The notes under the pieces: model-generated
The model's input: the letters and a program-made list of their open reading frames with translations, nothing else
What the model was told of the DNA's origin: nothing
Database searches by the model: none
Assembly (NCBI GenBank): GCA_902778275.1
Contig: CACYXE010000005.1
Span: 19,276 to 83,275 of the forward strand
DNA length: 64,000 nt
Direction: 5' to 3'
Source: Oscillospiraceae bacterium
GTDB lineage: Bacteria; Bacillota; Clostridia; Oscillospirales; Oscillospiraceae
Program-made: the position numbers and the translations under genes
Shown here: positions 1 to 64,000 of the stretch, in pieces
How positions within the stretch are numbered: the first letter of the stretch is position 1
Layout of the letters: each line of letters opens with the position of its first letter

Positions 1-190
1 TATCATCTGCGTAAAAATGAAAAAATGCACCTTGGCAAATCTCGCCTTGTCTTCCATTATACATCTACTGTACACAAAATTACCCCCTCCGTGTCCCAAA
101 AAAACTTACCACTACACATGTAACACGTGGAGCGCATTTAGGCAAGCAGGAATTATGGGTGATGATTCTTAATGAGAATACTTGTTCCTT
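1..190. other. Gene-free left edge of the window
   Basis: No supportable gene, RNA or clear terminator is seen. The stretch is AT-rich. It lies downstream of the minus-strand LacI gene and the small broken gene that follows it. A short CCAC...GTGG inverted motif occurs near 110-130 but is too weak to name. Confidence 0.5.
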
Positions 191-414
191 CTAAACAAAA
201 AACTCTATGATAGAACGTTCTTCAAAGCACTTCTTTTCCTCCTGTACAACTTCCTTTGTAGGAATGCCGAAAAGAATAATGCTTCCACCCATTTTCCCGC
301 AGTGGCAGAGAGAAGCATTGCAATCTCGGAATCCACATCATTTATATAGGACATACCATCCATCCAGACTCTGGCATAACCCATGGCAACGATTGCGAGC
401 TTGATCTTCTCCAC
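191..414 (-). pseudogene. Frameshifted dehydrogenase-like fragment
   Basis: Reading from a GTG at 414, the frame gives a hydrophobic start (VEKIKLAIVAMGYARVWMDG) and then runs into low-quality sequence. After a one-base shift near 280-300 a second frame reads GKMGGSIILFGIPTKEVVQE and ends at a stop at 191-193. That second piece resembles the cofactor-domain strand of zinc-type medium-chain dehydrogenases (GGxxxLFGxP). No ribosome site precedes the GTG. The reading frame is also open upstream without a start. I read it as a gene remnant left downstream of the LacI regulator. The family assignment is tentative and both halves may derive from different genes. Confidence 0.3.
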
Positions 415-467
415 CGCTACTGTGTAATTCTGTGTGTCGAATGCAAAACTGGCCGCGCCTCTGGCCT

Positions 468-1475
468 TTACAGGGATTCTCGCAACACCAGATTGGTCAG
501 CAATTCGATCTTGATGGGAGGCTCTTCGTTGTCGATGATGGTGACCAGCCGCTCAACAGCCAACTTCCCCATGGACTGCTTAGGCACATTGATGGTGGTC
601 AACGGAGGCTCGACCAGTTCGGAAACAGAGGTATTGTCAAAGCCGATGATCGCCACGTCTTCCGGAACCTTGTACCCAAAGTCCCGAAAAGCGTGAAGGG
701 CGCCCATGGCAATAATGTCGTTATCGGCAAAATAGCAGGCGGCCAGCGGCGCGCCGGACTCCAAGATCTTTTTCATGTCCGAGTAGGCGCCGTCGATGGT
801 CGGCATCAGAAGATGGACGATACATCCGGAGGAGGAAAAATCGTTGTTGCGTACAGCTTTGTAAAACCCGTCTGCCCGTTCGTCAAAGTTGGTAATGGAG
901 TAGGAGGATTTCAGGTATCCGGGCTGCAGATGATATTTTTGAATCATATAATTGGTGGCCAGAAAGGCGCCCTGCACATTGTTGATGACCACATAATCCT
1001 TGGCAATGTTCTCAAAATACGTATCGAGGATCACCATGGGGATCTCCACATCCCGGAAGCACTCGAAGTCCCGCGGCTGCATTTCTGTTGCCAGAAGAAT
1101 AATGCCATCCGGTCGCGTGGAGACGATCTCGCTTACGTCCACTTCAAGCCCGGATTTTTCGTAGAGGTAGCGGATATCCAGCGAAAAGCCATTCTTCTGG
1201 CAGGCGGTGGCAATGCCCTCTGTCAGGCTGGAGAAAAACGGCGTGTCCTCGACGATTTTACCGCCCAGCTTTTTGAAAATGACCAGAGAAAAGCGGCGCT
1301 GGCGCTTTGCACTGCCCGGCTTGAAGCTTCGGCCTGTGTATCCGTAATGCCAGGCGGCATTCAGAATCCTCTCGCGGGTTTCTGGACTGACGCCGGGTTT
1401 ATTATTCAAAGCAATGGACACGGCGGAAGGTGAGACATTCAACATCTTTGCCAGTTCTTTTGCTGTAATAGCCAT
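468..1475 (-). CDS. LacI-family transcriptional regulator
   Basis: This is a 335-aa LacI/GalR-type repressor that should bind operator DNA and respond to a sugar or sugar phosphate. The N-terminus has the diagnostic helix-turn-helix and hinge (AITAKELAKMLNVSPSAVSIALNNKPGVS). It is followed by a type-I periplasmic-binding fold, with PDGIILLATE near the middle and a C-terminal GFDNTSVSELVEPPLTTI block typical of the family. I chose the ATG at 1475 because GAGG lies 6 nt upstream (1482-1485); upstream in-frame ATGs lack a site. It follows the E3 gene of the sugar operon on the same strand, separated by a terminator-like hairpin, so it is the obvious candidate local regulator. A perfect 19-bp palindrome in the divergent promoter region (13650-13668) is a candidate operator. 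Confidence 0.9.
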   Translation of the reverse strand: MAITAKELAKMLNVSPSAVSIALNNKPGVSPETRERILNAAWHYGYTGRSFKPGSAKRQRRFSLVIFKKLGGKIVEDTPFFSSLTEGIATACQKNGFSLDIRYLYEKSGLEVDVSEIVSTRPDGIILLATEMQPRDFECFRDVEIPMVILDTYFENIAKDYVVINNVQGAFLATNYMIQKYHLQPGYLKSSYSITNFDERADGFYKAVRNNDFSSSGCIVHLLMPTIDGAYSDMKKILESGAPLAACYFADNDIIAMGALHAFRDFGYKVPEDVAIIGFDNTSVSELVEPPLTTINVPKQSMGKLAVERLVTIIDNEEPPIKIELLTNLVLRESL

Positions 1476-1698
1476 AGCATACCTCATGTTTCGTAATTCT
1501 TTATCGCTTTTGCAGCGCAAGCCTTGCCCGCTGTCGGAGGAAACGGTAAAACTGGTTTTGCACGAGCAAATTACTTATTAGAAAATAATATCAAATTTAC
1601 AGGAATTATGCAATGTTGTTTTCCAAAAACGACGTGGTTTTTCCCTCCATTTTTTCTTAAAAAGCAGGAACGCAGAGGAGCAAACAAGGAGAGAAGGC

Positions 1699-1733
1699 AA
1701 CCGCGAATGCGGGAGCAAGCCCGTATTCGCGGT
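1699..1733 (-). terminator. Hairpin between E3 and lacI-type genes
   Basis: AACCGCGAAT (1699-1708) pairs with ATTCGCGGTT (1724-1733), and an inner CGGG/CCCG extends the stem to about 15 bp. On the minus strand it is followed by a pyrimidine-rich tract (GCCTTCTCTCC) rather than a clean T-run. It lies 30 bp after the stop of the E3 gene and probably ends the long operon or attenuates read-through into the regulator. Confidence 0.6.
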
Positions 1734-1762
1734 TTATACCATCGCTGCTGCGAAGGTACCGA

Positions 1763-3447
1763 TCATTTCTTCTTGTTGGGCATGTGGATCGCTCGGTTTA
1801 CAGAGGCCATAACGCCTTCCCGCAAGGCCTCGGCCACGGTTGGATGGCAATGGATTGTACTGATCAGTTCATCCGCAGTACACTCCATACGAATGGCCAG
1901 GGCCGCCTCTTCAATCAGGTCGGTAGCCCGGGGCGCCAGAATGTGTACACCCAGGATCTCACCGTAGGGCTTTCCCGTGAGAACTTTGATCATGCCGTCC
2001 GTAAAACCAGTCACTAAGCTCTTGCCGTTGGCAGATATGGGGAAACGCCCCACATCGTACGCAAGCCCCCGCTGGGCAGCCTGCTCTTCCGTCAGGCCCA
2101 CGCCGGCAAATTCCGGCCCTACATAGGCGCAGGAAGGGCTGTATTCCGGAAGGAACTCGCTGCTGCCGCCCAGTGCGTTTTCTGCCGCGACTTCGCCCAT
2201 GGCCATAGCCGCGTGAGCCAGCATCAGTTTGCCGTTGCAGTCGCCTGCGGCGTAAATGCCGGCAACGGGGGTTTCCATCTTGCTGTTGACGGGAAGGAAG
2301 CCCCGCTCCAACACGATCCCCGCGTTTTCCAACTGCAATCCTGCGGTGTTGGGAGCCCTGCCCACGCAGATCAGGACCTTTTCCGCTTGAAACACCTGTT
2401 CGCCGGCGGGTGTGCGGCCGTGACGAGGGCGCCCCCTTCCGTATCCTGAATCCGGAGCACGCTGCTGTCGGTATGAATATCCAGCCCTGAGCGGGCCAGC
2501 TTCTCCCGCAGGATGGCGGTCAACTCCCGATCCATCAGCGGCAGCAGTTCACTTGTCTGTTCGATCACGGTGATCCGGCTGCCGAAGCTGGCATAGATAC
2601 TGCCAAGCTCCAACCCGATCACACCGCCGCCGATGATGAGCATGCTCTCGGGCACGGCATCCAGCTGCAGGCACGCGGTGGAATCGATACAAGCGCCGGA
2701 GCCCTGCACACCGGGGATATCGGGTATGATGGGGTGAGAGCCGGAGGCGATGATAATACGGTCCGCTGTGATCTCCTGCCCGCCTGCGGTTACGGTCCTG
2801 GCGTTGACGAAGGCGGCTTCGCCCTCAATGAACTTGATCTTGTTGGCGCGGAGCAACGCTCGGACCCCGCTCACCAGCTTTTCAGAATTGGAGACTCTGG
2901 TGGCCTGGACTTGCGTCCAGTCCACACGCAGGCCGTCCGCGTAGATCCCGATGCCGCCGGCATTCTTAAAGCTGTTATAAATCTCTGCGGCGTGCATCAG
3001 CGACTTTGTGGGCATGCAGCCGCAGTTCAGACAGGTGCCGCCGACATGCGTCTTTTCGATCAGGGTAACGCTGGCCCCCAGCTGTGCGGCGCGGATGGCG
3101 GCCACATAGCCGCCGGGACCGCCGCCGATCACGACCACGGACAGGCCCGCGCCGCCGTTGGGGGAGGCAGCCGTCTTTTCCGGCGAGGACGAAACAGCGG
3201 CAGGCGCCTCGCCTTCCTCGATCTCTGCCACTGCCGTTCCCACCGGGATCGGCTTTCCGGCTTCGGCCAGAATGCTGTGAAGCACCCCGCTGCAATTGGC
3301 TTCGATCTCCAGTTCTGCCTTTCCGGTGTTGACAATGAACAGCACGTCACCATCCCGGACGGGGTCTCCGGCCTTCTTTTCCCAGGCGGTGATCACACCT
3401 TCGGTCATGGTTTTTCCGATTTTCGGCATATTGACTTGCACAGGCAT
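1763..3447 (-). pseudogene. lpdA: Dihydrolipoyl dehydrogenase (E3) with lipoyl domain, frameshifted
   Basis: E3 reoxidises the dihydrolipoyl groups of the dehydrogenase complex and reduces NAD+. An N-terminal lipoyl domain (residues 1-80, lipoyl Lys43 in NTGKAELE) is joined by an Ala/Pro linker to the FAD fold (VVIGGGPGG near 104-113). The redox motif C139LNCGC144 is intact. This frame runs from 3447 to 2371. The rest (ICVGRAPNT, GIYAAGDCNG, and the C-terminal STIHCHPTVAEAL with the catalytic His) is in another frame ending at 1763. The frames join cleanly near 2408-2424: one side reads GGALVT and the other TPAGEQVFQAEKV, so one base is missing or extra. It is either a real recent lesion or an assembly error. 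It is the last gene of the operon, 16 bp after E2, with GGAGG before the ATG. Confidence 0.88.
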
Positions 3448-3463
3448 TGGATGACACCTCCGA

Positions 3464-4594
3464 TCAGGCCAGCATCAGCGCCGGGTTTTCCATCAGCGTT
3501 TTGACCCGCTGCAGAAATTCAGCGGCCACGGAGCCGTCCACGACCCGGTGGTCAGCGGTCAGGGACAGATTCATGATCGGGCGTATGGCGATCTCGCCGT
3601 TGCGGACGACGACCTTGTCTTCCATCGTGTTCACGCCCAGGATAGCTACCTCGGGCTGGTTGATAATGGGAGAGAAGCTTTCGATGCCGTACATGCCCAG
3701 ATTCGTAATGGTGAAGGTGCCGCCCCGGAGCTTTTCCATGGGCAGCTGTCCGCTGCGGGCCTTCTCCGCCAGGTCTTTGACCTCTGCAGAAATCTCCTGC
3801 AGGCTTTTCTTGTCAGCATCGGTCACGTTGGGGACCACCAGCCCGTTGGGAAGGGCCACAGCCACACCCATATTCACGTAATGCTTGTAGACGATCTTGT
3901 TGTCCACAACAGAGCAGTTCAGAGCAGGATACTCGGTGAGGGCCTTGGCCACAAATTTGACCAGCAGATCCGTATAGGATACTTTCAGTCCTCCGGCTTT
4001 CAACTGCTCCCGGTATTGCTTCATAGCCCCCATATCGATCTCCAGATTGAAGGTCACAGTGGGGCTCGTCATATGGGAATCCTGCATGTTGCGAGCGATA
4101 GCCTTGCGCATGCCGTTCATGGCGACGACCTGTTCCCGGCCATCATCCTCCGGCTGCGGGGCCTGCGCCTGGGCATTCCGTGCCTTCAAATAATCCAGAA
4201 TGTCCTTGGCAAATATCCGTCCTTGCGCGGGGATCTGAGTGAGATCAATATTCTGATCGGCGGCAAGCTTCCGGGCCAGGGGCGAGGCTTTGCCCGCTTT
4301 CGGCGCCGCTTCCTGTGAGGCCGGAGCTGCAGCGGGGGCGGCATCCGCCGCTTTGGGCGCCTCCCCCTCCGCGATCACGGCGATGCGCGCCTTGACCGGA
4401 ATGCTCTCCCCCTCGGCGGCCAGAAGCTCACTGACGATACCGGCCTCTGGAGCCTCCACATCGAAGCTGCCCTTCTCCGTCTGCAGGGTGAACAACAGAT
4501 CGCCTTCGTTTACATAGTCGCCTGGTTTTACCAGCCACTTCGCGATGATACCGCTCTCCATGGTTTTGCCGATTCTAGGCATGGTAATATCCAT
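3464..4594 (-). CDS. Dihydrolipoamide acyltransferase (E2)
   Basis: This is the core of a 2-oxoacid or acetoin dehydrogenase complex, passing the acyl group from lipoate to CoA. The 376 residues show three parts in order: a lipoyl domain (1-80, lipoyl Lys41 in QTEKGSFDVEA), an Ala/Pro linker, and an E3/E1-binding domain (ASPLARKLAADQNIDLTQIP). A CAT-like catalytic domain follows, ending with LTADHRVVDGSVAAEFL, which holds the His and Asp-Gly of the HxxxDG active site. AGGAGG lies 6 nt before the ATG. Length is typical of short single-lipoyl E2s such as AcoC-type enzymes. It partners the E3 gene downstream and the E1 alpha/beta genes of the divergent operon. The acyl substrate cannot be fixed from sequence. 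Confidence 0.92.
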   Translation of the reverse strand: MDITMPRIGKTMESGIIAKWLVKPGDYVNEGDLLFTLQTEKGSFDVEAPEAGIVSELLAAEGESIPVKARIAVIAEGEAPKAADAAPAAAPASQEAAPKAGKASPLARKLAADQNIDLTQIPAQGRIFAKDILDYLKARNAQAQAPQPEDDGREQVVAMNGMRKAIARNMQDSHMTSPTVTFNLEIDMGAMKQYREQLKAGGLKVSYTDLLVKFVAKALTEYPALNCSVVDNKIVYKHYVNMGVAVALPNGLVVPNVTDADKKSLQEISAEVKDLAEKARSGQLPMEKLRGGTFTITNLGMYGIESFSPIINQPEVAILGVNTMEDKVVVRNGEIAIRPIMNLSLTADHRVVDGSVAAEFLQRVKTLMENPALMLA

Positions 4595-4609
4595 TCTCTG
4601 CCTCCTGTG

Positions 4610-5002
4610 TTACCGTGCAAAATAGGGGCGCATATCGGCGTCCTCAAAATAATACCAATGCTTGCCTTTGATGGCGTCCGGGTGGTTGGTGTCATCCGCG
4701 GGAATGAACACTTCATCGGTGCATTCCGGCCATTTGTCCCGGCAGAGGATGTGATGCACCAGCTTGCCGCCGCTTGCATACCACTCCTCCCAGGCCAGAC
4801 GGTCCCAGTCGTCGGGAATCGCGTTGATAACATATTCCCGATCGATCCCCTCTACATGGCAGTCAGACTTGACCCAATGGTAGCGCCCGGCATAAAGCGC
4901 GTCACCGGATGCAGTCAGATCGGCAAACATCTTGGCCGGGGAAAAGCCCAGCGCTTCCAGGGCGGAGAGAATCTCCTCCCGTTCCAGTATTTCAGTCAGC
5001 AT
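4610..5002 (-). CDS. Unknown 130-aa protein of the sugar operon
   Basis: I do not recognise this protein. It is 130 residues, acidic, rich in Trp and Tyr (AWEEWYASGGKLVHH, KGKHWYYFEDADMRPYF), with no signal peptide or membrane segment and several Asp/His/Cys residues that could bind metal. GAGGCGGG precedes the ATG, and the gene is spaced 11 bp after the isomerase-like gene and 15 bp before E2, so it is translated as part of the operon. It does not match the RbsD/FucU mutarotase pattern. A small accessory enzyme for the imported sugar is possible, but this is only inference from position. Confidence 0.65.
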   Translation of the reverse strand: MLTEILEREEILSALEALGFSPAKMFADLTASGDALYAGRYHWVKSDCHVEGIDREYVINAIPDDWDRLAWEEWYASGGKLVHHILCRDKWPECTDEVFIPADDTNHPDAIKGKHWYYFEDADMRPYFAR

Positions 5003-5013
5003 AGTTTCCCGCC

Positions 5014-6426
5014 TCAGCCTTCATGGAAGTAGGTATCCCAGCCCAAATAATTGACAAAGGCTTCTTCCAGAATGTCGGCGCAATTGCCGCGCACAGTGGC
5101 CACATGGTGTTCAAAGCCGTTGCGGCAGATGAATTTCAGCAGCTTCTGCAGGCCGGGGATCTTCCACAGAGACAGGGCACCAAAAGAGGGGATCTTATCG
5201 GCCAGAAGCTCGCCCTCGCCCAGGTAGGTCTTCATGATGCCCTGATTGTCGTCGGTGGCGATTTTGGCATAGGTCATGGGGCCGGCCACAGCCTGACCTT
5301 TACAGGCCCCGAAGCAGGTCTCCTTGGCCAGCCCGCCCTTGGACAGGATATCCAGATGAGAGATCTCAATATCGGTGCCGAAAAAGCTTTTGGGGAAGTT
5401 GCCGCAATGCTGGTTGATGCAGACGTTGCGGTCCTTGCTGAAGTTGTTGTTCCAATCCATGTAGGCGGCTTTGTTGCCGGAGGCTTTGTTCAGCGCCAGC
5501 ATGGTGACAGCACCCATGACATCTGATTCGCAGGCACCGGGGATGCCTTCTTCACCCAGCATGCTCATGGCCAGGCAGGCGGCGCAGCCATAGTTGTTCT
5601 CAATGGAGTTCCAGCACTGCATGGCAAAAGCGTCACACTTGTTTTCGGTGAGCCAGTCCTTGACGGCAAGGATCAGTTTGGCCTGGCGGGTGATCAGTTC
5701 GCTGGCCACGGACGCGGGGATACTGCCGTAGGCGCGGATCTTGGCCTCACAGTCGGCAATGCGCTCCGGATCCTGAATGGCATTGGCAGCGGCGATGATC
5801 TCGGAAAGGTCAACGCAGCGGGTGGTGATACCGCTCTTCTGCATGATCTTTTCGGAAAAACGAACGGTTCTGAAGTTGTCGGGACGCATACCGATCAGCC
5901 CGATGCGGGCATGGCGCATAGCGTAGACCACAGAGCAGATCTTGTCAAAGCGGTCCAGGTCTTGACCGAACTCTTCGGATTTGATGGCGCAGGTATGCAG
6001 TTGCGTCAAAGTATACTTGATGCCGCCGTAATACAGGTTGTTGCAGACGGAAATCTTGCCGCAGAAACTGTCGGCGCGTTCGGCCAGGGAGAGCTTGTCA
6101 TCTTCATCATCGCTTGCCTGCACCAAAACGGGAACATCCACGCCGCTGTCTTTGATGGCGTGGTAGATGGGCGCTTCCTCCCCAAAGTTGGGCATGCAGA
6201 CAATAATGCCGGTTAGTACATCGGAGTACTTGCGGAACAGGGCCGCGCATTTTTCCGCATCGTCCAGGGTCATAACGCCGCCGGATGCGGTGGCGTCATC
6301 CGGGAGGATGATGTATTTCATCTTGTGCGCATCCAGAACGCTGAACAGTTCCTTCTTCGCCGCCTTTACCAGCTCTGCAGGAAATACCCCACGGGCAGCT
6401 ACGATAACGCCAAAAGTGTTTTCCAT
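5014..6426 (-). CDS. L-fucose/L-arabinose isomerase-fold protein
   Basis: The 470-aa protein belongs to the FucI/AraA fold family, whose members isomerise aldoses and ketoses with a divalent metal. The N-terminus (GVIVAARGVFPAELVKAAKK) and the Rossmann-like GIIVCMPNFGEEAPIYHA block are typical of the uncharacterised 'fucose isomerase-like' branch. Candidate metal ligands are seen in GACESDVMGA (Glu), AAYMDWNNNF (Asp) and CINQHCGNFP (His), matching the Glu-Asp-His set of FucI in order. The start at 6426 is chosen because GGAAGGAG lies 7 nt upstream; a longer in-frame start lacks a site. It follows the FGGY kinase by 36 bp. It likely converts the imported sugar to the ketose used by the kinase. 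Confidence 0.82.
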   Translation of the reverse strand: MENTFGVIVAARGVFPAELVKAAKKELFSVLDAHKMKYIILPDDATASGGVMTLDDAEKCAALFRKYSDVLTGIIVCMPNFGEEAPIYHAIKDSGVDVPVLVQASDDEDDKLSLAERADSFCGKISVCNNLYYGGIKYTLTQLHTCAIKSEEFGQDLDRFDKICSVVYAMRHARIGLIGMRPDNFRTVRFSEKIMQKSGITTRCVDLSEIIAAANAIQDPERIADCEAKIRAYGSIPASVASELITRQAKLILAVKDWLTENKCDAFAMQCWNSIENNYGCAACLAMSMLGEEGIPGACESDVMGAVTMLALNKASGNKAAYMDWNNNFSKDRNVCINQHCGNFPKSFFGTDIEISHLDILSKGGLAKETCFGACKGQAVAGPMTYAKIATDDNQGIMKTYLGEGELLADKIPSFGALSLWKIPGLQKLLKFICRNGFEHHVATVRGNCADILEEAFVNYLGWDTYFHEG

Positions 6427-6462
6427 GTTGAGACTCCTTCCAAATATAAAGTTAAGAATCAA

Positions 6463-7935
6463 TTAAGCCATCTTGGCTAGTGCGATTGCTTTGCACCAGC
6501 CGTCATACAGCGCGTCCACCTGTTTCCGGGACAGACAGGGAGAAAAGATCGCACCATGGCGGATCAAACGGTCAAGATCGGCTGCCTGCCAGAAGCCTGT
6601 TCCCAGCCCGGCCAGCAGAGCCGAACCATAAGCAGACGCCTCTTCCACCCGGTTTCGAACGATCGCTTTGCCGCAGAGGGACGCTTGAAACTCCATCAGG
6701 AAGCGGTTTTCAGTTGGCTTTCCGTCTACCATCAAGCTGTCAAATGCAAGACCCGTATCCGCTTCAATGGCTTTGACTACGTCCGTGATCTGATATGCGA
6801 TGGATTCCAGTGCTGCCCGCACGATATGGCGTTTATCTGTGTCAAAGGTCATCCCGGTGAGAAGAGCCTTTGCATCAGGCGCCCAATGGGGTGCTCCCAG
6901 GCCGCTGAACGCGGGGACAAAGTATACTCCGCCGTTTCCGTCAAGCTCAGTGGCCATGGCCTCCGCATCTCCTGCGGAAGGCAAAAGCTGCAGCTGGTCT
7001 GTCAGCCACTTGACAGTGGCGCCGGTGCTGTTGATATTGCCTTCGATGGCGAAGTTTACCTTCCCGCCGCAGGCATAGGACACCGTTGTGGCAAGGCCTG
7101 TGCTGCTCAGCTTGTCCGGACCCGTGCCGGCCATGACAGAAGAGCCGGTACCGTAAGTCACTTTGATGCCGGTCCCCAGGCCGCACTGGGCAAACAGCGC
7201 GCCATGGGAGTCTCCGATCACTCCGGCAATAGGGATCTGGCAGCCGTCTAGGCACATGTGTCCGACCACCTGGTCGGAAAACAGGATCCGCGGCATCATG
7301 GCAGCGGACAGGCCGAAGGCCTCCAGTAGCATATCGTCCCAGCGGAGGGTCTGAAGATCCATCAACTGCGTCCGGCTGGCGTTGGAATAGTCGGTGATGT
7401 GGTTTTTCTCCCGGCTCAGGTTCCAGACCAGCCAGGAATCCACGGTCCCGCAAAGAAGGCGGCCTTCTGCTTTCAAGGCTCGGGCATGTTCCACGTTATC
7501 CATGATCCAGGCCAGCTTTGCCGCGGAGAAGAACTCAGAGAGCGGAAGACCGGTTTTGGCCTTGACCTGTTCTTCCATACCCAGGTCGCGGATGCGCTGG
7601 CACTGATCCCCCGCCCGGCTGCACTGCCAGACAATAGCGTTATAGACCGGCTTACCTGTTTCCCGATCCCATGCGAGCACCGTTTCCCGCTGGTTGGTGA
7701 TGGCAAGGCATTGGATCTCGGCAGCGGAAACGGCTGCCTGGGCAAGCAGCTGCTCGATGAGCATGCGCACATTGGCCAGGATTTCCATCGGGTCGTGTTC
7801 AACCCATCCCAGTTGGGGATGGATCTGACTGTGGGATGCGTAACTTTTGCTTTGAATATTTCCGTCATGATCAATCAGCAGGGCCTTGGTGCCGGCCGTG
7901 CTCTGATCGATAGCAAGAATGAATCGTTTTTCCAT
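6463..7935 (-). CDS. FGGY-family carbohydrate kinase (glycerol-kinase-like)
   Basis: The 490-aa protein is a sugar or polyol kinase of the FGGY family. The N-terminal ATP-site motif AIDQSTAGTKALLID, the ITNQRETVLAWDRETG and YNAIVWQ blocks, and VTYGTGSSVMAG in the second domain are intact. It resembles glycerol kinase most closely in overall pattern, but the substrate-site region (IVWQCSRAGDQCQR, GLPLSEFFSAAKLAWI) departs from GlpK, so glycerol is not assumed. FGGY kinases also act on ribulose, xylulose, apulose and tetritols. GAGG precedes the ATG at 7935, just after the transketolase gene (1-bp gap). In context it should phosphorylate the ketose before transketolase cleavage. Confidence 0.87.
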   Translation of the reverse strand: MEKRFILAIDQSTAGTKALLIDHDGNIQSKSYASHSQIHPQLGWVEHDPMEILANVRMLIEQLLAQAAVSAAEIQCLAITNQRETVLAWDRETGKPVYNAIVWQCSRAGDQCQRIRDLGMEEQVKAKTGLPLSEFFSAAKLAWIMDNVEHARALKAEGRLLCGTVDSWLVWNLSREKNHITDYSNASRTQLMDLQTLRWDDMLLEAFGLSAAMMPRILFSDQVVGHMCLDGCQIPIAGVIGDSHGALFAQCGLGTGIKVTYGTGSSVMAGTGPDKLSSTGLATTVSYACGGKVNFAIEGNINSTGATVKWLTDQLQLLPSAGDAEAMATELDGNGGVYFVPAFSGLGAPHWAPDAKALLTGMTFDTDKRHIVRAALESIAYQITDVVKAIEADTGLAFDSLMVDGKPTENRFLMEFQASLCGKAIVRNRVEEASAYGSALLAGLGTGFWQAADLDRLIRHGAIFSPCLSRKQVDALYDGWCKAIALAKMA

Positions 7936-7936
7936 A

Positions 7937-8890
7937 TTACTTCACAACCTCACGCACTGCCTGGGCGATGCCGGCCGCGTCCAGGCCGTAATGGGCCTTC
8001 ATCTCCGCAGAGCTTCCGCAGAGTAGGACTTCGTTGGGCAGGGCCACACATTTGACACGGACGGGGCATGATTCGGCGGTCACCTGTGCCACCGCGGAGC
8101 CCAGGCCCCCGTTGATGCTGTGTTCCTCCGTGCATACGATGGCGCCGGTTTCCCGGGCTGCCCTCAGCACAGCCTCCACGTCCAGGGGTTTGATGGTAAA
8201 CATGTCCAGCACACGGGCTTCGATGCCCTCCTTGCTCAGGGTCTCCGCCGCCACAAGGGCGGGAAACAGCTGTTCGCCGACGGCGATGATGGTCACATCC
8301 GAACCCTCCCGGCACAGATGCGCTTTGCCAAACTGAAAAACGTCGGTCTCCTCATAGAACGCGGGGACTGCGCCCCGGCCCATCCGCAGGTAAACGGGGC
8401 CGTCAAAGTCCGCCAGCATGTGGGCAAGCTTTTTCGCCTGCATCGCGTCGGCTGGGCAGAGCACACTGATATTGGCGATTGCGCGCATCACGGCGAAATC
8501 CTGTACGGAGTAATGGCTTTCACCCAGAGCGCCGTAGCTGATGCCGCCGCTGACGCCGATCAGTTTGACGTTTTTGTTGGAGTAGGCCACATCCACTTTG
8601 ACTTGCTCCAGGCTTCTGGCCGCCAGAAAAGCCGCCGGCCCGCAGACGAAGGGACGCTTGCTGAACGAGGCAAGACCTGCGGCGATACCGACCATATCCT
8701 GCTCCGCAATGCCGCACTCTACAAATTGGTCCGGCAGTGCAGCAACATAGTTGGTAAGCGCAGCGGAGCCGGTAGCGTCACTGGTCAGGGCGATGATATC
8801 CGGATCCTGTCTGGCAGCCTCCAGCAGAGCATCCATAAAAGACTGCCGGACGTTTTCCGAGGGGATTCCAGCATCTGTTACATTACGCAT
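7937..8890 (-). CDS. Transketolase, C-terminal subunit (first pair)
   Basis: This 317-aa polypeptide carries the pyrimidine-binding and C-terminal domains of a split transketolase. The catalytic Glu that activates thiamine diphosphate lies in VECGIAEQDMVGIAAGLA. ISYGALGESHYSVQDFAVMR, YLRMGRGAVPAF and the C-terminal CTEEHSINGGLGSAVAQV segment are also family features. Its start overlaps the end of the N-terminal subunit by 8 bp, with GGAGATG inside the upstream gene, so translation is coupled. Together the two chains transfer two-carbon ketol units between sugar phosphates. Confidence 0.92.
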   Translation of the reverse strand: MRNVTDAGIPSENVRQSFMDALLEAARQDPDIIALTSDATGSAALTNYVAALPDQFVECGIAEQDMVGIAAGLASFSKRPFVCGPAAFLAARSLEQVKVDVAYSNKNVKLIGVSGGISYGALGESHYSVQDFAVMRAIANISVLCPADAMQAKKLAHMLADFDGPVYLRMGRGAVPAFYEETDVFQFGKAHLCREGSDVTIIAVGEQLFPALVAAETLSKEGIEARVLDMFTIKPLDVEAVLRAARETGAIVCTEEHSINGGLGSAVAQVTAESCPVRVKCVALPNEVLLCGSSAEMKAHYGLDAAGIAQAVREVVK

Positions 8891-9719
8891 GGCTCAACAT
8901 CTCCTGTTTCTTGTTTTCCAAAAAGGCCACTGCCGCTTCATACTGATCCTTATTGGGAATGCCATGGTGCCACTTGGCCAGATTTTCGGCAAAGCAGATG
9001 TCTTTGCCCTTGATCGTATGTGCCAGGATCAGGCTGGGCTTCCCCACTTCAAAGGGAGCGGCGTCCAGCGCATCGACGATCTGCTGCATATTGTTCCCGT
9101 CGATCTCCTTGACGCTCCAACCGAAGGCGCGGTATTTTTCCGCCACATCGCCCAGAGCTATCACATCCTCCGTGCAGCCGGTAATCTGAAGCATATTTCG
9201 GTCCAGAATGGCGATCAGGTTGTCCGTGCCGTAGTTTGCGGCGGCCATGGCCGCCTCCCAATTGGAGCCCTCCGCCTGCTCTCCGTCTCCCATGACCACA
9301 TAGACCTTGCTGGACAGGCCGGACTTCCTGGCCCCCAGGGCCATGCCCACTGCCGCGGGAAGCCCGTGTCCCAGGGCGCCAGAGCAGATCTCAATACCGG
9401 GAACCTTAACCGTGGGATGCCCGAACAAGCGGGAGCCAAACTGTGAATAGCTATCCAGCTCTTCCAGCGGGAAGAAGCCCCTATCCGCCAAAATGCAGTA
9501 CAGGCTCTCCACGGAGTGACCTTTGCTCAAAATAAAGCGATCCCGGTCAGGCAAAAGTGGATTCTGTGGATCCACACGCATTTTATAATAGTACAGGGCA
9601 ACCAGGATATCCGCAGCGGACATGGTGCCGCCCAGGTGGCCGGTCCCGGCCTCATAGATCAGGCGCAGAGCCCGCAGGCGAATATCAACGGCCTTCAATT
9701 CCAATTCTTTTATCTGCAT
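8883..9719 (-). CDS. Transketolase, N-terminal subunit (first pair)
   Basis: This 278-aa chain holds the thiamine-diphosphate domain: GHLGGTMSAADILVALYYYK, FILSKGHS, and the cofactor motif GDGEQAEGSNWEAAMAA...DRN. The start at 9719 is preferred over an ATG 16 codons upstream because GGGAGGAACGGAT sits just before it. It lies 49 bp after the ABC permease and overlaps the C-terminal subunit gene. Split transketolases are common in Clostridia. In this setting, beside a dedicated kinase and transporter, it resembles the two-subunit transketolases of specialised sugar pathways rather than the housekeeping enzyme. Confidence 0.92.
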   Translation of the reverse strand: MQIKELELKAVDIRLRALRLIYEAGTGHLGGTMSAADILVALYYYKMRVDPQNPLLPDRDRFILSKGHSVESLYCILADRGFFPLEELDSYSQFGSRLFGHPTVKVPGIEICSGALGHGLPAAVGMALGARKSGLSSKVYVVMGDGEQAEGSNWEAAMAAANYGTDNLIAILDRNMLQITGCTEDVIALGDVAEKYRAFGWSVKEIDGNNMQQIVDALDAAPFEVGKPSLILAHTIKGKDICFAENLAKWHHGIPNKDQYEAAVAFLENKKQEMLSHA

Positions 9720-9768
9720 ATCCGTTCCTCCCAATAGACCGCGCTTCGGCAGCATGCCGATGCGCAAA

Positions 9769-10707
9769 TCATGTCCGCTTCTTGTTCTTTTCGATCAGAA
9801 CGGCGATCACGACCAGAGCGCCGGTGGCAATGTCCATAATGAAGGAGTTGATGCCCAGCAGGTTGCCGCCGTTCTGGATCACGGCCATGATGCAGGCGCC
9901 GATCACGGTACCGATAGCGGAACCTTCCGCGCCGGCAAGGCTGGCGCCGCCGATGACGGACGCGGCGATGGCGGTCATCTCATAGCCTTCGCCTGCGGAG
10001 GGCTGACCACTGGTAATGCGGGCCGTCAGCAGGATGCCGGCAATGGCGGCACAGAAGGCGTTGAACATATAGCAGAAGCAGATGGTGGGGGCCAGCTTGA
10101 TGCCGCTGAGGCGCGCTGCCTCCATGTTGCTGCCGACGGCATAGATGTTGCGGCCCATGCGGGTGAAGCGCAGAATATAGAATCCCAGCAGAATAACCAC
10201 GACCCAGACGATAAACAGAGACGGCAGGCCCAGGATCTTAAGTTGGGCAAAGCCGGTAAAAGACTGGGGCAAGCTGGGAATGGTACGACCCTTGGTGATG
10301 TACATGGCAAGACCGCGGCCCATCTCCATGGTGCCCAGGGTCGCGATGAAAGGGGGCAGCTTGCCGTAGTGGATCAACAGGCCGTTGACCAGGCCGATCA
10401 GCAGGCAGATCACGATGGTGACGATCAAAGAGATCCCCACGGGCCAACCGTTCTGCTTCATCAAAATACCGCAGAGAACGGAACTGATGCCCACCACGGA
10501 ACCGACAGACAGATCGATGCCGCCGGTGATGATGACCACGGTCATGCCGATGGCGATCAGGCCGGTGATAGATGTGGTCCTGAGCAGATTGAAAATGTTG
10601 GTGGTTTTCAAAAACGACGGCTGGAAAATGGCCAGAGCCACACAGATGACCACCAGAATCAGAACCAGGGAAATCTTTGAGAGCGTATTTCTATCAAACC
10701 TCTTCAT
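9769..10707 (-). CDS. Ribose-type ABC transporter permease
   Basis: The 312-aa integral membrane protein belongs to the RbsC/BPD_transp_2 family and forms the sugar channel of a CUT2-type importer. Eight or nine hydrophobic segments are visible, together with the family signatures GGIDLSVGSVVGISSVLCG and FIATLGTMEMGRGLAMYITKG. The sequence ASVIGGASLAGAEGSAIGTVIGA near the C-terminus is also diagnostic. GGAGGTTCTCCC precedes the ATG. It is 18 bp downstream of the ATPase gene. Confidence 0.93.
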   Translation of the reverse strand: MKRFDRNTLSKISLVLILVVICVALAIFQPSFLKTTNIFNLLRTTSITGLIAIGMTVVIITGGIDLSVGSVVGISSVLCGILMKQNGWPVGISLIVTIVICLLIGLVNGLLIHYGKLPPFIATLGTMEMGRGLAMYITKGRTIPSLPQSFTGFAQLKILGLPSLFIVWVVVILLGFYILRFTRMGRNIYAVGSNMEAARLSGIKLAPTICFCYMFNAFCAAIAGILLTARITSGQPSAGEGYEMTAIAASVIGGASLAGAEGSAIGTVIGACIMAVIQNGGNLLGINSFIMDIATGALVVIAVLIEKNKKRT

Positions 10708-10725
10708 GGGAGAACCTCCATTGTG

Positions 10726-12249
10726 TTATTCAGATTTAAATCCGGATGCCATCATGAGAGCTTTTTTCTCCAGCTCGTCAGACGGTTTGTTTTTCAATTC
10801 ATCTTCGCTGATTTCACCCATCAGCTTGCCCTCGCTGAAAACGACGACACGGTTTGCCAGGCCCAGGACCTCCGGCAAATAGGAGGAGATGATGATGACC
10901 GCATCACCCTGGGCGATCAGCTGCTCGATCAGCTTGTAGATTTCCTTCTTGGCATTCACATCAACGCCGACAGTAGGTTCATCGAAAATCAAAATGTGGC
11001 TCTGTTTGCACAGCCATTTGGCGATAACCACCTTTTGCTGGTTGCCGCCGCTCAGGTTGCGGACAAGCTGTTCCAGAGAAGGCGTCTTGATCGCAATGGA
11101 CTCCTTGAATCTCTCCGCGTTCTGCTTTTCAATCGCTGCGTTCACCTTGCCGGCCTTGGAGATATCCCGATAAGAGGCAAGGTTAATATTATTCTTTACA
11201 GACATATGCAGACAAAGCCCCTGCGCGCGGCGATCCTCCGGCAACAGGCCGATGCCGCATGCGATGGCGTCGCTGGGGTCTTTTATGGTGACTTCTTTGC
11301 CGTCCACGAGGACGGAGCCCGAGTCGAAAGGCTCTGCGCCAAAGATGGTACGTACCGTCTCCGTTCGTCCGGAGCCTACCAGGCCGAAGATGCCCAGGAT
11401 CTCACCGGTGCGCACGGAAAACGAGATATCCTCAAATTGTCCCTGCTTGGTCAGGTTCCTGACTTCCAGCGCCACATCCCCTGTTTTGCCATGCTGGATG
11501 TCATACATGTCAGTCATTTCGCGGCCTACCATCATGGCGACCAGCTCGTCCACTGTGGTGTCCGCGATCATTTTATGGCCTGCGTACTGGCCGTCCTTCA
11601 GAACGGTCACTTCATCGCAGACTTCAAACAGTTCCTCAAGACGGTGAGAGATATAGATAATGGCCAGACCTCTCGCCTTTAATTGCCGGATCATATCAAA
11701 CAGCATGGCCGTGTCTTTCTCGGTCAGCTGTGCGGTCGGTTCGTCAAAAATGATGAGCTTGGCGTCTTCACTGATCGCTTTGGCGATCGACACCATCTCC
11801 TGCTGCGCCACGGTCAGATCCTTCAGCCGCTTGCGCACATCTACTTCAATGCCCAGATCTCCCAAGGTCTTGGCCGCGTCCTCATAGACTTTCTTCCAGT
11901 TCACAGCCAGGCCGCTGCCCGGCAGACGGCCAAGGAAAAAGTTTTCTCCCACGGTCAGGTGCGGCGCCATCTGCACATCCTGATAAATGGCCAGCAGCCC
12001 CAATTCCTTGGCCATGATCGGGTTCTGCATTTTTACTTCCTGCCCCTCGACGAAGATCCTGCCCTCGTACTTGTTGCCGTAAGTGCCCATCAGGGTCTTG
12101 ATCAAGGTCGACTTGCCTGCGCCGTTTTCGCCGATCAGTGCATGAACGGAGCCGGCATTCACGCTGAAATCCACATCCGTAAGGGCCTTCACGCCGGGAA
12201 AACTCTTGCTGATTTTTTCCAGTCTGACGACTTCCCTGCTTTCGCTCAT
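10726..12249 (-). CDS. Ribose-type sugar ABC transporter ATPase (double NBD)
   Basis: The 507-aa protein has two fused nucleotide-binding domains, as in RbsA/XylG. The first has a standard Walker A (GENGAGKSTLIKTLMG) and Walker B (LIIFDEPTAQL), with a degenerate signature (LTVAQQEMVSIAKAI). The second has the usual altered Walker A (GLVGSGRTETVRTIFG) with an intact LSGGNQQKVVIAKWL signature and Walker B (LIFDEPTVGVD). This asymmetry is normal for the family. GGGAGG lies 7 nt before the ATG. It is separated from the binding-protein gene by about 100 bp that contains a stable hairpin. Confidence 0.94.
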   Translation of the reverse strand: MSESREVVRLEKISKSFPGVKALTDVDFSVNAGSVHALIGENGAGKSTLIKTLMGTYGNKYEGRIFVEGQEVKMQNPIMAKELGLLAIYQDVQMAPHLTVGENFFLGRLPGSGLAVNWKKVYEDAAKTLGDLGIEVDVRKRLKDLTVAQQEMVSIAKAISEDAKLIIFDEPTAQLTEKDTAMLFDMIRQLKARGLAIIYISHRLEELFEVCDEVTVLKDGQYAGHKMIADTTVDELVAMMVGREMTDMYDIQHGKTGDVALEVRNLTKQGQFEDISFSVRTGEILGIFGLVGSGRTETVRTIFGAEPFDSGSVLVDGKEVTIKDPSDAIACGIGLLPEDRRAQGLCLHMSVKNNINLASYRDISKAGKVNAAIEKQNAERFKESIAIKTPSLEQLVRNLSGGNQQKVVIAKWLCKQSHILIFDEPTVGVDVNAKKEIYKLIEQLIAQGDAVIIISSYLPEVLGLANRVVVFSEGKLMGEISEDELKNKPSDELEKKALMMASGFKSE

Positions 12250-12270
12250 AAAAAAGCCTCCCTAAAATCT

Positions 12271-12301
12271 GGCCCCGGTTACGGCATCCGCAACCGAGGC
12301 C
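12271..12301 (-). promoter_or_regulatory. Intercistronic hairpin after the binding-protein gene
   Basis: GGCCCCGGTT (12271-12280) pairs with AACCGAGGCC (12292-12301) with one wobble, forming a 10-bp stem without a following T-run on the minus strand. Position between the abundant binding protein and the ATPase fits a structure that stabilises the upstream message or partially terminates transcription, as seen in other binding-protein operons. Confidence 0.55.
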
Positions 12302-12352
12302 AAAACAATCTATCCTAACTTAAGCGCGCCGAATAACAGATTGCTGTTATGC

Positions 12353-13414
12353 TTAACCGATAACGGCCTGGACCTCTTCGCTGTCGATATTGTCGAGGGT
12401 AACGAGGGTGACCCAGGTGTTGTAGAACTTGTTGGCAGCGTCGGCACCATCGATGTCGGCCAGAGTGCCGCCGCGGGCCAGAGTAGCCGCAAAGTTGACG
12501 CCCTTATAGCCCCACTGATACAGGTCCTGAACCAGGATCGCGGACAGGGAGCCGTCGCGGATGCCGGCGATCTCTTCGTCATTGCCGTCATAGGCAACGC
12601 CGATGATCTTGCCCTGCATCTCATTCTCGGCCAGAGCCAGCGCCACGCCGGAGCCGGTGGTGTTGTTGTCGCCGTAGACACCGATCAGGTCGGGATTGGC
12701 GTTGATGTAGTCATTGACCAGGTCCATGGACTTCTGCATGTCGTTGTCCACATACTGACCGGAGATGACCTTGATGTTGGGAGCAAGCTCAGCCAGCTTG
12801 TCGATGAAGCCGTCATCGCGGTTGTAAACGGTCTCGACAGGAACAGCGGAGACGACGCCAACTGTGCCCTTGGGCTCGATGCCGGCCTCGCCCAGATACT
12901 TCATGAACTGCTCGGCCATCAGCTCGCCACCGGCGTAGTTGTCGTTGGCCATGAACAGATCATAGGAATCGGTGTTGACAGAGACGTCAACGGCGATGAT
13001 CTTGATGCCCTTGGCAGCGGCTTCGTCCAGAGCGGCAACAACAGCGTCGCTGTCATTGGGGGTGATGACGATAGCATCGGGCTCGGAAGTAATGATGTTC
13101 TCCAGGATAGCGACCTGACCTTCAATGTCGGACTCAGTGGCAGCACCATAGCAGGTGACCTTGATGGCGCCATTGCTGTCAGCGCCAGCCTGTTCGGCGC
13201 CGCTGACCATCGTCTGCCAGGACTGAGAGTCGAAGGACTTGACCAGGACGGCCACATCGACCACGTCGTCGGCAGCGGGCTCGGCAGCGGGCTCAGCAGC
13301 GGGCTCGGCGGCGGGGGCTTCGGTAGCAGCGGGGGCGGCAGGTGCGCTGGAGCCGCAGGCGGCCAGAGCGAATACCATACACAGTGCAAGAATCAGTGCC
13401 AGAAACTTTTTCAC
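12353..13414 (-). CDS. Sugar-binding lipoprotein of ribose-type ABC importer
   Basis: The 353-aa protein starts with a lipoprotein signal (LILALCMVFALAACGSS); Cys20 should be lipidated after cleavage. An Ala/Pro/Glu-rich tether follows with three copies of EPAA. The rest is a periplasmic-binding type I domain (Peripla_BP_4): VAVLVKSFDSQSWQTMVSGA, SEPDAIVITPNDSDAVV, IKIIAVDVSVNTDSYDLFMA. It delivers sugar to the permease/ATPase pair. It is the first gene of the minus operon, with a good promoter at 13567-13595. The pattern is that of RbsB/XylF-type proteins; the ligand is unknown. Confidence 0.93.
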   Translation of the reverse strand: MKKFLALILALCMVFALAACGSSAPAAPAATEAPAAEPAAEPAAEPAADDVVDVAVLVKSFDSQSWQTMVSGAEQAGADSNGAIKVTCYGAATESDIEGQVAILENIITSEPDAIVITPNDSDAVVAALDEAAAKGIKIIAVDVSVNTDSYDLFMANDNYAGGELMAEQFMKYLGEAGIEPKGTVGVVSAVPVETVYNRDDGFIDKLAELAPNIKVISGQYVDNDMQKSMDLVNDYINANPDLIGVYGDNNTTGSGVALALAENEMQGKIIGVAYDGNDEEIAGIRDGSLSAILVQDLYQWGYKGVNFAATLARGGTLADIDGADAANKFYNTWVTLVTLDNIDSEEVQAVIG

Positions 13415-13441
13415 TTCATGTTACCTCCATTAAATTTATTT

Positions 13442-13457
13442 TGTGTCTTGCGACACA
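13442..13457 (-). promoter_or_regulatory. Small inverted repeat in the binding-protein leader
   Basis: TGTGTC (13442-13447) and GACACA (13452-13457) form a perfect 6-bp inverted repeat with a 4-nt loop, in the untranslated leader of the binding-protein message about 30 nt before the start codon. It could be a protein site or an RNA hairpin. Confidence 0.35.
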
Positions 13458-13504
13458 TGAAGCTTTTGTCCGCTTCTCCGGGAATCGCGGCGGGCGTTTA
13501 ACAA

Positions 13505-13521
13505 TTTAGTAATAATTTAGT
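13505..13521. promoter_or_regulatory. Paired TTTAGT direct repeats, cluster 1
   Basis: TTTAGT occurs at 13505-13510 and 13516-13521, exactly 11 bp apart, so both face the same side of the helix. They lie about 40-55 bp downstream of the predicted start of the minus operon. A matching cluster is found at 13685-13711. Confidence 0.4.
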
Positions 13522-13566
13522 AGCTTGGCTCCCGCAAACTCGATTTCGGCGAAGCTTCTGCTTGTG

Positions 13567-13595
13567 AGTATAAATACTTTTCGCAATTCCGTCAA
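13567..13595 (-). promoter_or_regulatory. Promoter of the transporter/transketolase operon
   Basis: On the minus strand TTGACG (13595-13590) and TATACT (13572-13567) are separated by 17 bp. Transcription would start near 13560 and give a leader of about 145 nt. The palindrome GAAGCTTC (13551-13558) sits right at the start site and is a possible operator. Confidence 0.65.
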
Positions 13596-13649
13596 GTCGG
13601 CAAAGGCTTTAATAGCGAAAAAAAATGCTTTTTTGGCGTGTTGAACAAA

Positions 13650-13668
13650 AACGAAACTGAATTTCGTT
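13650..13668. promoter_or_regulatory. 19-bp palindrome, candidate LacI-type operator
   Basis: AACGAAA (13650-13656) and TTTCGTT (13662-13668) form a perfect inverted repeat around a 5-bp centre. It is located between the two divergent promoters. Symmetry and size suit a homodimeric LacI-family repressor such as the one at 468-1475; binding is inferred. Confidence 0.45.
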
Positions 13669-13684
13669 ATATTTGCCGATTATA

Positions 13685-13711
13685 TTTAGTTTGAATTTAG
13701 TCGCACTTAGT
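13685..13711. promoter_or_regulatory. TTTAGT direct repeats, cluster 2
   Basis: TTTAGT at 13685-13690 and 13696-13701 and CTTAGT at 13706-13711 are spaced 11 and 10 bp. They lie just upstream of the -35 element of the plus operon, a classic place for an activator that contacts RNA polymerase. Confidence 0.4.
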
Positions 13712-13721
13712 AATTTAATTG

Positions 13722-13750
13722 TTGATTTATTCAAGGCTCAGGTGTATGAT
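13722..13750 (+). promoter_or_regulatory. Promoter of the E1/lipoyl/transketolase operon
   Basis: TTGATT (13722-13727) and TATGAT (13745-13750) are separated by 17 bp. Transcription should begin near 13757 and give a leader of roughly 245 nt before the E1 alpha start. Confidence 0.65.
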
Positions 13751-13796
13751 AATAACAAATAAAGTGTCGTATGGCGCTCATGCAGCCATGGGATGC

Positions 13797-13975
13797 CCCG
13801 CTCGGGCAGCAGCAGGTGAAAACGCAGCCGCCGGAAGGCGGATCTCCTGTGCCTGCCGAGGCCGGCAGTGCATCGTGTTTGCAAACGCCGGGACGAAAAC
13901 AGAGAGGGTGAGCGACCAAAGCCCGCCAAGGCCAGGATAGTTGCCGGCGGCATCAGCAGCAATTCCAATTTTATA
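13797..13975 (+). ncRNA. GC-rich structured leader of unknown class
   Basis: Within an otherwise AT-rich intergenic region, the transcribed leader is GC-rich and contains several local hairpins: CCGCC-GGAA-GGCGG, TGCCG-AGGC-CGGCA and GTTTGC/AAAC pairing. I compared it by eye with TPP, cobalamin, c-di-GMP, THF, glycine and FMN consensus cores and found no match. It may be an unrecognised regulatory RNA or simply a structured leader. Confidence 0.3.
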
Positions 13976-14000
13976 ATTTTTATATAAGGAGAAATGCGAT

Positions 14001-14969
14001 ATGGAAAATGTGCAGCTTTTAGAGGCGTACAAAAGAATGGTCCTGATCAGAAAGTTTGAGCTGAAAGCCAAAAAGCTGTTCGAGGCCAACAAGCTGCCCG
14101 GCTTTCTGCACCTGTATGTGGGGGAAGAAGCCGTTGCCGTCGGCGTCTGCTCGGCGCTGAGGGTCACGGACCAGATCACCAGTACCCACCGGGGGCATGG
14201 ACATCTGATTGCCAAGGGCGGTGATGTGAAGAAAATGATGGCGGAACTGTTCGGAAAGGCCACCGGCTACTGCAAAGGTCAAGGCGGCTCCATACATATT
14301 TCCGACTATAACACCGGCATTCTGGGCGCAAACGGCATTGTAGGCGCCGGACTGCCCATCGCTACAGGCGCGGCCTTTGCCTTCAAATACAAAAACGAAG
14401 ACAAGGTGGCGGTCTGTTTCTTTGGTGACGGGGCGTCCAACCGGGGCACCTTCCATGAATCCCTGAACATGGCCGCGGCCTTCAAGCTCCCTGTGGTGTT
14501 TGTCTGTGAAAACAACCTGTATGGCATTTCTGTGGACGCCCGTTATGTGGCTGCCGGCGTTGTCAACGGCAAGAACATCGCGGACCGTGCAGTGGGTTAC
14601 GATATTCCCGGCGTAGTGGTAGACGGCAACGATGTGAACGCGGTCTATGAAGCCGCCTGCGTCGCGGTGGCGCGCGCCCGTGCCGGCGAGGGGCCGACCC
14701 TGATCGAGTGCAAAACCTGGAGGCAGCTGGGTCATTATGTGGGCGATCCGGATAACTACCGGACCGACGAGGAAAAGGCCGCCTGGCTCCAGCGCGACCC
14801 CATCAAAGCTGTGGGCACGCAGCTGCTGGAGAAGGGTGTATGCAGCCAGGAAGATCTGGACAAGATCGCCGCGGATACCGATGCGCTGATTGAAGACGCT
14901 GTTGCAGAAGCCGAAGCCGCTCCCTACCCCGATGCTTCCGCGCTCCTGACGGACATTTACGCAGAATAA
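14001..14969 (+). CDS. acoA: Thiamine-dependent dehydrogenase E1 alpha subunit
   Basis: The 322-aa protein is the alpha subunit of a pyruvate/acetoin/2-oxoacid dehydrogenase. It binds thiamine diphosphate through FFGDGASNRGTFHESLNMA (GDG...N motif). FLHLYVGEEAVAVGVCSAL, STHRGHGHLIAKGGD and GKGQGGSIHI-like GYCKGQGGSIHISDYN are family blocks. Length and pattern fit AcoA of acetoin dehydrogenase better than PdhA, but the substrate is not proven. AAGGAG precedes the ATG. The beta gene follows after 14 bp. E2 and E3 partners are on the divergent operon. Confidence 0.88.
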   Translation: MENVQLLEAYKRMVLIRKFELKAKKLFEANKLPGFLHLYVGEEAVAVGVCSALRVTDQITSTHRGHGHLIAKGGDVKKMMAELFGKATGYCKGQGGSIHISDYNTGILGANGIVGAGLPIATGAAFAFKYKNEDKVAVCFFGDGASNRGTFHESLNMAAAFKLPVVFVCENNLYGISVDARYVAAGVVNGKNIADRAVGYDIPGVVVDGNDVNAVYEAACVAVARARAGEGPTLIECKTWRQLGHYVGDPDNYRTDEEKAAWLQRDPIKAVGTQLLEKGVCSQEDLDKIAADTDALIEDAVAEAEAAPYPDASALLTDIYAE

Positions 14970-14983
14970 GGAGGTTGCTTGCA

Positions 14984-15976
14984 ATGAGTAAAATCACATT
15001 TGGCAGGGCGATACACGATGCGCTCCAGTTTGAAATGAATCGCTGCCCCGAGGTATATCTGGCCGGTGAAGATGTGGGGTTCCGCGGAGGCGACTTCGGC
15101 GAGGATATGGGCCTGTGGGCCGAGTTTGACGGCAAGCACGGTGCGGAAAGCAGACGCGTTGTCGATACGGCTATCAGTGAGACTGCCATCATCGGCCATG
15201 CGGTAGGCGCCGCAGCCTGCGGTCTGCGTCCGGTGGTTGAGATCATGCACATGGACTTTATGGGCGTAGCGATGGATGAGATCCTCAACCAGGCTGGTAA
15301 AATGCGCTACATGAACGGCGGTAAGCTGCAGGTCCCCATGGTGATCAAGACCACTGCCGGCGGCGGCGTAGGCGCCGCAGCACAGCATTCCCAGACCCTG
15401 GAAGCCTTCGTGGCTCATACGCCGGGCGTCAAGGTGGTCATGCCCTCCAATCCGGCGGATGCCAAGGGCTTGTTGATCTCTGCCATTCGGGATAACAACC
15501 CGGTGGTATTCATCTCGCATAAGCTGCTCATGGCCGGAAAGGGTGAAGTGCCTGACGGTGAATATGTAGTACCCATCGGCAAAGCCAATGTGTGCCGCGA
15601 GGGCAAGGATGTGACCATCATCTCTTGGTCCAAGATGGTTAAGGATGCCATGCAGGCCGCCGAGGAATTGGAGGACGAGGGAATCGATGCCGAAGTCATT
15701 GACCTGAGGACCATTAAGCCCCTGGACGAAATGACCGTGCTCGATTCTGTTCGGAAGACCGGGCGGCTGGTCATCGTACACGAGGCGACCCGCGTCTGCG
15801 GCTTCGGCGCGGAAGTGGCGGCGGTCGTGGCAGAGAAGGCTTTTGATGCCCTGAAGGCGCCCATCCAGCGGGTGACCGCGCCGGATTGCCCCTCCCCCTT
15901 TACCCCGGCACTGGAAGTCGAGTATCTGCCCAACGCGGCGAAGGTCGTGGCGGCGGTCAAAAAAATCATGAAATGA
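14984..15976 (+). CDS. acoB: Thiamine-dependent dehydrogenase E1 beta subunit
   Basis: The 330-aa beta subunit supplies the pyrimidine-binding side of the active site (ISETAIIGHAVGAAACGLRP, catalytic Glu in this block) and the C-terminal transketolase domain. YLAGEDVGFRGGDFGE, GGGVGAAAQHSQTLEAFVAH and VIDLRTIKPLDEMTVLDSV are diagnostic. The ATG at 14984 is preferred because AGGAGG lies at 14969-14974, while a TTG three codons earlier would overlap it. It forms a heterotetramer with the preceding alpha subunit. Confidence 0.9.
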   Translation: MSKITFGRAIHDALQFEMNRCPEVYLAGEDVGFRGGDFGEDMGLWAEFDGKHGAESRRVVDTAISETAIIGHAVGAAACGLRPVVEIMHMDFMGVAMDEILNQAGKMRYMNGGKLQVPMVIKTTAGGGVGAAAQHSQTLEAFVAHTPGVKVVMPSNPADAKGLLISAIRDNNPVVFISHKLLMAGKGEVPDGEYVVPIGKANVCREGKDVTIISWSKMVKDAMQAAEELEDEGIDAEVIDLRTIKPLDEMTVLDSVRKTGRLVIVHEATRVCGFGAEVAAVVAEKAFDALKAPIQRVTAPDCPSPFTPALEVEYLPNAAKVVAAVKKIMK

Positions 15977-16000
15977 TTCGATAGGAAGGAGAATAGCAGC

Positions 16001-16246
16001 GTGTTTAGAGTTCGCGTTCAGATGCCCAAGATGGGCATGACCATGACGGAGGGTACGCTCGCCGCCTGGACAAAGAAGGACGGAGATTTGGTCAATGAGG
16101 GCGACGTGATTGCCAGTATCGAAACCGATAAGATCACCAACAACCTGGAAGCACCCGCCACAGGCATTCTCCGCATTTCCGTGGAAGAGGGCACGGAAGT
16201 TCCCGTAGCCGGCAAGCTGGGCTATATTGAAGTTGAGGATGAATGA
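16001..16246 (+). CDS. Free-standing lipoyl-domain protein
   Basis: This 81-aa protein is a single biotinyl/lipoyl domain with no other module. PKMGMTMTEGTLAAWTKKDG and the lipoylation hairpin SIETDKITNNLEAP (Lys44) match E2 lipoyl domains. The start is GTG at 16001, preceded by AGGAAGGAGA. It could act as a mobile swinging-arm carrier between E1 and the E2/E3 encoded on the divergent operon. It is the third lipoyl domain of the locus, besides those fused to E2 and E3. A glycine-cleavage H protein is longer and differs in sequence. Confidence 0.85.
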   Translation: MFRVRVQMPKMGMTMTEGTLAAWTKKDGDLVNEGDVIASIETDKITNNLEAPATGILRISVEEGTEVPVAGKLGYIEVEDE

Positions 16247-16339
16247 GCATTTCACCCTGCATCGGCTGATATGCCCTGTCAATGCGAGGCAACAACGGGG
16301 CAATTTGCAATAATAATAAGAGTAACGGAGGCACCATTC

Positions 16340-17188
16340 ATGGAACAAAGCAGAGTCAAAGAATTGGAAACGATAGCGTATAAGGCCCGTGTTCTGGGTC
16401 TGGACGCTATCAACAAGGCAGCATCCGGCCACGTAGGCGGCGCTTTCTCCGTAGTGGATATTCTGACCGTGCTGTATTTCAACACGCTTCGGAATATTGA
16501 TGTGAATAATCCCAAGAACCCCGCGAGAGACCGATTTGTACTCTCTAAGGGCCACTGCACGGCAGCGCTTTACCCCATCCTTGCACTGCGCGGCTTTTTC
16601 CCTGTGGAAGATCTGGCCACCTTCCGTCAGATCGACAGTTACCTGTCCGGCCATGCGGAAATGAATCATGTCCCAGGCGTGGATATGTCCGCCGGGTCTT
16701 TAGGACAGGGCCTGTCCAACGCGGTCGGTATGGCGCTGGCTGGTAAGATTGATCGGGCCAAATATCGTGTCTACGCAATCATGGGCGACGGCGAGATCCA
16801 AGAGGGCCAGATTTGGGAGGCCGCCATGTGCGCCGGCAAGTATAAGCTGGATAACCTGGTCGGCATCGTGGACTACAATCGTCTGCAGATCGACGGCACC
16901 ACCGCCGAAGTCATGCCGCTGGAGCCGTTGGCCGACAGATGGGAGTCCTTTGGCTGGCATGTGATCGAGATCGACGGCCATAATTATGAGCGCATCGCCG
17001 AAGCCTTCCAGGCTGCGGAAAACTACAAAGGCAAACCTACCATGATCATCGCCAACACCGTGAAGGGCAAAGGCGTTTCCTTCATGGAGAACAACGTGGA
17101 ATGGCACGGTCACCCGCCCATGGGCGATGATTACGTCAATGCTCGCGCTGAGCTTGTGGCACATCTGAATGAACTGGAGGGAAAGTAA
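16340..17188 (+). CDS. Transketolase, N-terminal subunit (second pair)
   Basis: The 282-aa chain carries the thiamine-diphosphate domain: AASGHVGGAFSVVDILTVLY, FVLSKGHCTAALYPILALRG, and GDGEIQEGQIWEAAMCAGKY...DYN. The ATG at 16340 follows CGGAGG; an upstream in-frame start has no site. About 93 bp separate it from the lipoyl gene. It is clearly paralogous to the N-terminal subunit at 8883-9719 but diverged, so the locus has two distinct transketolases. Confidence 0.92.
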   Translation: MEQSRVKELETIAYKARVLGLDAINKAASGHVGGAFSVVDILTVLYFNTLRNIDVNNPKNPARDRFVLSKGHCTAALYPILALRGFFPVEDLATFRQIDSYLSGHAEMNHVPGVDMSAGSLGQGLSNAVGMALAGKIDRAKYRVYAIMGDGEIQEGQIWEAAMCAGKYKLDNLVGIVDYNRLQIDGTTAEVMPLEPLADRWESFGWHVIEIDGHNYERIAEAFQAAENYKGKPTMIIANTVKGKGVSFMENNVEWHGHPPMGDDYVNARAELVAHLNELEGK

Positions 17189-17190
17189 TA

Positions 17191-18135
17191 ATGGCTAATT
17201 TCGCTGATGCAAACAGAGCTTACGGCAAAGCTCTCGCCGAAATGGGCGAGGTCTATGAGAATATCGTGGTGATCGACGCAGACCTGCAGGCCTGCAGCAA
17301 GACCCAGCCATTTTCCGACAAGTTCCCCGAGAGACACATCAATGTGGGAATTCAGGAGTGCAATATGGTGGGCGTCGCCGCCGGTATGGCTGCCGCTGGC
17401 AAGATCCCTTTTGTCAATTCCTTTGGAATGTTTACCGCCGGCCGTGCCTATGATCAGATCCGCAACGCCTGTGCCTACCCCAATCTGAATGTGAAGATCG
17501 CCGGTATCTATTCCGGCTTCTCCAACGGCGAAGACGGCCCCACACACCAGTGCATCGAAGAGTTGAGCGTCATGCGCGCAGTGCCCAACATGGTGGTAAT
17601 GTGCCCCTGTGACGCCAACGAGGCCGCCGCCATGACGAAAGCCATGGTGGAGCACAACGGGCCCTGCTTCATGCGTATGGGTCGCGGCGAGGTGGAAACG
17701 GTCACCGATTTTGATGGATACAAATTTGAGATCGGCAAAGGTGTTATGATGAAAGATGGCAAGGACGTCACCATCATCGCCATTGGCAATATGGTTGCCG
17801 TAGCACTCAAGGCCGCAGAGCTTGTGAAGGCCAAGGGCATCGACGCCCGTGTCATCGACATGCACACGGTCAAGCCCATCGACAGAGAGCTGATCCTCAA
17901 ATGTGCTAGAGAGACCGGAGTGCTCGTTACCAGTGAAGAGCACAATGTGCTCGGCGGTCTGGGCGGCGCGGTCAGTGAAGTGATCTGCTCTGAGTACCCG
18001 ATCCCAGTGCTTCGCCACGGCGTGAACGATTGCTTCGGTCATTCCGGCAAGCATCAGGACGTTCTGGATCACTACGGCCTGAACGAGACTACTTTGGCGG
18101 ATGTGGTCCTCAAGGCGGTTGCCCTGAAGAAGTGA
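17191..18135 (+). CDS. Transketolase, C-terminal subunit (second pair)
   Basis: The 314-aa partner holds the catalytic Glu in NVGIQECNMVGVAAGMAA, plus IYSGFSNGEDGPTHQCIEEL, CFMRMGRGEVETV and TSEEHNVLGGLGGAVSEV. It begins 2 bp after the stop of the N-terminal subunit, with GGAGGGAAAG at the end of that gene as ribosome site. Function is ketol transfer between sugar phosphates or a related thiamine-dependent reaction. Confidence 0.92.
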   Translation: MANFADANRAYGKALAEMGEVYENIVVIDADLQACSKTQPFSDKFPERHINVGIQECNMVGVAAGMAAAGKIPFVNSFGMFTAGRAYDQIRNACAYPNLNVKIAGIYSGFSNGEDGPTHQCIEELSVMRAVPNMVVMCPCDANEAAAMTKAMVEHNGPCFMRMGRGEVETVTDFDGYKFEIGKGVMMKDGKDVTIIAIGNMVAVALKAAELVKAKGIDARVIDMHTVKPIDRELILKCARETGVLVTSEEHNVLGGLGGAVSEVICSEYPIPVLRHGVNDCFGHSGKHQDVLDHYGLNETTLADVVLKAVALKK

Positions 18136-18169
18136 TTTGCAGAGTTCCTGCAGACGGCAAGTGCAGCCC

Positions 18170-18613
18170 ATGAAGGATTTGGATCAGCATTTGATGGGAC
18201 AACTCCGGGAGATCTATTCCGACTTTCTTGCTGACGCAGAGAAGCTGAACAGGGATCGCCGCTCCCTGTCCGGTTTCTTTAAATTGCTGTTTCCGGGCAA
18301 AACCCAATTGAGTAATCGCTCCGGAACATTTGCAGAGGAAATTGCCTCCTATGCCGCCGCGCTGACGGAGGAGGATGATGTGGACAGCATCCTTTGCTAT
18401 GTGATCGGCACCGGCTTGGAAGCAAAGGGAGAACTGGCGCTGTCACTAATCCTTACAGCGGTGTGGCAGTATTTTGTACCGTTCATTCCCTGCCTGGAGC
18501 CGGAGTGCGCCCAGGCTTTTGCCAGGCAAATTGAGGAGGGCTATCCGCTCCGGGCGCGCACACCAGTCATGGAGGTCTTTCTCAGGTCTTTGCACGAGCG
18601 TGGAGCGCAGTGA
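18170..18613 (+). CDS. Unknown 147-aa protein after transketolase
   Basis: I do not recognise this protein. From the ATG at 18170 it reads KDLDQHLMGQLREIYSDF and is mostly helical, with a hydrophobic central stretch (LALSLILTAVWQYFVPFIP) that is more amphipathic than a clear membrane span. No good ribosome site precedes the ATG; an in-frame TTG at 18137 or GTG at 18161 are alternatives. It is 34 bp after transketolase on the same strand and may be the last gene of that operon. Confidence 0.5.
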   Translation: MKDLDQHLMGQLREIYSDFLADAEKLNRDRRSLSGFFKLLFPGKTQLSNRSGTFAEEIASYAAALTEEDDVDSILCYVIGTGLEAKGELALSLILTAVWQYFVPFIPCLEPECAQAFARQIEEGYPLRARTPVMEVFLRSLHERGAQ

Positions 18614-18857
18614 GTTCCCCAAATAGAACAAAAAGCCGACATTGTCTCAAACTGCATTTATTTCTGCAGGGTGACAGCACCGCCACTTTCCTTTTGTGGA
18701 GTGGTTGGAGATTGCTCCGGAAAAGGGCCCCGATACAGCGAAAAGAAAACCTGCCATGCTGCTTGCACTTGGCAGGGAAAACGCACTTTTTATTCTGTGG
18801 TATATCTGCCGCATGCAAACAGCAAATTTTGCTAGTTACCGAGTGGAAAATACAGTA

Positions 18858-18894
18858 CAACGTGCGGGCCGTCATTCAGATGGTCCGCACGTTG
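18858..18894. terminator. Long hairpin downstream of a broken gene
   Basis: CAACGTGCGGGCC (18858-18870) pairs with GGTCCGCACGTTG (18882-18894), 13 bp with one wobble and an 11-nt loop. On the minus strand it is followed by TACTGTATTTTCC, so it may be the terminator of the pseudogene at 18897-19433. Confidence 0.45.
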
Positions 18895-18896
18895 TG

Positions 18897-19433
18897 TCGC
18901 GGGGGTAGGCGGGGAAGCTTTATGCTATTATATACTAGAGGCGCAGTGCAGGCACGGTATAAAAAGACTGGTGCCATCCCGACGATTGCCATGGTTTGGT
19001 TGTCTCCAAAACTTCCGTAGTGACAATCTGGATTAAAGGTGATTGCATCCAGAACGCCCATCCACTGGAAATCGTTGTCACTGCCGGATGTCTAGCAACA
19101 GCTCAACAAACGTAGGATCGTCTGTTCTCCATGGAATACAGCACTGTCCTTGGTCAAGCCTGTCATTTTTGTCGTGAACGGCGCGCATTTGCTCACCAGC
19201 TTATCGTGATATAGTTCCAGATCACAATGAATTAAGGTTGGTTCCGCTATTTCTTCGGCGGAATACTTTTCAACATACTACACCCATACAGGGCCAAACT
19301 TGACAAGTTCAACCGCCTCTTCATCTGCATAGGCAGACACCGTCATGGCCGGCAGCATTGCGATCAGCTTGATCGCACAAAGCGCGAGACAAAGAATCTT
19401 CTTTGCTGGATTCGTTTCTGTTTTATTTTTCAT
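18897..19433 (-). pseudogene. Broken gene for a small secreted protein
   Basis: A strong AGGAGGA (19441-19447) precedes an ATG at 19433. The frame starts with a convincing signal peptide (ILCLALCAIKLIAMLPAMTVSAYA, cleavage after AYA), then reads EEAVELVKFGPVWV and meets an in-frame TAG at about 19283-19285. The same frame continues sensibly (YVEKYSAEEIAEPTLIHCDL...FTTKMTGLTKDSAVF) to a second stop near 19092, then again reads ITFNPDCHYGSFGDNQTMAI. Two stops and probable small indels make it a pseudogene. I do not recognise the family. Lower GC than the neighbouring sugar operon marks the start of the mobile island. Confidence 0.5.
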
Positions 19434-19460
19434 TGAGAAATCCTCCTAGATAAACGTAAT

Positions 19461-19824
19461 ATGGCAAAAAGAAACCCAACTCAGAATCAAACTGAGTGCG
19501 GGATTCTGGCCTGCCTGTAACAAAAAGGCAATTGCTGAGGAACTCGGTTGTCATGTAAACACGCTTCAACAGCCTTATATGAGGGATATTTTACTCTGGT
19601 ACGAGGAATTTCAACAGTCAACAAAGACTGAAAAAGATATATCAATGTTGGAGCAACGGATTGAAAAGCTTGAGAAGATGCTAAGCCACTCCAGAAATTA
19701 CAATGCAAGGTTGGCAAGCGACAATGAACGGCTTAGACGAGAAAGGGACGAATATGAAGATAAGTATCGTCATCTCCTTGGCCGATATCAAATCGACGTA
19801 GGAAAAACGAAAATTGGCTTTTAA
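19461..19824 (+). pseudogene. Broken DNA-binding/coiled-coil mobile-element protein
   Basis: The start MAKRNPTQNQ from 19461 soon stops, while the next frame reads KKAIAEELGCHVNTLQ (a helix-turn-helix-like piece). From 19579 it continues as a charged coiled coil (ISMLEQRIEKLEKML, NARLASDNERLRRERDEYED). A single frameshift near 19490-19500 explains the split. The 3' part alone has an ATG at 19579 and 81 codons, so a shortened protein could be made. Such small HTH plus coiled-coil proteins occur in transposons and integrative elements; family not certain. Confidence 0.45.
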
Positions 19825-19829
19825 TGGAG

Positions 19830-19874
19830 AAAAGGCAGTCACCAAAGCAAAAAACTGGTGACTGCCTTTTCTAT
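19830..19874 (+). terminator. Strong bidirectional terminator
   Basis: AAAAGGCAGTCACCA (19830-19844) and TGGTGACTGCCTTTT (19856-19870) form a perfect 15-bp stem with A and T runs on either side. It ends the plus-strand coiled-coil gene and can also end the minus-strand TIR gene that converges on it. Confidence 0.85.
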
Positions 19875-19877
19875 TTC

Positions 19878-20513
19878 TCATGACCTTTTGATGGTCAAAT
19901 TCTGAGATGTAGGCGAAAAATACAAGAAGAAAATCACAGTTTTATAAGTTCTGTTCCCACACGTTAAAAACTCGTTTTGGGCGATCACGCTGTCCAGGGT
20001 GCGGTCACCGTTCTCGTCCGTCTCCTTGTAGGAAATGAAGACGTCGTAGGGCTCCTCCTTGCCGGAGACCTGCAGGATCGCCTGCCGCAGCTCCTCGATC
20101 TGGCGTGCCTCGTCCCGGTACACCCTGCGGGCCACGGCGTCCGTGTTCTCACATGCCTGCTCGAAGTTGGCATCGTCCAGCACGCTGTCAAAGCTGGAAC
20201 GGTGGCAGGTGGGGATCTTCTTCCCGGTGGCCGGATCGTCCACGTACTCGATGCCGTATTTGCACAGCACCAGGCCCCAGTAGGCCTCAGCCTCCTGGGG
20301 GAAGTCCGCCACGATCGTCTCGAACACGCCCGCGGCCTTGTCGAATTCGCAGGCGCGCAGCAGCCGGCCGGCCCTGCTAAACAGAGTCGGCTTTTTCTCG
20401 TTATCCGCGCTGGGCACGGTCTGCTTCGTACCGCAATATTCACATTCGCAGACGGTGGAACCTTCAACCAGGTTAAGGTCCCCGCCGCACATCTTACATT
20501 TGATGATCGCCAT
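19878..20513 (-). pseudogene. Zinc-ribbon TIR-domain protein, truncated
   Basis: The N-terminus is a double-CxxC zinc ribbon (IIKCKMCGGDLNLVEG, CECEYCGTKQTVPS). A helical repeat region follows (EFDKAAGVFETIVADFPQEA) with AYWGLVLCKYGIEYVDDPAT and then the first strand of a TIR domain (YDVFISYKETDENGDRTLDS). The full-length family continues through the TIR fold; here homology stops at about 19978 and an unrelated 30-residue tail follows. The TIR domain is therefore cut and probably inactive. The ATG at 20513 gives 9-nt spacing to AGGAG; another ATG two codons earlier is too close. It forms an operon with the ribbon-helix-helix gene upstream. Full-length relatives are candidate NAD-related defence or signalling proteins. 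Confidence 0.75.
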
Positions 20514-20529
20514 ATTCATGTTCTCCTAT

Positions 20530-20721
20530 TTATCTCTCTTCGATCTCCAGATGATCCATTGCAAATTCAAGGCTCATCAGCATAAATTCGTTCCGTGTCC
20601 GCCCGATCTTCGTGGCAATCTCATCAATATCCCGCAGCATATCTTTCGGCATGCGCATGGATACGACAGACGATTCTCCGGTGTATTTTTTGGGGGTGAT
20701 TTGGAATTTCGGGTCAGTCAT
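20530..20721 (-). CDS. Ribbon-helix-helix (Arc/CopG-like) regulator
   Basis: The 63-aa protein has a beta strand followed by two helices typical of the RHH fold (SSVVSMRMPKDMLRDIDEIA, IGRTRNEFMLMSLEFAMDHL). AGGAGTACTTC gives good spacing to the ATG. It lies 16 bp upstream of the truncated TIR gene. RHH proteins usually repress their own operon; the promoter here overlaps an inverted repeat that is a natural operator. Confidence 0.8.
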   Translation of the reverse strand: MTDPKFQITPKKYTGESSVVSMRMPKDMLRDIDEIATKIGRTRNEFMLMSLEFAMDHLEIEER

Positions 20722-20744
20722 GAAGTACTCCTTTGTTGTTTACT

Positions 20745-20811
20745 ATTGTAATACGTTTGTAGGCGACTGGTCAAGGTATAAAATCCCATAAATAATTGTA
20801 CTACAAACGTA
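20745..20811 (-). promoter_or_regulatory. Promoter and inverted-repeat operator of the RHH/TIR operon
   Basis: On the minus strand TTGACC (20774-20769) and TACAAT (20750-20745) are spaced 18 bp. The 11-bp arms TACGTTTGTAG (20752-20762) and CTACAAACGTA (20801-20811) are perfect inverted copies. One lies in the spacer of the promoter and the other upstream of the -35. This fits autorepression by the RHH protein, perhaps through looping or cooperative binding. Confidence 0.6.
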
Positions 20812-20821
20812 ATCATCATGC

Positions 20822-21420
20822 AATATAAACTACCTTTTTCATACCGCAGTAAATTCACCAATCAGCATAACCACATACAAAAATGTGAATTCAAAAAAAG
20901 TTCACAGAGCAGGTGTATCAAAATCAGAAAAAAGTGTGCAATAGGGTAGTGAAGGGATAATTCCGGAATTCTGCTTCTTTGAGCAGGAAGATGTATTACC
21001 TCACAAAACGATAATTTCATATCGCGTTCTCCCGACTTGCTGCTCAGCAGAGCATAGCCGGGCAGATCATTCCAAAGCGAAACCGTTACATAGGAATACG
21101 GGACAGTGAGAGGGCTAAGACTCTCTCGCCGGTCCTGCGTTCCTGTGCAGCGGTTCTTTTTATGCAAAACTGAATGATCGTCCGGATGGGATATGCTCTT
21201 CTCGGGAGTGTGCCGGGACCTGCCGAATAGCAGTGAGCGTGCCAAAAGAGCAATACGCCGCGGTGAGATCCCGGGGCAGGAACAGCGTCCGGGTAGAGCG
21301 GCGAACGCATCCCCCTATGAGAGAAAGATCCGAGTCTGCAATATACTGGCAAGCATCGCGTTTGTGATACCACAAACACAAAACAGGGGTGAGCCCCTGT
21401 GACCCCTCGGAAAGGAGAGC
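20822..21420. other. Gene-free stretch before mobC, possible oriT
   Basis: No convincing gene is seen on either strand. There is an inverted repeat TGTGAA...TTCACA near 20885-20908. Just before mobC lies ACAGGGG-TGAG-CCCCTGT (about 21383-21400) followed by GACCCC. Hairpins of this kind next to a MobC gene are often part of a transfer origin, but no relaxase is present to support it. Confidence 0.35.
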
Positions 21421-21426
21421 TTGTAT

Positions 21427-21795
21427 TTGAGAAAGAGAAACGTACACATCCAGCTTTGGCTGAGTAAAAAGGAAGCGGCCGCGCTGGAGCGCCACGCCCG
21501 AGCGGCAGGCATCACACAGTCGGCCTATTTGCGCCATCTGATCACGGGCTTTGAGCCAAGACCGGCTCCGACACCGGATTATTACGCCTTCATGCGCAAC
21601 CTGTACAGCCTGGGAAACAATCTGAATCAAATCGCGCAGAAGGCCCATATGCTGGGCGCGATCGACGCCCAGCGCTATGACAAATACGCGCGCCTGGCGG
21701 AAGAAGCGATTGTGAAGATTACGAAAGAAATCGTCGAACCGAGAAAGATAGAGAAAGGGGAACTGTATGAACAGAGCGATAGTCGAGTTATGTAA
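21427..21795 (+). CDS. mobC: MobC-like relaxosome accessory protein
   Basis: This 122-aa protein (TTG start) belongs to the MobC family, which melts DNA at the transfer origin to help a relaxase. VHIQLWLSKKEAAALERHAR (RHH-like), GITQSAYLRHLITG and FMRNLYSLGNNLNQIAQKAH are family blocks. AGGAG lies 9 nt before the TTG at 21427; a TTG at 21421 is too close. No relaxase gene follows; instead the next gene (29-bp overlap) is ParB-like. The element may be mobilised in trans or be a remnant. Confidence 0.8.
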   Translation: MRKRNVHIQLWLSKKEAAALERHARAAGITQSAYLRHLITGFEPRPAPTPDYYAFMRNLYSLGNNLNQIAQKAHMLGAIDAQRYDKYARLAEEAIVKITKEIVEPRKIEKGELYEQSDSRVM

Positions 21796-22606
21796 ACTTC
21801 ACCCGTTTGATGGACACCCCTACAAGGTCCAGGATGACGAGGAGATGGAGGCGCTGACGGAGAGCGTCAAGGCGTATGGCGTCATGTCTCCGTTGATCGT
21901 CAGACCCTTGGAGAAGAACAGAAGTGAATATGAGGTGGTCTCCGGGCATCGTCGGATGCGGGCGGCAGAGAAGGCAGGGATGAAAACAGTACCTGCTTTT
22001 ATTTTGCCCATGGATCGGGCGGCTGCTGCGATCGTCCTGGTGGACAGCAATCTGCATCGGGAGCATCTGCTGCCCAGCGAGAAAGCGTTCGCCTATAAAC
22101 TGAAGCTGGACGCTTTGAAGCAGCAGGGAAAGAGAAACGACTTCACTTCGCGACAAGATGTCGGGAAGTCCGAAAGCGCCGACCAGGTCAGCGAGACAGA
22201 AAGTGGACGCCAAGTGCAGCGGTATGTGCGGCTGACCTATCTGCTGCCGGAGCTGTTGAAGCTGGCGGACGAGGGAAAAATCTCTCTCACGCCCGCGGTA
22301 TATCTGTCTTATCTGTCAAAAGAGGAACAGCGACTGGTGTTGGAAGAAATGGAGCGGAGCGACTGTACGCCCTCCGTGGGACAGGCTTACCAGCTGAAAG
22401 AGCAGAGTGTCAAGGGCGGGCTGGCAAGAGATTTTGTGACCGCACTGCTGTGCCAGGAAAAAGCCAATCAGAAGGAGCGGCTGAAGATCCCGATGGAGCG
22501 CATCCGCAAGTTCTTCCCCGCCAGCTATACCAGCGCCCAGATGGAAGAAGAGATCGTGAAGATGTGCGAAGCACGCTACCGCAAGCGCGCAGCGATGGAG
22601 AGGTGA
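21767..22606 (+). CDS. ParB/RepB-family nuclease-like partition protein
   Basis: The 279-aa protein has the N-terminal ParB domain: LHPFDGHPYKVQDDEEMEAL, PLIVRP, and the GHRRMRAAEKAG motif that binds CTP in ParB-type proteins. This is followed by a helix-turn-helix region (SNLHREHLLPSEKAFAYKLK). The C-terminal 90 residues are helical and specific to mobile-element members. It overlaps mobC by 29 bp. Such genes are standard cargo of Clostridial integrative elements and may assist stability or replication control. Confidence 0.85.
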   Translation: MNRAIVELCKLHPFDGHPYKVQDDEEMEALTESVKAYGVMSPLIVRPLEKNRSEYEVVSGHRRMRAAEKAGMKTVPAFILPMDRAAAAIVLVDSNLHREHLLPSEKAFAYKLKLDALKQQGKRNDFTSRQDVGKSESADQVSETESGRQVQRYVRLTYLLPELLKLADEGKISLTPAVYLSYLSKEEQRLVLEEMERSDCTPSVGQAYQLKEQSVKGGLARDFVTALLCQEKANQKERLKIPMERIRKFFPASYTSAQMEEEIVKMCEARYRKRAAMER

Positions 22607-22611
22607 TGTAG

Positions 22612-22833
22612 ATGCGCTGGATCGTTGGATTGTTCCAGAGGGAACGGAGTTACTGTATCAACGGTGTGACCTATACGGTTGGAGCAAGGTTTGAGCCGCC
22701 CCATGAAGGACGGCCCGTACAGCGTGCGATCGAGCACGTGCTTTTCGCGAACATGGTAGATTTGCAGAAATGTTTTTCCTCTGCTACCATGGAGACGGAA
22801 TATGTGTGTTCGGCTGCCGTAAAGGAGGATTAA
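22612..22833 (+). CDS. Small mobile-element protein of unknown function
   Basis: This 73-aa protein (SYCINGVTYTVGARFEPP) resembles short conserved proteins that sit just before the recombinase in Clostridial integrative elements. It has no signal peptide or recognised domain. It starts 5 bp after parB and ends 2 bp before the recombinase start. GAGAGGTGAT provides a ribosome site. Confidence 0.6.
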   Translation: MRWIVGLFQRERSYCINGVTYTVGARFEPPHEGRPVQRAIEHVLFANMVDLQKCFSSATMETEYVCSAAVKED

Positions 22834-22835
22834 AC

Positions 22836-24545
22836 ATGCAGCCGAAAAAGAAAACTGAACCTGTGGGCATTACCGCTCTGTATTGCCGCCTCTCCCGTGA
22901 CGATGGTGTAGACGGCGACAGCAACTCCGTCGCAAATCAGAAAAGGCTCCTGACCCAGAAGGTCAGAGAGCTGGGGCTGGGCAACACGAAGTTCTATGTA
23001 GACGACGGATATACCGGCACAAACTTCAACCGCCCCGGCTTCCAGGCCATGCTGGACGATATCGACACGGGCTATGTGACCACCGTCATGGTCAAGGATC
23101 TTTCCCGCCTGGGCAGAGACTATGTTTCGGTCGGAAACTACACCGACAGCTATTTCCCGGAGCGGAACGTGCGCTTCATTGCCGTCAACGACATGGTGGA
23201 CAGTGACGAGGGCGAGAACGAACTGGCTCCTTTTCGTAACGTGATGAACGAGATGTATGCGCGGGACATCAGCCGCAAGGTGCGCTCCGCCCACCGCATC
23301 CGGGGCAACCTGGGCGAGCCGCTTTCCCAGCCGCCATACGGTTACCGCAAAGCGCCGGACAACAAGAAGAAGTGGATCGTCGATCCGGAACCCGCGGCCG
23401 TCGTACAGCAGATCTTCCGCATGGCTATGGAGGGCAAGGGCAACGAGACGATTGCACGGGCCTTGCAGGAAGATAAGGTCATGACGCCTATGGCCTACTG
23501 GCAGAGCCAGGGGCTGAATCGCGGCGGAAAGAAGACGCAGACGAATCCGTACAAGTGGGTCAATTCCATGATCGGAAAGATCCTGGCGCAACAGGAATAC
23601 TGCGGGGACGTGATCAATTTCAAGACCTACTCCAAGTCTTTCAAAAACAAGACCCGGCTGGACAATCCGGTGGAAAACTGGGTGATCTTCAAGGATGTGC
23701 ATGAGCCGATCATCGACCGGGACACCTTTGAGCGCGTGCAGAAGCTTGTCGCGAATACCAAGCGTCGGGCGCCAAAGCCGGAGAATGCGGAAAAGAGTAT
23801 CTTCTCCGATCTGCTGTACTGCGCCGATTGCGGGCGAAAGCTCTGGTATCATAGCAATACCATCAATAAGGACATTCACTTCTTTGTTTGCTCCAACTAC
23901 GAGAAGGACTACCGCGGCAGCTGCAAGACGCGTCATTATATTCGAGAGGATTCTCTGGAACAGATCGTTATGTTGGAGCTGCGGGCCATCGGTGAGTGCT
24001 TGCGGGCAGATGAAGATGCCTTTGCTGAGCTGCTGGCGCAGAAGACGAACAAGGACATGCTGGTAGAGAAGAAGCAGATCGAGGCGGAACTGCAAAAGGC
24101 GATCGCAAGGAGCGATATGGTCTTGAAGCTGTACGAGAAGGTCTATGAGGACAATGCTGCCGGCAAGGTGACGGATGAATTCTTCATGCAGCTGAGCCAC
24201 AAGTATGAAGTGGAGCGTATGGAGCTGAAAAACAGGATCGGTGAGCTGCGCAAGCGTCTGAACGACTTGGGCACACAGGAGTTGGGGCGAGAAGCATTCC
24301 TCACAGCGATCCGCAAGTTCATGCAGATGGAAACGCTGACGGCTCCGCTGCTGCGGGAGCTGATCGATAGGATCGAAGTGTATGAGACCGAGGGCACAGG
24401 CAAGAACCGCACCCAGCGGGTCGTGATCCACTACCGCTTTGTCGGCTATATTGAGCTGCCGGAGAACGTATTCCGGCAGAGCTACAAGGCCGATACCCGG
24501 CAGGGCGTACGGATAGAATATCTCCGCAGCCCCGCGACCGCCTAA
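22836..24545 (+). CDS. Large serine recombinase
   Basis: The 569-aa enzyme excises and integrates the element. The N-terminal resolvase domain has the catalytic Ser20 in LYCRLSRDD, with KDLSRLGRDYVSVGNYTDSY and the GYTGTNFNRPGFQAML block. A Recombinase domain follows (PPYGYRKAPDNKKKWIVDPE). A zinc ribbon comes next (LLYCADCGRKLWYH...FVCSNY), then a coiled coil (residues 430-500). AAAGGAGG lies 7 nt before the ATG at 22836. All modules are full length, so it is probably active. The element's other end is not obvious; attachment sites were not identified. Confidence 0.93.
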   Translation: MQPKKKTEPVGITALYCRLSRDDGVDGDSNSVANQKRLLTQKVRELGLGNTKFYVDDGYTGTNFNRPGFQAMLDDIDTGYVTTVMVKDLSRLGRDYVSVGNYTDSYFPERNVRFIAVNDMVDSDEGENELAPFRNVMNEMYARDISRKVRSAHRIRGNLGEPLSQPPYGYRKAPDNKKKWIVDPEPAAVVQQIFRMAMEGKGNETIARALQEDKVMTPMAYWQSQGLNRGGKKTQTNPYKWVNSMIGKILAQQEYCGDVINFKTYSKSFKNKTRLDNPVENWVIFKDVHEPIIDRDTFERVQKLVANTKRRAPKPENAEKSIFSDLLYCADCGRKLWYHSNTINKDIHFFVCSNYEKDYRGSCKTRHYIREDSLEQIVMLELRAIGECLRADEDAFAELLAQKTNKDMLVEKKQIEAELQKAIARSDMVLKLYEKVYEDNAAGKVTDEFFMQLSHKYEVERMELKNRIGELRKRLNDLGTQELGREAFLTAIRKFMQMETLTAPLLRELIDRIEVYETEGTGKNRTQRVVIHYRFVGYIELPENVFRQSYKADTRQGVRIEYLRSPATA

Positions 24546-24553
24546 ACAAAAAG

Positions 24554-24576
24554 GGAGCAGGCTTCACGCCCGCTCC
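24554..24576 (-). terminator. Terminator-like hairpin after the recombinase gene
   Basis: GGAGCAGGC (24554-24562) pairs with GCCCGCTCC (24568-24576) with one mismatch. A TTTTT run follows on the minus strand, so it may stop transcripts coming from the tRNA side. Confidence 0.4.
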
Positions 24577-24616
24577 GCACATAACATGAGAATCGAATTT
24601 GCCGATGAGTATAAAA

Positions 24617-24656
24617 TTCGAGTGTCCATAACTGAAATCCGTTATGAACACTCGAA
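24617..24656 (-). terminator. Terminator of tRNA-Pro
   Basis: A 16-bp stem with one wobble (24617-24632 with 24641-24656) and an 8-nt loop begins 2 bp after the CCA end of the tRNA. TTTTAT follows on the minus strand. Confidence 0.8.
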
Positions 24657-24657
24657 A

Positions 24658-24733
24658 TGGTCCGAGTGACTGGATTTGAACCAGCGGCCTCTTGAACCCC
24701 ATTCAAGCGCGCTACCATCTGCGCTACACCCGG
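24658..24733 (-). tRNA. tRNA-Pro (anticodon GGG)
   Basis: A complete cloverleaf is visible on the minus strand: acceptor CCGGGTG/CACTCGG, D-stem GCGC/GCGC, anticodon stem CTTGA/TCAAG with loop ATGGGGT (anticodon GGG), T-stem GCTGG/CCAGT with TTCAAAT loop. The CCA end is encoded. It reads CCC and CCU. The serine-recombinase island ends about 110 bp away. Confidence 0.95.
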
Positions 24734-24811
24734 TCGTAGTCAGAAGAAGCTCGCTGCGTGACCTTTCCGCCTGGCGGCGAAAACTGCACTCCGCTCCCTC
24801 CTTCTTCCTTT

Positions 24812-24852
24812 CCAAATCAAACCCGCTTCGCTGGGCTTTGATTTGGTTTTTT
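24812..24852 (+). terminator. Plus-strand hairpin with T-run in the tRNA leader region
   Basis: CCAAATCAAA and TTTGATTTGG form a 10-bp perfect stem extended by CCC/GGG, followed by TTTTTT (24847-24852). On the plus strand it is a good intrinsic terminator; on the minus strand it lies in the leader of the tRNA transcript. Confidence 0.55.
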
Positions 24853-24891
24853 GAGGGATCAGCGGCGTCTTCTGTATATAAACGCAAAGCC

Positions 24892-24941
24892 CTTGGCCTT
24901 GCCGCCCGATTATATTAGCACAATCGGGCGGCAAGGTCAAG
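24892..24941 (-). promoter_or_regulatory. tRNA-Pro promoter embedded in a 20-bp palindrome
   Basis: On the minus strand TTGACC (24940-24935) and TAATAT (24917-24912) are spaced 17 bp and point at the tRNA. The same bases form a 20-bp inverted repeat (24892-24911 with 24922-24941, one wobble, 10-nt loop). The structure may also terminate the minus-strand membrane-protein gene that ends at 24968. Confidence 0.5.
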
Positions 24942-24967
24942 CTTTATTTTTCGTTTTCCCGCCTTTT

Positions 24968-25798
24968 TTACTCGGTGAAGTGGATGTGGCTGTTGATGTG
25001 GTCCTGGCAGAAGCAGTGGTAGCCGGCGCAGCGGGAGCAGTAGCGGAATTCCAGCTCCGGGTTTGTCTTGTCCGTGCGGCCGCAGACGGCGCATTTGTGG
25101 GTGTACAGCTGCTGGCCCTGCTCCCGGCGGATCCGCTGGGACTCCCTGCGGAAGTTCACCGTGTTGGCGCTGGGGCGGCGGGGCAGGCTCCGCAGCAGGT
25201 CGCCCCCGCAGAAGAGGAAGAAGTTCAGCACCGCCACGACGGGCAGGAGCTTGGCCGGGAAGGGCAGGCGGAACACCTCCAGCAGGAAGTAGGCCGCGTC
25301 CACCAGCGCCAGCCACTTGATCTTGATGGGCAGGATGAAGAACAGCAGCACCTCCATGTTGGGAAAGAGCACCGCGAAGGAGAAGAACATGGACAGGTAC
25401 ACGTACTGGGCGTCCAGCACCAGGCGGGTGCCGGTGATGAAGTATACCAGAAAGCCGTAAACGAGCGTCAGGATCAGGCCCGCGAAGAAGTAGATGTTGA
25501 ACTGGGGCGTGCCCCACTGCCGCTCCAGGATGCTGCCGATCCAGTAGTAGAAGTAGATGGCCACGAAGGCCAGCACTCCCATGCTGGGCGGGCAGAGGGC
25601 GAAAGTGATGACGCGCCAGATCTGGCCCCGGAGCACCAGAGCCGGGTCGAAGGTCAGGTAGCCGGCCAGCACCGGGTTCACCGCCCCCAGGATCCAGAAG
25701 GCCACGTTGGCGATGGCCACGTATTTCATCAGGTCGCGCACGCCGAAGTCCGGATGCCTGCGGCAGAAGCGCTCGATATAGTTCATGGGATCTCTCAT
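24968..25798 (-). CDS. Rhomboid-like membrane pseudoprotease with zinc ribbon
   Basis: The 276-aa protein has five or six membrane segments in a rhomboid arrangement. It keeps the WRVITFALCPP, ERQWGTPQFNIYFF and FAVLFPNMEVLLFFILPIKI blocks. The catalytic GxSG of rhomboid proteases is not present: the corresponding region reads AQYVYLSMFF. Proteolysis is therefore unlikely. The C-terminal 50 residues contain Cys pairs (KCAVCGRTDKT, YCSRCAGYHCFC) and His residues that should bind zinc. GGAGAG precedes the ATG. Family members are widespread in Clostridia with no known role. Confidence 0.72.
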   Translation of the reverse strand: MRDPMNYIERFCRRHPDFGVRDLMKYVAIANVAFWILGAVNPVLAGYLTFDPALVLRGQIWRVITFALCPPSMGVLAFVAIYFYYWIGSILERQWGTPQFNIYFFAGLILTLVYGFLVYFITGTRLVLDAQYVYLSMFFSFAVLFPNMEVLLFFILPIKIKWLALVDAAYFLLEVFRLPFPAKLLPVVAVLNFFLFCGGDLLRSLPRRPSANTVNFRRESQRIRREQGQQLYTHKCAVCGRTDKTNPELEFRYCSRCAGYHCFCQDHINSHIHFTE

Positions 25799-25896
25799 GG
25801 GAATCTCTCCATACGCGTTAAGTTCTTGATCACGCTTTCCATCATACCCTTTTCCCGCCGCAAAGTCTATAAGATTTTGTAAACTCGCAGAGAGAA

Positions 25897-25987
25897 CGGA
25901 TTGCCGCGTCGCTGCGCTCCTCGCAATGACAGGGGGACGAAAAATGCGGATTGCCGCGGGCCGCAGAGCGGCCCTCGCAATGACAGG
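25897..25987. repeat. Dispersed repeat A, two tandem copies
   Basis: Two copies of an element that begins GGATTGC and ends GCAATGACAGG, with an interior of variable GC-rich hairpin sequence. ATTGC and GCAAT are inverted. Related copies are at 41954-41995, 43903-43938, 46394-46452, 56852-56904 and 61913-61950. They fill the gap between the rhomboid-like gene and the aminotransferase. Confidence 0.8.
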
Positions 25988-25992
25988 CCTGC

Positions 25993-27150
25993 TCAGTTTA
26001 AGGCCAGGATCGCCTCGCGGATGCGGCGGGCCGCCTCGGCCATGTCTTCGGCGGCGTTAGCGAAGGAGAAGCGCAGGGCGCAGCCCTCCTCCCCGTAGGC
26101 GCTGCCGGGCATGCCCACCACCCGGGCCCGCTCCATCAGGTACCTGCTCACCGCCTGGGAGTCCATGCCGGGCAGGTCGAAGAAGACCCAGGCGTAGAAG
26201 GCCCCCTCGGGGTACTCCGCCCGGACGCCGGGGATGGCGTTCATGGCGACGATGAACAGGTCCCGCCGCCGGGCGTAGACCCGGCGCATCCGCTCCATCT
26301 CCTCCCGGCAGGAAAAGGCCTCCGCCGCCCCCGCCTGCAGAAAGCCGCTGGCGCAGGACATGCTGTGGGAGTAGAGCCTGGCGATGAGCCGGAAGGCCGG
26401 CTCCGGGGCGTGGAGATAGCCCAGGCGCCAGCCGGTCATGGCGGCGCACTTGGAAAAGCCGTTGACGGTGACGACCCGGTCCGCCACAGCGGGGCGGGCG
26501 CCCATGCTCAGGCTCTTTTCCCCGTAGACGATGGTCTCATACACCTCGTCGGACAGGAGCCAAACCTGCGGGTGGGCCAGGAGAAAGGCCTCCACCGCCT
26601 CCGCCTCGTCGGTGTGGAGGATGCGGCCGGTGGGGTTGTTGGGATAGTTCAGGATCAGCAGCCTTGTCCTGTCGGTGACGGCGGCCTCCAGGGCCTCCCT
26701 TGTGATGCGGTACGCTTCGGCGGCCTGCAGCTTCACGTGTACGTCCACCCCGTGGGCGGCCCGGACGATGGGGCCGTAGGACACCCAGGAGGGGTCCAGG
26801 ATCAGGGCCTCCTCCCCCGGGTTCAAGAGGGCGTTCACCGTGAGATAGATGGCGTACTTGCCGCCGGGGGTCACCAGGACCCGGGAGGCGTCGGCGTCGA
26901 TGCCGTTGTCGGCGCGCAGCTTTTCGGCAATGGCGGCGCGCAGCTCCGGGATGCCGGCGCTGTCGGTATAGTGGGTGTTGCCCGCCAGCAGGCTGTCGAT
27001 GGCGGCGCGGGTGATGCGCTCCGGGGTGTCGAAGTCCGGCTCGCCCCCGGCAAGGCCGATGACCGTGGGGTCGGCCTTCTGCATCTCTTTGGCCCGGGCC
27101 ATCAGCGCCACGGAGGCGCTGGGCTGCAGGTTTTCCAGAATGTGGTTCAT
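25993..27150 (-). CDS. Class I/II pyridoxal-phosphate aminotransferase
   Basis: The 385-aa enzyme belongs to the aspartate-aminotransferase subgroup I-gamma. GLAGGEPDFDTPERITRAAI, NTHYTDSAGIPELRAAIAEK, LNYPNNPTG and the PLP lysine in NGFSKCAAMTGWRLGYLH are all present, with Arg in CALRFSFANA for carboxylate binding. The ATG at 27150 follows GGGAGGGGATCCT; upstream in-frame Met codons lack sites. It probably acts on aspartate or aromatic amino acids; the exact donor is open. It stands alone, divergent from the methyltransferase gene. Confidence 0.9.
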   Translation of the reverse strand: MNHILENLQPSASVALMARAKEMQKADPTVIGLAGGEPDFDTPERITRAAIDSLLAGNTHYTDSAGIPELRAAIAEKLRADNGIDADASRVLVTPGGKYAIYLTVNALLNPGEEALILDPSWVSYGPIVRAAHGVDVHVKLQAAEAYRITREALEAAVTDRTRLLILNYPNNPTGRILHTDEAEAVEAFLLAHPQVWLLSDEVYETIVYGEKSLSMGARPAVADRVVTVNGFSKCAAMTGWRLGYLHAPEPAFRLIARLYSHSMSCASGFLQAGAAEAFSCREEMERMRRVYARRRDLFIVAMNAIPGVRAEYPEGAFYAWVFFDLPGMDSQAVSRYLMERARVVGMPGSAYGEEGCALRFSFANAAEDMAEAARRIREAILALN

Positions 27151-27339
27151 AGGATCCCCTCCCGTATTTTTCATGCCTCTATTAAAAAGGATAGCCGCGC
27201 CCGGCGCAAGAAAAATTTTCATTTTCCGGAAAAACTTTTCCCCTGTCGGCGCCAAAAAAACCGCATATTTTGGGAATAGCCCCTTTCCTTTTACGATATC
27301 TTGTGTTATTATAAATTAATCTTTTTATTTTGGAGCAGT

Positions 27340-28101
27340 ATGACTTTGGAAAACGAAAGAGGCATCCAAAACGAGATCATCGAGGGGCGCAACGCCGTGA
27401 TCGAGGCCCTGCGGGCCGGGCGCGCCATCGACAAGCTGTATATCAACAAGGGCGAGGTGGACAAGACCCTGGGCCACATTGCCTCCAAGGCCCGGGATCA
27501 GGGCGTTGTGGTGGTGGAGTGCGACCGGCGCAAGCTGGACTTCATGAGCCAGACCCACGCCCACCAGGGCGTCATCGCCGTGTGCGCCGTGCGGGAGTAC
27601 TGCTCCGTGGAGGATATCCTGGCCATCGCCAGGGAGCGGGGCGAGGCCCCCTTCGTCATCGTCTGCGACGAGATCAGCGACGGGCACAACCTGGGCGCCA
27701 TCATCCGCTCGGCGGAGTGCGCCGGGGCCCACGGGGTCATCATCCCCAAGCGCCGCAGCGCGGGGCTGACCGCCGTCGTGGACAAGGCCAGCGCGGGCGC
27801 GGCGGAGCATATGGCCATCGCCCGGGTGCCCAACATCCCCGCGGCCCTGCGGGAGCTGAAGGAGCGGGGGCTCTGGGTCTATGGCACCGCCGCCGACGGG
27901 CAGAGCGACCTGTGGCACACGGATTTCTCCGGCCCCCTGGCCCTGGTGATCGGCTCCGAGGGCGACGGGATGGGGCGGCTGGTGGCCGAGAGCTGCGACT
28001 TTATCGTGAGCCTGCCCATGAAGGGGCGGGTCAGCTCCCTGAACGCCTCCGCCGCTGCGGCCATCACCATGTACGAGATCCTGAGGCAAAGAAGTATATA
28101 A
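27340..28101 (+). CDS. rlmB: 23S rRNA 2'-O-methyltransferase, RlmB/TrmH (SpoU) family
   Basis: The 253-aa protein methylates a ribose in structured RNA, most likely 23S rRNA G2251. The N-terminal substrate-binding domain (IIEGRNAVIEALRAGRAIDK) is followed by the SPOUT fold with motif 1 (DEISDGHNLGAIIRSAECAG), motif 2 (LALVIGSEGDGMGRLV) and motif 3 (LPMKGRVSSLNASAAAAITM). These hold the catalytic Arg and SAM knot. GGAG lies 5 nt before the ATG at 27340. Confidence 0.9.
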   Translation: MTLENERGIQNEIIEGRNAVIEALRAGRAIDKLYINKGEVDKTLGHIASKARDQGVVVVECDRRKLDFMSQTHAHQGVIAVCAVREYCSVEDILAIARERGEAPFVIVCDEISDGHNLGAIIRSAECAGAHGVIIPKRRSAGLTAVVDKASAGAAEHMAIARVPNIPAALRELKERGLWVYGTAADGQSDLWHTDFSGPLALVIGSEGDGMGRLVAESCDFIVSLPMKGRVSSLNASAAAAITMYEILRQRSI

Positions 28102-28163
28102 CGGCGCCCCGGCGCTGAAAACAGAAAGAGTGCCGTCCCCGAAAGGACAGAGGTATTTTTGGT

Positions 28164-31100
28164 ATGGGTCATTACGAGCCTGAAACCGAAAAGAAAATAG
28201 AGCGCAGCGACATGTCCGTGGACCAGATCCTGGACGAATACTGGGCGCGGGTGGCCGAGGAGGCCCGCCGGGCCCAGGAGCAGCGGGAGTATGAGGCTCT
28301 GGCCGCCAGGCAGAGCGAGGCCCCGGTGCGTATCCTGGACGAGGACGACACGGACGAGGACGGCGTGCGCATTTACCGGCCCGGCGTCCAGGCCTCCGCC
28401 CCCCGCAGCTGGCGGGGCGAGGGGGACTTCGACCTGGTCTACGAAAGCGGCGAGGCAGCCGACGGGGACTACGACGACGAGGACGACTGGTACGAGGAGG
28501 ACGAAGAGGAGTTCCGCCCCATGTCCGCCCGGGACATCCTGCGGGAGTACTGGACCGCCAACGCCCCCAGCTACAAGGTGGAGCTGCCGGAGGAGCAGCC
28601 CGCTCCCCCGCCCGCCCCGGAGCCGGAGGAGGAAGAATACGACGAGGACGAGGACGTGGCCATCTACACGCCCATGTCCGTGCGGGATATTTTGAAGGAA
28701 TACTGGGAGGACAACGCCCCCAGCTACATAGACGTGCCCGAGCCGGAGCCGGAGCGCAAAGCGGAGCCGGAGGGCCAGTCCCTGGAGGAGGCGGTCAGCG
28801 GCGCGGCGGGCGAGAGCCTGCGCCCGGTGGCGGCCATCTTCGGCCTGCGGGAGGATGAACAGTCCGCGGCGGCGGAAGCGGCGGCGGAGCCGGAGGCCCC
28901 GCAGGCCGAAGCGGAGGAAGAACTGCCCCCGCCCGCGCTGAAGGACATCCTGGCCGAGTACTGGGCCATGGCTTCGGAGCTGCCCCCGGTGGAAGCCGAG
29001 GCGGAAACCGAGGCGGCGGCCGAGGCCGTCGAGACCGCGGAAGCTGCCGGGGAGGCGGAGGAAGCGGAAGCTGTCGCGGCTGAACCCGAGGCGTTCGAGA
29101 CTGAAGCCGAAGGCCCGGAGGCCGAAGCCGACGGGGCGGAGGAAGCGCCCGCCGAAGAAGCGGAGAGCGCCGAAGCGGTCCAGAGTCTCAGCGAGATCCT
29201 GGCCGAGGCCAGCCTGTGGGAGAAGCTCCCCGAGGACGAGGAACCCGGGGCCGCCGCGGAAGGGGAAGCCGCCGACGAGGCGGAGGAGCCGGACGCGGAG
29301 CCCGAAGCCGTTCCGGAGGAGCTGCAGCTCCCCGGAGACATGAGCGAGGGCGAGCCCGTGGATATGGCGGTCCTGGCCGGTCTGTTCGCGGGGCTGGGCA
29401 AGCGCCGGGCGCCGGAGACGGCCCCGGAGCCTGAGGCTGAAGCAGCAGAAGAAGCGGAACCGGAGGAAGAGCTCCCCGACCGGGTCACAGAGGATGAGAT
29501 CCCCGACGGGGAAGCGCCGGAAGCGGCGCTCGAGGACGAGGTCCTTCCCGAAGAGGAACCGGCGGCGGAAGAAGAGCCGCTTGATGAGATCGACGAGATC
29601 ACAGACGAAGCGCGCGCCGAAGAGGCGGAACCGGAGGCGCCCGAGGCGGAGCTGCCGGAAGAAGAGCCGGAGGAAGCCGGGGATTTCCTTGACGCGGAGA
29701 TCCCGGACCCGGCGCGGAGCTACGAGGACCTGCGGGAGCTGCTGAACGAGGCGCCGGAGCGCCCGGCCCCCACCGCGGAGCCGGAGGCCCGGAGCGCCGA
29801 GAACGCCGGGGGCTACGTCTACGGCGAAAAGCCGGAGCCCACCGTGCGGGAGATCCTGACCGAGTACTGGACCAGCGGCGAGAGCGAGCCCATTCAGGAC
29901 GCGCAGATGCGCGCCGAGGCGGACGCGGCCCAGGCGGAGCGGGAGCAGGCTGCCCAGCAGCGGCCCCTGGAGCAGGCCGAGGTCACCGTGTACCAGCCCG
30001 TCCCCGAGGAGCAGGCGCCCTACGCCGCCCCCAGTGTGGAGGATTATCAGCACACCGCCGAGGACCTGGGTCTGACGGTGGACAGCATCCTGGCCGATTA
30101 CTGGGCCAACATCGCCCCGCGGCCGGCGGCCTATGCCGCCCCGGCGGAGCCGGAGACGGCGGAGCCGGAAGTCGCCGCGGAAGAAGAAGCTTACGAGCCC
30201 GAGCCGGAGCGGCCGGCCCCGGCGGAACGGCGCAAGGTCAAGGTCCGGCCCGCGGCGGCCGGCCCGGACGGCCTCGCGGAGCTGTCCGCCCACCTGGGCA
30301 CGGCGGCCGTAGGTACGGGCGCCGCAGCGGGCGCAGCGGCGGCGGGCGCTGCGGCGGCCAAGGGCAGTCTCTCCGCCATGGCGGACGAGGCCCGGCGCTT
30401 CATCGCCCAGATGGAGGACAGCGGCTACGCGGGGCTCAAGGAGGAGGCGGACTACGCCGCCGGGGCAAAGGGCCCCTATGAGCGCCGCTTCGATCCCCGC
30501 TTCGATATCGGCGGGGCCCGGCGCACCCAGCAGGCCATGACCTTCGACGGCAAGGAAGTGGATCTGAGCGCCGACGAGAACTACGTGCCGCCCAGCGCGG
30601 AGAGCGTGGACCTGCCCACCCAGTGGCGGGGCGAGGACGAGGAAGAAGAAGCCCCCGTCCGGCCCGAGCCCAAGTGGCTGGGCGCCCTGCGCAACTGGGG
30701 CGTGCAGAAAAAGCCCAAAAAGCGGGCGCTGAACGCGCCCCGCACAGACTACGATCCCTACGGTCTCGACGCTCTGGCCGCCGCGGCGGCCCGGGGCGAG
30801 GAGGCCCCGGAGGACGGGGACGCCGCGGGCCCGGCTGCGGAGCCGGATCTCAGCGGCGCGGACGCGGCGGAGATCTTCGCCCGCACGGAGCTGGAAAAGC
30901 CCAGGAGCGGCACCACCGTCACCGCCGAGGAGCTGGAGGCTGCCGCCGACTTCTTCCGCCCGGCCGGGCGCCGCGGGGACGAGAGCGGCGCGGGCGATAC
31001 GCCCGGGTCCTCCGGCTACGCCCAGGCGGTCCGCATCGAGGACGAGGAGGCCGCCCCCGCCGACTACGCCCCCTACCGGGACTACGACGAGGCGGAGCTG

Positions 31101-32882
31101 GACGAGGTGGAGCTGGAGGATTTCGATCCGGACGACGACAGCTTCCCCAGCTTCGGCCAGTGGCTGCTGAGCCTGCTGACCGGCTCGCTGATCCGCATCC
31201 GGGGCGTGGGCGATCCCAACAGCGCCGAGACCATGGAGGACGACGACGAGGAGCTGGGGCCCGAAGTCCCGGCGGCCGCCGCCTCCAAGTACTACGGCTC
31301 CCACGTGCGCACCCTGCGCCTGCGTTTCCGTATCGGCCTGGTGCTGCTGGCCATCCTGGCCTGGATCACCCTGGGCCTGCCGGTCACCGGCATGCTCAAG
31401 ACCGCCCGGGTGGCGGCGGGCATGTGCCTGGTCCTGCAGCTGACCATCATGCTGCTGTGCCTGGACGTGGTCACCAACGCGGCCATCAACCTGGCCCGGG
31501 CCCGCTTCGGGGCCGACTGCCTGAGCGTGCTGGCCTGCGTGCTCACCAGCATCGACGCCCTGGCTGTGGCCATCGGCGGCTTCGGCCACAGCCACACCCC
31601 CCTGTGCCTGCTGTCGAGCCTGTCCCTGCTGGGCGTGCTGTACTCGGCGCTCCTCAGCGCCCGGGGACTGCGCAAGGCCCTGCGGGTGCCCGCCATCGGC
31701 AAGCGCTGCTACGCGGTCACCGGCGAGCGCGCCGTCAAGGGCAAGGACGTGACCCTGCTCAAATCCGTGCGTCCCTCCGCCGGCTTCGTCCGCCGCTGCG
31801 AGGAGGCGCCCCCCGACGAGTCCCTGTTCGTCAAGCTCTCTCCCTTCCTGCTGCTGGCCGCGCTGCTGCTGACCGCGGCGACGGTGCTGGTGAAGAAGAG
31901 CGCTTCGGACTTCCTGTACGTGCTCACGGCCATCCTCTGCCCGGCGGTGCCGGTGACGGCGCTGCTGAGCTTCGCCCTGCCCTACTGCCTGGGCGCCATG
32001 CGGATCTTCTCCAGCGGCGCGGCCATCGCCGGCTGGTCCGGCGTCAGCGACGTGGGCCGCAGCGAGAACCTGATCGTCACCGACCGGGACCTGTTCCCCG
32101 AGGGCAGCGTGGACCTGGAGAGCGTGCGCATCTTCGCCGACGCCCCGGCGGAGAAGATCATCTCCTACGCGGGCAGCATGATCACCGCCTCCGGCTCGGG
32201 CATCGCCAACTGCTTCGGCGACCTGATGCGGCGCAACGGCGGCGTCATGCGCCGGGTGGAGAACTTCGAGTATCTCCCCGGCGGCGGCATGAAGGGCATC
32301 ATCCACGGCGAGACGGTGCTGTGCGGCAGCACGGACCTGATGCGCCTGATGAACGTGCGCATCCCCTACAGGCTTGTGAGCCGCACCTCGGTGCTGCTGG
32401 CCATCGACGGGGTGCTCTACGGCATCTTCAACATGAGCTACACCCCCCTGCCCCAGGTGCGGGCGGCCCTGGTGGGGCTGATCCGCTCCAGCCGGCACCC
32501 GATCTTCGCCATCCGGGACTTCAACATCAGCCCCGAGACCCTGCACAGCATCTTCGATGTGGCCACCGACGGCTACGACTTCCCGCCCTACATGGAGCGC
32601 TTCGCTATCTCCGAGGCCAAGCCCGCCAAGGAGAGCCGGATCGCCGCGGTGGTCTGCCGGGAGGGCCTGGGGCCCCTGGTCCACATGGCCGACACCGGAC
32701 GCAGCCTCTTTACGGCCACCCGGATCAATCTGCTGGTGGCGGTGCTGGCCGCGGCGGTGAACCTGCTGGCCGTGTTCGTGACCCTGCTGTCCAGCGGCTA
32801 CGTCAGCGCCCTGTTCCTGCTGGCGCTGATGCTGGTGTGGATCCTGCCCGTGGCGGTGGTCAGCTTGTTTTTAAGGTTTTAA
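28164..32882 (+). CDS. Giant acidic protein with ILxEYW repeats fused to a degenerate P-type ATPase
   Basis: The 1572-aa protein has two parts. Residues 1-1045 are low-complexity and very acidic (Glu/Ala/Pro/Asp). They carry seven copies of a short motif, ILxEYW in its best form, near residues 22, 125, 176, 262, 345, 564 and 642. From about 1050 the chain has eight membrane segments and cytoplasmic domains laid out as in P1B/P2 ATPases. AILCPAVPVTALLSFALP stands where the CPx motif lies, and GGGMKGIIHGETVLCGSTDL matches the nucleotide domain. The DKTGT phosphorylation site is replaced by VTDRDLFPEG (near 1307), so transport by phosphorylation is unlikely. A terminator follows. It sits 62 bp after rlmB. 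Confidence 0.8.
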   Translation: MGHYEPETEKKIERSDMSVDQILDEYWARVAEEARRAQEQREYEALAARQSEAPVRILDEDDTDEDGVRIYRPGVQASAPRSWRGEGDFDLVYESGEAADGDYDDEDDWYEEDEEEFRPMSARDILREYWTANAPSYKVELPEEQPAPPPAPEPEEEEYDEDEDVAIYTPMSVRDILKEYWEDNAPSYIDVPEPEPERKAEPEGQSLEEAVSGAAGESLRPVAAIFGLREDEQSAAAEAAAEPEAPQAEAEEELPPPALKDILAEYWAMASELPPVEAEAETEAAAEAVETAEAAGEAEEAEAVAAEPEAFETEAEGPEAEADGAEEAPAEEAESAEAVQSLSEILAEASLWEKLPEDEEPGAAAEGEAADEAEEPDAEPEAVPEELQLPGDMSEGEPVDMAVLAGLFAGLGKRRAPETAPEPEAEAAEEAEPEEELPDRVTEDEIPDGEAPEAALEDEVLPEEEPAAEEEPLDEIDEITDEARAEEAEPEAPEAELPEEEPEEAGDFLDAEIPDPARSYEDLRELLNEAPERPAPTAEPEARSAENAGGYVYGEKPEPTVREILTEYWTSGESEPIQDAQMRAEADAAQAEREQAAQQRPLEQAEVTVYQPVPEEQAPYAAPSVEDYQHTAEDLGLTVDSILADYWANIAPRPAAYAAPAEPETAEPEVAAEEEAYEPEPERPAPAERRKVKVRPAAAGPDGLAELSAHLGTAAVGTGAAAGAAAAGAAAAKGSLSAMADEARRFIAQMEDSGYAGLKEEADYAAGAKGPYERRFDPRFDIGGARRTQQAMTFDGKEVDLSADENYVPPSAESVDLPTQWRGEDEEEEAPVRPEPKWLGALRNWGVQKKPKKRALNAPRTDYDPYGLDALAAAAARGEEAPEDGDAAGPAAEPDLSGADAAEIFARTELEKPRSGTTVTAEELEAAADFFRPAGRRGDESGAGDTPGSSGYAQAVRIEDEEAAPADYAPYRDYDEAELDEVELEDFDPDDDSFPSFGQWLLSLLTGSLIRIRGVGDPNSAETMEDDDEELGPEVPAAAASKYYGSHVRTLRLRFRIGLVLLAILAWITLGLPVTGMLKTARVAAGMCLVLQLTIMLLCLDVVTNAAINLARARFGADCLSVLACVLTSIDALAVAIGGFGHSHTPLCLLSSLSLLGVLYSALLSARGLRKALRVPAIGKRCYAVTGERAVKGKDVTLLKSVRPSAGFVRRCEEAPPDESLFVKLSPFLLLAALLLTAATVLVKKSASDFLYVLTAILCPAVPVTALLSFALPYCLGAMRIFSSGAAIAGWSGVSDVGRSENLIVTDRDLFPEGSVDLESVRIFADAPAEKIISYAGSMITASGSGIANCFGDLMRRNGGVMRRVENFEYLPGGGMKGIIHGETVLCGSTDLMRLMNVRIPYRLVSRTSVLLAIDGVLYGIFNMSYTPLPQVRAALVGLIRSSRHPIFAIRDFNISPETLHSIFDVATDGYDFPPYMERFAISEAKPAKESRIAAVVCREGLGPLVHMADTGRSLFTATRINLLVAVLAAAVNLLAVFVTLLSSGYVSALFLLALMLVWILPVAVVSLFLRF

Positions 32883-32886
32883 ACTA

Positions 32887-32934
32887 CAGTCCGGCACGCT
32901 CCCTCGCAAGCTGTGCCGGACTGCGCGCTTTTTC
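32887..32934 (+). terminator. Terminator of the giant ATPase-like gene
   Basis: CAGTCCGGCAC (32887-32897) and GTGCCGGACTG (32913-32923) form a perfect 11-bp stem followed by CGCGCTTTTTC. Confidence 0.85.
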
Positions 32935-32976
32935 ATTCTGCCTGCGGCTGTCATGCCGGAAAGAGAGATCCCGCTT

Positions 32977-34494
32977 ATGGACCTGATGTCTGTTGTTATC
33001 ACCGCCTATAATCTCAGCGGCTGGATCGGTGATTCCGTGCGCTCCGTGCTGGAGCAGAGCTATCCCCATCTGGAGTGCCTCGTGGTGGACGACGGCTCCG
33101 AGGACGAGACCCTGCAGATTCTGGAGAGCCTCGCCGCGCGGGATCCCCGGGTCAAGGTGATCGCCGCCCCCCATCGGGGCGTCTCTCATGCGCGGAATCT
33201 GGGGCTCGAGGCCGCCAAAGGCGCCTATATCGTCTTTCTGGACGGCGACGACACCCTGGACGCGGACTGCCTGCTCCGCTGCACGCAGCTGCTCCGGGCG
33301 GAGCCGGACACGGATCTGCTGATCTTCGGCATCCGCTATCTGGCGGAGGACGGCGCGCCCGTCAGGGAGGCCGCGCCCCCGCCGCTGCGCTTTGAGGACG
33401 GGCGCGCCCTGGCGGACTGGTATATCGTCCATCAGGCCCTCCCGCTGTACTCCGCCGGCAACAAGCTCTATCGCACGGACGCCCTGCGGGAAAACGCCAT
33501 CGCCTTCCGGGAGGGCTGCGATTTCGGGGAAGACCGTCTGTTCAACTACGAATTCCTGCGTTTTTGCGGCCCGATCCGGGCCGCGGACGCCTGCTTTTAC
33601 AATTACCGCCACATCAATGCCGGCTCTCTGTCCACCCGCTTCCGGCCCTGTCACATACGGGAGCTGCTGGCCCTCCACCGGGCAAAGACAGACTGCATGC
33701 TGAGCCTGTCCGTCAACACGACCGAGGAGGAGCGGACCGCCTTCATCCGGGCGGACGCCGAGAAGGAGGCCCGGCGGGCCTTCGATCACATCGGCGCCCA
33801 CGCGGGGGAACTGGACGGGGCGCGGCTGATGGAGGAATACCGGACGCTGCTGACTCTGGTCTGGCCGCTGCTGGGGAAGCAGCGCGGCGCCATGGACGGC
33901 GGGGACTGCGCGGCGATCATCGGGCAGATCAACGGCCATCTGTTCCCCTGCCGGACGCCGCCGGAGCTGTCCGGCTTCGATACGGTCCTGATCCTGGGCA
34001 GCGCTGCCTGCGATTACCGGGTCCGGGAGGCGCTGCGGCTCTTTTCCGGGCTCAGCCCCGACTACGTCTGCAGCGGGGGCAACGTAAGCGTCTATACCGA
34101 CGCGGAGGGCAGGCCCCTGACGGAGGCCGCTTATATGCGGCAGATCCTCCTGGAAAACGGGATCGGCGCAGCGAAGATCCGCCTGGACGAGCAGGCGCGG
34201 TACACCTGGGAAAACATCTTCAACCTCCGGGACGTGATCGCGGAGAAACGGGTCTGCGTGGTCACCGCCGGCTTCCACGTGAAGCGGGTGGAGCAGATCC
34301 TTGCCAAGCTGGGCCTGAAGGCCGCGGTGCTGCCCGCCTACGGCCCCCACACCCGGGAGGACAACTGGTATAAGAGCAGCGCCGGCATCTCGGTCATCCT
34401 GACGGAGCTGGAGAAGCTGGATCCGGATTACGCCTGCGAGGCCGCCCGCGAGCTGTTGGGACAGCTCTGCCGCATCGGGAGGGAGACGCCATGA
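32977..34494 (+). CDS. Family 2 glycosyltransferase fused to a DUF218 (YdcF-like) domain
   Basis: The 505-aa protein starts with a GT-A glycosyltransferase: SVVITAYNLSGWIGDSVRSV, LVVDDGSEDETLQILE, GVSHARNLGLEAAKG and the metal-binding FLDGDDTLDADC. From about residue 345 it changes to a DUF218-type domain: LILGSAACDYRVREALRLFS, SGGNVSVYTDAEGRPLTEAA, YTWENIFNLRDVI, VVTAGFHVKRVEQILAKLG. DUF218 proteins are linked to envelope polysaccharide and peptidoglycan precursor metabolism. I have not met this fusion before. The ATG at 32977 is favoured over an upstream ATG that has no ribosome site. The next gene overlaps by 4 bp. Confidence 0.82.
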   Translation: MDLMSVVITAYNLSGWIGDSVRSVLEQSYPHLECLVVDDGSEDETLQILESLAARDPRVKVIAAPHRGVSHARNLGLEAAKGAYIVFLDGDDTLDADCLLRCTQLLRAEPDTDLLIFGIRYLAEDGAPVREAAPPPLRFEDGRALADWYIVHQALPLYSAGNKLYRTDALRENAIAFREGCDFGEDRLFNYEFLRFCGPIRAADACFYNYRHINAGSLSTRFRPCHIRELLALHRAKTDCMLSLSVNTTEEERTAFIRADAEKEARRAFDHIGAHAGELDGARLMEEYRTLLTLVWPLLGKQRGAMDGGDCAAIIGQINGHLFPCRTPPELSGFDTVLILGSAACDYRVREALRLFSGLSPDYVCSGGNVSVYTDAEGRPLTEAAYMRQILLENGIGAAKIRLDEQARYTWENIFNLRDVIAEKRVCVVTAGFHVKRVEQILAKLGLKAAVLPAYGPHTREDNWYKSSAGISVILTELEKLDPDYACEAARELLGQLCRIGRETP

Positions 34495-36374
34495 AAAACA
34501 GATTGAAAAAGCTGATGGCCATCCTGCGGATCATCCGGGAAAACAGGCTGCCCTTCTTCCCCACCCTGGCTCTTGTGGTCCGGAATCTGCGGGAGAAAAA
34601 GGTCTCCCTGTCCATCATGGCCTACACCCCCTACCTGCTCCATCCGGAGCGGCCCATCGCCCTGGAAGACACGTTCATGTCCCTGCAGGAGAACATCCGC
34701 CGCGCCGTGGACGTGAACGACCTGAGCCTGCGCGCGGTGGTCCGGGAAAAGATCCATCTGTTCACCCGCCTGGGCGCTTATATGGGGCGGGCGGCGCTGG
34801 ATATGTCCACGGCCTCCGACGGGGAGATCGAGGACTTTCTGCGCCGCTGGGGCACCGTGGTCGGCAAGAAGAACCTGGCCGCGGGCTCCGGCTTCAAGAT
34901 CTATTCCGCGGAAAAGGGGGACACGGCGGCGGGCATCCGCGCCGGCGAGCCCGCCCTGCTGGAGGTTTATATCCGCCAGCACCCGGCCTACCGGGCGATC
35001 TACCCGGACAGCGTCAACACCATCCGCATCCAGACCGTGCGCAACAGCCGGGGCGTCTACTCCACCCTGCTGCCCAAGTTCCGGGTGGGCGCGGACGGCT
35101 CGGTGATCGATATCCCGAGCAAGGTCCAGGCCTACCGGCTCATCCTCTCGGAGAAGGGGCGGATCCTGGGCGCTTTCCTCTACGACTGGAAAAAGGGCGC
35201 CGCCAGGCCGGTCAGCGAGCACCGCAATACCCACTACCGCTTTCGGCATGGGAAAAAGCTGCCCTGCGTGGAGGAGTCGATCCGGCTGTGCGAGGAAGCG
35301 GCGCTGCTGCTGCCGGAGTACCGCTACCTGGGCTGGGACGTGGCCGTCACCGGGGAGGGGCCCGTCGTCGTGGAGACCAATGACATCCCCGGCAGCTGGA
35401 ACGGGTATCAGAGCTGCCGGCAGCAGATGACCTGGATCGGCGCCCGCTTCGAGGCGGAAAGACAGTTCTCCCTGGCCGACGAAGGCGTCCGCTATGATTG
35501 GGAGGACGTGTTCTGCAGCGAGCCCTTCGTGCAGAGCCGTCCGGAGTTCCCGTCCATCCGGGAGCTGTATCTGATCTATCTGCAGACCGCCCTGCACCGG
35601 CACGGGGTGGAATTCGCCGCGTGGGAGGAGGAGCTCTATCCCGCCCCGCCCCGCAGGCATGACTGCGCCATCCGCTGTGACCGGGAAAACGACCGGATCC
35701 GCATCGAAATGAACGGAGCCTGCGCCGAGCATCCCCTGTCCTGGCGGGAGGCCCTGCCGGAGGGAGACCGGGACCCGGACGCCTCCGGCCTCAGCCTGCC
35801 CCGGGAGCTGTTCTATGCCCTGGACCGGAGCGCCATGGCTCAGGCCGCGCTGATCTACCAGGACCTGGTATTGGGCTGTGACAAGTTCTGTTCCCGGGAG
35901 GGTCTGGCGGCCTACGCGCGCTTCTGCAGCCGGCTCAACACCGTGTACCTTTGGAGCGGTCTGGGCCAGCTGATGTCTCAGGCGGTCCTGGACCAGGTCA
36001 ACGGGCGCTACCCCGACCACTGCGATCGCGCCCAAAGGAAGCGCTACGCCGAGCTCACCGGCGGCAACGCCTACGCGTTCGACTGCAGCGGGCTCATCAA
36101 GTCCTACTACTTCGGCGGGCTGGGTTCCCCCCTCTACGACGAGAGCCGGGACTGGAACAGCAACACGCTTTATGCGCGCGCCGCCCGCAAAGGACCGCTG
36201 TCCACGCTGCCCGAGGAGCCGGGTCTCTGCGTGTATCGGGAAAACCACGTGGGCGTCTACGTGGGAGACGGCCGGGTCGTGGACGCCTCGCCCTCACACG
36301 GCAAAATGGGCGGCGTTCAGGCGGCCGGTCTGGACGCCGGGGGCTGGACGGACTGGTTCGAATGCCCTCTGTGA
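34491..36374 (+). CDS. Sugar-transfer-associated ATP-grasp protein fused to NlpC/P60
   Basis: Residues 1-330 match the ATP-grasp family linked to sugar transfer: LEVYIRQHPAYRAIYPDSVN, VNTIRIQTVRN, KFRVGADGSVIDIPSK, EYRYLGWDVAVTGEGPVVVE and ETNDIPGSWNGYQ (metal-binding end). A 180-residue linker region without recognised fold follows. The last 120 residues are NlpC/P60-like, with Cys532 in AFDCSGLIKSYYFGG and His586 in ENHVGVYVGDGRVVDAS. No signal peptide is seen, so the peptidase-like domain would be cytoplasmic, which is unusual. ATGA overlap with the glycosyltransferase gene shows they work together, probably on a surface polymer. Confidence 0.8.
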   Translation: MKNRLKKLMAILRIIRENRLPFFPTLALVVRNLREKKVSLSIMAYTPYLLHPERPIALEDTFMSLQENIRRAVDVNDLSLRAVVREKIHLFTRLGAYMGRAALDMSTASDGEIEDFLRRWGTVVGKKNLAAGSGFKIYSAEKGDTAAGIRAGEPALLEVYIRQHPAYRAIYPDSVNTIRIQTVRNSRGVYSTLLPKFRVGADGSVIDIPSKVQAYRLILSEKGRILGAFLYDWKKGAARPVSEHRNTHYRFRHGKKLPCVEESIRLCEEAALLLPEYRYLGWDVAVTGEGPVVVETNDIPGSWNGYQSCRQQMTWIGARFEAERQFSLADEGVRYDWEDVFCSEPFVQSRPEFPSIRELYLIYLQTALHRHGVEFAAWEEELYPAPPRRHDCAIRCDRENDRIRIEMNGACAEHPLSWREALPEGDRDPDASGLSLPRELFYALDRSAMAQAALIYQDLVLGCDKFCSREGLAAYARFCSRLNTVYLWSGLGQLMSQAVLDQVNGRYPDHCDRAQRKRYAELTGGNAYAFDCSGLIKSYYFGGLGSPLYDESRDWNSNTLYARAARKGPLSTLPEEPGLCVYRENHVGVYVGDGRVVDASPSHGKMGGVQAAGLDAGGWTDWFECPL

Positions 36375-36431
36375 GGCGCGGCGGCGTTTTGCGTGTTTTT
36401 GAGGTTTTAGAAGCGGACACATATGGAAACG

Positions 36432-36457
36432 GCGCCGCCGGGAGAACCCGGCGGCGC
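36432..36457 (+). terminator. Terminator of the glycosyltransferase operon
   Basis: GCGCCGCCGGG and CCCGGCGGCGC form a perfect 11-bp stem with an AGAA loop, followed by TTTGCGTTT. It lies 58 bp after the ATP-grasp stop codon. Confidence 0.75.
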
Positions 36458-36467
36458 TTTGCGTTTC

Positions 36468-36532
36468 AGATTTTAGAATTGCGGCTTTCCAGCGCAAAGA
36501 CGCAATTCTAAAATCTAAAAACTAAAAACTGA
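36468..36532. repeat. 16-bp inverted repeat plus AAAACT microsatellite
   Basis: AGATTTTAGAATTGCG (36468-36483) and CGCAATTCTAAAATCT (36501-36516) are perfect inverted copies with a 17-nt loop. CTAAAAACTAAAAACTGAA follows. This is a variant of the D-type intergenic repeat seen elsewhere in the window (for example 46086-46115). Confidence 0.65.
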
Positions 36533-36540
36533 ATAAATGG

Positions 36541-36570
36541 TTGCCAAAGGGCGGAGGGATAGTGTATAAT
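36541..36570 (+). promoter_or_regulatory. Promoter of the EF-G-like gene
   Basis: TTGCCA (36541-36546) and a consensus TATAAT (36565-36570) are spaced 18 bp. Transcription would start near 36577 with a leader of about 56 nt. Confidence 0.7.
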
Positions 36571-36632
36571 GGTTCGGACATGCTGTAAGCAGTAACCTTA
36601 CGTTCATATACTGACAGAGAGGAAGCAACCAA

Positions 36633-38645
36633 ATGGAAACCAAAAACATTCGCAACATCTGCCTTCTGGGCCACGGCAACTCCGGCAAGACCAGTCTGGC
36701 CGAGAGCATGCTCTTCGTCACCGGCGGCACCGACCGCCAGGGCAAGGTCAGCGACGGCAACACCGTCTGCGACTACGACGCCGAAGAGATCAAGCGCCAG
36801 ATCACCATCTCCACCGGCCTTGCTCCCGTGAGCTTCGCCGGCAAGAAGATCAACGTCCTGGACTGCCCGGGCTACTTTGACTTCGTGGGCGAGGTGCTGT
36901 GCGCCCTGCGCGCCGTGGAAGCCGGCGCCATCCTGGTCACCGCCAAGGACGGCCTGTCCGTGGGCGCCGAGCGCTCCTGGAAATATCTGAAGGCCGCCAA
37001 CCTCCCCACCCTCTTCGTGGTCTCCAAGGCCGATGAGGAGCACGGCGACTACTTCGCCGTGGTGGACGCCCTGCGCGCCAAGTACGGCAGCATCGTGGCT
37101 CCCGTCACCATCCCCACCTCCGACGGCACCGGCGTCATCGACCTGGTGCACAACGTGGCCTACATCACCAAGGGCGGCAAGACCACCAAGGGCGCCGTCC
37201 CCGCCGCCGATGCCGGCCACGCGGAGGATCTGCGCATGGAGCTGATGGAGACCGCCGCCGGTGCCACCGAGGAGCTGATGGAGAAGTTCTTCGACACCAT
37301 GGAGCTGGATGAGGCCGATATGGTCGCGGGCATCAAGGCCGGTCTGAAGGACCGCAGCGTCGTTCCCGTCTTCGCCAGCGCCGCCATGCAGAACATCGGC
37401 ACCGACGCCCTGCTGCAGGGCATCGTGGACTACGTGCCCGATCCCTCCGAGACCGAGGGCGTGGACCCCGCCGGGCCCACCCAGGCCTTCGTGTTCAAGA
37501 CCATCTCCGACCAGTTCGGCAAGTACAGCGTCATCAAGGTCCTCAAGGGCAATGTCACCTCCGACATGTCCCTGCGCGACCTGCGCGCTTCCAGCACCGA
37601 TAAGCTGGGCCGCCTGTACACCATCTGCGGCAAGAAGACCACCGAGGTCAAGGACTGCTGCTGCGGCGACATCGTGGCCGTGGGCAAGATGGACTGGAAG
37701 ACCGGCGACACCGTCTGCGATCCCAAGCTGGACGAGGAGCTGCCCGCCGTCGAGATGCCCGAGCCCTGCTACTCCATGGCCATCTCCCCCAAGACCAAGG
37801 GCCAGGACGACAAGGTGGCCGGCGGTCTCGCCCGCCTCAACGAGGAGGATATCTCCTTCAATCTGGTCAACAACGCCGAGACCCATCAGATGGTCATCTC
37901 CGGCGCGGGCGACATCCAGGTGGACGTGCTGTGCGCCAAGCTCAAGAGCCGCTTCGGCGTGGAGACCGAGCTCAAGCCCGCCAGGGTTGCTTACCGTGAA
38001 AAGATCAAGGGCAAGGTGGAGGCCCACGGCCGCCACAAGAAGCAGTCCGGCGGTTCCGGCCAGTTCGGCGACGTGTGGGTCCGCTTCGAGCCCCAGGAGG
38101 AGTCCGACGACATGATCTTCGCCGAGGAGGTCTTCGGCGGCTCCGTTCCCAAGAACTTCTTCCCCTCTGTGGAAAAGGGCCTGCGCAACGCGGTGCAGAA
38201 GGGCGTGCTGGCGGGCTACCCGCTGGTGGGCCTGAAGGCCACCCTGTACGACGGCTCCTACCACCCGGTCGACTCCAACGATATGGCCTTCCAGACCGCC
38301 GCGCGCCTGGCCTACCAGGACGGCATCCCCAAGGCCAAGCCCACCATCCTGGAGCCCATCGGCCTGCTGCAGGTCACCATCCCCGACGCGAACCTGGGCG
38401 ATATCATGAGCGATATCTCCTCCAAGCGCCGCGGCACCGTGCTGGGCATGAACGCCGAGGACGGCATGCAGATCGTGGAGGCCGAGGTGCCCATGGCCGA
38501 GATGAGCTCCTACACCATCGACCTGCGCTCCATGACCCAGGGCCGCGGCTCCTTCTCCCTGAAGTTCATCCGCTACGAGGAGGCCCCCGGCAACGTGCAG
38601 CAGAAGGTCATCGAGGAAGCCAAGGCTCTGGCCGAGGCCGAGTGA
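36633..38645 (+). CDS. Elongation factor G paralogue (EF-G-2-like GTPase)
   Basis: The 670-aa protein has the full EF-G layout: G domain (GHGNSGKTSLAESM as P-loop), domain II, III, a domain IV core (SGGSGQFGDVWVRFEP) and domain V (MSDISSKRRGTVLGMNAEDG). Two GTPase motifs differ from canonical EF-G: G3 is DCPGYFDF, with Tyr81 in place of the catalytic PGH histidine, and G4 is SKAD (Ser131) instead of NKxD. The PGY variant is known from EF-G-2 paralogues such as the second EF-G of Thermus. Housekeeping translocase is therefore unlikely; a regulatory or recycling role is possible. AGAGAGGAAG precedes the ATG. Confidence 0.88.
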   Translation: METKNIRNICLLGHGNSGKTSLAESMLFVTGGTDRQGKVSDGNTVCDYDAEEIKRQITISTGLAPVSFAGKKINVLDCPGYFDFVGEVLCALRAVEAGAILVTAKDGLSVGAERSWKYLKAANLPTLFVVSKADEEHGDYFAVVDALRAKYGSIVAPVTIPTSDGTGVIDLVHNVAYITKGGKTTKGAVPAADAGHAEDLRMELMETAAGATEELMEKFFDTMELDEADMVAGIKAGLKDRSVVPVFASAAMQNIGTDALLQGIVDYVPDPSETEGVDPAGPTQAFVFKTISDQFGKYSVIKVLKGNVTSDMSLRDLRASSTDKLGRLYTICGKKTTEVKDCCCGDIVAVGKMDWKTGDTVCDPKLDEELPAVEMPEPCYSMAISPKTKGQDDKVAGGLARLNEEDISFNLVNNAETHQMVISGAGDIQVDVLCAKLKSRFGVETELKPARVAYREKIKGKVEAHGRHKKQSGGSGQFGDVWVRFEPQEESDDMIFAEEVFGGSVPKNFFPSVEKGLRNAVQKGVLAGYPLVGLKATLYDGSYHPVDSNDMAFQTAARLAYQDGIPKAKPTILEPIGLLQVTIPDANLGDIMSDISSKRRGTVLGMNAEDGMQIVEAEVPMAEMSSYTIDLRSMTQGRGSFSLKFIRYEEAPGNVQQKVIEEAKALAEAE

Positions 38646-38676
38646 GATTCGAGTTTTGAGATTCGAGTTTTGAGAG
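38643..38676 (+). repeat. D-type microsatellite at the EF-G stop codon
   Basis: Starting with the TGA stop itself, the sequence runs TGAGATTCGAGTTTTGAG and repeats ATTCGAG/TTTTGAG units. The same arrangement recurs at several gene ends in the window. Confidence 0.75.
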
Positions 38677-38681
38677 AAGCT

Positions 38682-38709
38682 ATACAGCGCCTCGCAAGAG
38701 GCGCTGTAT
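38682..38709 (+). terminator. Hairpin after the EF-G-like gene
   Basis: ATACAGCGCCTC (38682-38693) and GAGGCGCTGTAT (38698-38709) form a perfect 12-bp stem with GCAA loop. The T-run is short (TTC), so termination may be partial. Confidence 0.55.
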
Positions 38710-38757
38710 TCACAAGCGCCGCCGTCTCACGGCGGCGGGCATGCAAGGAAGTGTGCT

Positions 38758-39606
38758 ATGCGCAAACTGAACGCTTTGAAGAACATCGCCTGGGCCATCG
38801 GCATCGTCGTGTGCCTGGGGGCGGTGCTGGTGAGTCTGGCGCTGGCCGCCTTCACCCGCTACAGCGGGCCCAAGGAACGGGGCGGCGTCCACCTGGGCCA
38901 GGATGTGTCCGGGCAAACGGCGCAGGCCTCCCCCGCCGGCGTCGACGCCGGCGCGCCGGCGGCCGCGGCCGAGGGCGACGGCTCCCTGCACCGGCTGGAA
39001 GAGACCGCCGACGCGGGCCAGGCCTATATCGACTCGCTGACCTTCCTGCTGGACAGCACCATGATCGGGCTGCGGGACTACGGGATGCTCTCGGACGGCA
39101 TCGAGACCGTGCAGGTCTGGGGCAGCGCCGCGGGCAACATCCCCGCGGGCAGCATTGCCGAGTGCACCATACGCTACCCCAACGACGGCTCCGAGATCGG
39201 CGCCGCCACGGCCGCCATGGTGGCGCGTCCCGCCAAGCTGGTGATCTGCCTGGGCAGCGACAGTCTGGCCCAGACGGACAAGGACAGCTTCATTCAGAAC
39301 TACACCATCCTGCTGCAGGATATCAAACGCAACAGCCCGGACACGGTGCTGATCGTCTGCTCCCTGCCCTCGGTGACGCCCTCCTACAACGGGGCCGACA
39401 ATCTCAGCAGCTATCTGGTGGGCGAGGCCAACGACTGGATCCGGGACGTGTGCGCGGCTACCGGCGCCTGGTACTGCGACTGCGGCAGCGTGCTGCGGGA
39501 CAGCACCGGCAACCTGATGAGCGAATACGCCGCCGCCAACGGCAAGACCCTCAACTCCGCGGGCCTGGATCTGATTCTCAGCTATCTGCGCGGACACGCG
39601 GCGTGA
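38758..39606 (+). CDS. Membrane-anchored SGNH/GDSL-like protein
   Basis: The 282-aa protein has an N-terminal membrane anchor (residues 11-32, AWAIGIVVCLGAVLVSLALA), an Ala/Gly linker, and a flavodoxin-like SGNH domain outside the cell. LLDSTMIGLRDYGML is the GDS-like nucleophile block, followed by KLVICLGSDSLAQTDKDSFI and VLIVCSLPSVTPSYNGADN. The usual DxxH of the family is not clear; the C-terminus reads LNSAGLDLILSYL, so catalysis is uncertain. ATGs and a GGAAGTG leader suit the start at 38758. It probably acts on or binds surface glycan acyl groups. Confidence 0.65.
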   Translation: MRKLNALKNIAWAIGIVVCLGAVLVSLALAAFTRYSGPKERGGVHLGQDVSGQTAQASPAGVDAGAPAAAAEGDGSLHRLEETADAGQAYIDSLTFLLDSTMIGLRDYGMLSDGIETVQVWGSAAGNIPAGSIAECTIRYPNDGSEIGAATAAMVARPAKLVICLGSDSLAQTDKDSFIQNYTILLQDIKRNSPDTVLIVCSLPSVTPSYNGADNLSSYLVGEANDWIRDVCAATGAWYCDCGSVLRDSTGNLMSEYAAANGKTLNSAGLDLILSYLRGHAA

Positions 39607-39643
39607 GTTGTGAGATTCGAGTTTTGAGATTCGAGATTCGAGA
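39604..39643 (+). repeat. D-type microsatellite at the SGNH-like stop codon
   Basis: TGAGTTGTGAGATTCGAG and following TTTTGAG/ATTCGAG units begin at the stop codon of the SGNH-like gene, in the same orientation as the gene. Confidence 0.75.
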
Positions 39644-39644
39644 C

Positions 39645-39680
39645 AAAAAAAGGAAGATGCAAACTGCATCTTCCTTTTTT
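39645..39680. terminator. Bidirectional terminator
   Basis: GGAAGATGCA (39652-39661) and TGCATCTTCC (39665-39674) form a perfect stem flanked by seven A and six T residues. It serves the plus-strand SGNH-like gene and the converging surface-protein gene. Confidence 0.9.
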
Positions 39681-39695
39681 GTTGTTATGGGGGGA

Positions 39696-41741
39696 TCAAT
39701 ACCGCCGGCGGTCCAGGGTCAGGGCAAACAGCGCCAGGCTGCTGCAGGCGGCGGAAACCATCATCATCCCCAGCCAGAAGGCCGGTTCCCGCTCGTCCCC
39801 GGTGGGCACGCCCTTGTGGACGGTGAAGTTGGTCTCCACATAGCCGTCCTGGAAGTAGATGGTCACCTTGTGCTTGCCCGGGCTCAGGGTCTTCAGATAG
39901 GCGTTCTTCAGACGCAGCACCGTGCTGCCGGAGGAGACGGTGTAGTGCTTCGTCTCCAGCAGATCCTCGCTGCCGTCGATGCTCACGCCGGTGAAATACA
40001 AAATGCAGTGCTCATCGTCCGCGCTGCGCTTGACGGTGATGTAGATATCCTTGTCGCCGCGCAGATACCATTTCACGTCCTTCCCGGCGGTGATGGTATA
40101 CAGGGGCTTCCACTTGGCGTAGAGGGTCATATCGGCGGTGACGGGGCTGCTGAAGTTCCAGGCCTTGGTCAGCTTCTTGTCGGTGCACCAGCTCTCCAGC
40201 AGGTAGTTGTAGCGGCTGCGCTCCAGCCTGCCCACGGTGTCGCCCTTGTCTATGGTCTGCTGCCCGATATCGCCGGTGCCGTCGTTGTAATCGAAGCGCA
40301 CGGTGACGGTCGGCTGCCACTTGGCGTAGAGGGTCAGGTTGGCGTTGACGGTGCTGTTGAAGTTGTAAGCCTTGGTCAGCGCCTTGTCGCTGCACCAGCG
40401 GATGAAGCGGTAGCCCGTCCTGCTGGGATTCTTGGGCTTGACGGCCTTCTGCCCGGCCGTCACCGTCTGGTCGGCGGGCTTCGGGCTGCCGCCGTTGACC
40501 ACAAAGCTGACCTTGTATTCGGCGGCGGCGCTGAGGGTCGCCCCGCTCATCTCCAGCTTCACCGCCGTGGCCGTATCGCCGTCGCCGTCCAGGACCGTGC
40601 TGTCCCCCAGCTCGCCGCCGGCGGGCTGCTTGAGCTCGACGCCGTCCAGCTGGATGCCACCGCCGGCCTGGATCGCCGCGGTGGCCCCGGCGGCCGTCAG
40701 GGCGCTGTCCGCCACCTGGCAGAAGCCGCCGCTGTACACGCCGTAGCTGCCGCCCTGGACCGTGAGCGCGGCGCCGCTGATGACCAGCGCGCCCTGGGTA
40801 TAGATCCCGGCGGTGCCTGCCGCCGTGGCGCTGACGGCGCCGCTGCCGGTGACGGTCAGGCGGGCCACCGCCTCCCAGTAGATGGGCGCGGGGATCGTCC
40901 CCTCATCGCAGGGCGTGGTCAGGAAGGCGCCGTTCAGGCTCAGCGTATAGCTGTCCGCGTCGAAGCTGGCGCTGCCGTCGCCCAGGATGTCGTCCTTGTT
41001 CTCATCGGTCACCGGCACGTTGTTCAGGATCAGGGGGTACCGCGTCCCCTCGCCCGTGGCCGGGCCGCCCAGGAGCGGCGCCCCCTTGCCGAGGGCGGCC
41101 GGGGCGAGAAGCGCTTCGCCGTCGTCATTGTCCTCGCCGTCATTGTCGCCGCCGCCGTCGTTGTCGCCGCCGCCGTCGTCGTTATCGTCCCCGCCGTCCG
41201 CCTGCAGGAGCCAGCCGGCGTAGAGGGTCCGGTCGGCGGTGACGGGCGTATCGAAATCGTAGAGCTCCGTCAGGGCCGCGTCGGCGTACCAGGCGTCAAA
41301 GCTCTGGCCCTCCGCCGTGGGGTCCGCGGGCCGTGGGACCGGGTCCCCGGCGGCCACGGTCCGGGCCGGGATCTCGCCGCCGCCCTCGCCGCAGGCGAAG
41401 GACACGGTGAAGCTCAGCCGCGTCCAGGCGGCGTAGAGGCTCAGATCCCCCGTCACGGGGGCGTCGAAGCTGTAGGGCTGGGTCAGTTCCGCATCGGAAT
41501 ACCAGCCGGCGAAAACGTAGTTTTCCCGCTCCGGCTGCGCCGGCTCCCGCAGGGCTTCCCCGTCGGGCACGGTCAGCTGCTCGGGGTCGCTGCCGTCGTT
41601 TCGCCGGAGGCTCACGCTGTGGGTCACGGTCTCCGTGCCCCCGTCGCCCTCCTCGGCGGCATAGGCCACCGCGCCGGCGGGCAACAGCGTCAGCAGCAGA
41701 AGCAGGATCATAAACACGCTCAGCAGGCGTTTGCTGCGCAT
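39696..41741 (-). CDS. Secreted InlB B-repeat (Flg_new) surface protein
   Basis: The 681-aa protein has a signal peptide (LLSVFMILLLLLTLLPAGAV, cleavage near AYA). It carries four copies of the Listeria-Bacteroides/InlB B-repeat, recognisable by GYxFxxW...DxALTxxYxF...xxLYAxW: two N-terminal (VFAGWYSDAELTQPYSFDAP; FDAWYADAALTELYDF) and two central. An Asp/Gly-rich spacer (DDNDDGGGDNDGGGDND) and a beta-helix-like region separate them. The C-terminus has a membrane segment (FWLGMMMVSAACSSLALFAL) and RRRY, so it is held in the membrane. GGGAGG lies 8 nt before the ATG at 41741. The likely role is adhesion or display; no enzymatic motif is seen. Confidence 0.85.
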   Translation of the reverse strand: MRSKRLLSVFMILLLLLTLLPAGAVAYAAEEGDGGTETVTHSVSLRRNDGSDPEQLTVPDGEALREPAQPERENYVFAGWYSDAELTQPYSFDAPVTGDLSLYAAWTRLSFTVSFACGEGGGEIPARTVAAGDPVPRPADPTAEGQSFDAWYADAALTELYDFDTPVTADRTLYAGWLLQADGGDDNDDGGGDNDGGGDNDGEDNDDGEALLAPAALGKGAPLLGGPATGEGTRYPLILNNVPVTDENKDDILGDGSASFDADSYTLSLNGAFLTTPCDEGTIPAPIYWEAVARLTVTGSGAVSATAAGTAGIYTQGALVISGAALTVQGGSYGVYSGGFCQVADSALTAAGATAAIQAGGGIQLDGVELKQPAGGELGDSTVLDGDGDTATAVKLEMSGATLSAAAEYKVSFVVNGGSPKPADQTVTAGQKAVKPKNPSRTGYRFIRWCSDKALTKAYNFNSTVNANLTLYAKWQPTVTVRFDYNDGTGDIGQQTIDKGDTVGRLERSRYNYLLESWCTDKKLTKAWNFSSPVTADMTLYAKWKPLYTITAGKDVKWYLRGDKDIYITVKRSADDEHCILYFTGVSIDGSEDLLETKHYTVSSGSTVLRLKNAYLKTLSPGKHKVTIYFQDGYVETNFTVHKGVPTGDEREPAFWLGMMMVSAACSSLALFALTLDRRRY

Positions 41742-41828
41742 AGAAGGACCTCCCTTGAACTCGGCTGGCCGGCGCCTCCGGGGCGCACTGCAGCCGAAGA
41801 TATCTTCCAAAACAGGATCACGTTCTAT

Positions 41829-41857
41829 TATATACCCGCAACCCGGCGTCCTGTCAA
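41829..41857 (-). promoter_or_regulatory. Promoter of the InlB-repeat protein gene
   Basis: On the minus strand a consensus TTGACA (41857-41852) is followed after 17 bp by TATATA, with TATAAT two bases further. The leader would be about 80 nt. Confidence 0.7.
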
Positions 41858-41953
41858 GGGAAGTTGTCATTCTTTCGTAATGCTCACGGGACGAAAGCCG
41901 GAATTGGCTCTTTCTTTTTCCTTTGTTTTCCTGTACAATACAAGAAAGCAAAC

Positions 41954-41995
41954 GGATTGCCACAGCCAGTGTGCGCACTGGCTTCGCAATAATGA
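41954..41995. repeat. Dispersed repeat A with a variable hairpin core
   Basis: GGATTGC and GCAATAATGAC flank an interior GCCAGTG-TGCG-CACTGGC hairpin that differs from the interiors of other A copies. This shows that the ends are conserved and the middle is not. Confidence 0.65.
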
Positions 41996-42001
41996 CTATA
42001 T

Positions 42002-42179
42002 GATGGCGAAAAGCCAAAAAGCTTTTCGCCGCGCCGCTTTGCGGCGCAGCAAAACAGCCCTGCTGTTTTGCCATATATTCATTGCAATGAGCATCGGGCG
42101 AATGATCCCTTGAATCATTCGCTGCCAAACTAGTCGTTTGGCAGCGAAATCAATCGAACTTTCGATTGATTTCGCCATC
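42002..42179. repeat. 178-bp element of seven consecutive hairpins with 10-bp terminal inverted repeats
   Basis: The ends GATGGCGAAA (42002-42011) and TTTCGCCATC (42170-42179) are perfect inverted copies. Between them seven stems follow without gaps: 42005-42030 (10 bp), 42031-42047 (7 bp), 42049-42071 (10 bp), 42079-42090 (6 bp), 42098-42122 (9 bp), 42121-42145 (10 bp) and 42144-42175 (15 bp). No protein of credible composition is encoded. It lies between two divergent surface-protein genes. It could be a miniature mobile element or a structured RNA; I cannot assign a known family. Confidence 0.75.
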
Positions 42180-42219
42180 CGATAATCATTATGACAGACA
42201 CGGGACAGGGAGGACGACT

Positions 42220-43527
42220 ATGAGACAGAGACATCTGCGCATCGCCCGGATGGGCTGGGCGGTATTGCTGATGCTGGCGCTGCTGCTGTGCGCCGCGCCG
42301 GCGGGGGCCCTGGCCGCCCAGGACCCGGAGGAGGCGCCGAAGCCCATCGACCGGACCTGGAAGAACATCGTGGACGTGGTGGCCGGGGAGGGCTACACCG
42401 CCGCCCTTCGCCACGACGGACAGGTGCTCTACGCCGGGCGGCGGGACGGCGACAGCCTCTGCGCTGCGGAGGACTGGTCCAACGTGGAAAAGCTTTACCG
42501 CAGCGGTGACAGGGGCGAATACCTGGTGGCCCTGTTCCGGGACGGCACGGCCCAGGCCCTGGGCCCGGCCTCCTCGGTGTCCTTCGACCTGAGCGCCTAT
42601 ACCAACGTGCGGCAGGTGCTCATCGGCCAGAACGTGGCGGCGGTGCTGGGGGGCGACGGCAAGGTGCGCATCGCCCAGGCCCAGGGTCCCAATGCCTCGA
42701 ACGACGACGGGGTCCGCGCCCGCTACTATCAGCAGCGGGTGTCCTCGTCCGCCTGGGATCAGATCCGGGCGATCTGCTTCTCCCGCACGGCGGAGGGCAC
42801 GGACATCCTGGCGGGCCTGCGCTCTGACGGGACGGTGGCCGCCACCGACCTGCAGTGGGCGGACGAGCTGCGCAAGCAGACGGATATCAAGGCGCTGATC
42901 GCCGGGCCGAAGGGCATCCTGCTGCTGCTCCACAACGGGACGCTTTTGAATTCCGGGGCTCTGCGGCAGGCGGAGACCGTCGGCATCCAGAACTTCCAGC
43001 GGGAGGACTGGGCCAATGTGGCCGCCTTTTACCCCGGGGCGGACGCCAGCTACGCCCTGACCCGGGACGGCCGGGTGCTGGCGGGCAGCGCCCGCCACGA
43101 GAACGACAGCCGCATCCAGGAGGTGCTGGGCTGGACGGAGATCGTGCAGCTGGGCTTTGACGACGGCGGCGGGGAGCGCTTCGTGCCCGCGGGGCTGCGC
43201 GCCGACGGCACGGTGCTGACCGTCACCCAGAAGAACCGCAACGCCAAGAGCGCCTGGGACACCTCCGGCTGGACCGGAGTGGTGAAGCTCTGCAGCGGCG
43301 CCACCTACACTCTGGGCCTGCGCGCCGACGGCACGGTGCTCAGTACCGGCGGGGAGTTCGGCACGGAGGACTTTCTCGAGGAGGTCTCCGGCTGGACGGA
43401 GATCGCGGAGCTGTACGTGTCCGACGGGGCCTACCCGGGCCGGGTCCACGTGGTGGGCCTGCGCTATGACGGCAAGGTGGTGGCCGCCGGCTGCAACGAC
43501 TACGGGGAGTGCAGTTTCGAGGTTTGA
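42220..43527 (+). CDS. Secreted RCC1-like beta-propeller repeat protein
   Basis: The 435-aa protein begins with a signal peptide (WAVLLMLALLLCAAPAGALA). It consists of RCC1-type repeats, recognisable by W(T/S)xIVxLxxGxxYTLGLRADGTVLSTG: clear copies are near residues 50, 250, 330, 370 and 405 (for example SGWTGVVKLCSGATYTLGLR). Such proteins fold as propellers and mediate binding. GGGAGG lies 8 nt before the ATG at 42220. The stop codon merges into a D-type repeat. It is divergent from the InlB-repeat protein; both are probably surface exposed. Confidence 0.82.
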   Translation: MRQRHLRIARMGWAVLLMLALLLCAAPAGALAAQDPEEAPKPIDRTWKNIVDVVAGEGYTAALRHDGQVLYAGRRDGDSLCAAEDWSNVEKLYRSGDRGEYLVALFRDGTAQALGPASSVSFDLSAYTNVRQVLIGQNVAAVLGGDGKVRIAQAQGPNASNDDGVRARYYQQRVSSSAWDQIRAICFSRTAEGTDILAGLRSDGTVAATDLQWADELRKQTDIKALIAGPKGILLLLHNGTLLNSGALRQAETVGIQNFQREDWANVAAFYPGADASYALTRDGRVLAGSARHENDSRIQEVLGWTEIVQLGFDDGGGERFVPAGLRADGTVLTVTQKNRNAKSAWDTSGWTGVVKLCSGATYTLGLRADGTVLSTGGEFGTEDFLEEVSGWTEIAELYVSDGAYPGRVHVVGLRYDGKVVAAGCNDYGECSFEV

Positions 43528-43553
43528 GTTTTGAGATTCGAGATTCGAGAAAA
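43516..43553 (+). repeat. D-type microsatellite at the RCC1-like stop codon
   Basis: TTCGAGGTTTGAGTTTTGAG leads through the TGA stop (43525-43527) into ATTCGAG units. The last two codons of the gene lie inside the repeat. Confidence 0.7.
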
Positions 43554-43580
43554 GCAAGGGGTAAGCGGATCGTCTTGCCC

Positions 43581-43609
43581 TTGACAGTGCGAAAGGAAGC
43601 CGTTATAAT
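43581..43609 (+). promoter_or_regulatory. Consensus promoter of the antitoxin RNA
   Basis: TTGACA (43581-43586) and TATAAT (43604-43609) are separated by exactly 17 bp, a perfect sigma-A promoter. Its start site near 43616 opens a short untranslated transcript. Confidence 0.85.
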
Positions 43610-43615
43610 AAACAC

Positions 43616-43711
43616 AGAAAAAGGCGTTGCCGAAAAGCGGCTCCGCCCTAATGAGGTTCTATTTTATGGAATAGAGACCGTCACTTGGCAGAGTGGCGGT
43701 CTCTGCTTTTT
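43616..43711 (+). ncRNA. Antisense RNA antitoxin (type I system)
   Basis: A transcript of about 95 nt from the consensus promoter ends at an intrinsic terminator: AGAGACCGTCACT (43673-43685) pairs with AGTGGCGGTCTCT (43692-43704), then TTTTT. It has no plausible coding sequence. It is fully complementary to the 3' half of the toxin mRNA on the other strand, including the last codons of the toxin, as in RatA/txpA-type pairs. Base pairing would trigger RNase III cleavage or block translation. Confidence 0.75.
43618..43647 (-). terminator. Terminator of the toxin mRNA
   Basis: On the minus strand GGCGGAGCCG pairs with CGGCAACGCC (43623-43647 overall) and TTTTT follows at 43622-43618. It lies exactly at the start of the antisense RNA. 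Confidence 0.7.
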
Positions 43712-43764
43712 ACGGTGATGGTTACCGTATATCCGAAGATATGGAACGTCAACGTAAGTGGCAT
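43681..43764 (-). CDS. 27-aa type I toxin peptide
   Basis: A short gene too small for usual ORF calling starts at the ATG 43764 with a perfect AGGAGG (43777-43772) 7 nt upstream. It encodes 27 residues beginning PLTLTFHIFGYTVTITV and ending in a basic, polar tail (KSRDRHSAK). A hydrophobic beta-type or membrane-inserting core with a charged tail is typical of small type I toxins. The promoter at 43840-43868, the SD-sequestering hairpin and the antisense RNA complete the system. I recall similar peptides in Clostridia but cannot name the family. Confidence 0.72.
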   Translation of the reverse strand: MPLTLTFHIFGYTVTITVKSRDRHSAK

Positions 43765-43768
43765 AGCA

Positions 43769-43788
43769 ACACCTCCTTTCGGAGATGT
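43769..43788 (-). promoter_or_regulatory. Hairpin sequestering the toxin ribosome site
   Basis: On the mRNA ACATCTCC pairs with GGAGGTGT around a GAAA tetraloop, an 8-bp stem with one wobble. AGGAGG is inside the stem, so primary transcripts should be poorly translated, a hallmark of type I toxins. Confidence 0.65.
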
Positions 43789-43839
43789 GGCGGAACCGCC
43801 TTTTTTCGCTTGGCAACGCCTGCCCTTGCGGGCAGCTTC

Positions 43840-43868
43840 ATTCTACAAATACAGCCGGTATTTGTCAA
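43840..43868 (-). promoter_or_regulatory. Promoter of the toxin mRNA
   Basis: TTGACA (43868-43863, minus strand) and TAGAAT (43845-43840) are spaced 17 bp. The transcript would start near 43833 and run about 215 nt to the terminator at 43618. Confidence 0.8.
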
Positions 43869-43902
43869 TATGTGCCGGACGGCTCGGAAGACGAAGGAGG
43901 AT

Positions 43903-43938
43903 GGATTGCCACGTCGCTTCGCCCCTCGCAATGACAGG
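43903..43938. repeat. Dispersed repeat A
   Basis: A copy beginning GGATTGCCACGTCGCTTCGC and ending CTCGCAATGACAGG lies between the toxin promoter and the next gene. Confidence 0.75.
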
Positions 43939-43984
43939 GGGAGCGGTTTTTCCAATATAAAACCGGAAAAAGCTGCCCGGGCGC

Positions 43985-44013
43985 TTGACACTTTGTGTGC
44001 GTATGTATATACT
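43985..44013 (+). promoter_or_regulatory. Promoter of the small acidic protein gene
   Basis: TTGACA (43985-43990) and TATACT (44008-44013) are spaced 17 bp. The leader is about 50 nt. Confidence 0.75.
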
Positions 44014-44068
44014 GATGATGTATTTATGAACAATTGCAAGGCTTGAAGGCTGCAAAGGAGGAGGCCCT

Positions 44069-44407
44069 ATGAAGAAACTGTATGAAGAACTGGAGCTGGA
44101 GATCATCCGCTTCGGCGCGGCGGATATCATCACCGCCTCCGACGCCGCGGAGGATACCACGACCACGGACGATACCGCCGGCGACACCGGCGACGACGAT
44201 GGCGGCGACACTCCCACTACCGCCGACGGCGACGGCGGCGGCTTGACCGCGAACCCCGACGGCAGTTACACGGACGGCGCGCATACCTATACGCCGACAG
44301 GGGATAACGTGATTTATTCGGACGGCAATTCGTATCCCGAATATAACGATGAAGGCCACAACGCCTACTTGCTTATAAATGGAGAAATGGTCGGTCCTCT
44401 TGTATAA
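44069..44407 (+). CDS. Small acidic Asp/Thr/Gly-rich protein
   Basis: The 112-aa protein starts KKLYEELELEIIRFGAADII, resembling short Clostridial proteins that share a 'MKK.YE.PELEIIRF...DVIT.S' N-terminus and have no known role. The rest is a disordered Asp/Thr/Gly stretch and a Tyr/Asn-rich end (YSDGNSYPEYNDEGHNAY). There is no signal peptide. AAAGGAGGAGG lies before the ATG. It has its own strong promoter and terminator, so it is a single-gene unit. The N-terminus could act as a leader for modification or export, but no partner enzyme is nearby. Confidence 0.72.
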   Translation: MKKLYEELELEIIRFGAADIITASDAAEDTTTTDDTAGDTGDDDGGDTPTTADGDGGGLTANPDGSYTDGAHTYTPTGDNVIYSDGNSYPEYNDEGHNAYLLINGEMVGPLV

Positions 44408-44429
44408 TATGGCTTATCTGCCGGTCAGA

Positions 44430-44464
44430 AGACCCGGCGTACCCTATCGGTACGCCGGGTCTTT
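44430..44464 (+). terminator. Terminator of the small acidic protein gene
   Basis: AGACCCGGCGTACC (44430-44443) and GGTACGCCGGGTCT (44449-44462) form a perfect 14-bp stem followed by TTT. Confidence 0.85.
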
Positions 44465-44676
44465 GCTTCGCGGCGGGAAGCACGGCTCACCGCAGGCCGC
44501 AGGCAGCCTTCGCAATGACAGGTACGGAGTAACGCAAACAGTCCGCACGCCTTGCCGCATACCGATTCCCGGGCCGGGCTTGGTCGCCTCGGCCCGCCAA
44601 TCGGGCGGCTGCGGAAATTGCGGCTTTGCTTTTTCCGCCCCCGGCGGCGCAAAGCCGCAATTCTCAAAACTGAAAA
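44465..44676. repeat. Composite of dispersed repeats A, B, C and D
   Basis: No gene is seen. The stretch contains a partial A end (TTCGCAATGACAGG), a B-type element (CCTTGCCGCATACCGATTCC then CGGGCCGGGCTTGG), a C-type element (GGCGGCTGCGGAAATTGCGG) and a short D end (TTCTCAAAACTGAAAAC). Similar composites occur at 46236-46456 and 56405-56990. Confidence 0.7.
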
Positions 44677-44711
44677 CAGCCTGCGGGGCAAATCGCCCCG
44701 CAGGCTGTTTT
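44677..44711. terminator. Bidirectional terminator next to the phosphorylase gene
   Basis: CAGCCTGCGGGGC (44677-44689) and GCCCCGCAGGCTG (44695-44707) form a perfect 13-bp stem with AAAA and TTTT flanks. It lies 2-6 bp beyond the stop codon of the minus-strand phosphorylase. Confidence 0.9.
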
Positions 44712-44712
44712 C

Positions 44713-46017
44713 TTACCGTATGATATCCTTGATGAAGGGCAGGCGGGTCACCGGCTCGGGCCGCAGCTCGTAGCAGTCCAGCAGCAGCGCCGCCGCCTGC
44801 GCCGCCTTCTCGGCGCTTGCGGCGTGGATGGCGCCCAGGCTCTCCCCCGGCTCCACCTTATCGCCCAGCTTCTTACGGAGCACCACGCCCACGGACAGGT
44901 CGATGGCGTCTTCCTTGGTGGCCCGGCCGCCGCCCAGGTGCATGCTCACCAGGCCCACCTGCTCGGCGTGGATGCGGCTCACATAGCCTCCCGCCGCCGC
45001 CGGGACCTCAAGGACCACCGGCGCCGCGGGCAGCAGGGACGGATCGTAGACCGCCGCCGGATTGCCCCCCTGGGCCTGCACCATGGAGGCCAGCTTCCAC
45101 AGGGCGCTGCCGTCCTCGATGGTTTTCAGCAGCTCCAGCTTGGCCTCCTGCATGCTCCAGGAGAGGCCCGCCTCCGTCAGCATGCAGCCGCCCAGCTCCA
45201 GGCACAGCTGCAGCAGGTCGCCCTGCTGCTCCCCTTTCAGGACGGCGATGGCCTCCTTCACCTCCAGGGCGTTGCCCACGGCGTAGCCCAGGGGCTGGTC
45301 CATGTCGGTGATGACGGCGGCGCACTTGCGCCCCGCCAGGCGGCCGATGCGGGTCAGGCCCCGGGCAAGCTGGCGGGCCTGCTCCTCGGTCTTCATGAAG
45401 GCCCCGTCGCCGCACTTCACGTCCAGGACGATCACGTCCGCCCCGCTGGCCAGCTTCTTGGACATGATGGAGGACACGATCAGCGGGATGGAGGGCACGG
45501 TGGCCGTCACGTCCCGCAGGGCGTAGAGCAGCTTGTCCGCCGGGACCAGATCCGCCGTCTGGCCCATGATGGCGATGCCGATGTCGTTGACGTTGCGGAA
45601 AAAGCTCTCCTCGCTGATGGCGGTGGAGAAGCCGGGAAAGCTCTCCAGCTTGTCGATGGTGCCGCCGGTGTGGCCCAGGCCCCGGCCGGACATCTTGGCG
45701 ATCTTCAATCCCGCCGCCGCCACCATGGGGCAGAGCACCAGGCTGGTCTTGTCCCCCACGCCGCCGGTGGAGTGCTTGTCCGCCTTGACCCCCTTGATGG
45801 GGCTCAGGTCCAGCACCTCGCCGGAGCGCATCATGGACATGGTCAGGTCCAGGGTCTCCCGGTCGTCCATGCCCCGCAGCAGGATGGCCATGCACATGGC
45901 GGACATCTGGTAGTCCGGGATCTCGCCCCGGGTGTAGCCCCGGATCATGAAGTCGATCTCCTCCGTGGACAGGGCGCCCCCGTCCCGCTTTTTGGCGATC
46001 AGATCGGTCATCTGCAT
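44713..46017 (-). CDS. pdp: Pyrimidine-nucleoside phosphorylase
   Basis: The 434-aa enzyme splits thymidine, uridine or deoxyuridine with phosphate to give base and (deoxy)ribose-1-phosphate. The family signature SGRGLGHTGGTIDKLES is intact, with the phosphate-site KHSTGGVGDKTSLVLCP and DVKCGDGAFMKT. Length and pattern fit the Firmicute Pdp/DeoA group. AGGAGG lies 8 nt before the ATG at 46017. It is a single gene here, with D repeats upstream and a terminator right after the stop. Confidence 0.94.
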   Translation of the reverse strand: MQMTDLIAKKRDGGALSTEEIDFMIRGYTRGEIPDYQMSAMCMAILLRGMDDRETLDLTMSMMRSGEVLDLSPIKGVKADKHSTGGVGDKTSLVLCPMVAAAGLKIAKMSGRGLGHTGGTIDKLESFPGFSTAISEESFFRNVNDIGIAIMGQTADLVPADKLLYALRDVTATVPSIPLIVSSIMSKKLASGADVIVLDVKCGDGAFMKTEEQARQLARGLTRIGRLAGRKCAAVITDMDQPLGYAVGNALEVKEAIAVLKGEQQGDLLQLCLELGGCMLTEAGLSWSMQEAKLELLKTIEDGSALWKLASMVQAQGGNPAAVYDPSLLPAAPVVLEVPAAAGGYVSRIHAEQVGLVSMHLGGGRATKEDAIDLSVGVVLRKKLGDKVEPGESLGAIHAASAEKAAQAAALLLDCYELRPEPVTRLPFIKDIIR

Positions 46018-46078
46018 AGGCTCGGCCTCCTTTGCGCGCTTCGGCGTGCGGAGAACGCCCCGCGTCCCCGCGTCCCCC

Positions 46079-46115
46079 GTCTCCTAAAAACTAAAAACTG
46101 AAAACTAAAAACTAT
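46079..46115. repeat. AAAACT-type microsatellite
   Basis: CTAAAAACTAAAAACTGAAA and further copies lie upstream of the phosphorylase gene. The unit is the same as that at 36516-36532 and 46240-46260. Confidence 0.7.
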
Positions 46116-46147
46116 TATACATGGTTTTTTTCGTTTTCACAAGGGCG

Positions 46148-46732
46148 CTACAGGCGAAACAGCAGATAGCTTTGGCCGTCGATCTCCGCCAGGCGCAGGC
46201 CGGGGCGGGGATGGCGGAGCTCGCAGGGCAGGGCGAGGTAGTTTTCAGTTTTTAGTTTTAAGATTTGAGGAAAGCGGGCCGCCGCTGCCTGCGGCAGATA
46301 AAGGCGGCCCGGTTTCTCCGCAGCCGCGCCAATGGCGGGCTGGGCGTTCAAGCCCGGCCCGGGATTGGCATCTGCGGCAAGGCGTGCGGGGGAACGGATT
46401 GTACCCTGAAGGGCAGGCCCCGCGTCGGGCTTCGCCCTCCTCGCAATGACCGGGGAGGGCGGCTCCTGCGAAGTGGGGACAGCCACAGCGCAGTCCATGG
46501 GCGCGGGGAGGCGGGAAAAGGCCGCGCGGGAATAGCGGCGGCAAAAAACGCGCCCCGACCGCCGGGGCTCCAGCACGCCCAGGTCCGCCCGCTCCCCGCC
46601 GCCCAAAAGCCACAGCCGGGTCAGCTCCCCCGACGGGGGCAGGCTCGCCTCCAGCAGCGTATACAGGCCCTCCCGCCGGAGCGTCAGCGCCCCGGCCGGG
46701 CGGCCGTTTTCATAGATGATGATTTCGTCCAT
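46148..46732 (-). CDS. Unknown protein interrupted in frame by a dispersed repeat
   Basis: The 194-aa frame begins DEIIIYENGRPAGALTLRRE and ends GLRLAEIDGQSYLLFRL, which look like one beta-rich domain of an unrecognised Clostridial protein. Residues from about 92 to 166 (PVIARRAKPDAGPALQG... to ILKLKTEN) are the translation of repeat elements A, B, C and D on the minus strand, found in intergenic regions elsewhere. The insertion keeps the frame open. The interrupted protein may still be made with a 75-residue loop, or the gene may be dead. It ends convergently with nothing; mazF lies on its 5' side. Confidence 0.55.
   Translation of the reverse strand: MDEIIIYENGRPAGALTLRREGLYTLLEASLPPSGELTRLWLLGGGERADLGVLEPRRSGRVFCRRYSRAAFSRLPAPMDCAVAVPTSQEPPSPVIARRAKPDAGPALQGTIRSPARLAADANPGPGLNAQPAIGAAAEKPGRLYLPQAAAARFPQILKLKTENYLALPCELRHPRPGLRLAEIDGQSYLLFRL
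46236..46456. repeat. Composite repeat (D-C-B-A) inside a coding sequence
   Basis: In plus-strand order it reads a D/AAAACT end, C (GGGCCGCCGCTGCCTGCGGC ... CCGCGCCAATGGCGGG), B (CCCGGCCCGGGATTGGCATC ... GCGGCAAGGCGTG) and A (CGGATTGTACCCTGAAGGGC ... CTCGCAATGACC). It is about 220 bp and a close relative of the composite at 56405-56640. Confidence 0.75.
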
Positions 46733-46783
46733 ACAAAGATCCCCCGTTCAAGCTATGAACGGGGGATCGGGATTTATGCGCAG

Positions 46784-46816
46784 GCTCGAATCTCGATTCT
46801 CAAAACTCAAATCTCA
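46784..46816 (-). repeat. D-type microsatellite at the mazF stop codon
   Basis: On the minus strand the stop codon opens the array: TGAGATTTGAGTTTTGAG, then ATCGAGATTCGAG. Confidence 0.7.
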
Positions 46817-47155
46817 TCGAAGGCCGAAGGACACCGCCAGGGCGCTGTCCACAGCGCTCATGGTGCTCTCGTCCAGGCGGCCCATCCGCTCCCGCAGGCG
46901 GGATTTGTCCAGGGTGCGGATCTGCTCCAGCAGGATCACGCTGTCCCGGTTGAGCCCCACGCTCTGGCCGGACAGGCTGATGTGGGTGGGCAGGCGGGCC
47001 TTGCCCGTCTGGCTGGTGATGGCCGCCGCGATCACCGTGGGGCTGTGCCGGTTGCCGGTGTCGTTCTGCACGATCAGCACCGGGCGCATGCCCCCCTGCT
47101 CGCTGCCCACCACCGGGCTCAGATCCGCGTAATAGATATCTCCTCGTTTGACCAT
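46814..47155 (-). CDS. ndoA: MazF/NdoA-type endoribonuclease toxin
   Basis: The 113-aa protein matches the Firmicute EndoA/NdoA branch of MazF toxins, which cut single-stranded mRNA at short sites. [59 protein letters not shown] and [17 protein letters not shown] are all conserved, including the RPVLIVQN and ITSQ active-site blocks. No antitoxin gene lies directly upstream: the next gene is divergent. It may act as an orphan or pair with an unlinked antitoxin. Confidence 0.93.
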
Positions 47156-47277
47156 GTGTGTTCACGCTCCGGGTTTTGTCGCCCAAACCATTGTATGTAT
47201 GGGTGTATTGCTATTGTGCCTGAAAACGGGAGCTTTTATACAGGGCCGACGCAATTGTGAAGATTCCTTAAGGGCGC

Positions 47278-47306
47278 TTGAAGCGGGCGGGCTCCTGTGG
47301 TACAAT
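47278..47306 (+). promoter_or_regulatory. Promoter of the lipoprotein gene
   Basis: TTGAAG (47278-47283) and TACAAT (47301-47306) are spaced 17 bp, about 55 bp before the start codon. Confidence 0.6.
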
Positions 47307-47360
47307 GCCACCGGAATGAGAAGGGCCGCCCGGCGGACGGGCGGCGGAAGGAGAGACAGG

Positions 47361-48137
47361 ATGAAGCGTATTTTTGCCATGTTTCTGTCGGCGCTGCTTG
47401 CGGCGTCGCTTTTGAGCGGCTGCGGGGAAAAGCCCCTCTTCGGCGTCAGCACCGAGGATGACAACAGCATTTCCATCACGGCGGTCAAGGCCCCGGACGG
47501 CAGCGTCGGCCTGGGCTATCTGACCGTGGGCGAGCGGGATGAAGTGGTGGTGGAGTCGACCATCCAGGGCGGCCAGATCCGCCTGCGCTATATGCGGGGC
47601 GTGCTGGGCAGCGAGGATTTCCCCGATGAGCCCACGGCCGAGAGCACCATCACGGAGGGCGTCATGCGCATCACCATCGAGCCGGGCGAGTATACCGTGG
47701 GCGTGATCGCCGAGGGCAAGCTGGACGGCGAGGCGAGGATCTACACGGAGGCCATCGTCCAAAGTTTGGAGGACGACCTGGGCTACAGCCCCGACGACAT
47801 GGCGGGCGTCTGGGCCGAGAAGATCGCCGGCCGGGGCAACATCGAGATCCGCAAGGGCGAAGCCGGGGACGGCTATGAGGTGCTGATCACCTGGGGCGCC
47901 AGCGCCGAGGAGACCTACGTCTGGACCATGACGGCCCGGGCCGAGGGCAGCAATCTGCTGCGCTACGAGGATGCCCGGCACAGCATCCTGCATTTCCACG
48001 AGGACGGCACCGACTCCGAGGAGCTGGTGTACGAAAACGGGACCGGCAGCTTTTCCCTCAACAGCGCCTATGAGCTGATGTGGCAGGACGACGTGGAGGA
48101 CGCCGGGCTGGACACGGTGTTCGTCCGCGCGGACTGA
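47361..48137 (+). CDS. Predicted lipoprotein of unknown function
   Basis: The 258-aa protein begins with a lipobox (FLSALLAASLLSGCGEKP), so it is attached to the outer face of the membrane through Cys20. The mature part is acidic and beta-rich (GVMRITIEPGEYTVGVIAEG; YEVLITWGASAEETYVWTMT), suggesting two beta-sandwich-like halves. I do not recognise the family. The ATG at 47361 has GGAAGGAGAG upstream. A strong terminator follows, so it is monocistronic. Confidence 0.8.
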   Translation: MKRIFAMFLSALLAASLLSGCGEKPLFGVSTEDDNSISITAVKAPDGSVGLGYLTVGERDEVVVESTIQGGQIRLRYMRGVLGSEDFPDEPTAESTITEGVMRITIEPGEYTVGVIAEGKLDGEARIYTEAIVQSLEDDLGYSPDDMAGVWAEKIAGRGNIEIRKGEAGDGYEVLITWGASAEETYVWTMTARAEGSNLLRYEDARHSILHFHEDGTDSEELVYENGTGSFSLNSAYELMWQDDVEDAGLDTVFVRAD

Positions 48138-48162
48138 GGACAAACCACATACGTGCCGGGAA

Positions 48163-48201
48163 GCGGCGGAGACACAGGGTCTCCGCCGCCTCTTCGTTTT
48201 T
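48163..48201 (+). terminator. Terminator of the lipoprotein gene
   Basis: GCGGCGGAGAC (48163-48173) and GTCTCCGCCGC (48179-48189) form a perfect 11-bp stem followed by CTCTTCGTTTTTG. Confidence 0.85.
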
Positions 48202-48321
48202 GTCATCCCGATCGGGCCGGGCGGCGCGGGGCTTTTCGCCGTTCTTTTGGCGCAGGGCGCCGGAAAGGGCAGGATTCTTACCCAATCCCCGCAAAACCGC
48301 CGCATTATCCCGGAAAAACTC

Positions 48322-48350
48322 TTGCGCTTTCCGGCGGCGGCATATATAAT
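48322..48350 (+). promoter_or_regulatory. Promoter of the dlt-like operon
   Basis: TTGCGC (48322-48327) and TATAAT (48345-48350) are spaced 17 bp; a second TATAAT lies at 48364-48369 without a good -35. The leader is about 55 nt and unusually AT-rich for this region. Confidence 0.6.
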
Positions 48351-48410
48351 ACAATTGATTTGTTATAATTTGTTTCCAATTTGACTTTTTGCGATTTAAG
48401 GAAGAGGCTT

Positions 48411-50360
48411 ATGGAGAAGGCGACGCGAAAAAAGAATATCTCTCCCTGGATCAGGGCCCTCGTGTTCCTGCTCCTGCTGCTGAGCCTCGTACTGAGCCTG
48501 CAGGGGATCTTTAACATCGGCAACGTCACCAACAACTACCTGTCTGTCGCGGGATTCCATGACGAGCCGAGGAATACGCTGGACGCGGTCTACATCGGAG
48601 GCAGCAACGTGTATTACTTCTGGCAGCCGTCCCTGGCCTGGCAGGAATACGGGATGGCGGTCTACTCCCTTTCCACCGCCAGTATGCCCGTTCGTGCGTT
48701 CAGGTACGAGATCGAGGAAGCCCGGAAGACCCAGCCCGACGCTCTGTTCATTGTGTCGTTGAATTCTCTCAAAACGGATACGGTCAACCTGATCGGTCTG
48801 CACTCCACGGCCGATTGCATGCCCCTGTCCGGGACCAAGATCCGGATGGTGCGGGAGCTGGCCCCGGAAGCCGGCCTGACGGGCCTGGAGCAGCTGGAGT
48901 GCTACTTCCCCGGCCTTCGTTTTCACGCCTCCTGGCCGGAACTGGACTCCTCGCAATTCACGCACAGAACGTATCACATGAAGGGCACGGCGACCCATTT
49001 GGGTTACCTGAGCCGGAGTGGGATCAACGAATCGCGTTTTTACGCCACGGAGGCCCGGCTCCCCCTGGACGAAACCCAGAGCGCCGTACTGGCAGAGCTG
49101 CTGGATTACTGCGCCTCGGAACAGCTCCGGGTGCTGTTCACGCTGTGTCCCCAGGCTTTTGAGAACGAGAGCGACTACGCGGAGCTCAATACCGCGGTCG
49201 ACACGGTGCGGGAGCGGGGCTTCGAGGTCCTGGACCTGCGCGGCGCCATGGAGGAGATGGATCTGGATCTCCACAGGGATTTCCTGGATCTGCGGCACAC
49301 CAACGTCCACGGCGCGCTGAAGTATACCCACTATCTGGGCGCCTGGCTGCGGGAGCGTTACGGCTTCACCGACAAGCGGGGCGACCCGGCCTATGCCTCC
49401 TGGGACGCGGCCGCGGCGGAATACGAGCAGATCATCGCGCCCTATGCGCTGGACTTTGAGCGGGAGCACGCGCCGAGGGCCTATGAACTGGAAGCGCCGG
49501 AGCTGACGGAGGCCAGGGCCACCGGCTGCAGCTTCCGGCTGACCTGGACGCCCAGCGAGGGGGCCGACGGCTATCGGCTCTACCGCAAGCACCTCCTGCC
49601 CGCAGAGGATCCGGTAACTCCGGCGGAAGCGGCTTGGGTCTGCGTCGCGGACCTGGACGCGGACACGCTGACCTGTATGGACAGAGACCTGGCGCTGAAC
49701 GCCACCTATGCCTACACCGTCGCCCCCTATCTGCTCCGGGACGGGGAAAAGCGCTTCGGTCCGTTCGATTACGCCGGAAAGGGCGGGACCACGGTCCTGA
49801 GCGCGCCCAAGCTGCTGTCCCTGGAGGAGGGCCCGGAGGGCATGACGCTCAGCTGGGCGGAGATGAACGGGACGGACGGCTACGCCGTTTACCGGAAGAT
49901 CCCGGGGCGCGCCTGGGTCCGCATCGCGGTCCTGGAGGGCCCGGCGAACACGTATACGGACCGCAGCGCCCTGCCGGGCGTCCCCTACCAGTACTCGGCG
50001 GGCGGATATCAGGCACTGGCGGATGAGACCGTCTACGGCTATTACCACCACGGGGGACTGCTGCGCCCGGCGGCGCTGGAGACGCCGGAGCCGTGCGCGG
50101 AGCGGGCCGGGGACGGCTCGGTGCTGCTGCGATGGAACGCCGTGGAGGGCGCCTCCCACTACGCCGTGTACCGGCAGACGCCCGGCGGCGATTGGGAGCA
50201 GCTGGGCGAGGACCTGCCGGCGGGGACGCTGGACTATACGGTCGACGCCGGGGACGGGGACGCCGTCTTCCGGGTGTCCGCGCTGATCCGGTATGAATCG
50301 GAACGCTATGAATATCCCTCCGACGGCGTGATCGTAAAGGCAGGTGAAGCGGCTCCATGA
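48411..50360 (+). CDS. Membrane-anchored SGNH acyltransferase-like protein with three FN3 domains
   Basis: The 649-aa protein has a membrane anchor (residues 13-33, WIRALVFLLLLLSLVLSL). An extracytoplasmic SGNH hydrolase fold follows, with nucleophile Ser65 in DAVYIGGSNVYYFW and catalytic Asp293/His296 in FLDLRHTNVHG, so the triad is intact. This is the DltD/AlgX-like partner that receives acyl groups from an MBOAT. From about 370 three fibronectin type III repeats follow (FRLTWTPSEGADGYRLYRK; MTLSWAEMNGTDGYAVYRK; VLLRWNAVEGASHYAVYRQ). FN3 tails are not part of ordinary DltD and may hold the enzyme to glycan. AAGGAAGAGG precedes the ATG at 48411. It is the first gene of a five-gene operon. 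Confidence 0.82.
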   Translation: MEKATRKKNISPWIRALVFLLLLLSLVLSLQGIFNIGNVTNNYLSVAGFHDEPRNTLDAVYIGGSNVYYFWQPSLAWQEYGMAVYSLSTASMPVRAFRYEIEEARKTQPDALFIVSLNSLKTDTVNLIGLHSTADCMPLSGTKIRMVRELAPEAGLTGLEQLECYFPGLRFHASWPELDSSQFTHRTYHMKGTATHLGYLSRSGINESRFYATEARLPLDETQSAVLAELLDYCASEQLRVLFTLCPQAFENESDYAELNTAVDTVRERGFEVLDLRGAMEEMDLDLHRDFLDLRHTNVHGALKYTHYLGAWLRERYGFTDKRGDPAYASWDAAAAEYEQIIAPYALDFEREHAPRAYELEAPELTEARATGCSFRLTWTPSEGADGYRLYRKHLLPAEDPVTPAEAAWVCVADLDADTLTCMDRDLALNATYAYTVAPYLLRDGEKRFGPFDYAGKGGTTVLSAPKLLSLEEGPEGMTLSWAEMNGTDGYAVYRKIPGRAWVRIAVLEGPANTYTDRSALPGVPYQYSAGGYQALADETVYGYYHHGGLLRPAALETPEPCAERAGDGSVLLRWNAVEGASHYAVYRQTPGGDWEQLGEDLPAGTLDYTVDAGDGDAVFRVSALIRYESERYEYPSDGVIVKAGEAAP

Positions 50361-51952
50361 CCTTTACTTCCTTCCCCTTTCTCTTGTTTGTCGCCGCGGT
50401 GGTCCTGGTCTACTATCTGGTTCCCGGGCGCTTCCAGTGGTGTGTCCTTCTGCTGGCCAGCCTGGTCTTCTACTGGGTGAACAGCCACTGGCTGCTGCTG
50501 GTGCTGCTGGCCGCCGCCGCCCTGACCTACGGCGCGGGGCGGGCGATCTATACGGTCAACGACGCGGGCAGGCGCTGTCTGAAGGAGCAGGGCGCCGCCC
50601 TCTCCAGAGAGGAAAAGAAGCTCTGCAAGGAGCGGACGAAGAAAAAGGCAAAGCGGATCCTGCTGCTGGGCGTCCTGCTGGACCTGGGCATGCTGCTGTT
50701 CCTGAAATACCACAATTTCTTCGCGGAGACCTCCAATTCCCTGCTGGGCCGCTTCGGGCTGACCATCCCCCTGCACCACCTGCTGCTGCCCCTGGGCATC
50801 TCCTATTACACCCTGCAGGCCATCGCCTACATGGTGGATATCTATCGGGGCAAGTACGAGCCGGACCGGAATTTCGGCAAGTTCCTGCTGTTCATGTCCT
50901 TCTTCCCCCAACTGATCCAGGGCCCCATCGCCCGGCACGACCAGCTGGCCCGGCAGCTGTACGCGGAGCACCGCTTCGACTATCAGCGCCTGTGCTACGG
51001 CGTCCAGCTGATGCTCTGGGGCTGGATGAAGAAGCTCATCATCGCGGACCGGCTGGCCATGCCGGTGGATCAGATCTTCAACAACAGCGCCCAGTACTCG
51101 GGCCTGCTGGTGTTCTTCGGCGCCGTGTGCTACGGCCTGCAGGTCTATACGGACTTCTCCGGCGGCATCGACGTGGCCCGGGGCTTTTCCCAGATCCTGG
51201 GCGTGGAGCTGGCCGAAAACTTCCGTCAGCCCTACTTCTCCCGCTCCATCGAGGAGTTCTGGAGGCGCTGGCACATCACCCTGGGCGCCTGGCTGCGGGA
51301 CTACGTGTTCTATCCCCTGTCCCTGTCCAAGACCTTCGGGAACCTGGGCAAGAAGGCCCGGAAGACCTTCGGGACCAGCTTCGGCAAAAAGCTGCCCGCC
51401 TTCCTGGCCATGTTCATCGTGTACTTCCTGGTGGGCTTCTGGCACGGCCCCAGCTGGAAATATATCGCCTTCGGCGTCTGGAACGCCGTGTTCATCATGT
51501 CCGGCATCCTGCTCAAGGAGTTTTACGAGGCCGCCAGGCAGAAATGCGGCATCCGGGAGGATGCTGTCACCTGGCGGGTCTTCCAGATGTTCCGCACCTT
51601 CCTGATCTGTTCCATGGGCCGCTTCTTCTCCCGGGCGGGCCGTCTGACCACGGCGGTCTCCATGTTCGCCTCCGTGTTCCGGAACACCCGGGACCTGTCC
51701 TTCCTGCTGGACGGGACCCTGCTCACCCTGGGGCTGGACACGGCCAACTGGTTTTTGCTGTTCATCGCCGTCCTGGTCCTCTTCGCGGTGGGCCTTCTCC
51801 ATGAGCGGGGCGTCAGGCTCCGGGACGCCATCGCGGCGCAGCCCCTGATCTTCCGCTGGGGCATCTACTGCGCGGCGGTGCTGGCACTGCTGGTCTTCGG
51901 CATGTACGGCCCGGCCTACAGCAAAACAGCCTTTATCTACGAACAGTTTTAG
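50357..51952 (+). CDS. MBOAT O-acyltransferase (DltB/AlgI-like)
   Basis: The 531-aa polytopic membrane protein moves acyl groups from a cytoplasmic carrier to the outside. Family blocks are ILLLGVLLDLGMLLFLKYHN, LPLGISYYTLQAIAYMVDIY, SFFPQLIQGPIARHDQLARQ, EEFWRRWHITLGAWLRDYVFYP, and the catalytic His in LVGFWHGPSWKYIAFGVWNA. About eleven membrane segments are visible. The start overlaps the previous stop (ATGA). With the adjacent ligase and carrier protein it should act as DltB does for D-alanine, on a donor that may differ. Confidence 0.92.
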   Translation: MTFTSFPFLLFVAAVVLVYYLVPGRFQWCVLLLASLVFYWVNSHWLLLVLLAAAALTYGAGRAIYTVNDAGRRCLKEQGAALSREEKKLCKERTKKKAKRILLLGVLLDLGMLLFLKYHNFFAETSNSLLGRFGLTIPLHHLLLPLGISYYTLQAIAYMVDIYRGKYEPDRNFGKFLLFMSFFPQLIQGPIARHDQLARQLYAEHRFDYQRLCYGVQLMLWGWMKKLIIADRLAMPVDQIFNNSAQYSGLLVFFGAVCYGLQVYTDFSGGIDVARGFSQILGVELAENFRQPYFSRSIEEFWRRWHITLGAWLRDYVFYPLSLSKTFGNLGKKARKTFGTSFGKKLPAFLAMFIVYFLVGFWHGPSWKYIAFGVWNAVFIMSGILLKEFYEAARQKCGIREDAVTWRVFQMFRTFLICSMGRFFSRAGRLTTAVSMFASVFRNTRDLSFLLDGTLLTLGLDTANWFLLFIAVLVLFAVGLLHERGVRLRDAIAAQPLIFRWGIYCAAVLALLVFGMYGPAYSKTAFIYEQF

Positions 51953-51963
51953 CGGAGGGAACC

Positions 51964-53481
51964 ATGACAGTCATCGATTATCTGGAGAGCGCCGAAGCCC
52001 GCTTTCCGGAAAAAACCGCTTTTTCCGACGTGGAAAAAGCCATAAGCTACCGGGAGCTGCTGGACCGCTCCCGCAGGATCGCCACCGCCCTGATCCGCAG
52101 GCTTTCCTGTGTGAACCAGCCGGTCATGGTGCTGGCGGACCGGAACGTTGAGAGCGTCGTCTCTTTCCTGGGCGTCGCCATGAGCCGGAACTTCTACGTG
52201 CCGGTGGACGTCTCGCAGCCCCCGCAGCGCATCCGGGCGATCCTGGAGCAGATGCGGCCGGTTGCGGTCGTCACCACCGGCCAGGTGGAAGCGGCTTTCT
52301 GCGCGCCGGCAGAGCTTCCGGTATACGCGTACGCGGACCTGGCGGAGGAGGCGGAGGATGCGCCGCTGCTGTCCCGTCTGCGCAGAACCTGTCTGGATTC
52401 GGACCCGCTCTACGCCATCTGTACCTCCGGCTCCACCGGGATCCCCAAGGGCGTGATCAAATCTCACCGCTCGATCACCAGCTTTATCCCCGTCTTCGCC
52501 GAGATCTTTCATTTCGGCGAGGAGGACGTGTTCGGCAACCAGGCGCCCTTTGATTTCGACGTGTCGGCAAAGGATATCTATTCCACGCTTTACTGCGGCG
52601 CCAGCGCGTATATCATCCCGCGGGTCTGTTTCTCCATGCCCAAAAAGCTGGTGGAGGAGCTGGATGAAAAGCGTGTGAGCACCCTGATCTGGTCGGTCTC
52701 CGCGCTGTGTGTCGCCGCCGGGCTCAACGCCTTCCGGCACCGGGTCCCGGGCTCCGTCAAGCGGGTCCTGTTTTCCGGCGAGGTGATGCCGGTGAAGATG
52801 CTGAACGTCTGGATGCGCTACTATCCGGACGCCACCTTTGCCAATCTCTTCGGGCCCACGGAGGTGACCGGAAACAGCCTGTACTATATCGTGGACCGGA
52901 AATTCCAGGACACGGAGAAGCTCCCCCTCGGACAGGCCTTCCCCAACGGGGAGGTGCTTTTCCTCAATGAGAAGAACGAACCCATCCGCCCGGGAGAGAC
53001 GGGAGAGATCTGCATCGTGAGCACCAGTCTCGCCCTGGGCTATTACCGGGATCACGAACGGACCGCGGCGGCCTTCGTGCAGAATCCCCTGAACGACCGT
53101 TACCCCGAGCGCATGTACCGCACCGGGGACCTGGCCGAGCTGCGGGAAGACGGGCAGTATTATTTCGTCGCCCGGAAGGATTTCCAGATCAAGCACATGG
53201 GCCACCGCATCGAGCTGGAGGAGATCGAGATCCACCTTAACGCCGTGGAGGGCGTCACCCGGGCCAGCTGCCTGTTCGACGAGAACCGGAACAAGATCGT
53301 CGCCTGCTACGCGGGCGCGCCCGACAGGGCGGAGATCGTCGAGGAACTGAAAAAGAGCCTGCCCAAGTACATGATCCCCAACGTCTTCCTGCGGATGGAG
53401 GCGCTGCCGCTGAACAAAAACGGGAAGATCGACCGGCAGGAGCTGCGGCGGATGTACGCGGAGGGGGCGTCCGGGTCATGA
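51964..53481 (+). CDS. Amino-acid adenylation enzyme (DltA-like)
   Basis: The 505-aa enzyme activates a carboxylic acid, most likely an amino acid, as AMP ester and loads it on the carrier protein. Core motifs are ICTSGSTGIPKGVIKSHRS (A3), NLFGPTEVTGNSLYYI (A5), YRTGDLAELREDGQYYFVAR (A7), IKHMGHRIELEEIEIHLNAV (A8) and LPLNKNGKIDRQEL with Lys488 (A10). The layout is that of DltA and stand-alone NRPS A domains. The substrate cannot be read reliably. It starts 11 bp after the MBOAT gene, with AGCGGAGG upstream. Confidence 0.9.
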   Translation: MTVIDYLESAEARFPEKTAFSDVEKAISYRELLDRSRRIATALIRRLSCVNQPVMVLADRNVESVVSFLGVAMSRNFYVPVDVSQPPQRIRAILEQMRPVAVVTTGQVEAAFCAPAELPVYAYADLAEEAEDAPLLSRLRRTCLDSDPLYAICTSGSTGIPKGVIKSHRSITSFIPVFAEIFHFGEEDVFGNQAPFDFDVSAKDIYSTLYCGASAYIIPRVCFSMPKKLVEELDEKRVSTLIWSVSALCVAAGLNAFRHRVPGSVKRVLFSGEVMPVKMLNVWMRYYPDATFANLFGPTEVTGNSLYYIVDRKFQDTEKLPLGQAFPNGEVLFLNEKNEPIRPGETGEICIVSTSLALGYYRDHERTAAAFVQNPLNDRYPERMYRTGDLAELREDGQYYFVARKDFQIKHMGHRIELEEIEIHLNAVEGVTRASCLFDENRNKIVACYAGAPDRAEIVEELKKSLPKYMIPNVFLRMEALPLNKNGKIDRQELRRMYAEGASGS

Positions 53482-54341
53482 GAAAAATCTTTCTGCTGGG
53501 CACCGCCCGGCTGCTGTACCGCTGCGCGGAGCTGCTCGCGGGGCACTACGGCACGGAAGCCGTCCGCATCCTGGATATCGCCCCGACCATGGCGAACAAA
53601 AAATACGCGGAGCTCTATTCCGTGCGCTCCGGCGGCAAACAGGAGCTGTTCGATCTCCTGCGGGGCGTCTCGGAGCCGGCCTTCCTCCTGACCGTCAACT
53701 GCCCTTACATCATTCCGGCGGATATCATCGGCAAGCCGGAATTGACCTTGCTCAATCTCCACCACGCGCTGCTTCCGGCCCACCCCGGCCGCAACGCGGA
53801 GGCCTGGACGATCTTCAGCGGGGATCCCCGGGGCGGCGTCACCTGGCATTATCTGACCGCAGACGTGGACGCGGGGAACGTCCTGTATCAGGGCTCGGTC
53901 CCCATCGGCGAAAACACTACCTCCCTCTCCCTTCTCAAGGCCTGCGAGGAGCTGGCCCTGGACGGGCTGCGGCGGCTGATCCCCCTGGAACAGCTGGGCG
54001 CGGGCGTCCCGCAGCCTGTGACCGGGGAAACGCGGCAGCTGCATCGGCTGCGGGAGGTCCCGGGAGACGGCGTCCTCGATCTGGACTGGACAGCGGAGGA
54101 GATGAGCCGTTTTCTGCGGGCGATGGATTACGGCGTCCTCCGGGTCCTGGGCACGCCGAAGCTGCGGATCGACGGCGCGGAATATCAGATCAAACGGTAT
54201 ACCATCCAAAAGGCAGCCGCCGGCGGGGACACCCGATCCCTTTCCTTTGATCAACTGCCGGACGCCCTTACGATCCGGGACTCCGGCATGGTGATCCGGC
54301 TGAAAACCAAAAAATGCATAGAGGAGGCTTATCATGGATAA
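53478..54341 (+). CDS. Formyltransferase (Fmt/ArnA-N-like) within the dlt-like operon
   Basis: The 287-aa enzyme has the N10-formyltetrahydrofolate hydrolase/transferase fold. The catalytic set is intact: Asn93 and His95 in LLNLHHALLPAHPGRN, and Asp131 in GVTWHYLTADVDAGNVLYQ. The N-terminus (RKIFLLGTARLLYRCAELL) is unlike Met-tRNA formyltransferase, and the usual C-terminal tRNA-binding domain is short (REVPGDGVLDLDWTAEEMSR then about 70 residues). Relatives formylate amino sugars, or an aminoacyl-carrier as in the F domain of gramicidin synthetase. ATGA overlap with the ligase gene and 8-bp overlap with the carrier gene imply that all three act on one intermediate. Confidence 0.87.
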   Translation: MRKIFLLGTARLLYRCAELLAGHYGTEAVRILDIAPTMANKKYAELYSVRSGGKQELFDLLRGVSEPAFLLTVNCPYIIPADIIGKPELTLLNLHHALLPAHPGRNAEAWTIFSGDPRGGVTWHYLTADVDAGNVLYQGSVPIGENTTSLSLLKACEELALDGLRRLIPLEQLGAGVPQPVTGETRQLHRLREVPGDGVLDLDWTAEEMSRFLRAMDYGVLRVLGTPKLRIDGAEYQIKRYTIQKAAAGGDTRSLSFDQLPDALTIRDSGMVIRLKTKKCIEEAYHG

Positions 54342-54564
54342 AGTCTTGCAGATCCTGCAGGAGATCCGCCCGGACGTGGATTTCCTCAACGAGAAAAAGC
54401 TCATCGACGGCGGAGTCCTGGATTCCTTCGATATCATCTCCATCGTCGGCGAATTCAACGACGTCTTCGACATCGACATCGACGTGGAGGATCTGGAGCC
54501 TTACAACTTCAACTCCGTGGAAGCGATGCGGGAGCTGATCACAAAGCTGCAGAACGAGGATTGA
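54334..54564 (+). CDS. Acyl/peptidyl carrier protein (DltC-like)
   Basis: The 76-aa acidic helical protein is a phosphopantetheine carrier. Ser31 in GGVLDSFDIISIVGEF is the attachment site, in the LDSF context seen in DltC and NRPS carriers. IDVEDLEPYNFNSVEAMREL forms helices III and IV. It overlaps the formyltransferase gene by 8 bp. It is the last gene of the operon and should carry the activated, possibly formylated, amino acid to the MBOAT. Confidence 0.92.
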   Translation: MDKVLQILQEIRPDVDFLNEKKLIDGGVLDSFDIISIVGEFNDVFDIDIDVEDLEPYNFNSVEAMRELITKLQNED

Positions 54565-54596
54565 AGCCGCGGGGCGAAAGCCGCATATCCGCGCAA

Positions 54597-54626
54597 AAAA
54601 AGCTGTGGGAAATCCCACAGCTTTTT
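54597..54626. terminator. Strong bidirectional terminator
   Basis: AAAAAGCTGTGGGA and TCCCACAGCTTTTT form a perfect 14-bp stem at 54597-54626. It closes the dlt-like operon and the converging reductase gene. Confidence 0.93.
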
Positions 54627-54646
54627 GCTTTGCCTGTTCGGTTTTA

Positions 54647-55375
54647 TCAGATCACAAAGCCCCCGTCGACGGTAATCACCTGGCCGGTGACGTAGGGGTT
54701 TTCCACCAGGGCGAGGACCATGCGGGCGACCTCCTCCGGTCTTCCCAGGCGGCCCAGGGGGATCTCCCCGGCCAGGCCCTCCAGGGTCTCCCGCCCCAGG
54801 ACCTGGACCATGTCCGTGTCGATGACCCCGGGGGCCACGCAGTTGACCCGGATGCCGCTGGGCGCAAGCTCCGCGGACAGGCTGCGGGTCAGGCCGATGA
54901 TGGCGTGCTTGGTGGCGGAATAGGCCGCCTCGCAGGAGGCGCCGTGGCTGCCCCAGATGGAGCTGACGTTCACGATCTGCCCCGCATGCTCGTGGAGCAT
55001 GTGCGGCAGCACCGCCTGGCTGCAGTGGAAGCAGCCGTTCACGTTCACGGCGAAAAGCCGCTGCCAGGTGGCGGGGTCGATGTCCTGGAACTGCTGCTGT
55101 TTGGCGACGCCGGCGTTGTTCACCAGCAGGCTCACCGGGCCCAGCTCCGCCTCAACGCGCGCCACCATGGCGTCCACCGCGGCCCGGTCGGCCACGTCCG
55201 CCTGACAGGTGATCACTTCCCCGCCCCGCTCACGCAGCCGGGCGGCCAGCTCCTCCGCCTTGTCGGCGCGCTCGATGTAGTTGACGCAGACCGCCCAGCC
55301 CGCTTCGCTCAGCGCCGCGGCGATGGCCGCGCCGATGCCCCGGCTGGAGCCGGTGACCAGGGCCGCCCGCCTCAT
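54647..55375 (-). CDS. Short-chain dehydrogenase/reductase (FabG-like)
   Basis: The 242-aa NAD(P)H oxidoreductase shows TGSSRGIGAAIAAALSEAGW (cofactor), LLVNNAGVAKQQQF, the Ser-Tyr-Lys triad in VSSIWGSHGASCEAAYSATK, and VAPGVIDTDMVQV. The terminus GQVITVDGGFVI is typical of 3-oxoacyl-ACP reductases. The 4-bp overlap with the PlsC gene upstream suggests a lipid-related role rather than housekeeping FabG, but this is inference. Confidence 0.9.
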   Translation of the reverse strand: MRRAALVTGSSRGIGAAIAAALSEAGWAVCVNYIERADKAEELAARLRERGGEVITCQADVADRAAVDAMVARVEAELGPVSLLVNNAGVAKQQQFQDIDPATWQRLFAVNVNGCFHCSQAVLPHMLHEHAGQIVNVSSIWGSHGASCEAAYSATKHAIIGLTRSLSAELAPSGIRVNCVAPGVIDTDMVQVLGRETLEGLAGEIPLGRLGRPEEVARMVLALVENPYVTGQVITVDGGFVI

Positions 55376-56280
55376 GCCTTGTCCTCCGCCCCGTCGGCGG
55401 CTTCGGCCTCGTCGTAAGCGTCCTCGTAGTCCTCGTCGTCGTCCACGGACTGGACCTCCACGGTGGGGTCCTCATCCTCGGGGGTGTAGAGGGCCAGCTG
55501 GATGCGCAGGCGGCAATACTCGCTCAGCTGCTGGGTGCTCATCTTCTTCACCTGCTCCGCCGGCAGCACCTCCAGAAAGTCCAGATAGGCGGTCTTGCGC
55601 CGGTCGGTGATGAACTTCTTGGCGTTCTCGGTGCCCCGGATGCAGGCGATCACCAGGGGGGCGTTGGAGCGCTGGGCCAGCTTGAAGGAGCCCGGGTGGA
55701 AGGGCAGCAGCTCGTCGCCGGTGTTGCGGTGCCCCTCGGGGAAGATGCCCATGGAGCAGATGCCCTTTTTCACATAGCCCGCCGCGGTCTGGATGGTCTT
55801 CAGGGCCTCCCGGTCATTCTCCCGGTCGATGGGCAGGCAGCCGATCCGGTAGAGGATGGTGCCCACCATGGGCAGCGCCATAACGGAGGGCTTGGCGATA
55901 AAGGAGAGGTTCAGCGTATGCATCTTGTCCAGCATGATGATCGGGTCGATGGCGGAGCGGTGGTTGGACACCAGCACAAAGCGCTCCCCCACCGGGACCT
56001 TTCTGACCCCGCGCATGACCACCCTGGTGCCGAAGTAGGCGCAGAGAACGCTGCACATGCTGGACACGCCGATGCGGGACAGCTGGCGCTGCTTCTCGAT
56101 GGGCTTGGTCTTGTCGCAGGGCAGGCTCAGCAGCCAGAAGACCACCAGGTACACCAGGTGCATCAGCGCGTAGACCAGGATGAACACCAGAAACTCCAGG
56201 ATGGAGTTGGTGGTCACCAGCTTGCCGAACTGCAGGGTCGCCCACACGGCGACCATCAAAAATACAGCGAGGAAAATCAT
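55372..56280 (-). CDS. plsC: 1-acyl-glycerol-3-phosphate acyltransferase (PlsC family)
   Basis: The 302-aa membrane enzyme transfers fatty acyl chains to lysophosphatidic acid. Two N-terminal membrane segments (MIFLAVFLMVAVWATLQF; YALMHLVYLVVFWLLSL) precede the acyltransferase motif I VSNHRSAIDPIIM (HxxxxD) and motif III MGIFPEGHRNTGDELLPFHP. The C-terminal 40 residues are very acidic (VDDDEDYEDAYDEAEAADGA) and are an extension beyond ordinary PlsC. It is the first gene of a two-gene operon with the SDR gene. Confidence 0.9.
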   Translation of the reverse strand: MIFLAVFLMVAVWATLQFGKLVTTNSILEFLVFILVYALMHLVYLVVFWLLSLPCDKTKPIEKQRQLSRIGVSSMCSVLCAYFGTRVVMRGVRKVPVGERFVLVSNHRSAIDPIIMLDKMHTLNLSFIAKPSVMALPMVGTILYRIGCLPIDRENDREALKTIQTAAGYVKKGICSMGIFPEGHRNTGDELLPFHPGSFKLAQRSNAPLVIACIRGTENAKKFITDRRKTAYLDFLEVLPAEQVKKMSTQQLSEYCRLRIQLALYTPEDEDPTVEVQSVDDDEDYEDAYDEAEAADGAEDKA

Positions 56281-56404
56281 AGTCGGTTCCGTCCTTAATC
56301 CATACCGGTGCCGGCGTCAGAGGAAACTCGCTCCGCTCCGCTCGGAGAAGAGGGCGCGCGCCGGACCGGTGTTTTGCTATCCCCTATTGTACCATCTTTT
56401 GCGG

Positions 56405-56990
56405 TTTTTCCAAGAGGGTTTTTGAAAGATTTGAGAAAAGCGGGCCGCCGCTGCCGGAGGCAGAGGAAGGCGGGCCGGTTTTTCCGCAGCCGCGCCATTG
56501 GCGGGCAGAGGCGTTTAAGCCCTGCCCGGGAATGGCAAATGCGGCAAGGCGTGCATGGGAGGACGGATTGTACCCTCGCTTTCGAGAATCGAGTTTTGAG
56601 ATTCGAGATTCGAGAATTGCGGCTTTGCGCTGCCGGAGGCAGAGGAAGGCGGCCCGCTTTTTCCGCAGCCGCGCCATTGGCGGGCCGGTTTTCTTTCGCA
56701 ACAAAAGCAAAGCGCGTGCTTTGCTTTTGAGAGGAGGCACAGCGGAGGGAGCGGGCTTTCCCGTATACGGGGAAGCGAGACGATCCGGAGCTTGTGCCGA
56801 CGAAAGCCCGGCCCGGGAATCGGCATGCGGCAAGGCGTGCCAGAGAGATACGGATTGTACCCTAAAGGGCAGGCCCCACGTCGCTTCGCTCCTCGCAATG
56901 ACAGATGGACGGATGCAGGTGGCCCTCGCAATGACGGGGGCGGATGCAGGCATCCCTTCTTCCCGAATCTCGAATCTCGAATCTCGAATC
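56405..56990. repeat. Gene-free array of dispersed repeats A-D
   Basis: The gap between plsC and the phage holin holds no credible gene. C occurs twice (about 56440-56510 and 56628-56692), B twice (56511-56552 and 56795-56840), A once complete (56852-56904) and partly again (56920-56937), and D at 56582-56617 and 56961-56993. The 90 bp at 56750-56839 recur inverted at 63911-64000. Confidence 0.8.
56750..56839 (+). repeat. Left copy of a 90-bp inverted repeat bracketing the phage module
   Basis: This 90-bp stretch (beginning AGCGGGCTTTCCCGTATACG, ending GCGGCAAGGCGTG) matches the reverse complement of 63911-64000 with a single mismatch. The pair brackets the holin-endolysin-tail gene block. 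Confidence 0.8.
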
Positions 56991-57257
56991 TCAATCCTCA
57001 GGAAGCAGCTGTCTCAGCAGCTGGTCGGCGCCGGTGGCGGCCAGGCCCGAGGCGATGCCCACGGCCACCGCGTCGATGACGTTCCCCGCCGGGAAGGCGG
57101 CCATGAGCCGCAGGCCCAGGGCCCCCAGCGCCCCGCCGCACAGGCCGCAGAGCAGGGGGATGTACTTGTTGTCCCAGGGGGAAAGCTTCACGGCCAGGCC
57201 GCAGAGATAACAGATGACGGTGATGCCGGTCACGCCGGCGATGCCGGAAAAGTCCAT
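56991..57257 (-). CDS. Phage holin-like membrane protein
   Basis: The 88-aa protein has three hydrophobic segments with small residues (GITVICYLCGLAVKL; YIPLLCGLCGGALGALGL; VAVGIASGLAATGADQLL), the pattern of phage holins found beside Clostridial endolysins. It would form the pore through which lysin or a related enzyme leaves the cell. It is 10 bp after the small membrane protein gene. Its stop codon opens a D-type repeat. Confidence 0.75.
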   Translation of the reverse strand: MDFSGIAGVTGITVICYLCGLAVKLSPWDNKYIPLLCGLCGGALGALGLRLMAAFPAGNVIDAVAVGIASGLAATGADQLLRQLLPED

Positions 57258-57267
57258 AGTGCTCCTT

Positions 57268-57537
57268 TCACTGGTGGGCGGCGTCGTTGAGATGCCGCTC
57301 GATTTTTTGGATGGCCTCGGTGACGGGGCCGTTGCAGCCCTGCTCCTTCAGGCCCTTGAGACAGGCCAGCACGCCGTAGGTCAGCAGGCCCTGCTCGGCC
57401 TTGATGGCGCGGATGTCCTCGTCCTGGCTCTGCTGGCGGTGAAACCAGACAAAGCCCCGGTTGTAGTAGCCCAGCAGCGCGGCCACGGCCGCGGCCAGGG
57501 CCGCCGCGGTGACCAGGCTCTGGATGGTGATGGTCAT
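57268..57537 (-). CDS. Small phage-type membrane protein
   Basis: The 89-aa protein starts TITIQSLVTAAALAAAVAAL, an N-terminal membrane segment, followed by a charged region (FHRQQSQDEDIRAIKAEQGL) and a helical tail (VTEAIQKIERHLNDAAHQ). AGGAGG lies 9 nt before the ATG at 57537, which overlaps the endolysin stop. Position between holin and endolysin suggests a lysis accessory or XhlA-like protein; family not certain. Confidence 0.65.
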   Translation of the reverse strand: MTITIQSLVTAAALAAAVAALLGYYNRGFVWFHRQQSQDEDIRAIKAEQGLLTYGVLACLKGLKEQGCNGPVTEAIQKIERHLNDAAHQ

Positions 57538-58355
57538 GGTTGCGTACCTCCTGTAGTGGATAGCCCCAGCAAAGCGGACCAGGTGGCGGGGCCGACGATC
57601 CCGTCCACGCTGAGCCTGTGGCCCCGCTGGAAGCCCTCCGCCGCGCCCTGGGTGGCGGGGCCGAAGTCCCCGTCCGCGCCCCGGGGGCCGCAGCGATAGC
57701 CCCGGCCGATCAGCAGCAGCTGCAGGGCCCGGACCGTCTCGCCGCTGTCGCCCCGGCGGAGCGTGGGAATGGCGAGAGAGTTTTGCGTTTTGAGATTCGA
57801 GATTCGTGAGGACGGGGGGTGCGGAGAGGACGAGGGGGCGGGGTCTTCCGTGGCCAGGGAGGCGTAGTCCGGCTGGCCGTAGCCCCGGATGAAGCGGGCC
57901 CCGGCGCAGAGCTTCCGCTCCGAAACCGCGTCGGAGCGGTTCCCCTCCACCACGGTGAGCAGGTCGCCGTCCACGGCGGTGACGATCCCCACGTGGTCCG
58001 CCGTGCCGGTGCAGTCGCCTACGCCGTCGTCGTCCCAGTCGTAGAAGATGATATCCCCGATCCTGGGCACGGCGAAGTCCTGCTCCTCCCAGCGGCCCGC
58101 CGCCTTGTACAGGGCAATCATGGCCTGGCAGCTGCAATGGGGAAAGACGATCCGCCCCAGAGAGCACTGCTCGGCCACCGTCGACACGAAGGCCGCGCAC
58201 CAGGGATCGTCGTAGCCCAGCCTCAGCCCGCCGGGCAGGGGGCGGATGGCGTTGTAGCGGTCGATGATGGGCCGGTGGCTGCCGTCCGCCTCCTTCGCCC
58301 CCAGCCAGGACCGGGCGGTATCGCAGAGCTGCCGCCGCAGCTGCAGCTCGGTCAT
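57534..58355 (-). CDS. Phage endolysin: CHAP amidase with peptidoglycan-binding domain
   Basis: The 273-aa protein has a CHAP/NlpC-type catalytic domain (residues 1-165): Cys in GYDDPWCAAFVSTVAEQ, His in GTADHVGIVTAVDGD, and Asn/Glu in LTVVEGNRSDAV. The linker 171-192 reads SSSPHPPSSRISNLKTQNSL, which is the translation of a D-type intergenic repeat. A PG_binding_1 domain follows (GETVRALQLLLIGRGYRCGP; DFGPATQGAAEGFQRGHRLS). No signal peptide; export would rely on the holin. It overlaps the upstream phage gene by 4 bp. Confidence 0.87.
   Translation of the reverse strand: MTELQLRRQLCDTARSWLGAKEADGSHRPIIDRYNAIRPLPGGLRLGYDDPWCAAFVSTVAEQCSLGRIVFPHCSCQAMIALYKAAGRWEEQDFAVPRIGDIIFYDWDDDGVGDCTGTADHVGIVTAVDGDLLTVVEGNRSDAVSERKLCAGARFIRGYGQPDYASLATEDPAPSSSPHPPSSRISNLKTQNSLAIPTLRRGDSGETVRALQLLLIGRGYRCGPRGADGDFGPATQGAAEGFQRGHRLSVDGIVGPATWSALLGLSTTGGTQP
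57783..57811 (-). repeat. D-type microsatellite inside the endolysin linker
   Basis: The array ACGAATCTCGAATCTCAAAA (minus strand) lies in frame within the coding sequence of the endolysin, between its two domains. Confidence 0.7.
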
Positions 58356-59194
58356 ACCAGCAGCCCCTTGTAGGAGCTGCCCCGGCTGTTGGTGACGATG
58401 CCGGAGGAGCCGGACTTGCCGCTCCCGGCGGCGGCCACCGCCTGCCTGGCGGTGGCGCCGGTGACCCCGTCGGCGGTGGCCTTGCCGGTGCGGGCGGCGC
58501 TGGCGGTCGTGGTGGTCTTGGCTCTGCTGCCGCCGCCCCCGCCGCCTCCGCCGCCGCCGGAGGCGGGCAGCAGCTTGTTGGCGCGCAGGTACTCCCGGCG
58601 CAGGGCGTTGGCCTGGGCGCGGCTGAGACCCGCCGCCGCCAGCTCCGCCGCGCTGGGCTGATAGCCGGTGTTGGAGATCAGCTTGACAAGGTTCGCGTAG
58701 GCGGTCTGCTGCTGCTTGTAGGCCTGCTGCTGCCGGGCGGCCGCCTGCTGGGCCTCATAGCGCCGGTCCGCCAGGGCGTCCCGGCTGCGCTGATAGGCGG
58801 TCTGCTGGCGCCGGGCCGCGTTGTCGTAGGCGTCCTGCAGGGCCGCGCCCTGGTCGCTGTACTGCTGCCAGGCCAGGCCGTACAGCTCCGGCAGCACCTC
58901 GCTGAGGGAGCGCAGGTACTCGTCGTACTGCTGCTGCCCGGCGCTCTGGGCGTAGCTGGAGCCGTAGCCCCCGGTGAGGGCCGCCGCCTGGCCCATGCTG
59001 TCCCGCATGGCCATGCGGCCGTCCTGTACATAGCGGTCGGCGTAGCTGCGGTACATGGGGTCGGCGCTGGGGTTATAGGAAAAGGCCTTGCGGCCGGTGA
59101 TGGCGGCGTAGAGGGCGTCTACCTCCCGGTCCGCCGCGGAAAGCGCGTCCCCGGCCGGGTCGGGCCGGGACGCGGAACTGGTATACTGTGCCAT
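58352..59194 (-). CDS. Phage structural protein, Gln/Ala-rich
   Basis: The 280-aa protein is helical and rich in Gln, Ala and Tyr (QAAARQQQAYKQQQTAYANL). An early conserved part reads DREVDALYAAITGRKAFSYN, and a Gly run (GGGGGGGGGG) precedes a Thr/Ala/Gly tail. Similar proteins lie beside endolysin and tail genes in Clostridial prophage-like blocks; some act as virion or tail-needle components. I cannot name the family. GAAAGGAG-type site precedes the ATG. Confidence 0.6.
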   Translation of the reverse strand: MAQYTSSASRPDPAGDALSAADREVDALYAAITGRKAFSYNPSADPMYRSYADRYVQDGRMAMRDSMGQAAALTGGYGSSYAQSAGQQQYDEYLRSLSEVLPELYGLAWQQYSDQGAALQDAYDNAARRQQTAYQRSRDALADRRYEAQQAAARQQQAYKQQQTAYANLVKLISNTGYQPSAAELAAAGLSRAQANALRREYLRANKLLPASGGGGGGGGGGSRAKTTTTASAARTGKATADGVTGATARQAVAAAGSGKSGSSGIVTNSRGSSYKGLLV

Positions 59195-59233
59195 GGTTTT
59201 CTCCTTTCTGTTGGGGCTGTGCCGCCGGCGGCG

Positions 59234-61045
59234 TCATTCACAGCTGTCCTTCCGGTACAGCACGTACCAGCGGAAGACGCCGGTGTACGCGCCGGTGATG
59301 CTCCTGGCCAGGACGTACAGGGTATTGCCGCCGCCCAGATACACACGGGTCGCCGCCATGTTGGACGAGTTGGTGCTGGGGAAGGCGTAGCCCACCACGC
59401 CGATGGGGGTGAAGCCCGGCCGGGAGGCGTCCGCCGTCACGGTCTGGCTGCTGCCGGAGGACACGTTCAGGGCCGCGGACTCCACCGTCTTCACCTGGAG
59501 CATATCGGCCAGCAGCTCCGGCACCCCGCCGGAGAAGACCGCCCGCTCCGTATCGGGCGCCGTGCCCCGCACCAGCTCCCAGTCGGCCGGGATCTCCAGC
59601 ACCCTGTCCGCCTCCGGGGCCTTGCCGAAGCCCACCGCCGTGGCGTCGGCGTTGAACTTCATGGCCCATTTCCGGCTGCTGATGACGCCGGTCGCGGAGG
59701 CGCTGCCGCCCAGGGCGTCGGTCAGGGTGATCCGGGCCGTGTAGGTCAGGTCGGCGTTCAGGCCGCCGACCAGCTGCGGCGTGCCGCTCTGCATGGGCGT
59801 CTCGGCGCCGTAGCTGCCGCCCCGGGTGCTGTTGGCCACGGTCATGGTCATGGCGTTGTGGCCGTCCAGCGGGGCGATGATCCCGGTGGCGCAGGCCCGC
59901 AGCCAGGTCCCGTCCTCCGCCGGGGCGCCGGTCTGGTCGGCCCGGATCAGGGACACGCCGGTGAGGCTGGGCTGGGCGTAGGGCTCCACGGTCAGGCTCC
60001 GGGTCACGGAGGCGCTCAGGCCCCGGCTGTCGGTGACCGTGAGGGTGGCGGTGAGGCTGCCGGAGACCGGGAGCGGGGCGCTGGTCTGGACGGCGGCGGC
60101 GCCGCTGACCGTGGTGCCGCCCACGCTCAGGGCGTAGCTGCTGACGGACGCGCCGTACTGTCCGGCGGCGGTGATGGACGCGCGCGCCTTGCTGTGGCCC
60201 TGGACGCAGACCGGCAGGCCCTCCGCCGCCGTGCCGCCGTTGTCGCAGCTCAGCTCGGCCGCCGAGATGACCGGACCCGCCTCGTCGGGGAAGCGGACGG
60301 TGACGGTCCGGGTCCGGCTGCCCCACTCCGCGCTGCCGTAAAAGGTGGTGGCGGTGATGGTGGCCTGGGCGCTCCCGGCGTCGGGGATCGCCGGGCCGTA
60401 CTCGCTGAGAGACGGGGTCCAGGTGAAGTTGGAGGCGGCGCTCTTCGTGGCCAGGGTTTTGGTGATGCCGCCGCAGCGGACGGTGACGGTGTTGGTCACG
60501 CCGCTGACACTGTTGGACAGGGTGATGGGGATGGGGCTGCCGAAGGTCCCGGCGCCGGCGCTGATGCTGCTGGCCGTGCCGTAGACGCCGGAGGTCTTCA
60601 GGGTGCAGCTGCCCAGGTTGAAGCGGGTGGTCCCGGAGAAGTTGGAGGCCGGGAAGATCCACAGGTAGTAGACGGTGTTGGGCAGGAGCTTCACGCTCAG
60701 GCTCCCGGACGCGTACTTGTCGGCATAGCTGTAGGTCGTGATCGCGTAGCCCTTGTTGCCCTTGTATCCCACATAGGCGTCGGCGGCCCTGCCGATGGCG
60801 AAGCGCATGCGGCCGATGCTGTCGTCGCTGCTGGAGGAGCCGCGCACGGTGCAGCGGACGTTATTGAGCCGGAAGCTCATGCCGGTGGCGCCGTAGCCGT
60901 CGGTGGTGAATTTGTAGCGGCACACGCAGACCGCGCCGACGCTGGCGTCGTAGGTGGTGCCTACGATGTCCTCGCCGGGGCGGGCGGTGGTCCCGGACCA
61001 GCCGGTGATGCCGCCGCTGCCGTTGATGGTGACGTTGATGGCCAT
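59234..61045 (-). CDS. Phage minor structural/tail protein (DUF859-like)
   Basis: The 603-aa protein is beta-rich. It contains GVTNTVTVRCGGITKTLATK, SNFTWTPSLSEYGPAIPDAG and a repeat of Ig-like strands (SGSLTATLTVTDSRGLSASV). The C-terminal WAMKFNADATAVGFGKAPEA block matches the DUF859 family of siphophage minor structural proteins. It probably forms a tail-tip or baseplate fibre. It lies 3 bp after the preceding structural gene. Confidence 0.72.
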   Translation of the reverse strand: MAINVTINGSGGITGWSGTTARPGEDIVGTTYDASVGAVCVCRYKFTTDGYGATGMSFRLNNVRCTVRGSSSSDDSIGRMRFAIGRAADAYVGYKGNKGYAITTYSYADKYASGSLSVKLLPNTVYYLWIFPASNFSGTTRFNLGSCTLKTSGVYGTASSISAGAGTFGSPIPITLSNSVSGVTNTVTVRCGGITKTLATKSAASNFTWTPSLSEYGPAIPDAGSAQATITATTFYGSAEWGSRTRTVTVRFPDEAGPVISAAELSCDNGGTAAEGLPVCVQGHSKARASITAAGQYGASVSSYALSVGGTTVSGAAAVQTSAPLPVSGSLTATLTVTDSRGLSASVTRSLTVEPYAQPSLTGVSLIRADQTGAPAEDGTWLRACATGIIAPLDGHNAMTMTVANSTRGGSYGAETPMQSGTPQLVGGLNADLTYTARITLTDALGGSASATGVISSRKWAMKFNADATAVGFGKAPEADRVLEIPADWELVRGTAPDTERAVFSGGVPELLADMLQVKTVESAALNVSSGSSQTVTADASRPGFTPIGVVGYAFPSTNSSNMAATRVYLGGGNTLYVLARSITGAYTGVFRWYVLYRKDSCE

Positions 61046-61048
61046 GGT

Positions 61049-61846
61049 TCAGCCTCCCGTGTATTTGATGCCCAGGCCGCCGGCGCTGCGCAGCTGCCAG
61101 CTGTCGCCCAGGTCGATGCTGTCCACCGCCCGCATGCGCGTCACGTGCAGCATGCCGTCGGCGGAGTCGAACCAGCCCCGCTTGGCGCCGTTGATCCAGA
61201 ACTGCCAGCCGGTGGCCGTGTACAGGCCCAGGGTCTGGCCCGGCGACAGCTCGTAGTAGGTCAGGCCGCCGGCGCTGTGGGTCTGGCCGGTGAAGCGCAG
61301 GCTCTCGGCGATGGCGATGCCCAGCACCTGCTCCCCGGTCTCCGGGTCGGTGATGAGCCCCCGGCGGATCTCGCCCCGGATGGCGGTCAGGTAGCTGTCC
61401 AGGGCGTCCAGGGCGGCGGCCTGGGCGTCGATGCGCCGGGCGAAGTCGTAGCTCTCCACCACGCTGCGGGCGGTGGCCGTCATGGTCAGGGCCGCCTGCT
61501 CGGTGTAGGCGCCGAAGTCGGACCGGGCCAGGTAGTCCTCCCGCAGGGAGGCGTCCACCCGGTCCACGTTCTGCTGCACGGTGTCCAGCTCCGTGTCCAG
61601 GCGGCGGGCGGTCTTGGTGATCAGGGCGCGCAGCTCCCCGGCGTTGAGCCGGGCGGCCTCCGCGTCGGCGGCGGGGGCAGCGGCCGGTGCTGTGGAGGCG
61701 GACGCCGGGGCGGGCGTGGCGGAGGCGGCCTCGTCGGCGGCCTCCCGGGCCGCCTCGAGGCTGCGGGCCATGCGCACCAGGTAGTCCCGCAGGGCGCTCA
61801 GCTGCTGCTGCTCGCTGCCCTTTAAGATGGGGGGGTATTCGAACAT
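61049..61846 (-). CDS. Phage tail protein, coiled-coil N-terminus
   Basis: The 265-aa protein begins FEYPPILKGSEQQQLSALRD. It has a helical, Ala-rich N-terminal half (ALITKTARRLDTELDTVQQN) and a beta C-terminal half (GWQFWINGAKRGWFDSADGM). Such proteins are tail-fibre or baseplate parts near DUF859 genes. AAAGGAGCATC precedes the ATG at 61846; an upstream in-frame start would translate repeat DNA (SSPRISNLKTRIS), so I reject it. Confidence 0.65.
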   Translation of the reverse strand: MFEYPPILKGSEQQQLSALRDYLVRMARSLEAAREAADEAASATPAPASASTAPAAAPAADAEAARLNAGELRALITKTARRLDTELDTVQQNVDRVDASLREDYLARSDFGAYTEQAALTMTATARSVVESYDFARRIDAQAAALDALDSYLTAIRGEIRRGLITDPETGEQVLGIAIAESLRFTGQTHSAGGLTYYELSPGQTLGLYTATGWQFWINGAKRGWFDSADGMLHVTRMRAVDSIDLGDSWQLRSAGGLGIKYTGG

Positions 61847-61849
61847 GAT

Positions 61850-62055
61850 GCTCCTTTCAGTCGCTTTCGAGATTCGAGTTTTGAGATTCGAGATTCGAGG
61901 AGACGAAGGATGCGGATTGCCACGTCGCTTCGCTCCTCGCAATGACAGGGAGCGGAGATTCGAGAATCGAGAATCGAGATTCGAGGAGACGAGAGACGCG
62001 GCGGGCTTCGACCCGGAGACTCGAATCTCGAATCTCGAATCTCAAAACTGAAAAC
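61850..62055. repeat. D and A repeats between two phage genes
   Basis: About 200 bp without a gene. D arrays at 61866-61901 and 61953-62058 flank an A copy (61913-61950). The right D array begins at the stop codon of the next gene (62056-62058) in that gene's orientation. Confidence 0.75.
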
Positions 62056-63807
62056 TCACATATCGCTTCCGGTCTCCAGCACCCGGGTCAGGGCGTAGAT
62101 GCGGCACTCGCCCTCGCCCGCCAGGCGCAGCTGCATGTGGTCGCAGCGGCGGGGCCGGATGGGGATGGACACGGTGCCCGTGCCGGAGATGGACAGCTGC
62201 CCGCTCTCCTCCCAGTCCCCCTCCGAGTCGTAGCGCAGGTAGATCGTCAGCCGGGCCCCCCGCTGCATCCGCAGGCTCAGATTGTAGCGGGAGACGTACT
62301 TCCGGTCCGCCGTCTGGTAGTGGAGGATGCCGGTCTCGGCCATCCAGTGCAGGCTCTCCTCGGGGGTGCCCACGCTGCCCTTCAGGGCCAGCACGTCGCC
62401 GCTGTCCCCGTCCAGGGCGTAGAGCTCCCCAACCGCGGCGGCAAAGCAGCTGACGTGCAGGCCGTCCTCCCGGTACCAGAGGCCCCGCTCCGTGTCGAAC
62501 ACGAACAGCTGCCAGTCCCCCGCCCCGTCCCGCATGGACAGGTAATAGCGGCCGTCCACGCAGCCGGCGGCGGCGCTGTCGTAGCGCTCCTCCCCCAGGG
62601 CGGCGCTGACCGACTGGGGGAAGCCCCCCTGCCAGACGCACACGTCCTCCCGGGACTTGTAGTACAGGCTCTCGCCCAGCACCTGCAGGGAGGCGGCGCT
62701 GCCCTTCTGCACGCCCCGGCAGGCGGTCTCGTCCAGGCGGTGCGCGCCGCCGGCGGACACCGTGACCATGTGGATGCGGTCCTCCTTGAAAAAGCAGGGA
62801 TGGCCCAGGTAGCTGACCGCCCCGGTGAACTCCCCGTCGGAGCCCAGGGAGGCGGTCCAGGAGTCGGTGGACAGGCCCAGGTACTGGCGAAAATTCTTGA
62901 AATCCCCCAGGGCCGAGGCGTAGATCTCGTTGACCACCTTGTCCCCGTCGTGGCCGTAGCGGCAGCCCCAGAGCCGGTTCTGGCACTGGCAGACGTAGTC
63001 CATGTCCGGGACCGTCCGCCGCAGGCGGACAGTGCCCGAGGCGGTGCGGGCCCCCTCGATCAGGCCCGCCAGCACGATCCAGTCCTTCTCCTGCTCCCCG
63101 CCGCCCAGGGCGTAGAGGATCTTTTCGCCGTTGAGGCCGTCGAAGTCCAATCCGGTGACGCTCACGCCGTCGAACTGCCGGAACAGGGCGGGCAGCTGCC
63201 CCATGGAGGGCAGGGTCACCTTGGTGTAGACCGTGGCCAGCTCCGTCCACAGGTTCAGGGACGCGGACCACTGCAGCAGACGGCGTCCGCCGCCGGAAGT
63301 GTCCAGCCACAGCTGGGCGTTCTCCGGCTCCGCCGGCTCCTCGCCGCCCACCGTGGGGTCGGGGAGGGTCTCCCCGTCCAGGGTGCAGAGATGGTACTCG
63401 ATATCGCCGCTTACCGTCAGGTCCGCCTCCATGGATCCGAAGTCCGCCGGGTCCTCGGTGCTGCAGTAGCGCTTGTCCGGGAAGATGAGCACGTAGGCGC
63501 CCATGCTGACAAGCTGCTTGGGCCCCGGCGTCAGGCCGGTGAGGCCGGTGGGCGCGCCGTTGACGTAGAGGGCGCCGCCGTCCACCCAGCACAGGGCGTC
63601 CTTGCCGATCAGGCCGCCGGGGCTTTGGAGGGTGGTGAGAGTGCCCCGGAGCGGCCGGGTCGACAGCAGCGGCCAGTGCCGGGCGGACAGGTTCTCGGTG
63701 TCGTAGAAGCAGCCGTCGGGGATCTTCAGCCGGTGGTCGTAGCCGTTGAACACGTCGGTGACGATCCGGGTCTGCTTCGACGGGCTGAGGGTGGGAAATA
63801 TGGGCAT
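62056..63807 (-). CDS. Large phage structural protein of unknown type
   Basis: The 583-aa protein is beta-rich with many Trp, Tyr and Asp residues: LSPSKQTRIVTDVFNGYDHR at the start, repeated YxL/GxxYALDGDSGDV blocks that suggest a propeller, and TVSIPIRPRRCDHMQLRLAG near the end. It lies with tail-type genes in the same orientation and shares their AAAGGAG ribosome site. A tail or receptor-binding role is likely; I cannot name the family. Confidence 0.6.
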   Translation of the reverse strand: MPIFPTLSPSKQTRIVTDVFNGYDHRLKIPDGCFYDTENLSARHWPLLSTRPLRGTLTTLQSPGGLIGKDALCWVDGGALYVNGAPTGLTGLTPGPKQLVSMGAYVLIFPDKRYCSTEDPADFGSMEADLTVSGDIEYHLCTLDGETLPDPTVGGEEPAEPENAQLWLDTSGGGRRLLQWSASLNLWTELATVYTKVTLPSMGQLPALFRQFDGVSVTGLDFDGLNGEKILYALGGGEQEKDWIVLAGLIEGARTASGTVRLRRTVPDMDYVCQCQNRLWGCRYGHDGDKVVNEIYASALGDFKNFRQYLGLSTDSWTASLGSDGEFTGAVSYLGHPCFFKEDRIHMVTVSAGGAHRLDETACRGVQKGSAASLQVLGESLYYKSREDVCVWQGGFPQSVSAALGEERYDSAAAGCVDGRYYLSMRDGAGDWQLFVFDTERGLWYREDGLHVSCFAAAVGELYALDGDSGDVLALKGSVGTPEESLHWMAETGILHYQTADRKYVSRYNLSLRMQRGARLTIYLRYDSEGDWEESGQLSISGTGTVSIPIRPRRCDHMQLRLAGEGECRIYALTRVLETGSDM

Positions 63808-63823
63808 AGCGTTGGCTCCTTTC

Positions 63824-63910
63824 AGTCGCAGTTTTTAGTTTTGAGTTTCGAGATTCGAGATTCGAGTCTCCGGGTCGAAGCCCGCCGCGGCTCTCGTCTC
63901 TCGTCTCTGC
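63824..63910. repeat. D-type repeat next to the right inverted repeat
   Basis: AGTTTTTAGTTTTGAGTTTC and further ATTCGAG units lead into the 90-bp element. No gene is visible. Confidence 0.65.
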
Positions 63911-64000
63911 CACGCCTTGCCGCATGCCGATTCCCGGGCCGGGCTTTCGTCGGCACAAGCTCCGGATCGTCTCGCTTCCCCGTATACGGGAAAGCTCGCT
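63911..64000 (-). repeat. Right copy of the 90-bp inverted repeat, reaching the window edge
   Basis: The sequence starts CACGCCTTGCCGCATGCCGA and matches the reverse complement of 56750-56839 with one mismatch over 90 bp. It may extend past the window. It contains the B-type core found elsewhere. Confidence 0.8.

Follow-up and report, generated by a model that had tools for sequence, protein, structure and literature searches.

A Dlt-related operon in which a carrier-bound amino acid is probably formylated before export

Five packed genes on the + strand of an Oscillospiraceae genome (positions 48411-54564 of the window, by which we mean the whole 64,000-nucleotide stretch of DNA that was analyzed) form a dlt-like operon. 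This operon is probably a relative of the Dlt pathway in which an amino acid receives a formyl cap while on its carrier, before export. We assign a probability of roughly 60% to surface acylation of the Dlt type that includes a formylation step on the carrier and transfer to a surface polymer. In sister operons, an acetyl-capping or decarboxylating enzyme appears, to judge from the genes, to stand in place of the formyltransferase (FT). We found no description of this gene set or idea in open-access PMC literature.

Operon layout and acyl-transfer proteins

All five open reading frames (ORFs) are where the earlier note had placed them (Table 1), and its account of five overlapping or closely spaced genes agrees with the ORF coordinates and family matches. 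Three of the four junctions overlap, and the remaining gap, from the MBOAT gene to the A gene, is 11 bp. A chance neighbourhood is ruled out by this tight packing together with the homologous operons found elsewhere. Scans for promoters (2 promoter-like sites versus 1.3 expected) and terminators (13 terminator-like sites versus 4.1 expected, with 11 of the 13 inside the five genes) were uninformative. The host bacterium is known here from a draft genome alone.

Table 1. Genes of the dlt-like operon, with positions in the window
Gene	Positions	Strand	Basis
SGNH-like/FN3 protein	48411-50360	+	ORF, conserved residues, model
DltB-like MBOAT	50357-51952	+	ORF, PF03062
Stand-alone A enzyme (DltA-like)	51964-53481	+	ORF, AMP-binding, TIGR01733
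Formyltransferase (FT)	53478-54341	+	ORF, PF00551, tree, triad, model
Aminoacyl carrier (DltC-like)	54334-54564	+	ORF, PP-binding

The proposal of a dlt-like, carrier-fed MBOAT/SGNH-type system is supported. The MBOAT matches PF03062 (E 9e-18), both of its PDB sequence matches are DltB, and a WHG sequence occupies residues 362-364, the His of which we take to be catalytic. Its C-terminus is FIYEQF (526-531), an acyl-shuttle motif with Tyr528. Among 54 MBOATs of at least 480 amino acids, 41 end in FxYxxF (the window's own copy included) and the other 13 in [LM]IYAx[FY]. The carrier matches PP-binding (E 1e-4), and its best two PDB sequence matches are D-alanyl carrier proteins; Ser31, as already proposed for this protein, lies within DSFD. 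According to PMC12148441, acyl groups travel from MBOATs first to the FxYxxF Tyr and then to SGNH proteins, and MBOAT/SGNH pathways other than Dlt are described as lacking a similar carrier protein. Because the MBOAT of a carrier-containing operon ends in FIYEQF, carrier feeding and a fused shuttle co-occur here.

The first protein would be a membrane-anchored SGNH-like acyltransferase with a DltD- or PatB-like role. We tentatively suggest the SGNH identity because S65, H296, N298 and G301 are invariant in the alignment (10/10 rows), S65 comes after the first strand of a predicted structure of moderate quality (mean pLDDT 72), and one relative (L043) has a single sub-threshold GDSL match. The N-terminal domain has no Pfam SGNH match, a PDB profile search with the SGNH-like domain returned five matches up to E 1 (the best at 0.03), all unrelated, and the 50 fold matches shown for the whole protein include no SGNH chain and are led by FN3 chains. 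Of the triad given in the earlier note, Ser65/Asp293/His296, Ser65 and His296 are among the invariant residues. As read off the alignment, eight of the 10 rows have Asp at position 293 and the other two have Asn; position D290 is Asp in 9 of the 10. As for the three FN3 domains of the same description, about three C-terminal FN3-like domains are consistent with the predicted structure, and the top fold matches among those shown are three-domain fibronectin fragments. Pfam gives a single weak fn3 match, below cut-off, and the C-terminus is shorter in five relatives.

The resemblance to the Dlt pathway (DltA, DltB, DltC, DltD and DltX) extends to the A enzyme, the carrier, the DltB-like MBOAT and the SGNH-like partner. 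However, the NCBIfam models place these proteins below Dlt equivalog cut-offs: 298.8 versus 559.85 bits for DltA, 158.8 versus 375 for DltB, and 30.7 versus 68 and 18.1 versus 52.35 for two DltC models, whereas no DltD model matches. Unlike Dlt, this operon carries an FT; it has no separate DltX, for which the packed genes leave no room at the locus, and the shuttle is instead the MBOAT C-terminus. The A pocket differs as well, with K239 (and S301) at positions that in DltA are presumably Met and Cys. With PatA/PatB the system shares a C-terminal FxYxxF shuttle on the MBOAT and an SGNH-type partner, but PatA draws its acyl group from acetyl-CoA, whereas an A enzyme and carrier are the supply here.

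A family with possibly exchangeable tailoring enzymes

The gene next to A in relatives of this operon codes for a PLP decarboxylase or a GNAT protein; some relatives have no such gene, and an FT there is rare. Classes were assigned with phmmer seeds from five GNAT, one decarboxylase and two FT proteins at a 28-bit cut, after leaving out loci L001-L030 (which came from the FT search), L110 (the window's own copy) and A matches below 420 bits. Among 110 A domains, the decarboxylase class has 73 members, GNAT 13, none 18 and FT 2; the GNAT count includes L118, where a 265-aa GNAT gene separates A from the carrier. With a congener (G1624), three FT-type dlt-like operons were seen. This rarity rules out the FT as the defining feature of the operon family. 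The earlier note had named absence of the FT from most homologous operons as a reason to abandon its idea, and taken literally that absence is what we found. In our view the rarity is not fatal to the chemistry, because another N-acylase, the GNAT, fills the slot in the nearest operons. Between A and carrier lies the FT here and, in seven loci (L031, L034, L035 and L038-L041), a protein whose C-terminal half gives the GNAT match. In the A tree the window falls in a 13-row set (support 100) of seven GNAT, two FT and four unclassified rows.

Most named relatives' loci are from Lachnospiraceae. Two Coriobacteriaceae bins also occur among the relatives; in one, A, GNAT and carrier only were seen. 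At slightly less than even odds, we envisage a modular Dlt-type family of Clostridia, joined by these two bins, that uses one acidic amino acid and an exchangeable tailoring enzyme. Decarboxylase operons would then yield a beta-alanyl or GABA-like group, GNAT operons an N-acetyl-aminoacyl group and FT operons an N-formyl-aminoacyl group, and the operon type would set the charge of the surface polymer as cationic, zwitterionic or anionic.

The VinN/VinL/VinO and FlvN pathways are similar in having a stand-alone A enzyme that charges a carrier with an acidic amino acid, and VinO-type PLP decarboxylase tailoring on the carrier is likewise predicted for the decarboxylase-type sister operons. Those pathways differ in supplying beta-amino acid units as polyketide starters, and we know of no MBOAT or SGNH protein in them. 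VinN loads 3-methyl-Asp on the carrier and VinO decarboxylates it there, according to the portion of PMC11284099 consulted.

The A enzyme and its probable substrate

The A enzyme matches AMP-binding (E 3e-57) and passes the TIGR01733 cut-off (319.3 versus 317.4 bits). Its predicted pocket is D V K W L S L G N K. Six pocket residues (D235, V236, K239, W278, S301 and N331) are identical in 2/2 FT rows, 73/73 decarboxylase rows and 10/12 GNAT rows, or 10/13 once L118 is counted as GNAT. The substrate is probably an acidic amino acid, because K239 is taken here as a mark of such substrates and because the pocket is common to decarboxylase-type operons. A text search of open-access PMC literature gave no match for a Glu specificity code, and none of six terms sought in a review of A domains occurred there. 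K239 alone is no marker of tailoring operons, because 15 of 19 "none" rows (a count with L118 still among them) and 13 of 16 congener A rows have it too. It is absent from the A pockets of G1624 and G771, and the FT is thus tied to no single amino acid. Retention of Asp235, which we take to be the conserved Asp of beta-amino acid A enzymes, fits an amino acid substrate. In related enzymes of that type, the conserved Asp contacts the amino group of the substrate (part of PMC11284099).

The original suggestion that formylation would neutralize a D-Ala-like positive charge is not supported. Because the pocket and the decarboxylase operons point to an acidic rather than a D-Ala-like substrate, the acyl product may carry a negative charge instead of none.

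The formyltransferase and its homologues

The FT matches Formyl_trans_N (PF00551, E 2e-19), and the Asn93/His95/Asp131 assigned to it from the start are kept in 38/38 aligned formyltransferases. Its predicted structure (mean pLDDT 80) matches formyltransferase structures. In the PDB it scores 112 bits with GDP-perosamine N-formyltransferase, 95 with ArnA and 56 with the LgrA F domain; GDP-perosamine N-formyltransferase also ranks first in the fold search.

Scans with the FT alone, at a cut of E<=1e-18 chosen by the analyst, found four homologues besides the window, all four accompanied by A and carrier functions. In G1464, A, FT and ACP stand in a row, with the FT overlapping the end of A. In G771, the FT is ~7 kb from A and ACP genes on the same strand of one wider gene cluster, with no A-FT-ACP run. 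In two NRPSs (G913 and G949), the FT is the N-terminal part, followed by a sub-threshold condensation match and then an A domain. Two further FTs belong to dlt-like operons, ordered A-ACP-FT in L032, where the FT follows the carrier, and SGNH-A-FT-other-ACP-MBOAT in G1624; because both came from A-based searches, their context is not independent evidence. All seven FTs form one clade (support 100/98) that stands apart from Fmt and ArnA in a tree with long branches and ArnA as its sole sugar FT. The weaker matches (E above 1e-18) that were kept as loci, 29 in number, all fall on the Fmt side. A second Fmt is ruled out by the separate clade.

Several neighbours were named by eye, including the GNAT-like, KSIII-like and SDR-like genes of G771, G1464, L079 and L089. 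KSIII-like genes occur in clusters with FT homologues, and the 281-aa GNAT-like protein of G771 has no match to the GNAT seeds. Glycosyltransferase-like and sugar-aminotransferase-like genes lie near the G1464 genes and a pyruvyltransferase-like gene near the G771 FT, all likewise named by eye; because of these sugar-related neighbours, formylated sugars are possible at both loci.

Like the F domain of linear gramicidin synthetase (LgrA), the FT is a PF00551 protein associated with A and carrier functions. It differs in being a separate protein acting in trans, encoded by a gene that overlaps the A and carrier genes, in being closer in sequence to sugar FTs than to LgrA, and in that its product would be handed to an acyltransferase pair. 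As stated in part of PMC8949500, F domains formylate the amino acid after it is loaded onto the T domain.

Proposed pathway and alternatives

The gene set, families, conserved residues, shuttle motif and common FT/GNAT slot are read from the sequence; from them we infer the order of steps, the carrier-bound substrate, the acidic amino acid and the acceptor. The A enzyme would activate an amino acid, probably acidic, and load it onto the Ser31-phosphopantetheine of the carrier, where the FT would formylate the amino group by using N10-formyl-THF. The MBOAT would shift the N-formyl-aminoacyl group onto its own shuttle, at Tyr528; outside the cell, Ser65 of the SGNH-like protein would then accept the group for delivery to a hydroxyl of a putative surface polymer, possibly of glycerol-phosphate type. 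A PF04464 glycerophosphotransferase-family protein is encoded in the same genome.

That the operon makes an N-formyl-aminoacyl carrier, as first proposed, is most likely: a GNAT occupies the same slot in sister loci, A and carrier functions accompany the FT homologues, which make up a separate clade, and Asp235 is retained. The main rival, which we consider unlikely, gives the FT a nucleotide amino sugar as its substrate, as for WbkC and ArnA, and has the rest of the operon add an unformylated amino acid to that glycan. The best PDB matches by sequence and by fold are indeed sugar N-formyltransferases. However, ArnA lies outside the FT clade, the GNAT in sister loci and the A and carrier functions beside all four scan-found homologues point to the carrier, and no amino-sugar gene was noticed by eye in or adjoining the operon (ORF list, 44.7-58.4 kb).

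Other readings keep the formyl group on an amino acid. It might protect the carrier-bound amino acid only for a time and come off once transfer is complete, like the terminal alanyl cap in vicenistatin biosynthesis; part of PMC11284099 describes such logic for carrier-bound beta-amino acids, but no deformylase-like or amidohydrolase-like gene was noticed by eye in or directly beside the operon, and we regard this as very unlikely. Gene order leaves the order of steps unfixed, so the FT could act first, on a free amino acid, leaving the A enzyme to select the N-formyl amino acid. This is highly improbable: the pocket is nearly identical in operons without an FT, and it keeps Asp235, the presumed contact of the substrate amino group. 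Least weight goes to a small secreted N-formyl-aminoacyl compound or lipid made with no polymer modification. FT homologues do occur in NRPSs and beside the KSIII-like genes, yet the operon pairs an FxYxxF-bearing MBOAT with a membrane-anchored SGNH-like protein, a transfer pair for envelope acylation.

Conclusions

D-alanylation is the textbook carrier-fed means of tuning surface charge in Gram-positive bacteria. If decarboxylation, acetylation or formylation can precede transfer of the carrier-bound amino acid, a tailoring logic like that of NRPSs operates in surface acylation, and many Lachnospiraceae would carry unrecognized aminoacyl decorations. An MBOAT that is fed by a carrier and has its FxYxxF shuttle fused to it also bridges two arrangements treated separately in PMC12148441. 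More speculatively, N-formyl groups at the surface could bear on host sensing of formylated ligands.

The operon and its protein families

The five-gene set described in an earlier note was confirmed: all frames lie together on the forward strand, overlapping or almost abutting, and a family search with Pfam matched MBOAT, AMP-binding, Formyl_trans_N and PP-binding, with the SGNH label as the exception. That label is the least secure among the operon proteins, because Pfam returned no match and the assignment relies on motif residues conserved in the alignment and on the strand order in a moderate-quality model. NCBIfam models for DltB, DltA and DltC were matched with scores far under cut-off. 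In PDB searches, the MBOAT matched DltB sequences only (n = 2), the best matches of the carrier were D-alanyl carrier proteins, and DltA was the top single-stretch match of the adenylation (A) enzyme (216 bits), although two-A-domain synthetases outscored it in summed bits.

Features of the window and of related loci
Feature	Location	Strand	Content
Five-gene operon	window 48411-54564	+	SGNH-like with FN3 repeats, MBOAT, A enzyme, formyltransferase, carrier
MazF-like small gene	window 46814-47155		named by eye
Lipoprotein-like gene	window 47358-48137		between MazF-like gene and operon
Run in L079	L079:837-10701		co-directional: carrier, GNAT, SDR-like, A-like, MBOAT, SGNH, A, decarboxylase
Variant in L033	L033:2821-13309		SGNH, MBOAT, PF00884 protein, A, then, both named by eye, a nucleotidyltransferase-aminotransferase-like fusion and a cyclodeaminase-like gene
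Run in G018	L164:1158-6652		plain A-ACP-MBOAT-SGNH-like

Sister operons

Scanning genome contigs with the A enzyme yielded at least 79 loci, a sample of relatives. In a second scan, covering 394 genomes from the order, 29 (the window's own included) had a match at E<=1e-130. From both scans we pooled 110 A domains, window included, as a sample and not a census. Downstream of A lay a decarboxylase match in 73, a GNAT in 12, a formyltransferase in 2 and the carrier directly in 19 ("none" type; one of these, L118, is of GNAT type on inspection), with 4 unclassified. Pfam agreed with these labels where sequences were submitted (decarboxylase, 2/2 examples; GNAT, 6/6). In the A tree, the window falls inside a 13-row set (support 100) with the other formyltransferase-type locus, L032, seven GNAT rows and the four unclassified rows, and outside a separate set of 77 (73 decarboxylase, 4 "none"; support 99).

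Gene arrangements differ among relatives. The formyltransferase of L032 follows the carrier, and L035 has A, GNAT and carrier, with no MBOAT or SGNH match within the stretch examined. The L079 run unites both tailoring enzymes, GNAT and decarboxylase; L033 is a further variant, with no carrier match within its stretch.

Formyltransferase

The N93/H95/D131 triad is kept in 38/38 aligned formyltransferases. Three formyltransferase-only scans of overlapping genome samples (E<=1e-18) found matches in 2 of 391 genomes (the window's own and G771), 3 of 392 (G771, G913, G949) and 2 of 398 (its own and G1464). All four homologues are accompanied by A and carrier functions: G1464 has the order A-FT-ACP, with the formyltransferase frame overlapping A; in G771 it lies in a same-strand cluster about 7 kb from the A and ACP genes; and in G913 and G949 it forms the N-terminus of NRPS frames, ahead of a condensation match that falls below threshold and then an A domain. 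The latter (L152 and L153, respectively, among our loci) are clostridial NRPSs with open frames of >5,000 aa and the F domain first; by one review's count, as given in an excerpt, only three described NRPS products involve F domains (PMC8949500). A genus scan with the A enzyme added an SGNH-A-FT-other-ACP-MBOAT operon in G1624.

These seven formyltransferases (window, L032, G1624, G771, G913, G949 and G1464) form one clade (100/98), on long branches, that excludes E. coli Fmt, 29 Fmt-like proteins and the sole sugar formyltransferase in the tree, ArnA. The 29 are matches from a search of 99 relatives at E<=1e-5, in which the best match apart from the window's own reached 3.4e-17; these 29 fell on the Fmt side. 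A second Fmt-like group in congeners (L003, L004, L005, L009, L023 and L029) is split from the main Fmt set. The earlier note's N-formyl-aminoacyl carrier thus gains from the company that the homologues keep and from their own clade, whereas the top PDB matches of the window protein are sugar formyltransferases, which counts against a carrier-acting enzyme. On balance, N-formylation at the carrier level is likely.

Transfer and acceptor

The window MBOAT ends in FIYEQF. According to an excerpt of PMC12148441, motifs of the FxYxxF kind serve as the shuttle for acyl groups between the MBOAT and its SGNH partner, and pathways of this MBOAT/SGNH type, Dlt excepted, lack a carrier protein; unlike those pathways, the window operon combines a carrier with a fused shuttle. 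FxYxxF occurs in 41/54 MBOATs of at least 480 aa (the window's among them) and [LM]IYAx[FY] in the other 13.

A teichoic-type polymer is a plausible acceptor. The window's genome, a draft that is 84% complete, encodes a PF04464 (TagB/TagF type) protein, one PF00884 protein and one further MBOAT, and in L033 a PF00884 gene sits between MBOAT and A. Judging from a title cited in PMC10609480, which names N-acetyl-D-aspart-4-yl groups on an O-antigen, decoration with N-acylated aspartyl groups is already known from a Gram-negative.

Distribution and genomic site

We scanned 102 genomes of the genus, the window's own among them; 15 encode a related A enzyme at E<=1e-70, and no enzyme but the window's exceeds 45% identity to the window A. 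Sites were compared in five congener regions. In G030, G008 and G029, PlsC-FabG adjoins a MazF-like gene, a DUF and a phosphorylase, with about 180-440 bp from FabG to the MazF-like gene, versus 7.5 kb in the window, occupied by the lipoprotein-like gene and the operon; this difference suggests insertion within the window's lineage. The lipoprotein-like gene also falls in the stretch absent from these three congeners. G033 has FabG-PlsC without those neighbors and without any operon gene in the region examined. In G018, the plain run lies beside the same FabG that flanks the window operon, and the FabG site is a possible hot spot for such operons.

A-enzyme pocket and substrate

Pocket positions were assigned by motif mapping to GrsA numbering. 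The window has D235, V236, K239, W278, L299, S301, L322, G330, N331 and K517. All 73 decarboxylase rows carry D, V, K, W, S, C, N and K at 235, 236, 239, 278, 301, 330, 331 and 517, and D235, V236, K239, W278, S301 and N331 are common to 10/12 GNAT rows and L032. With pockets so alike, one and the same amino acid is probably loaded across the decarboxylase, GNAT and formyltransferase types. Separately, four A enzymes in A-ACP-MBOAT runs (L124, L126, L127 and L132) have Ser in place of Asp at 235 and are without K239; these perhaps load a non-amino acid acyl group.

Decarboxylation on a carrier has precedent in 3-methyl-Asp on VinL, and the FlvN substrate is Asp, according to an excerpt of PMC11284099. 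Because such a reaction needs a second carboxylate on the amino acid, and because Lys is present at 239, an acidic amino acid is the preferred substrate. K239 is also found in 15/19 "none" rows and 13/16 congener A rows, and for this reason we infer, rather than assign, an acidic substrate. With that substrate preferred, the proposal in the earlier note that formylation neutralizes the positive charge that D-alanylation adds is not supported. The exchangeable tailoring slot is, to us, the most interesting point of the whole analysis.
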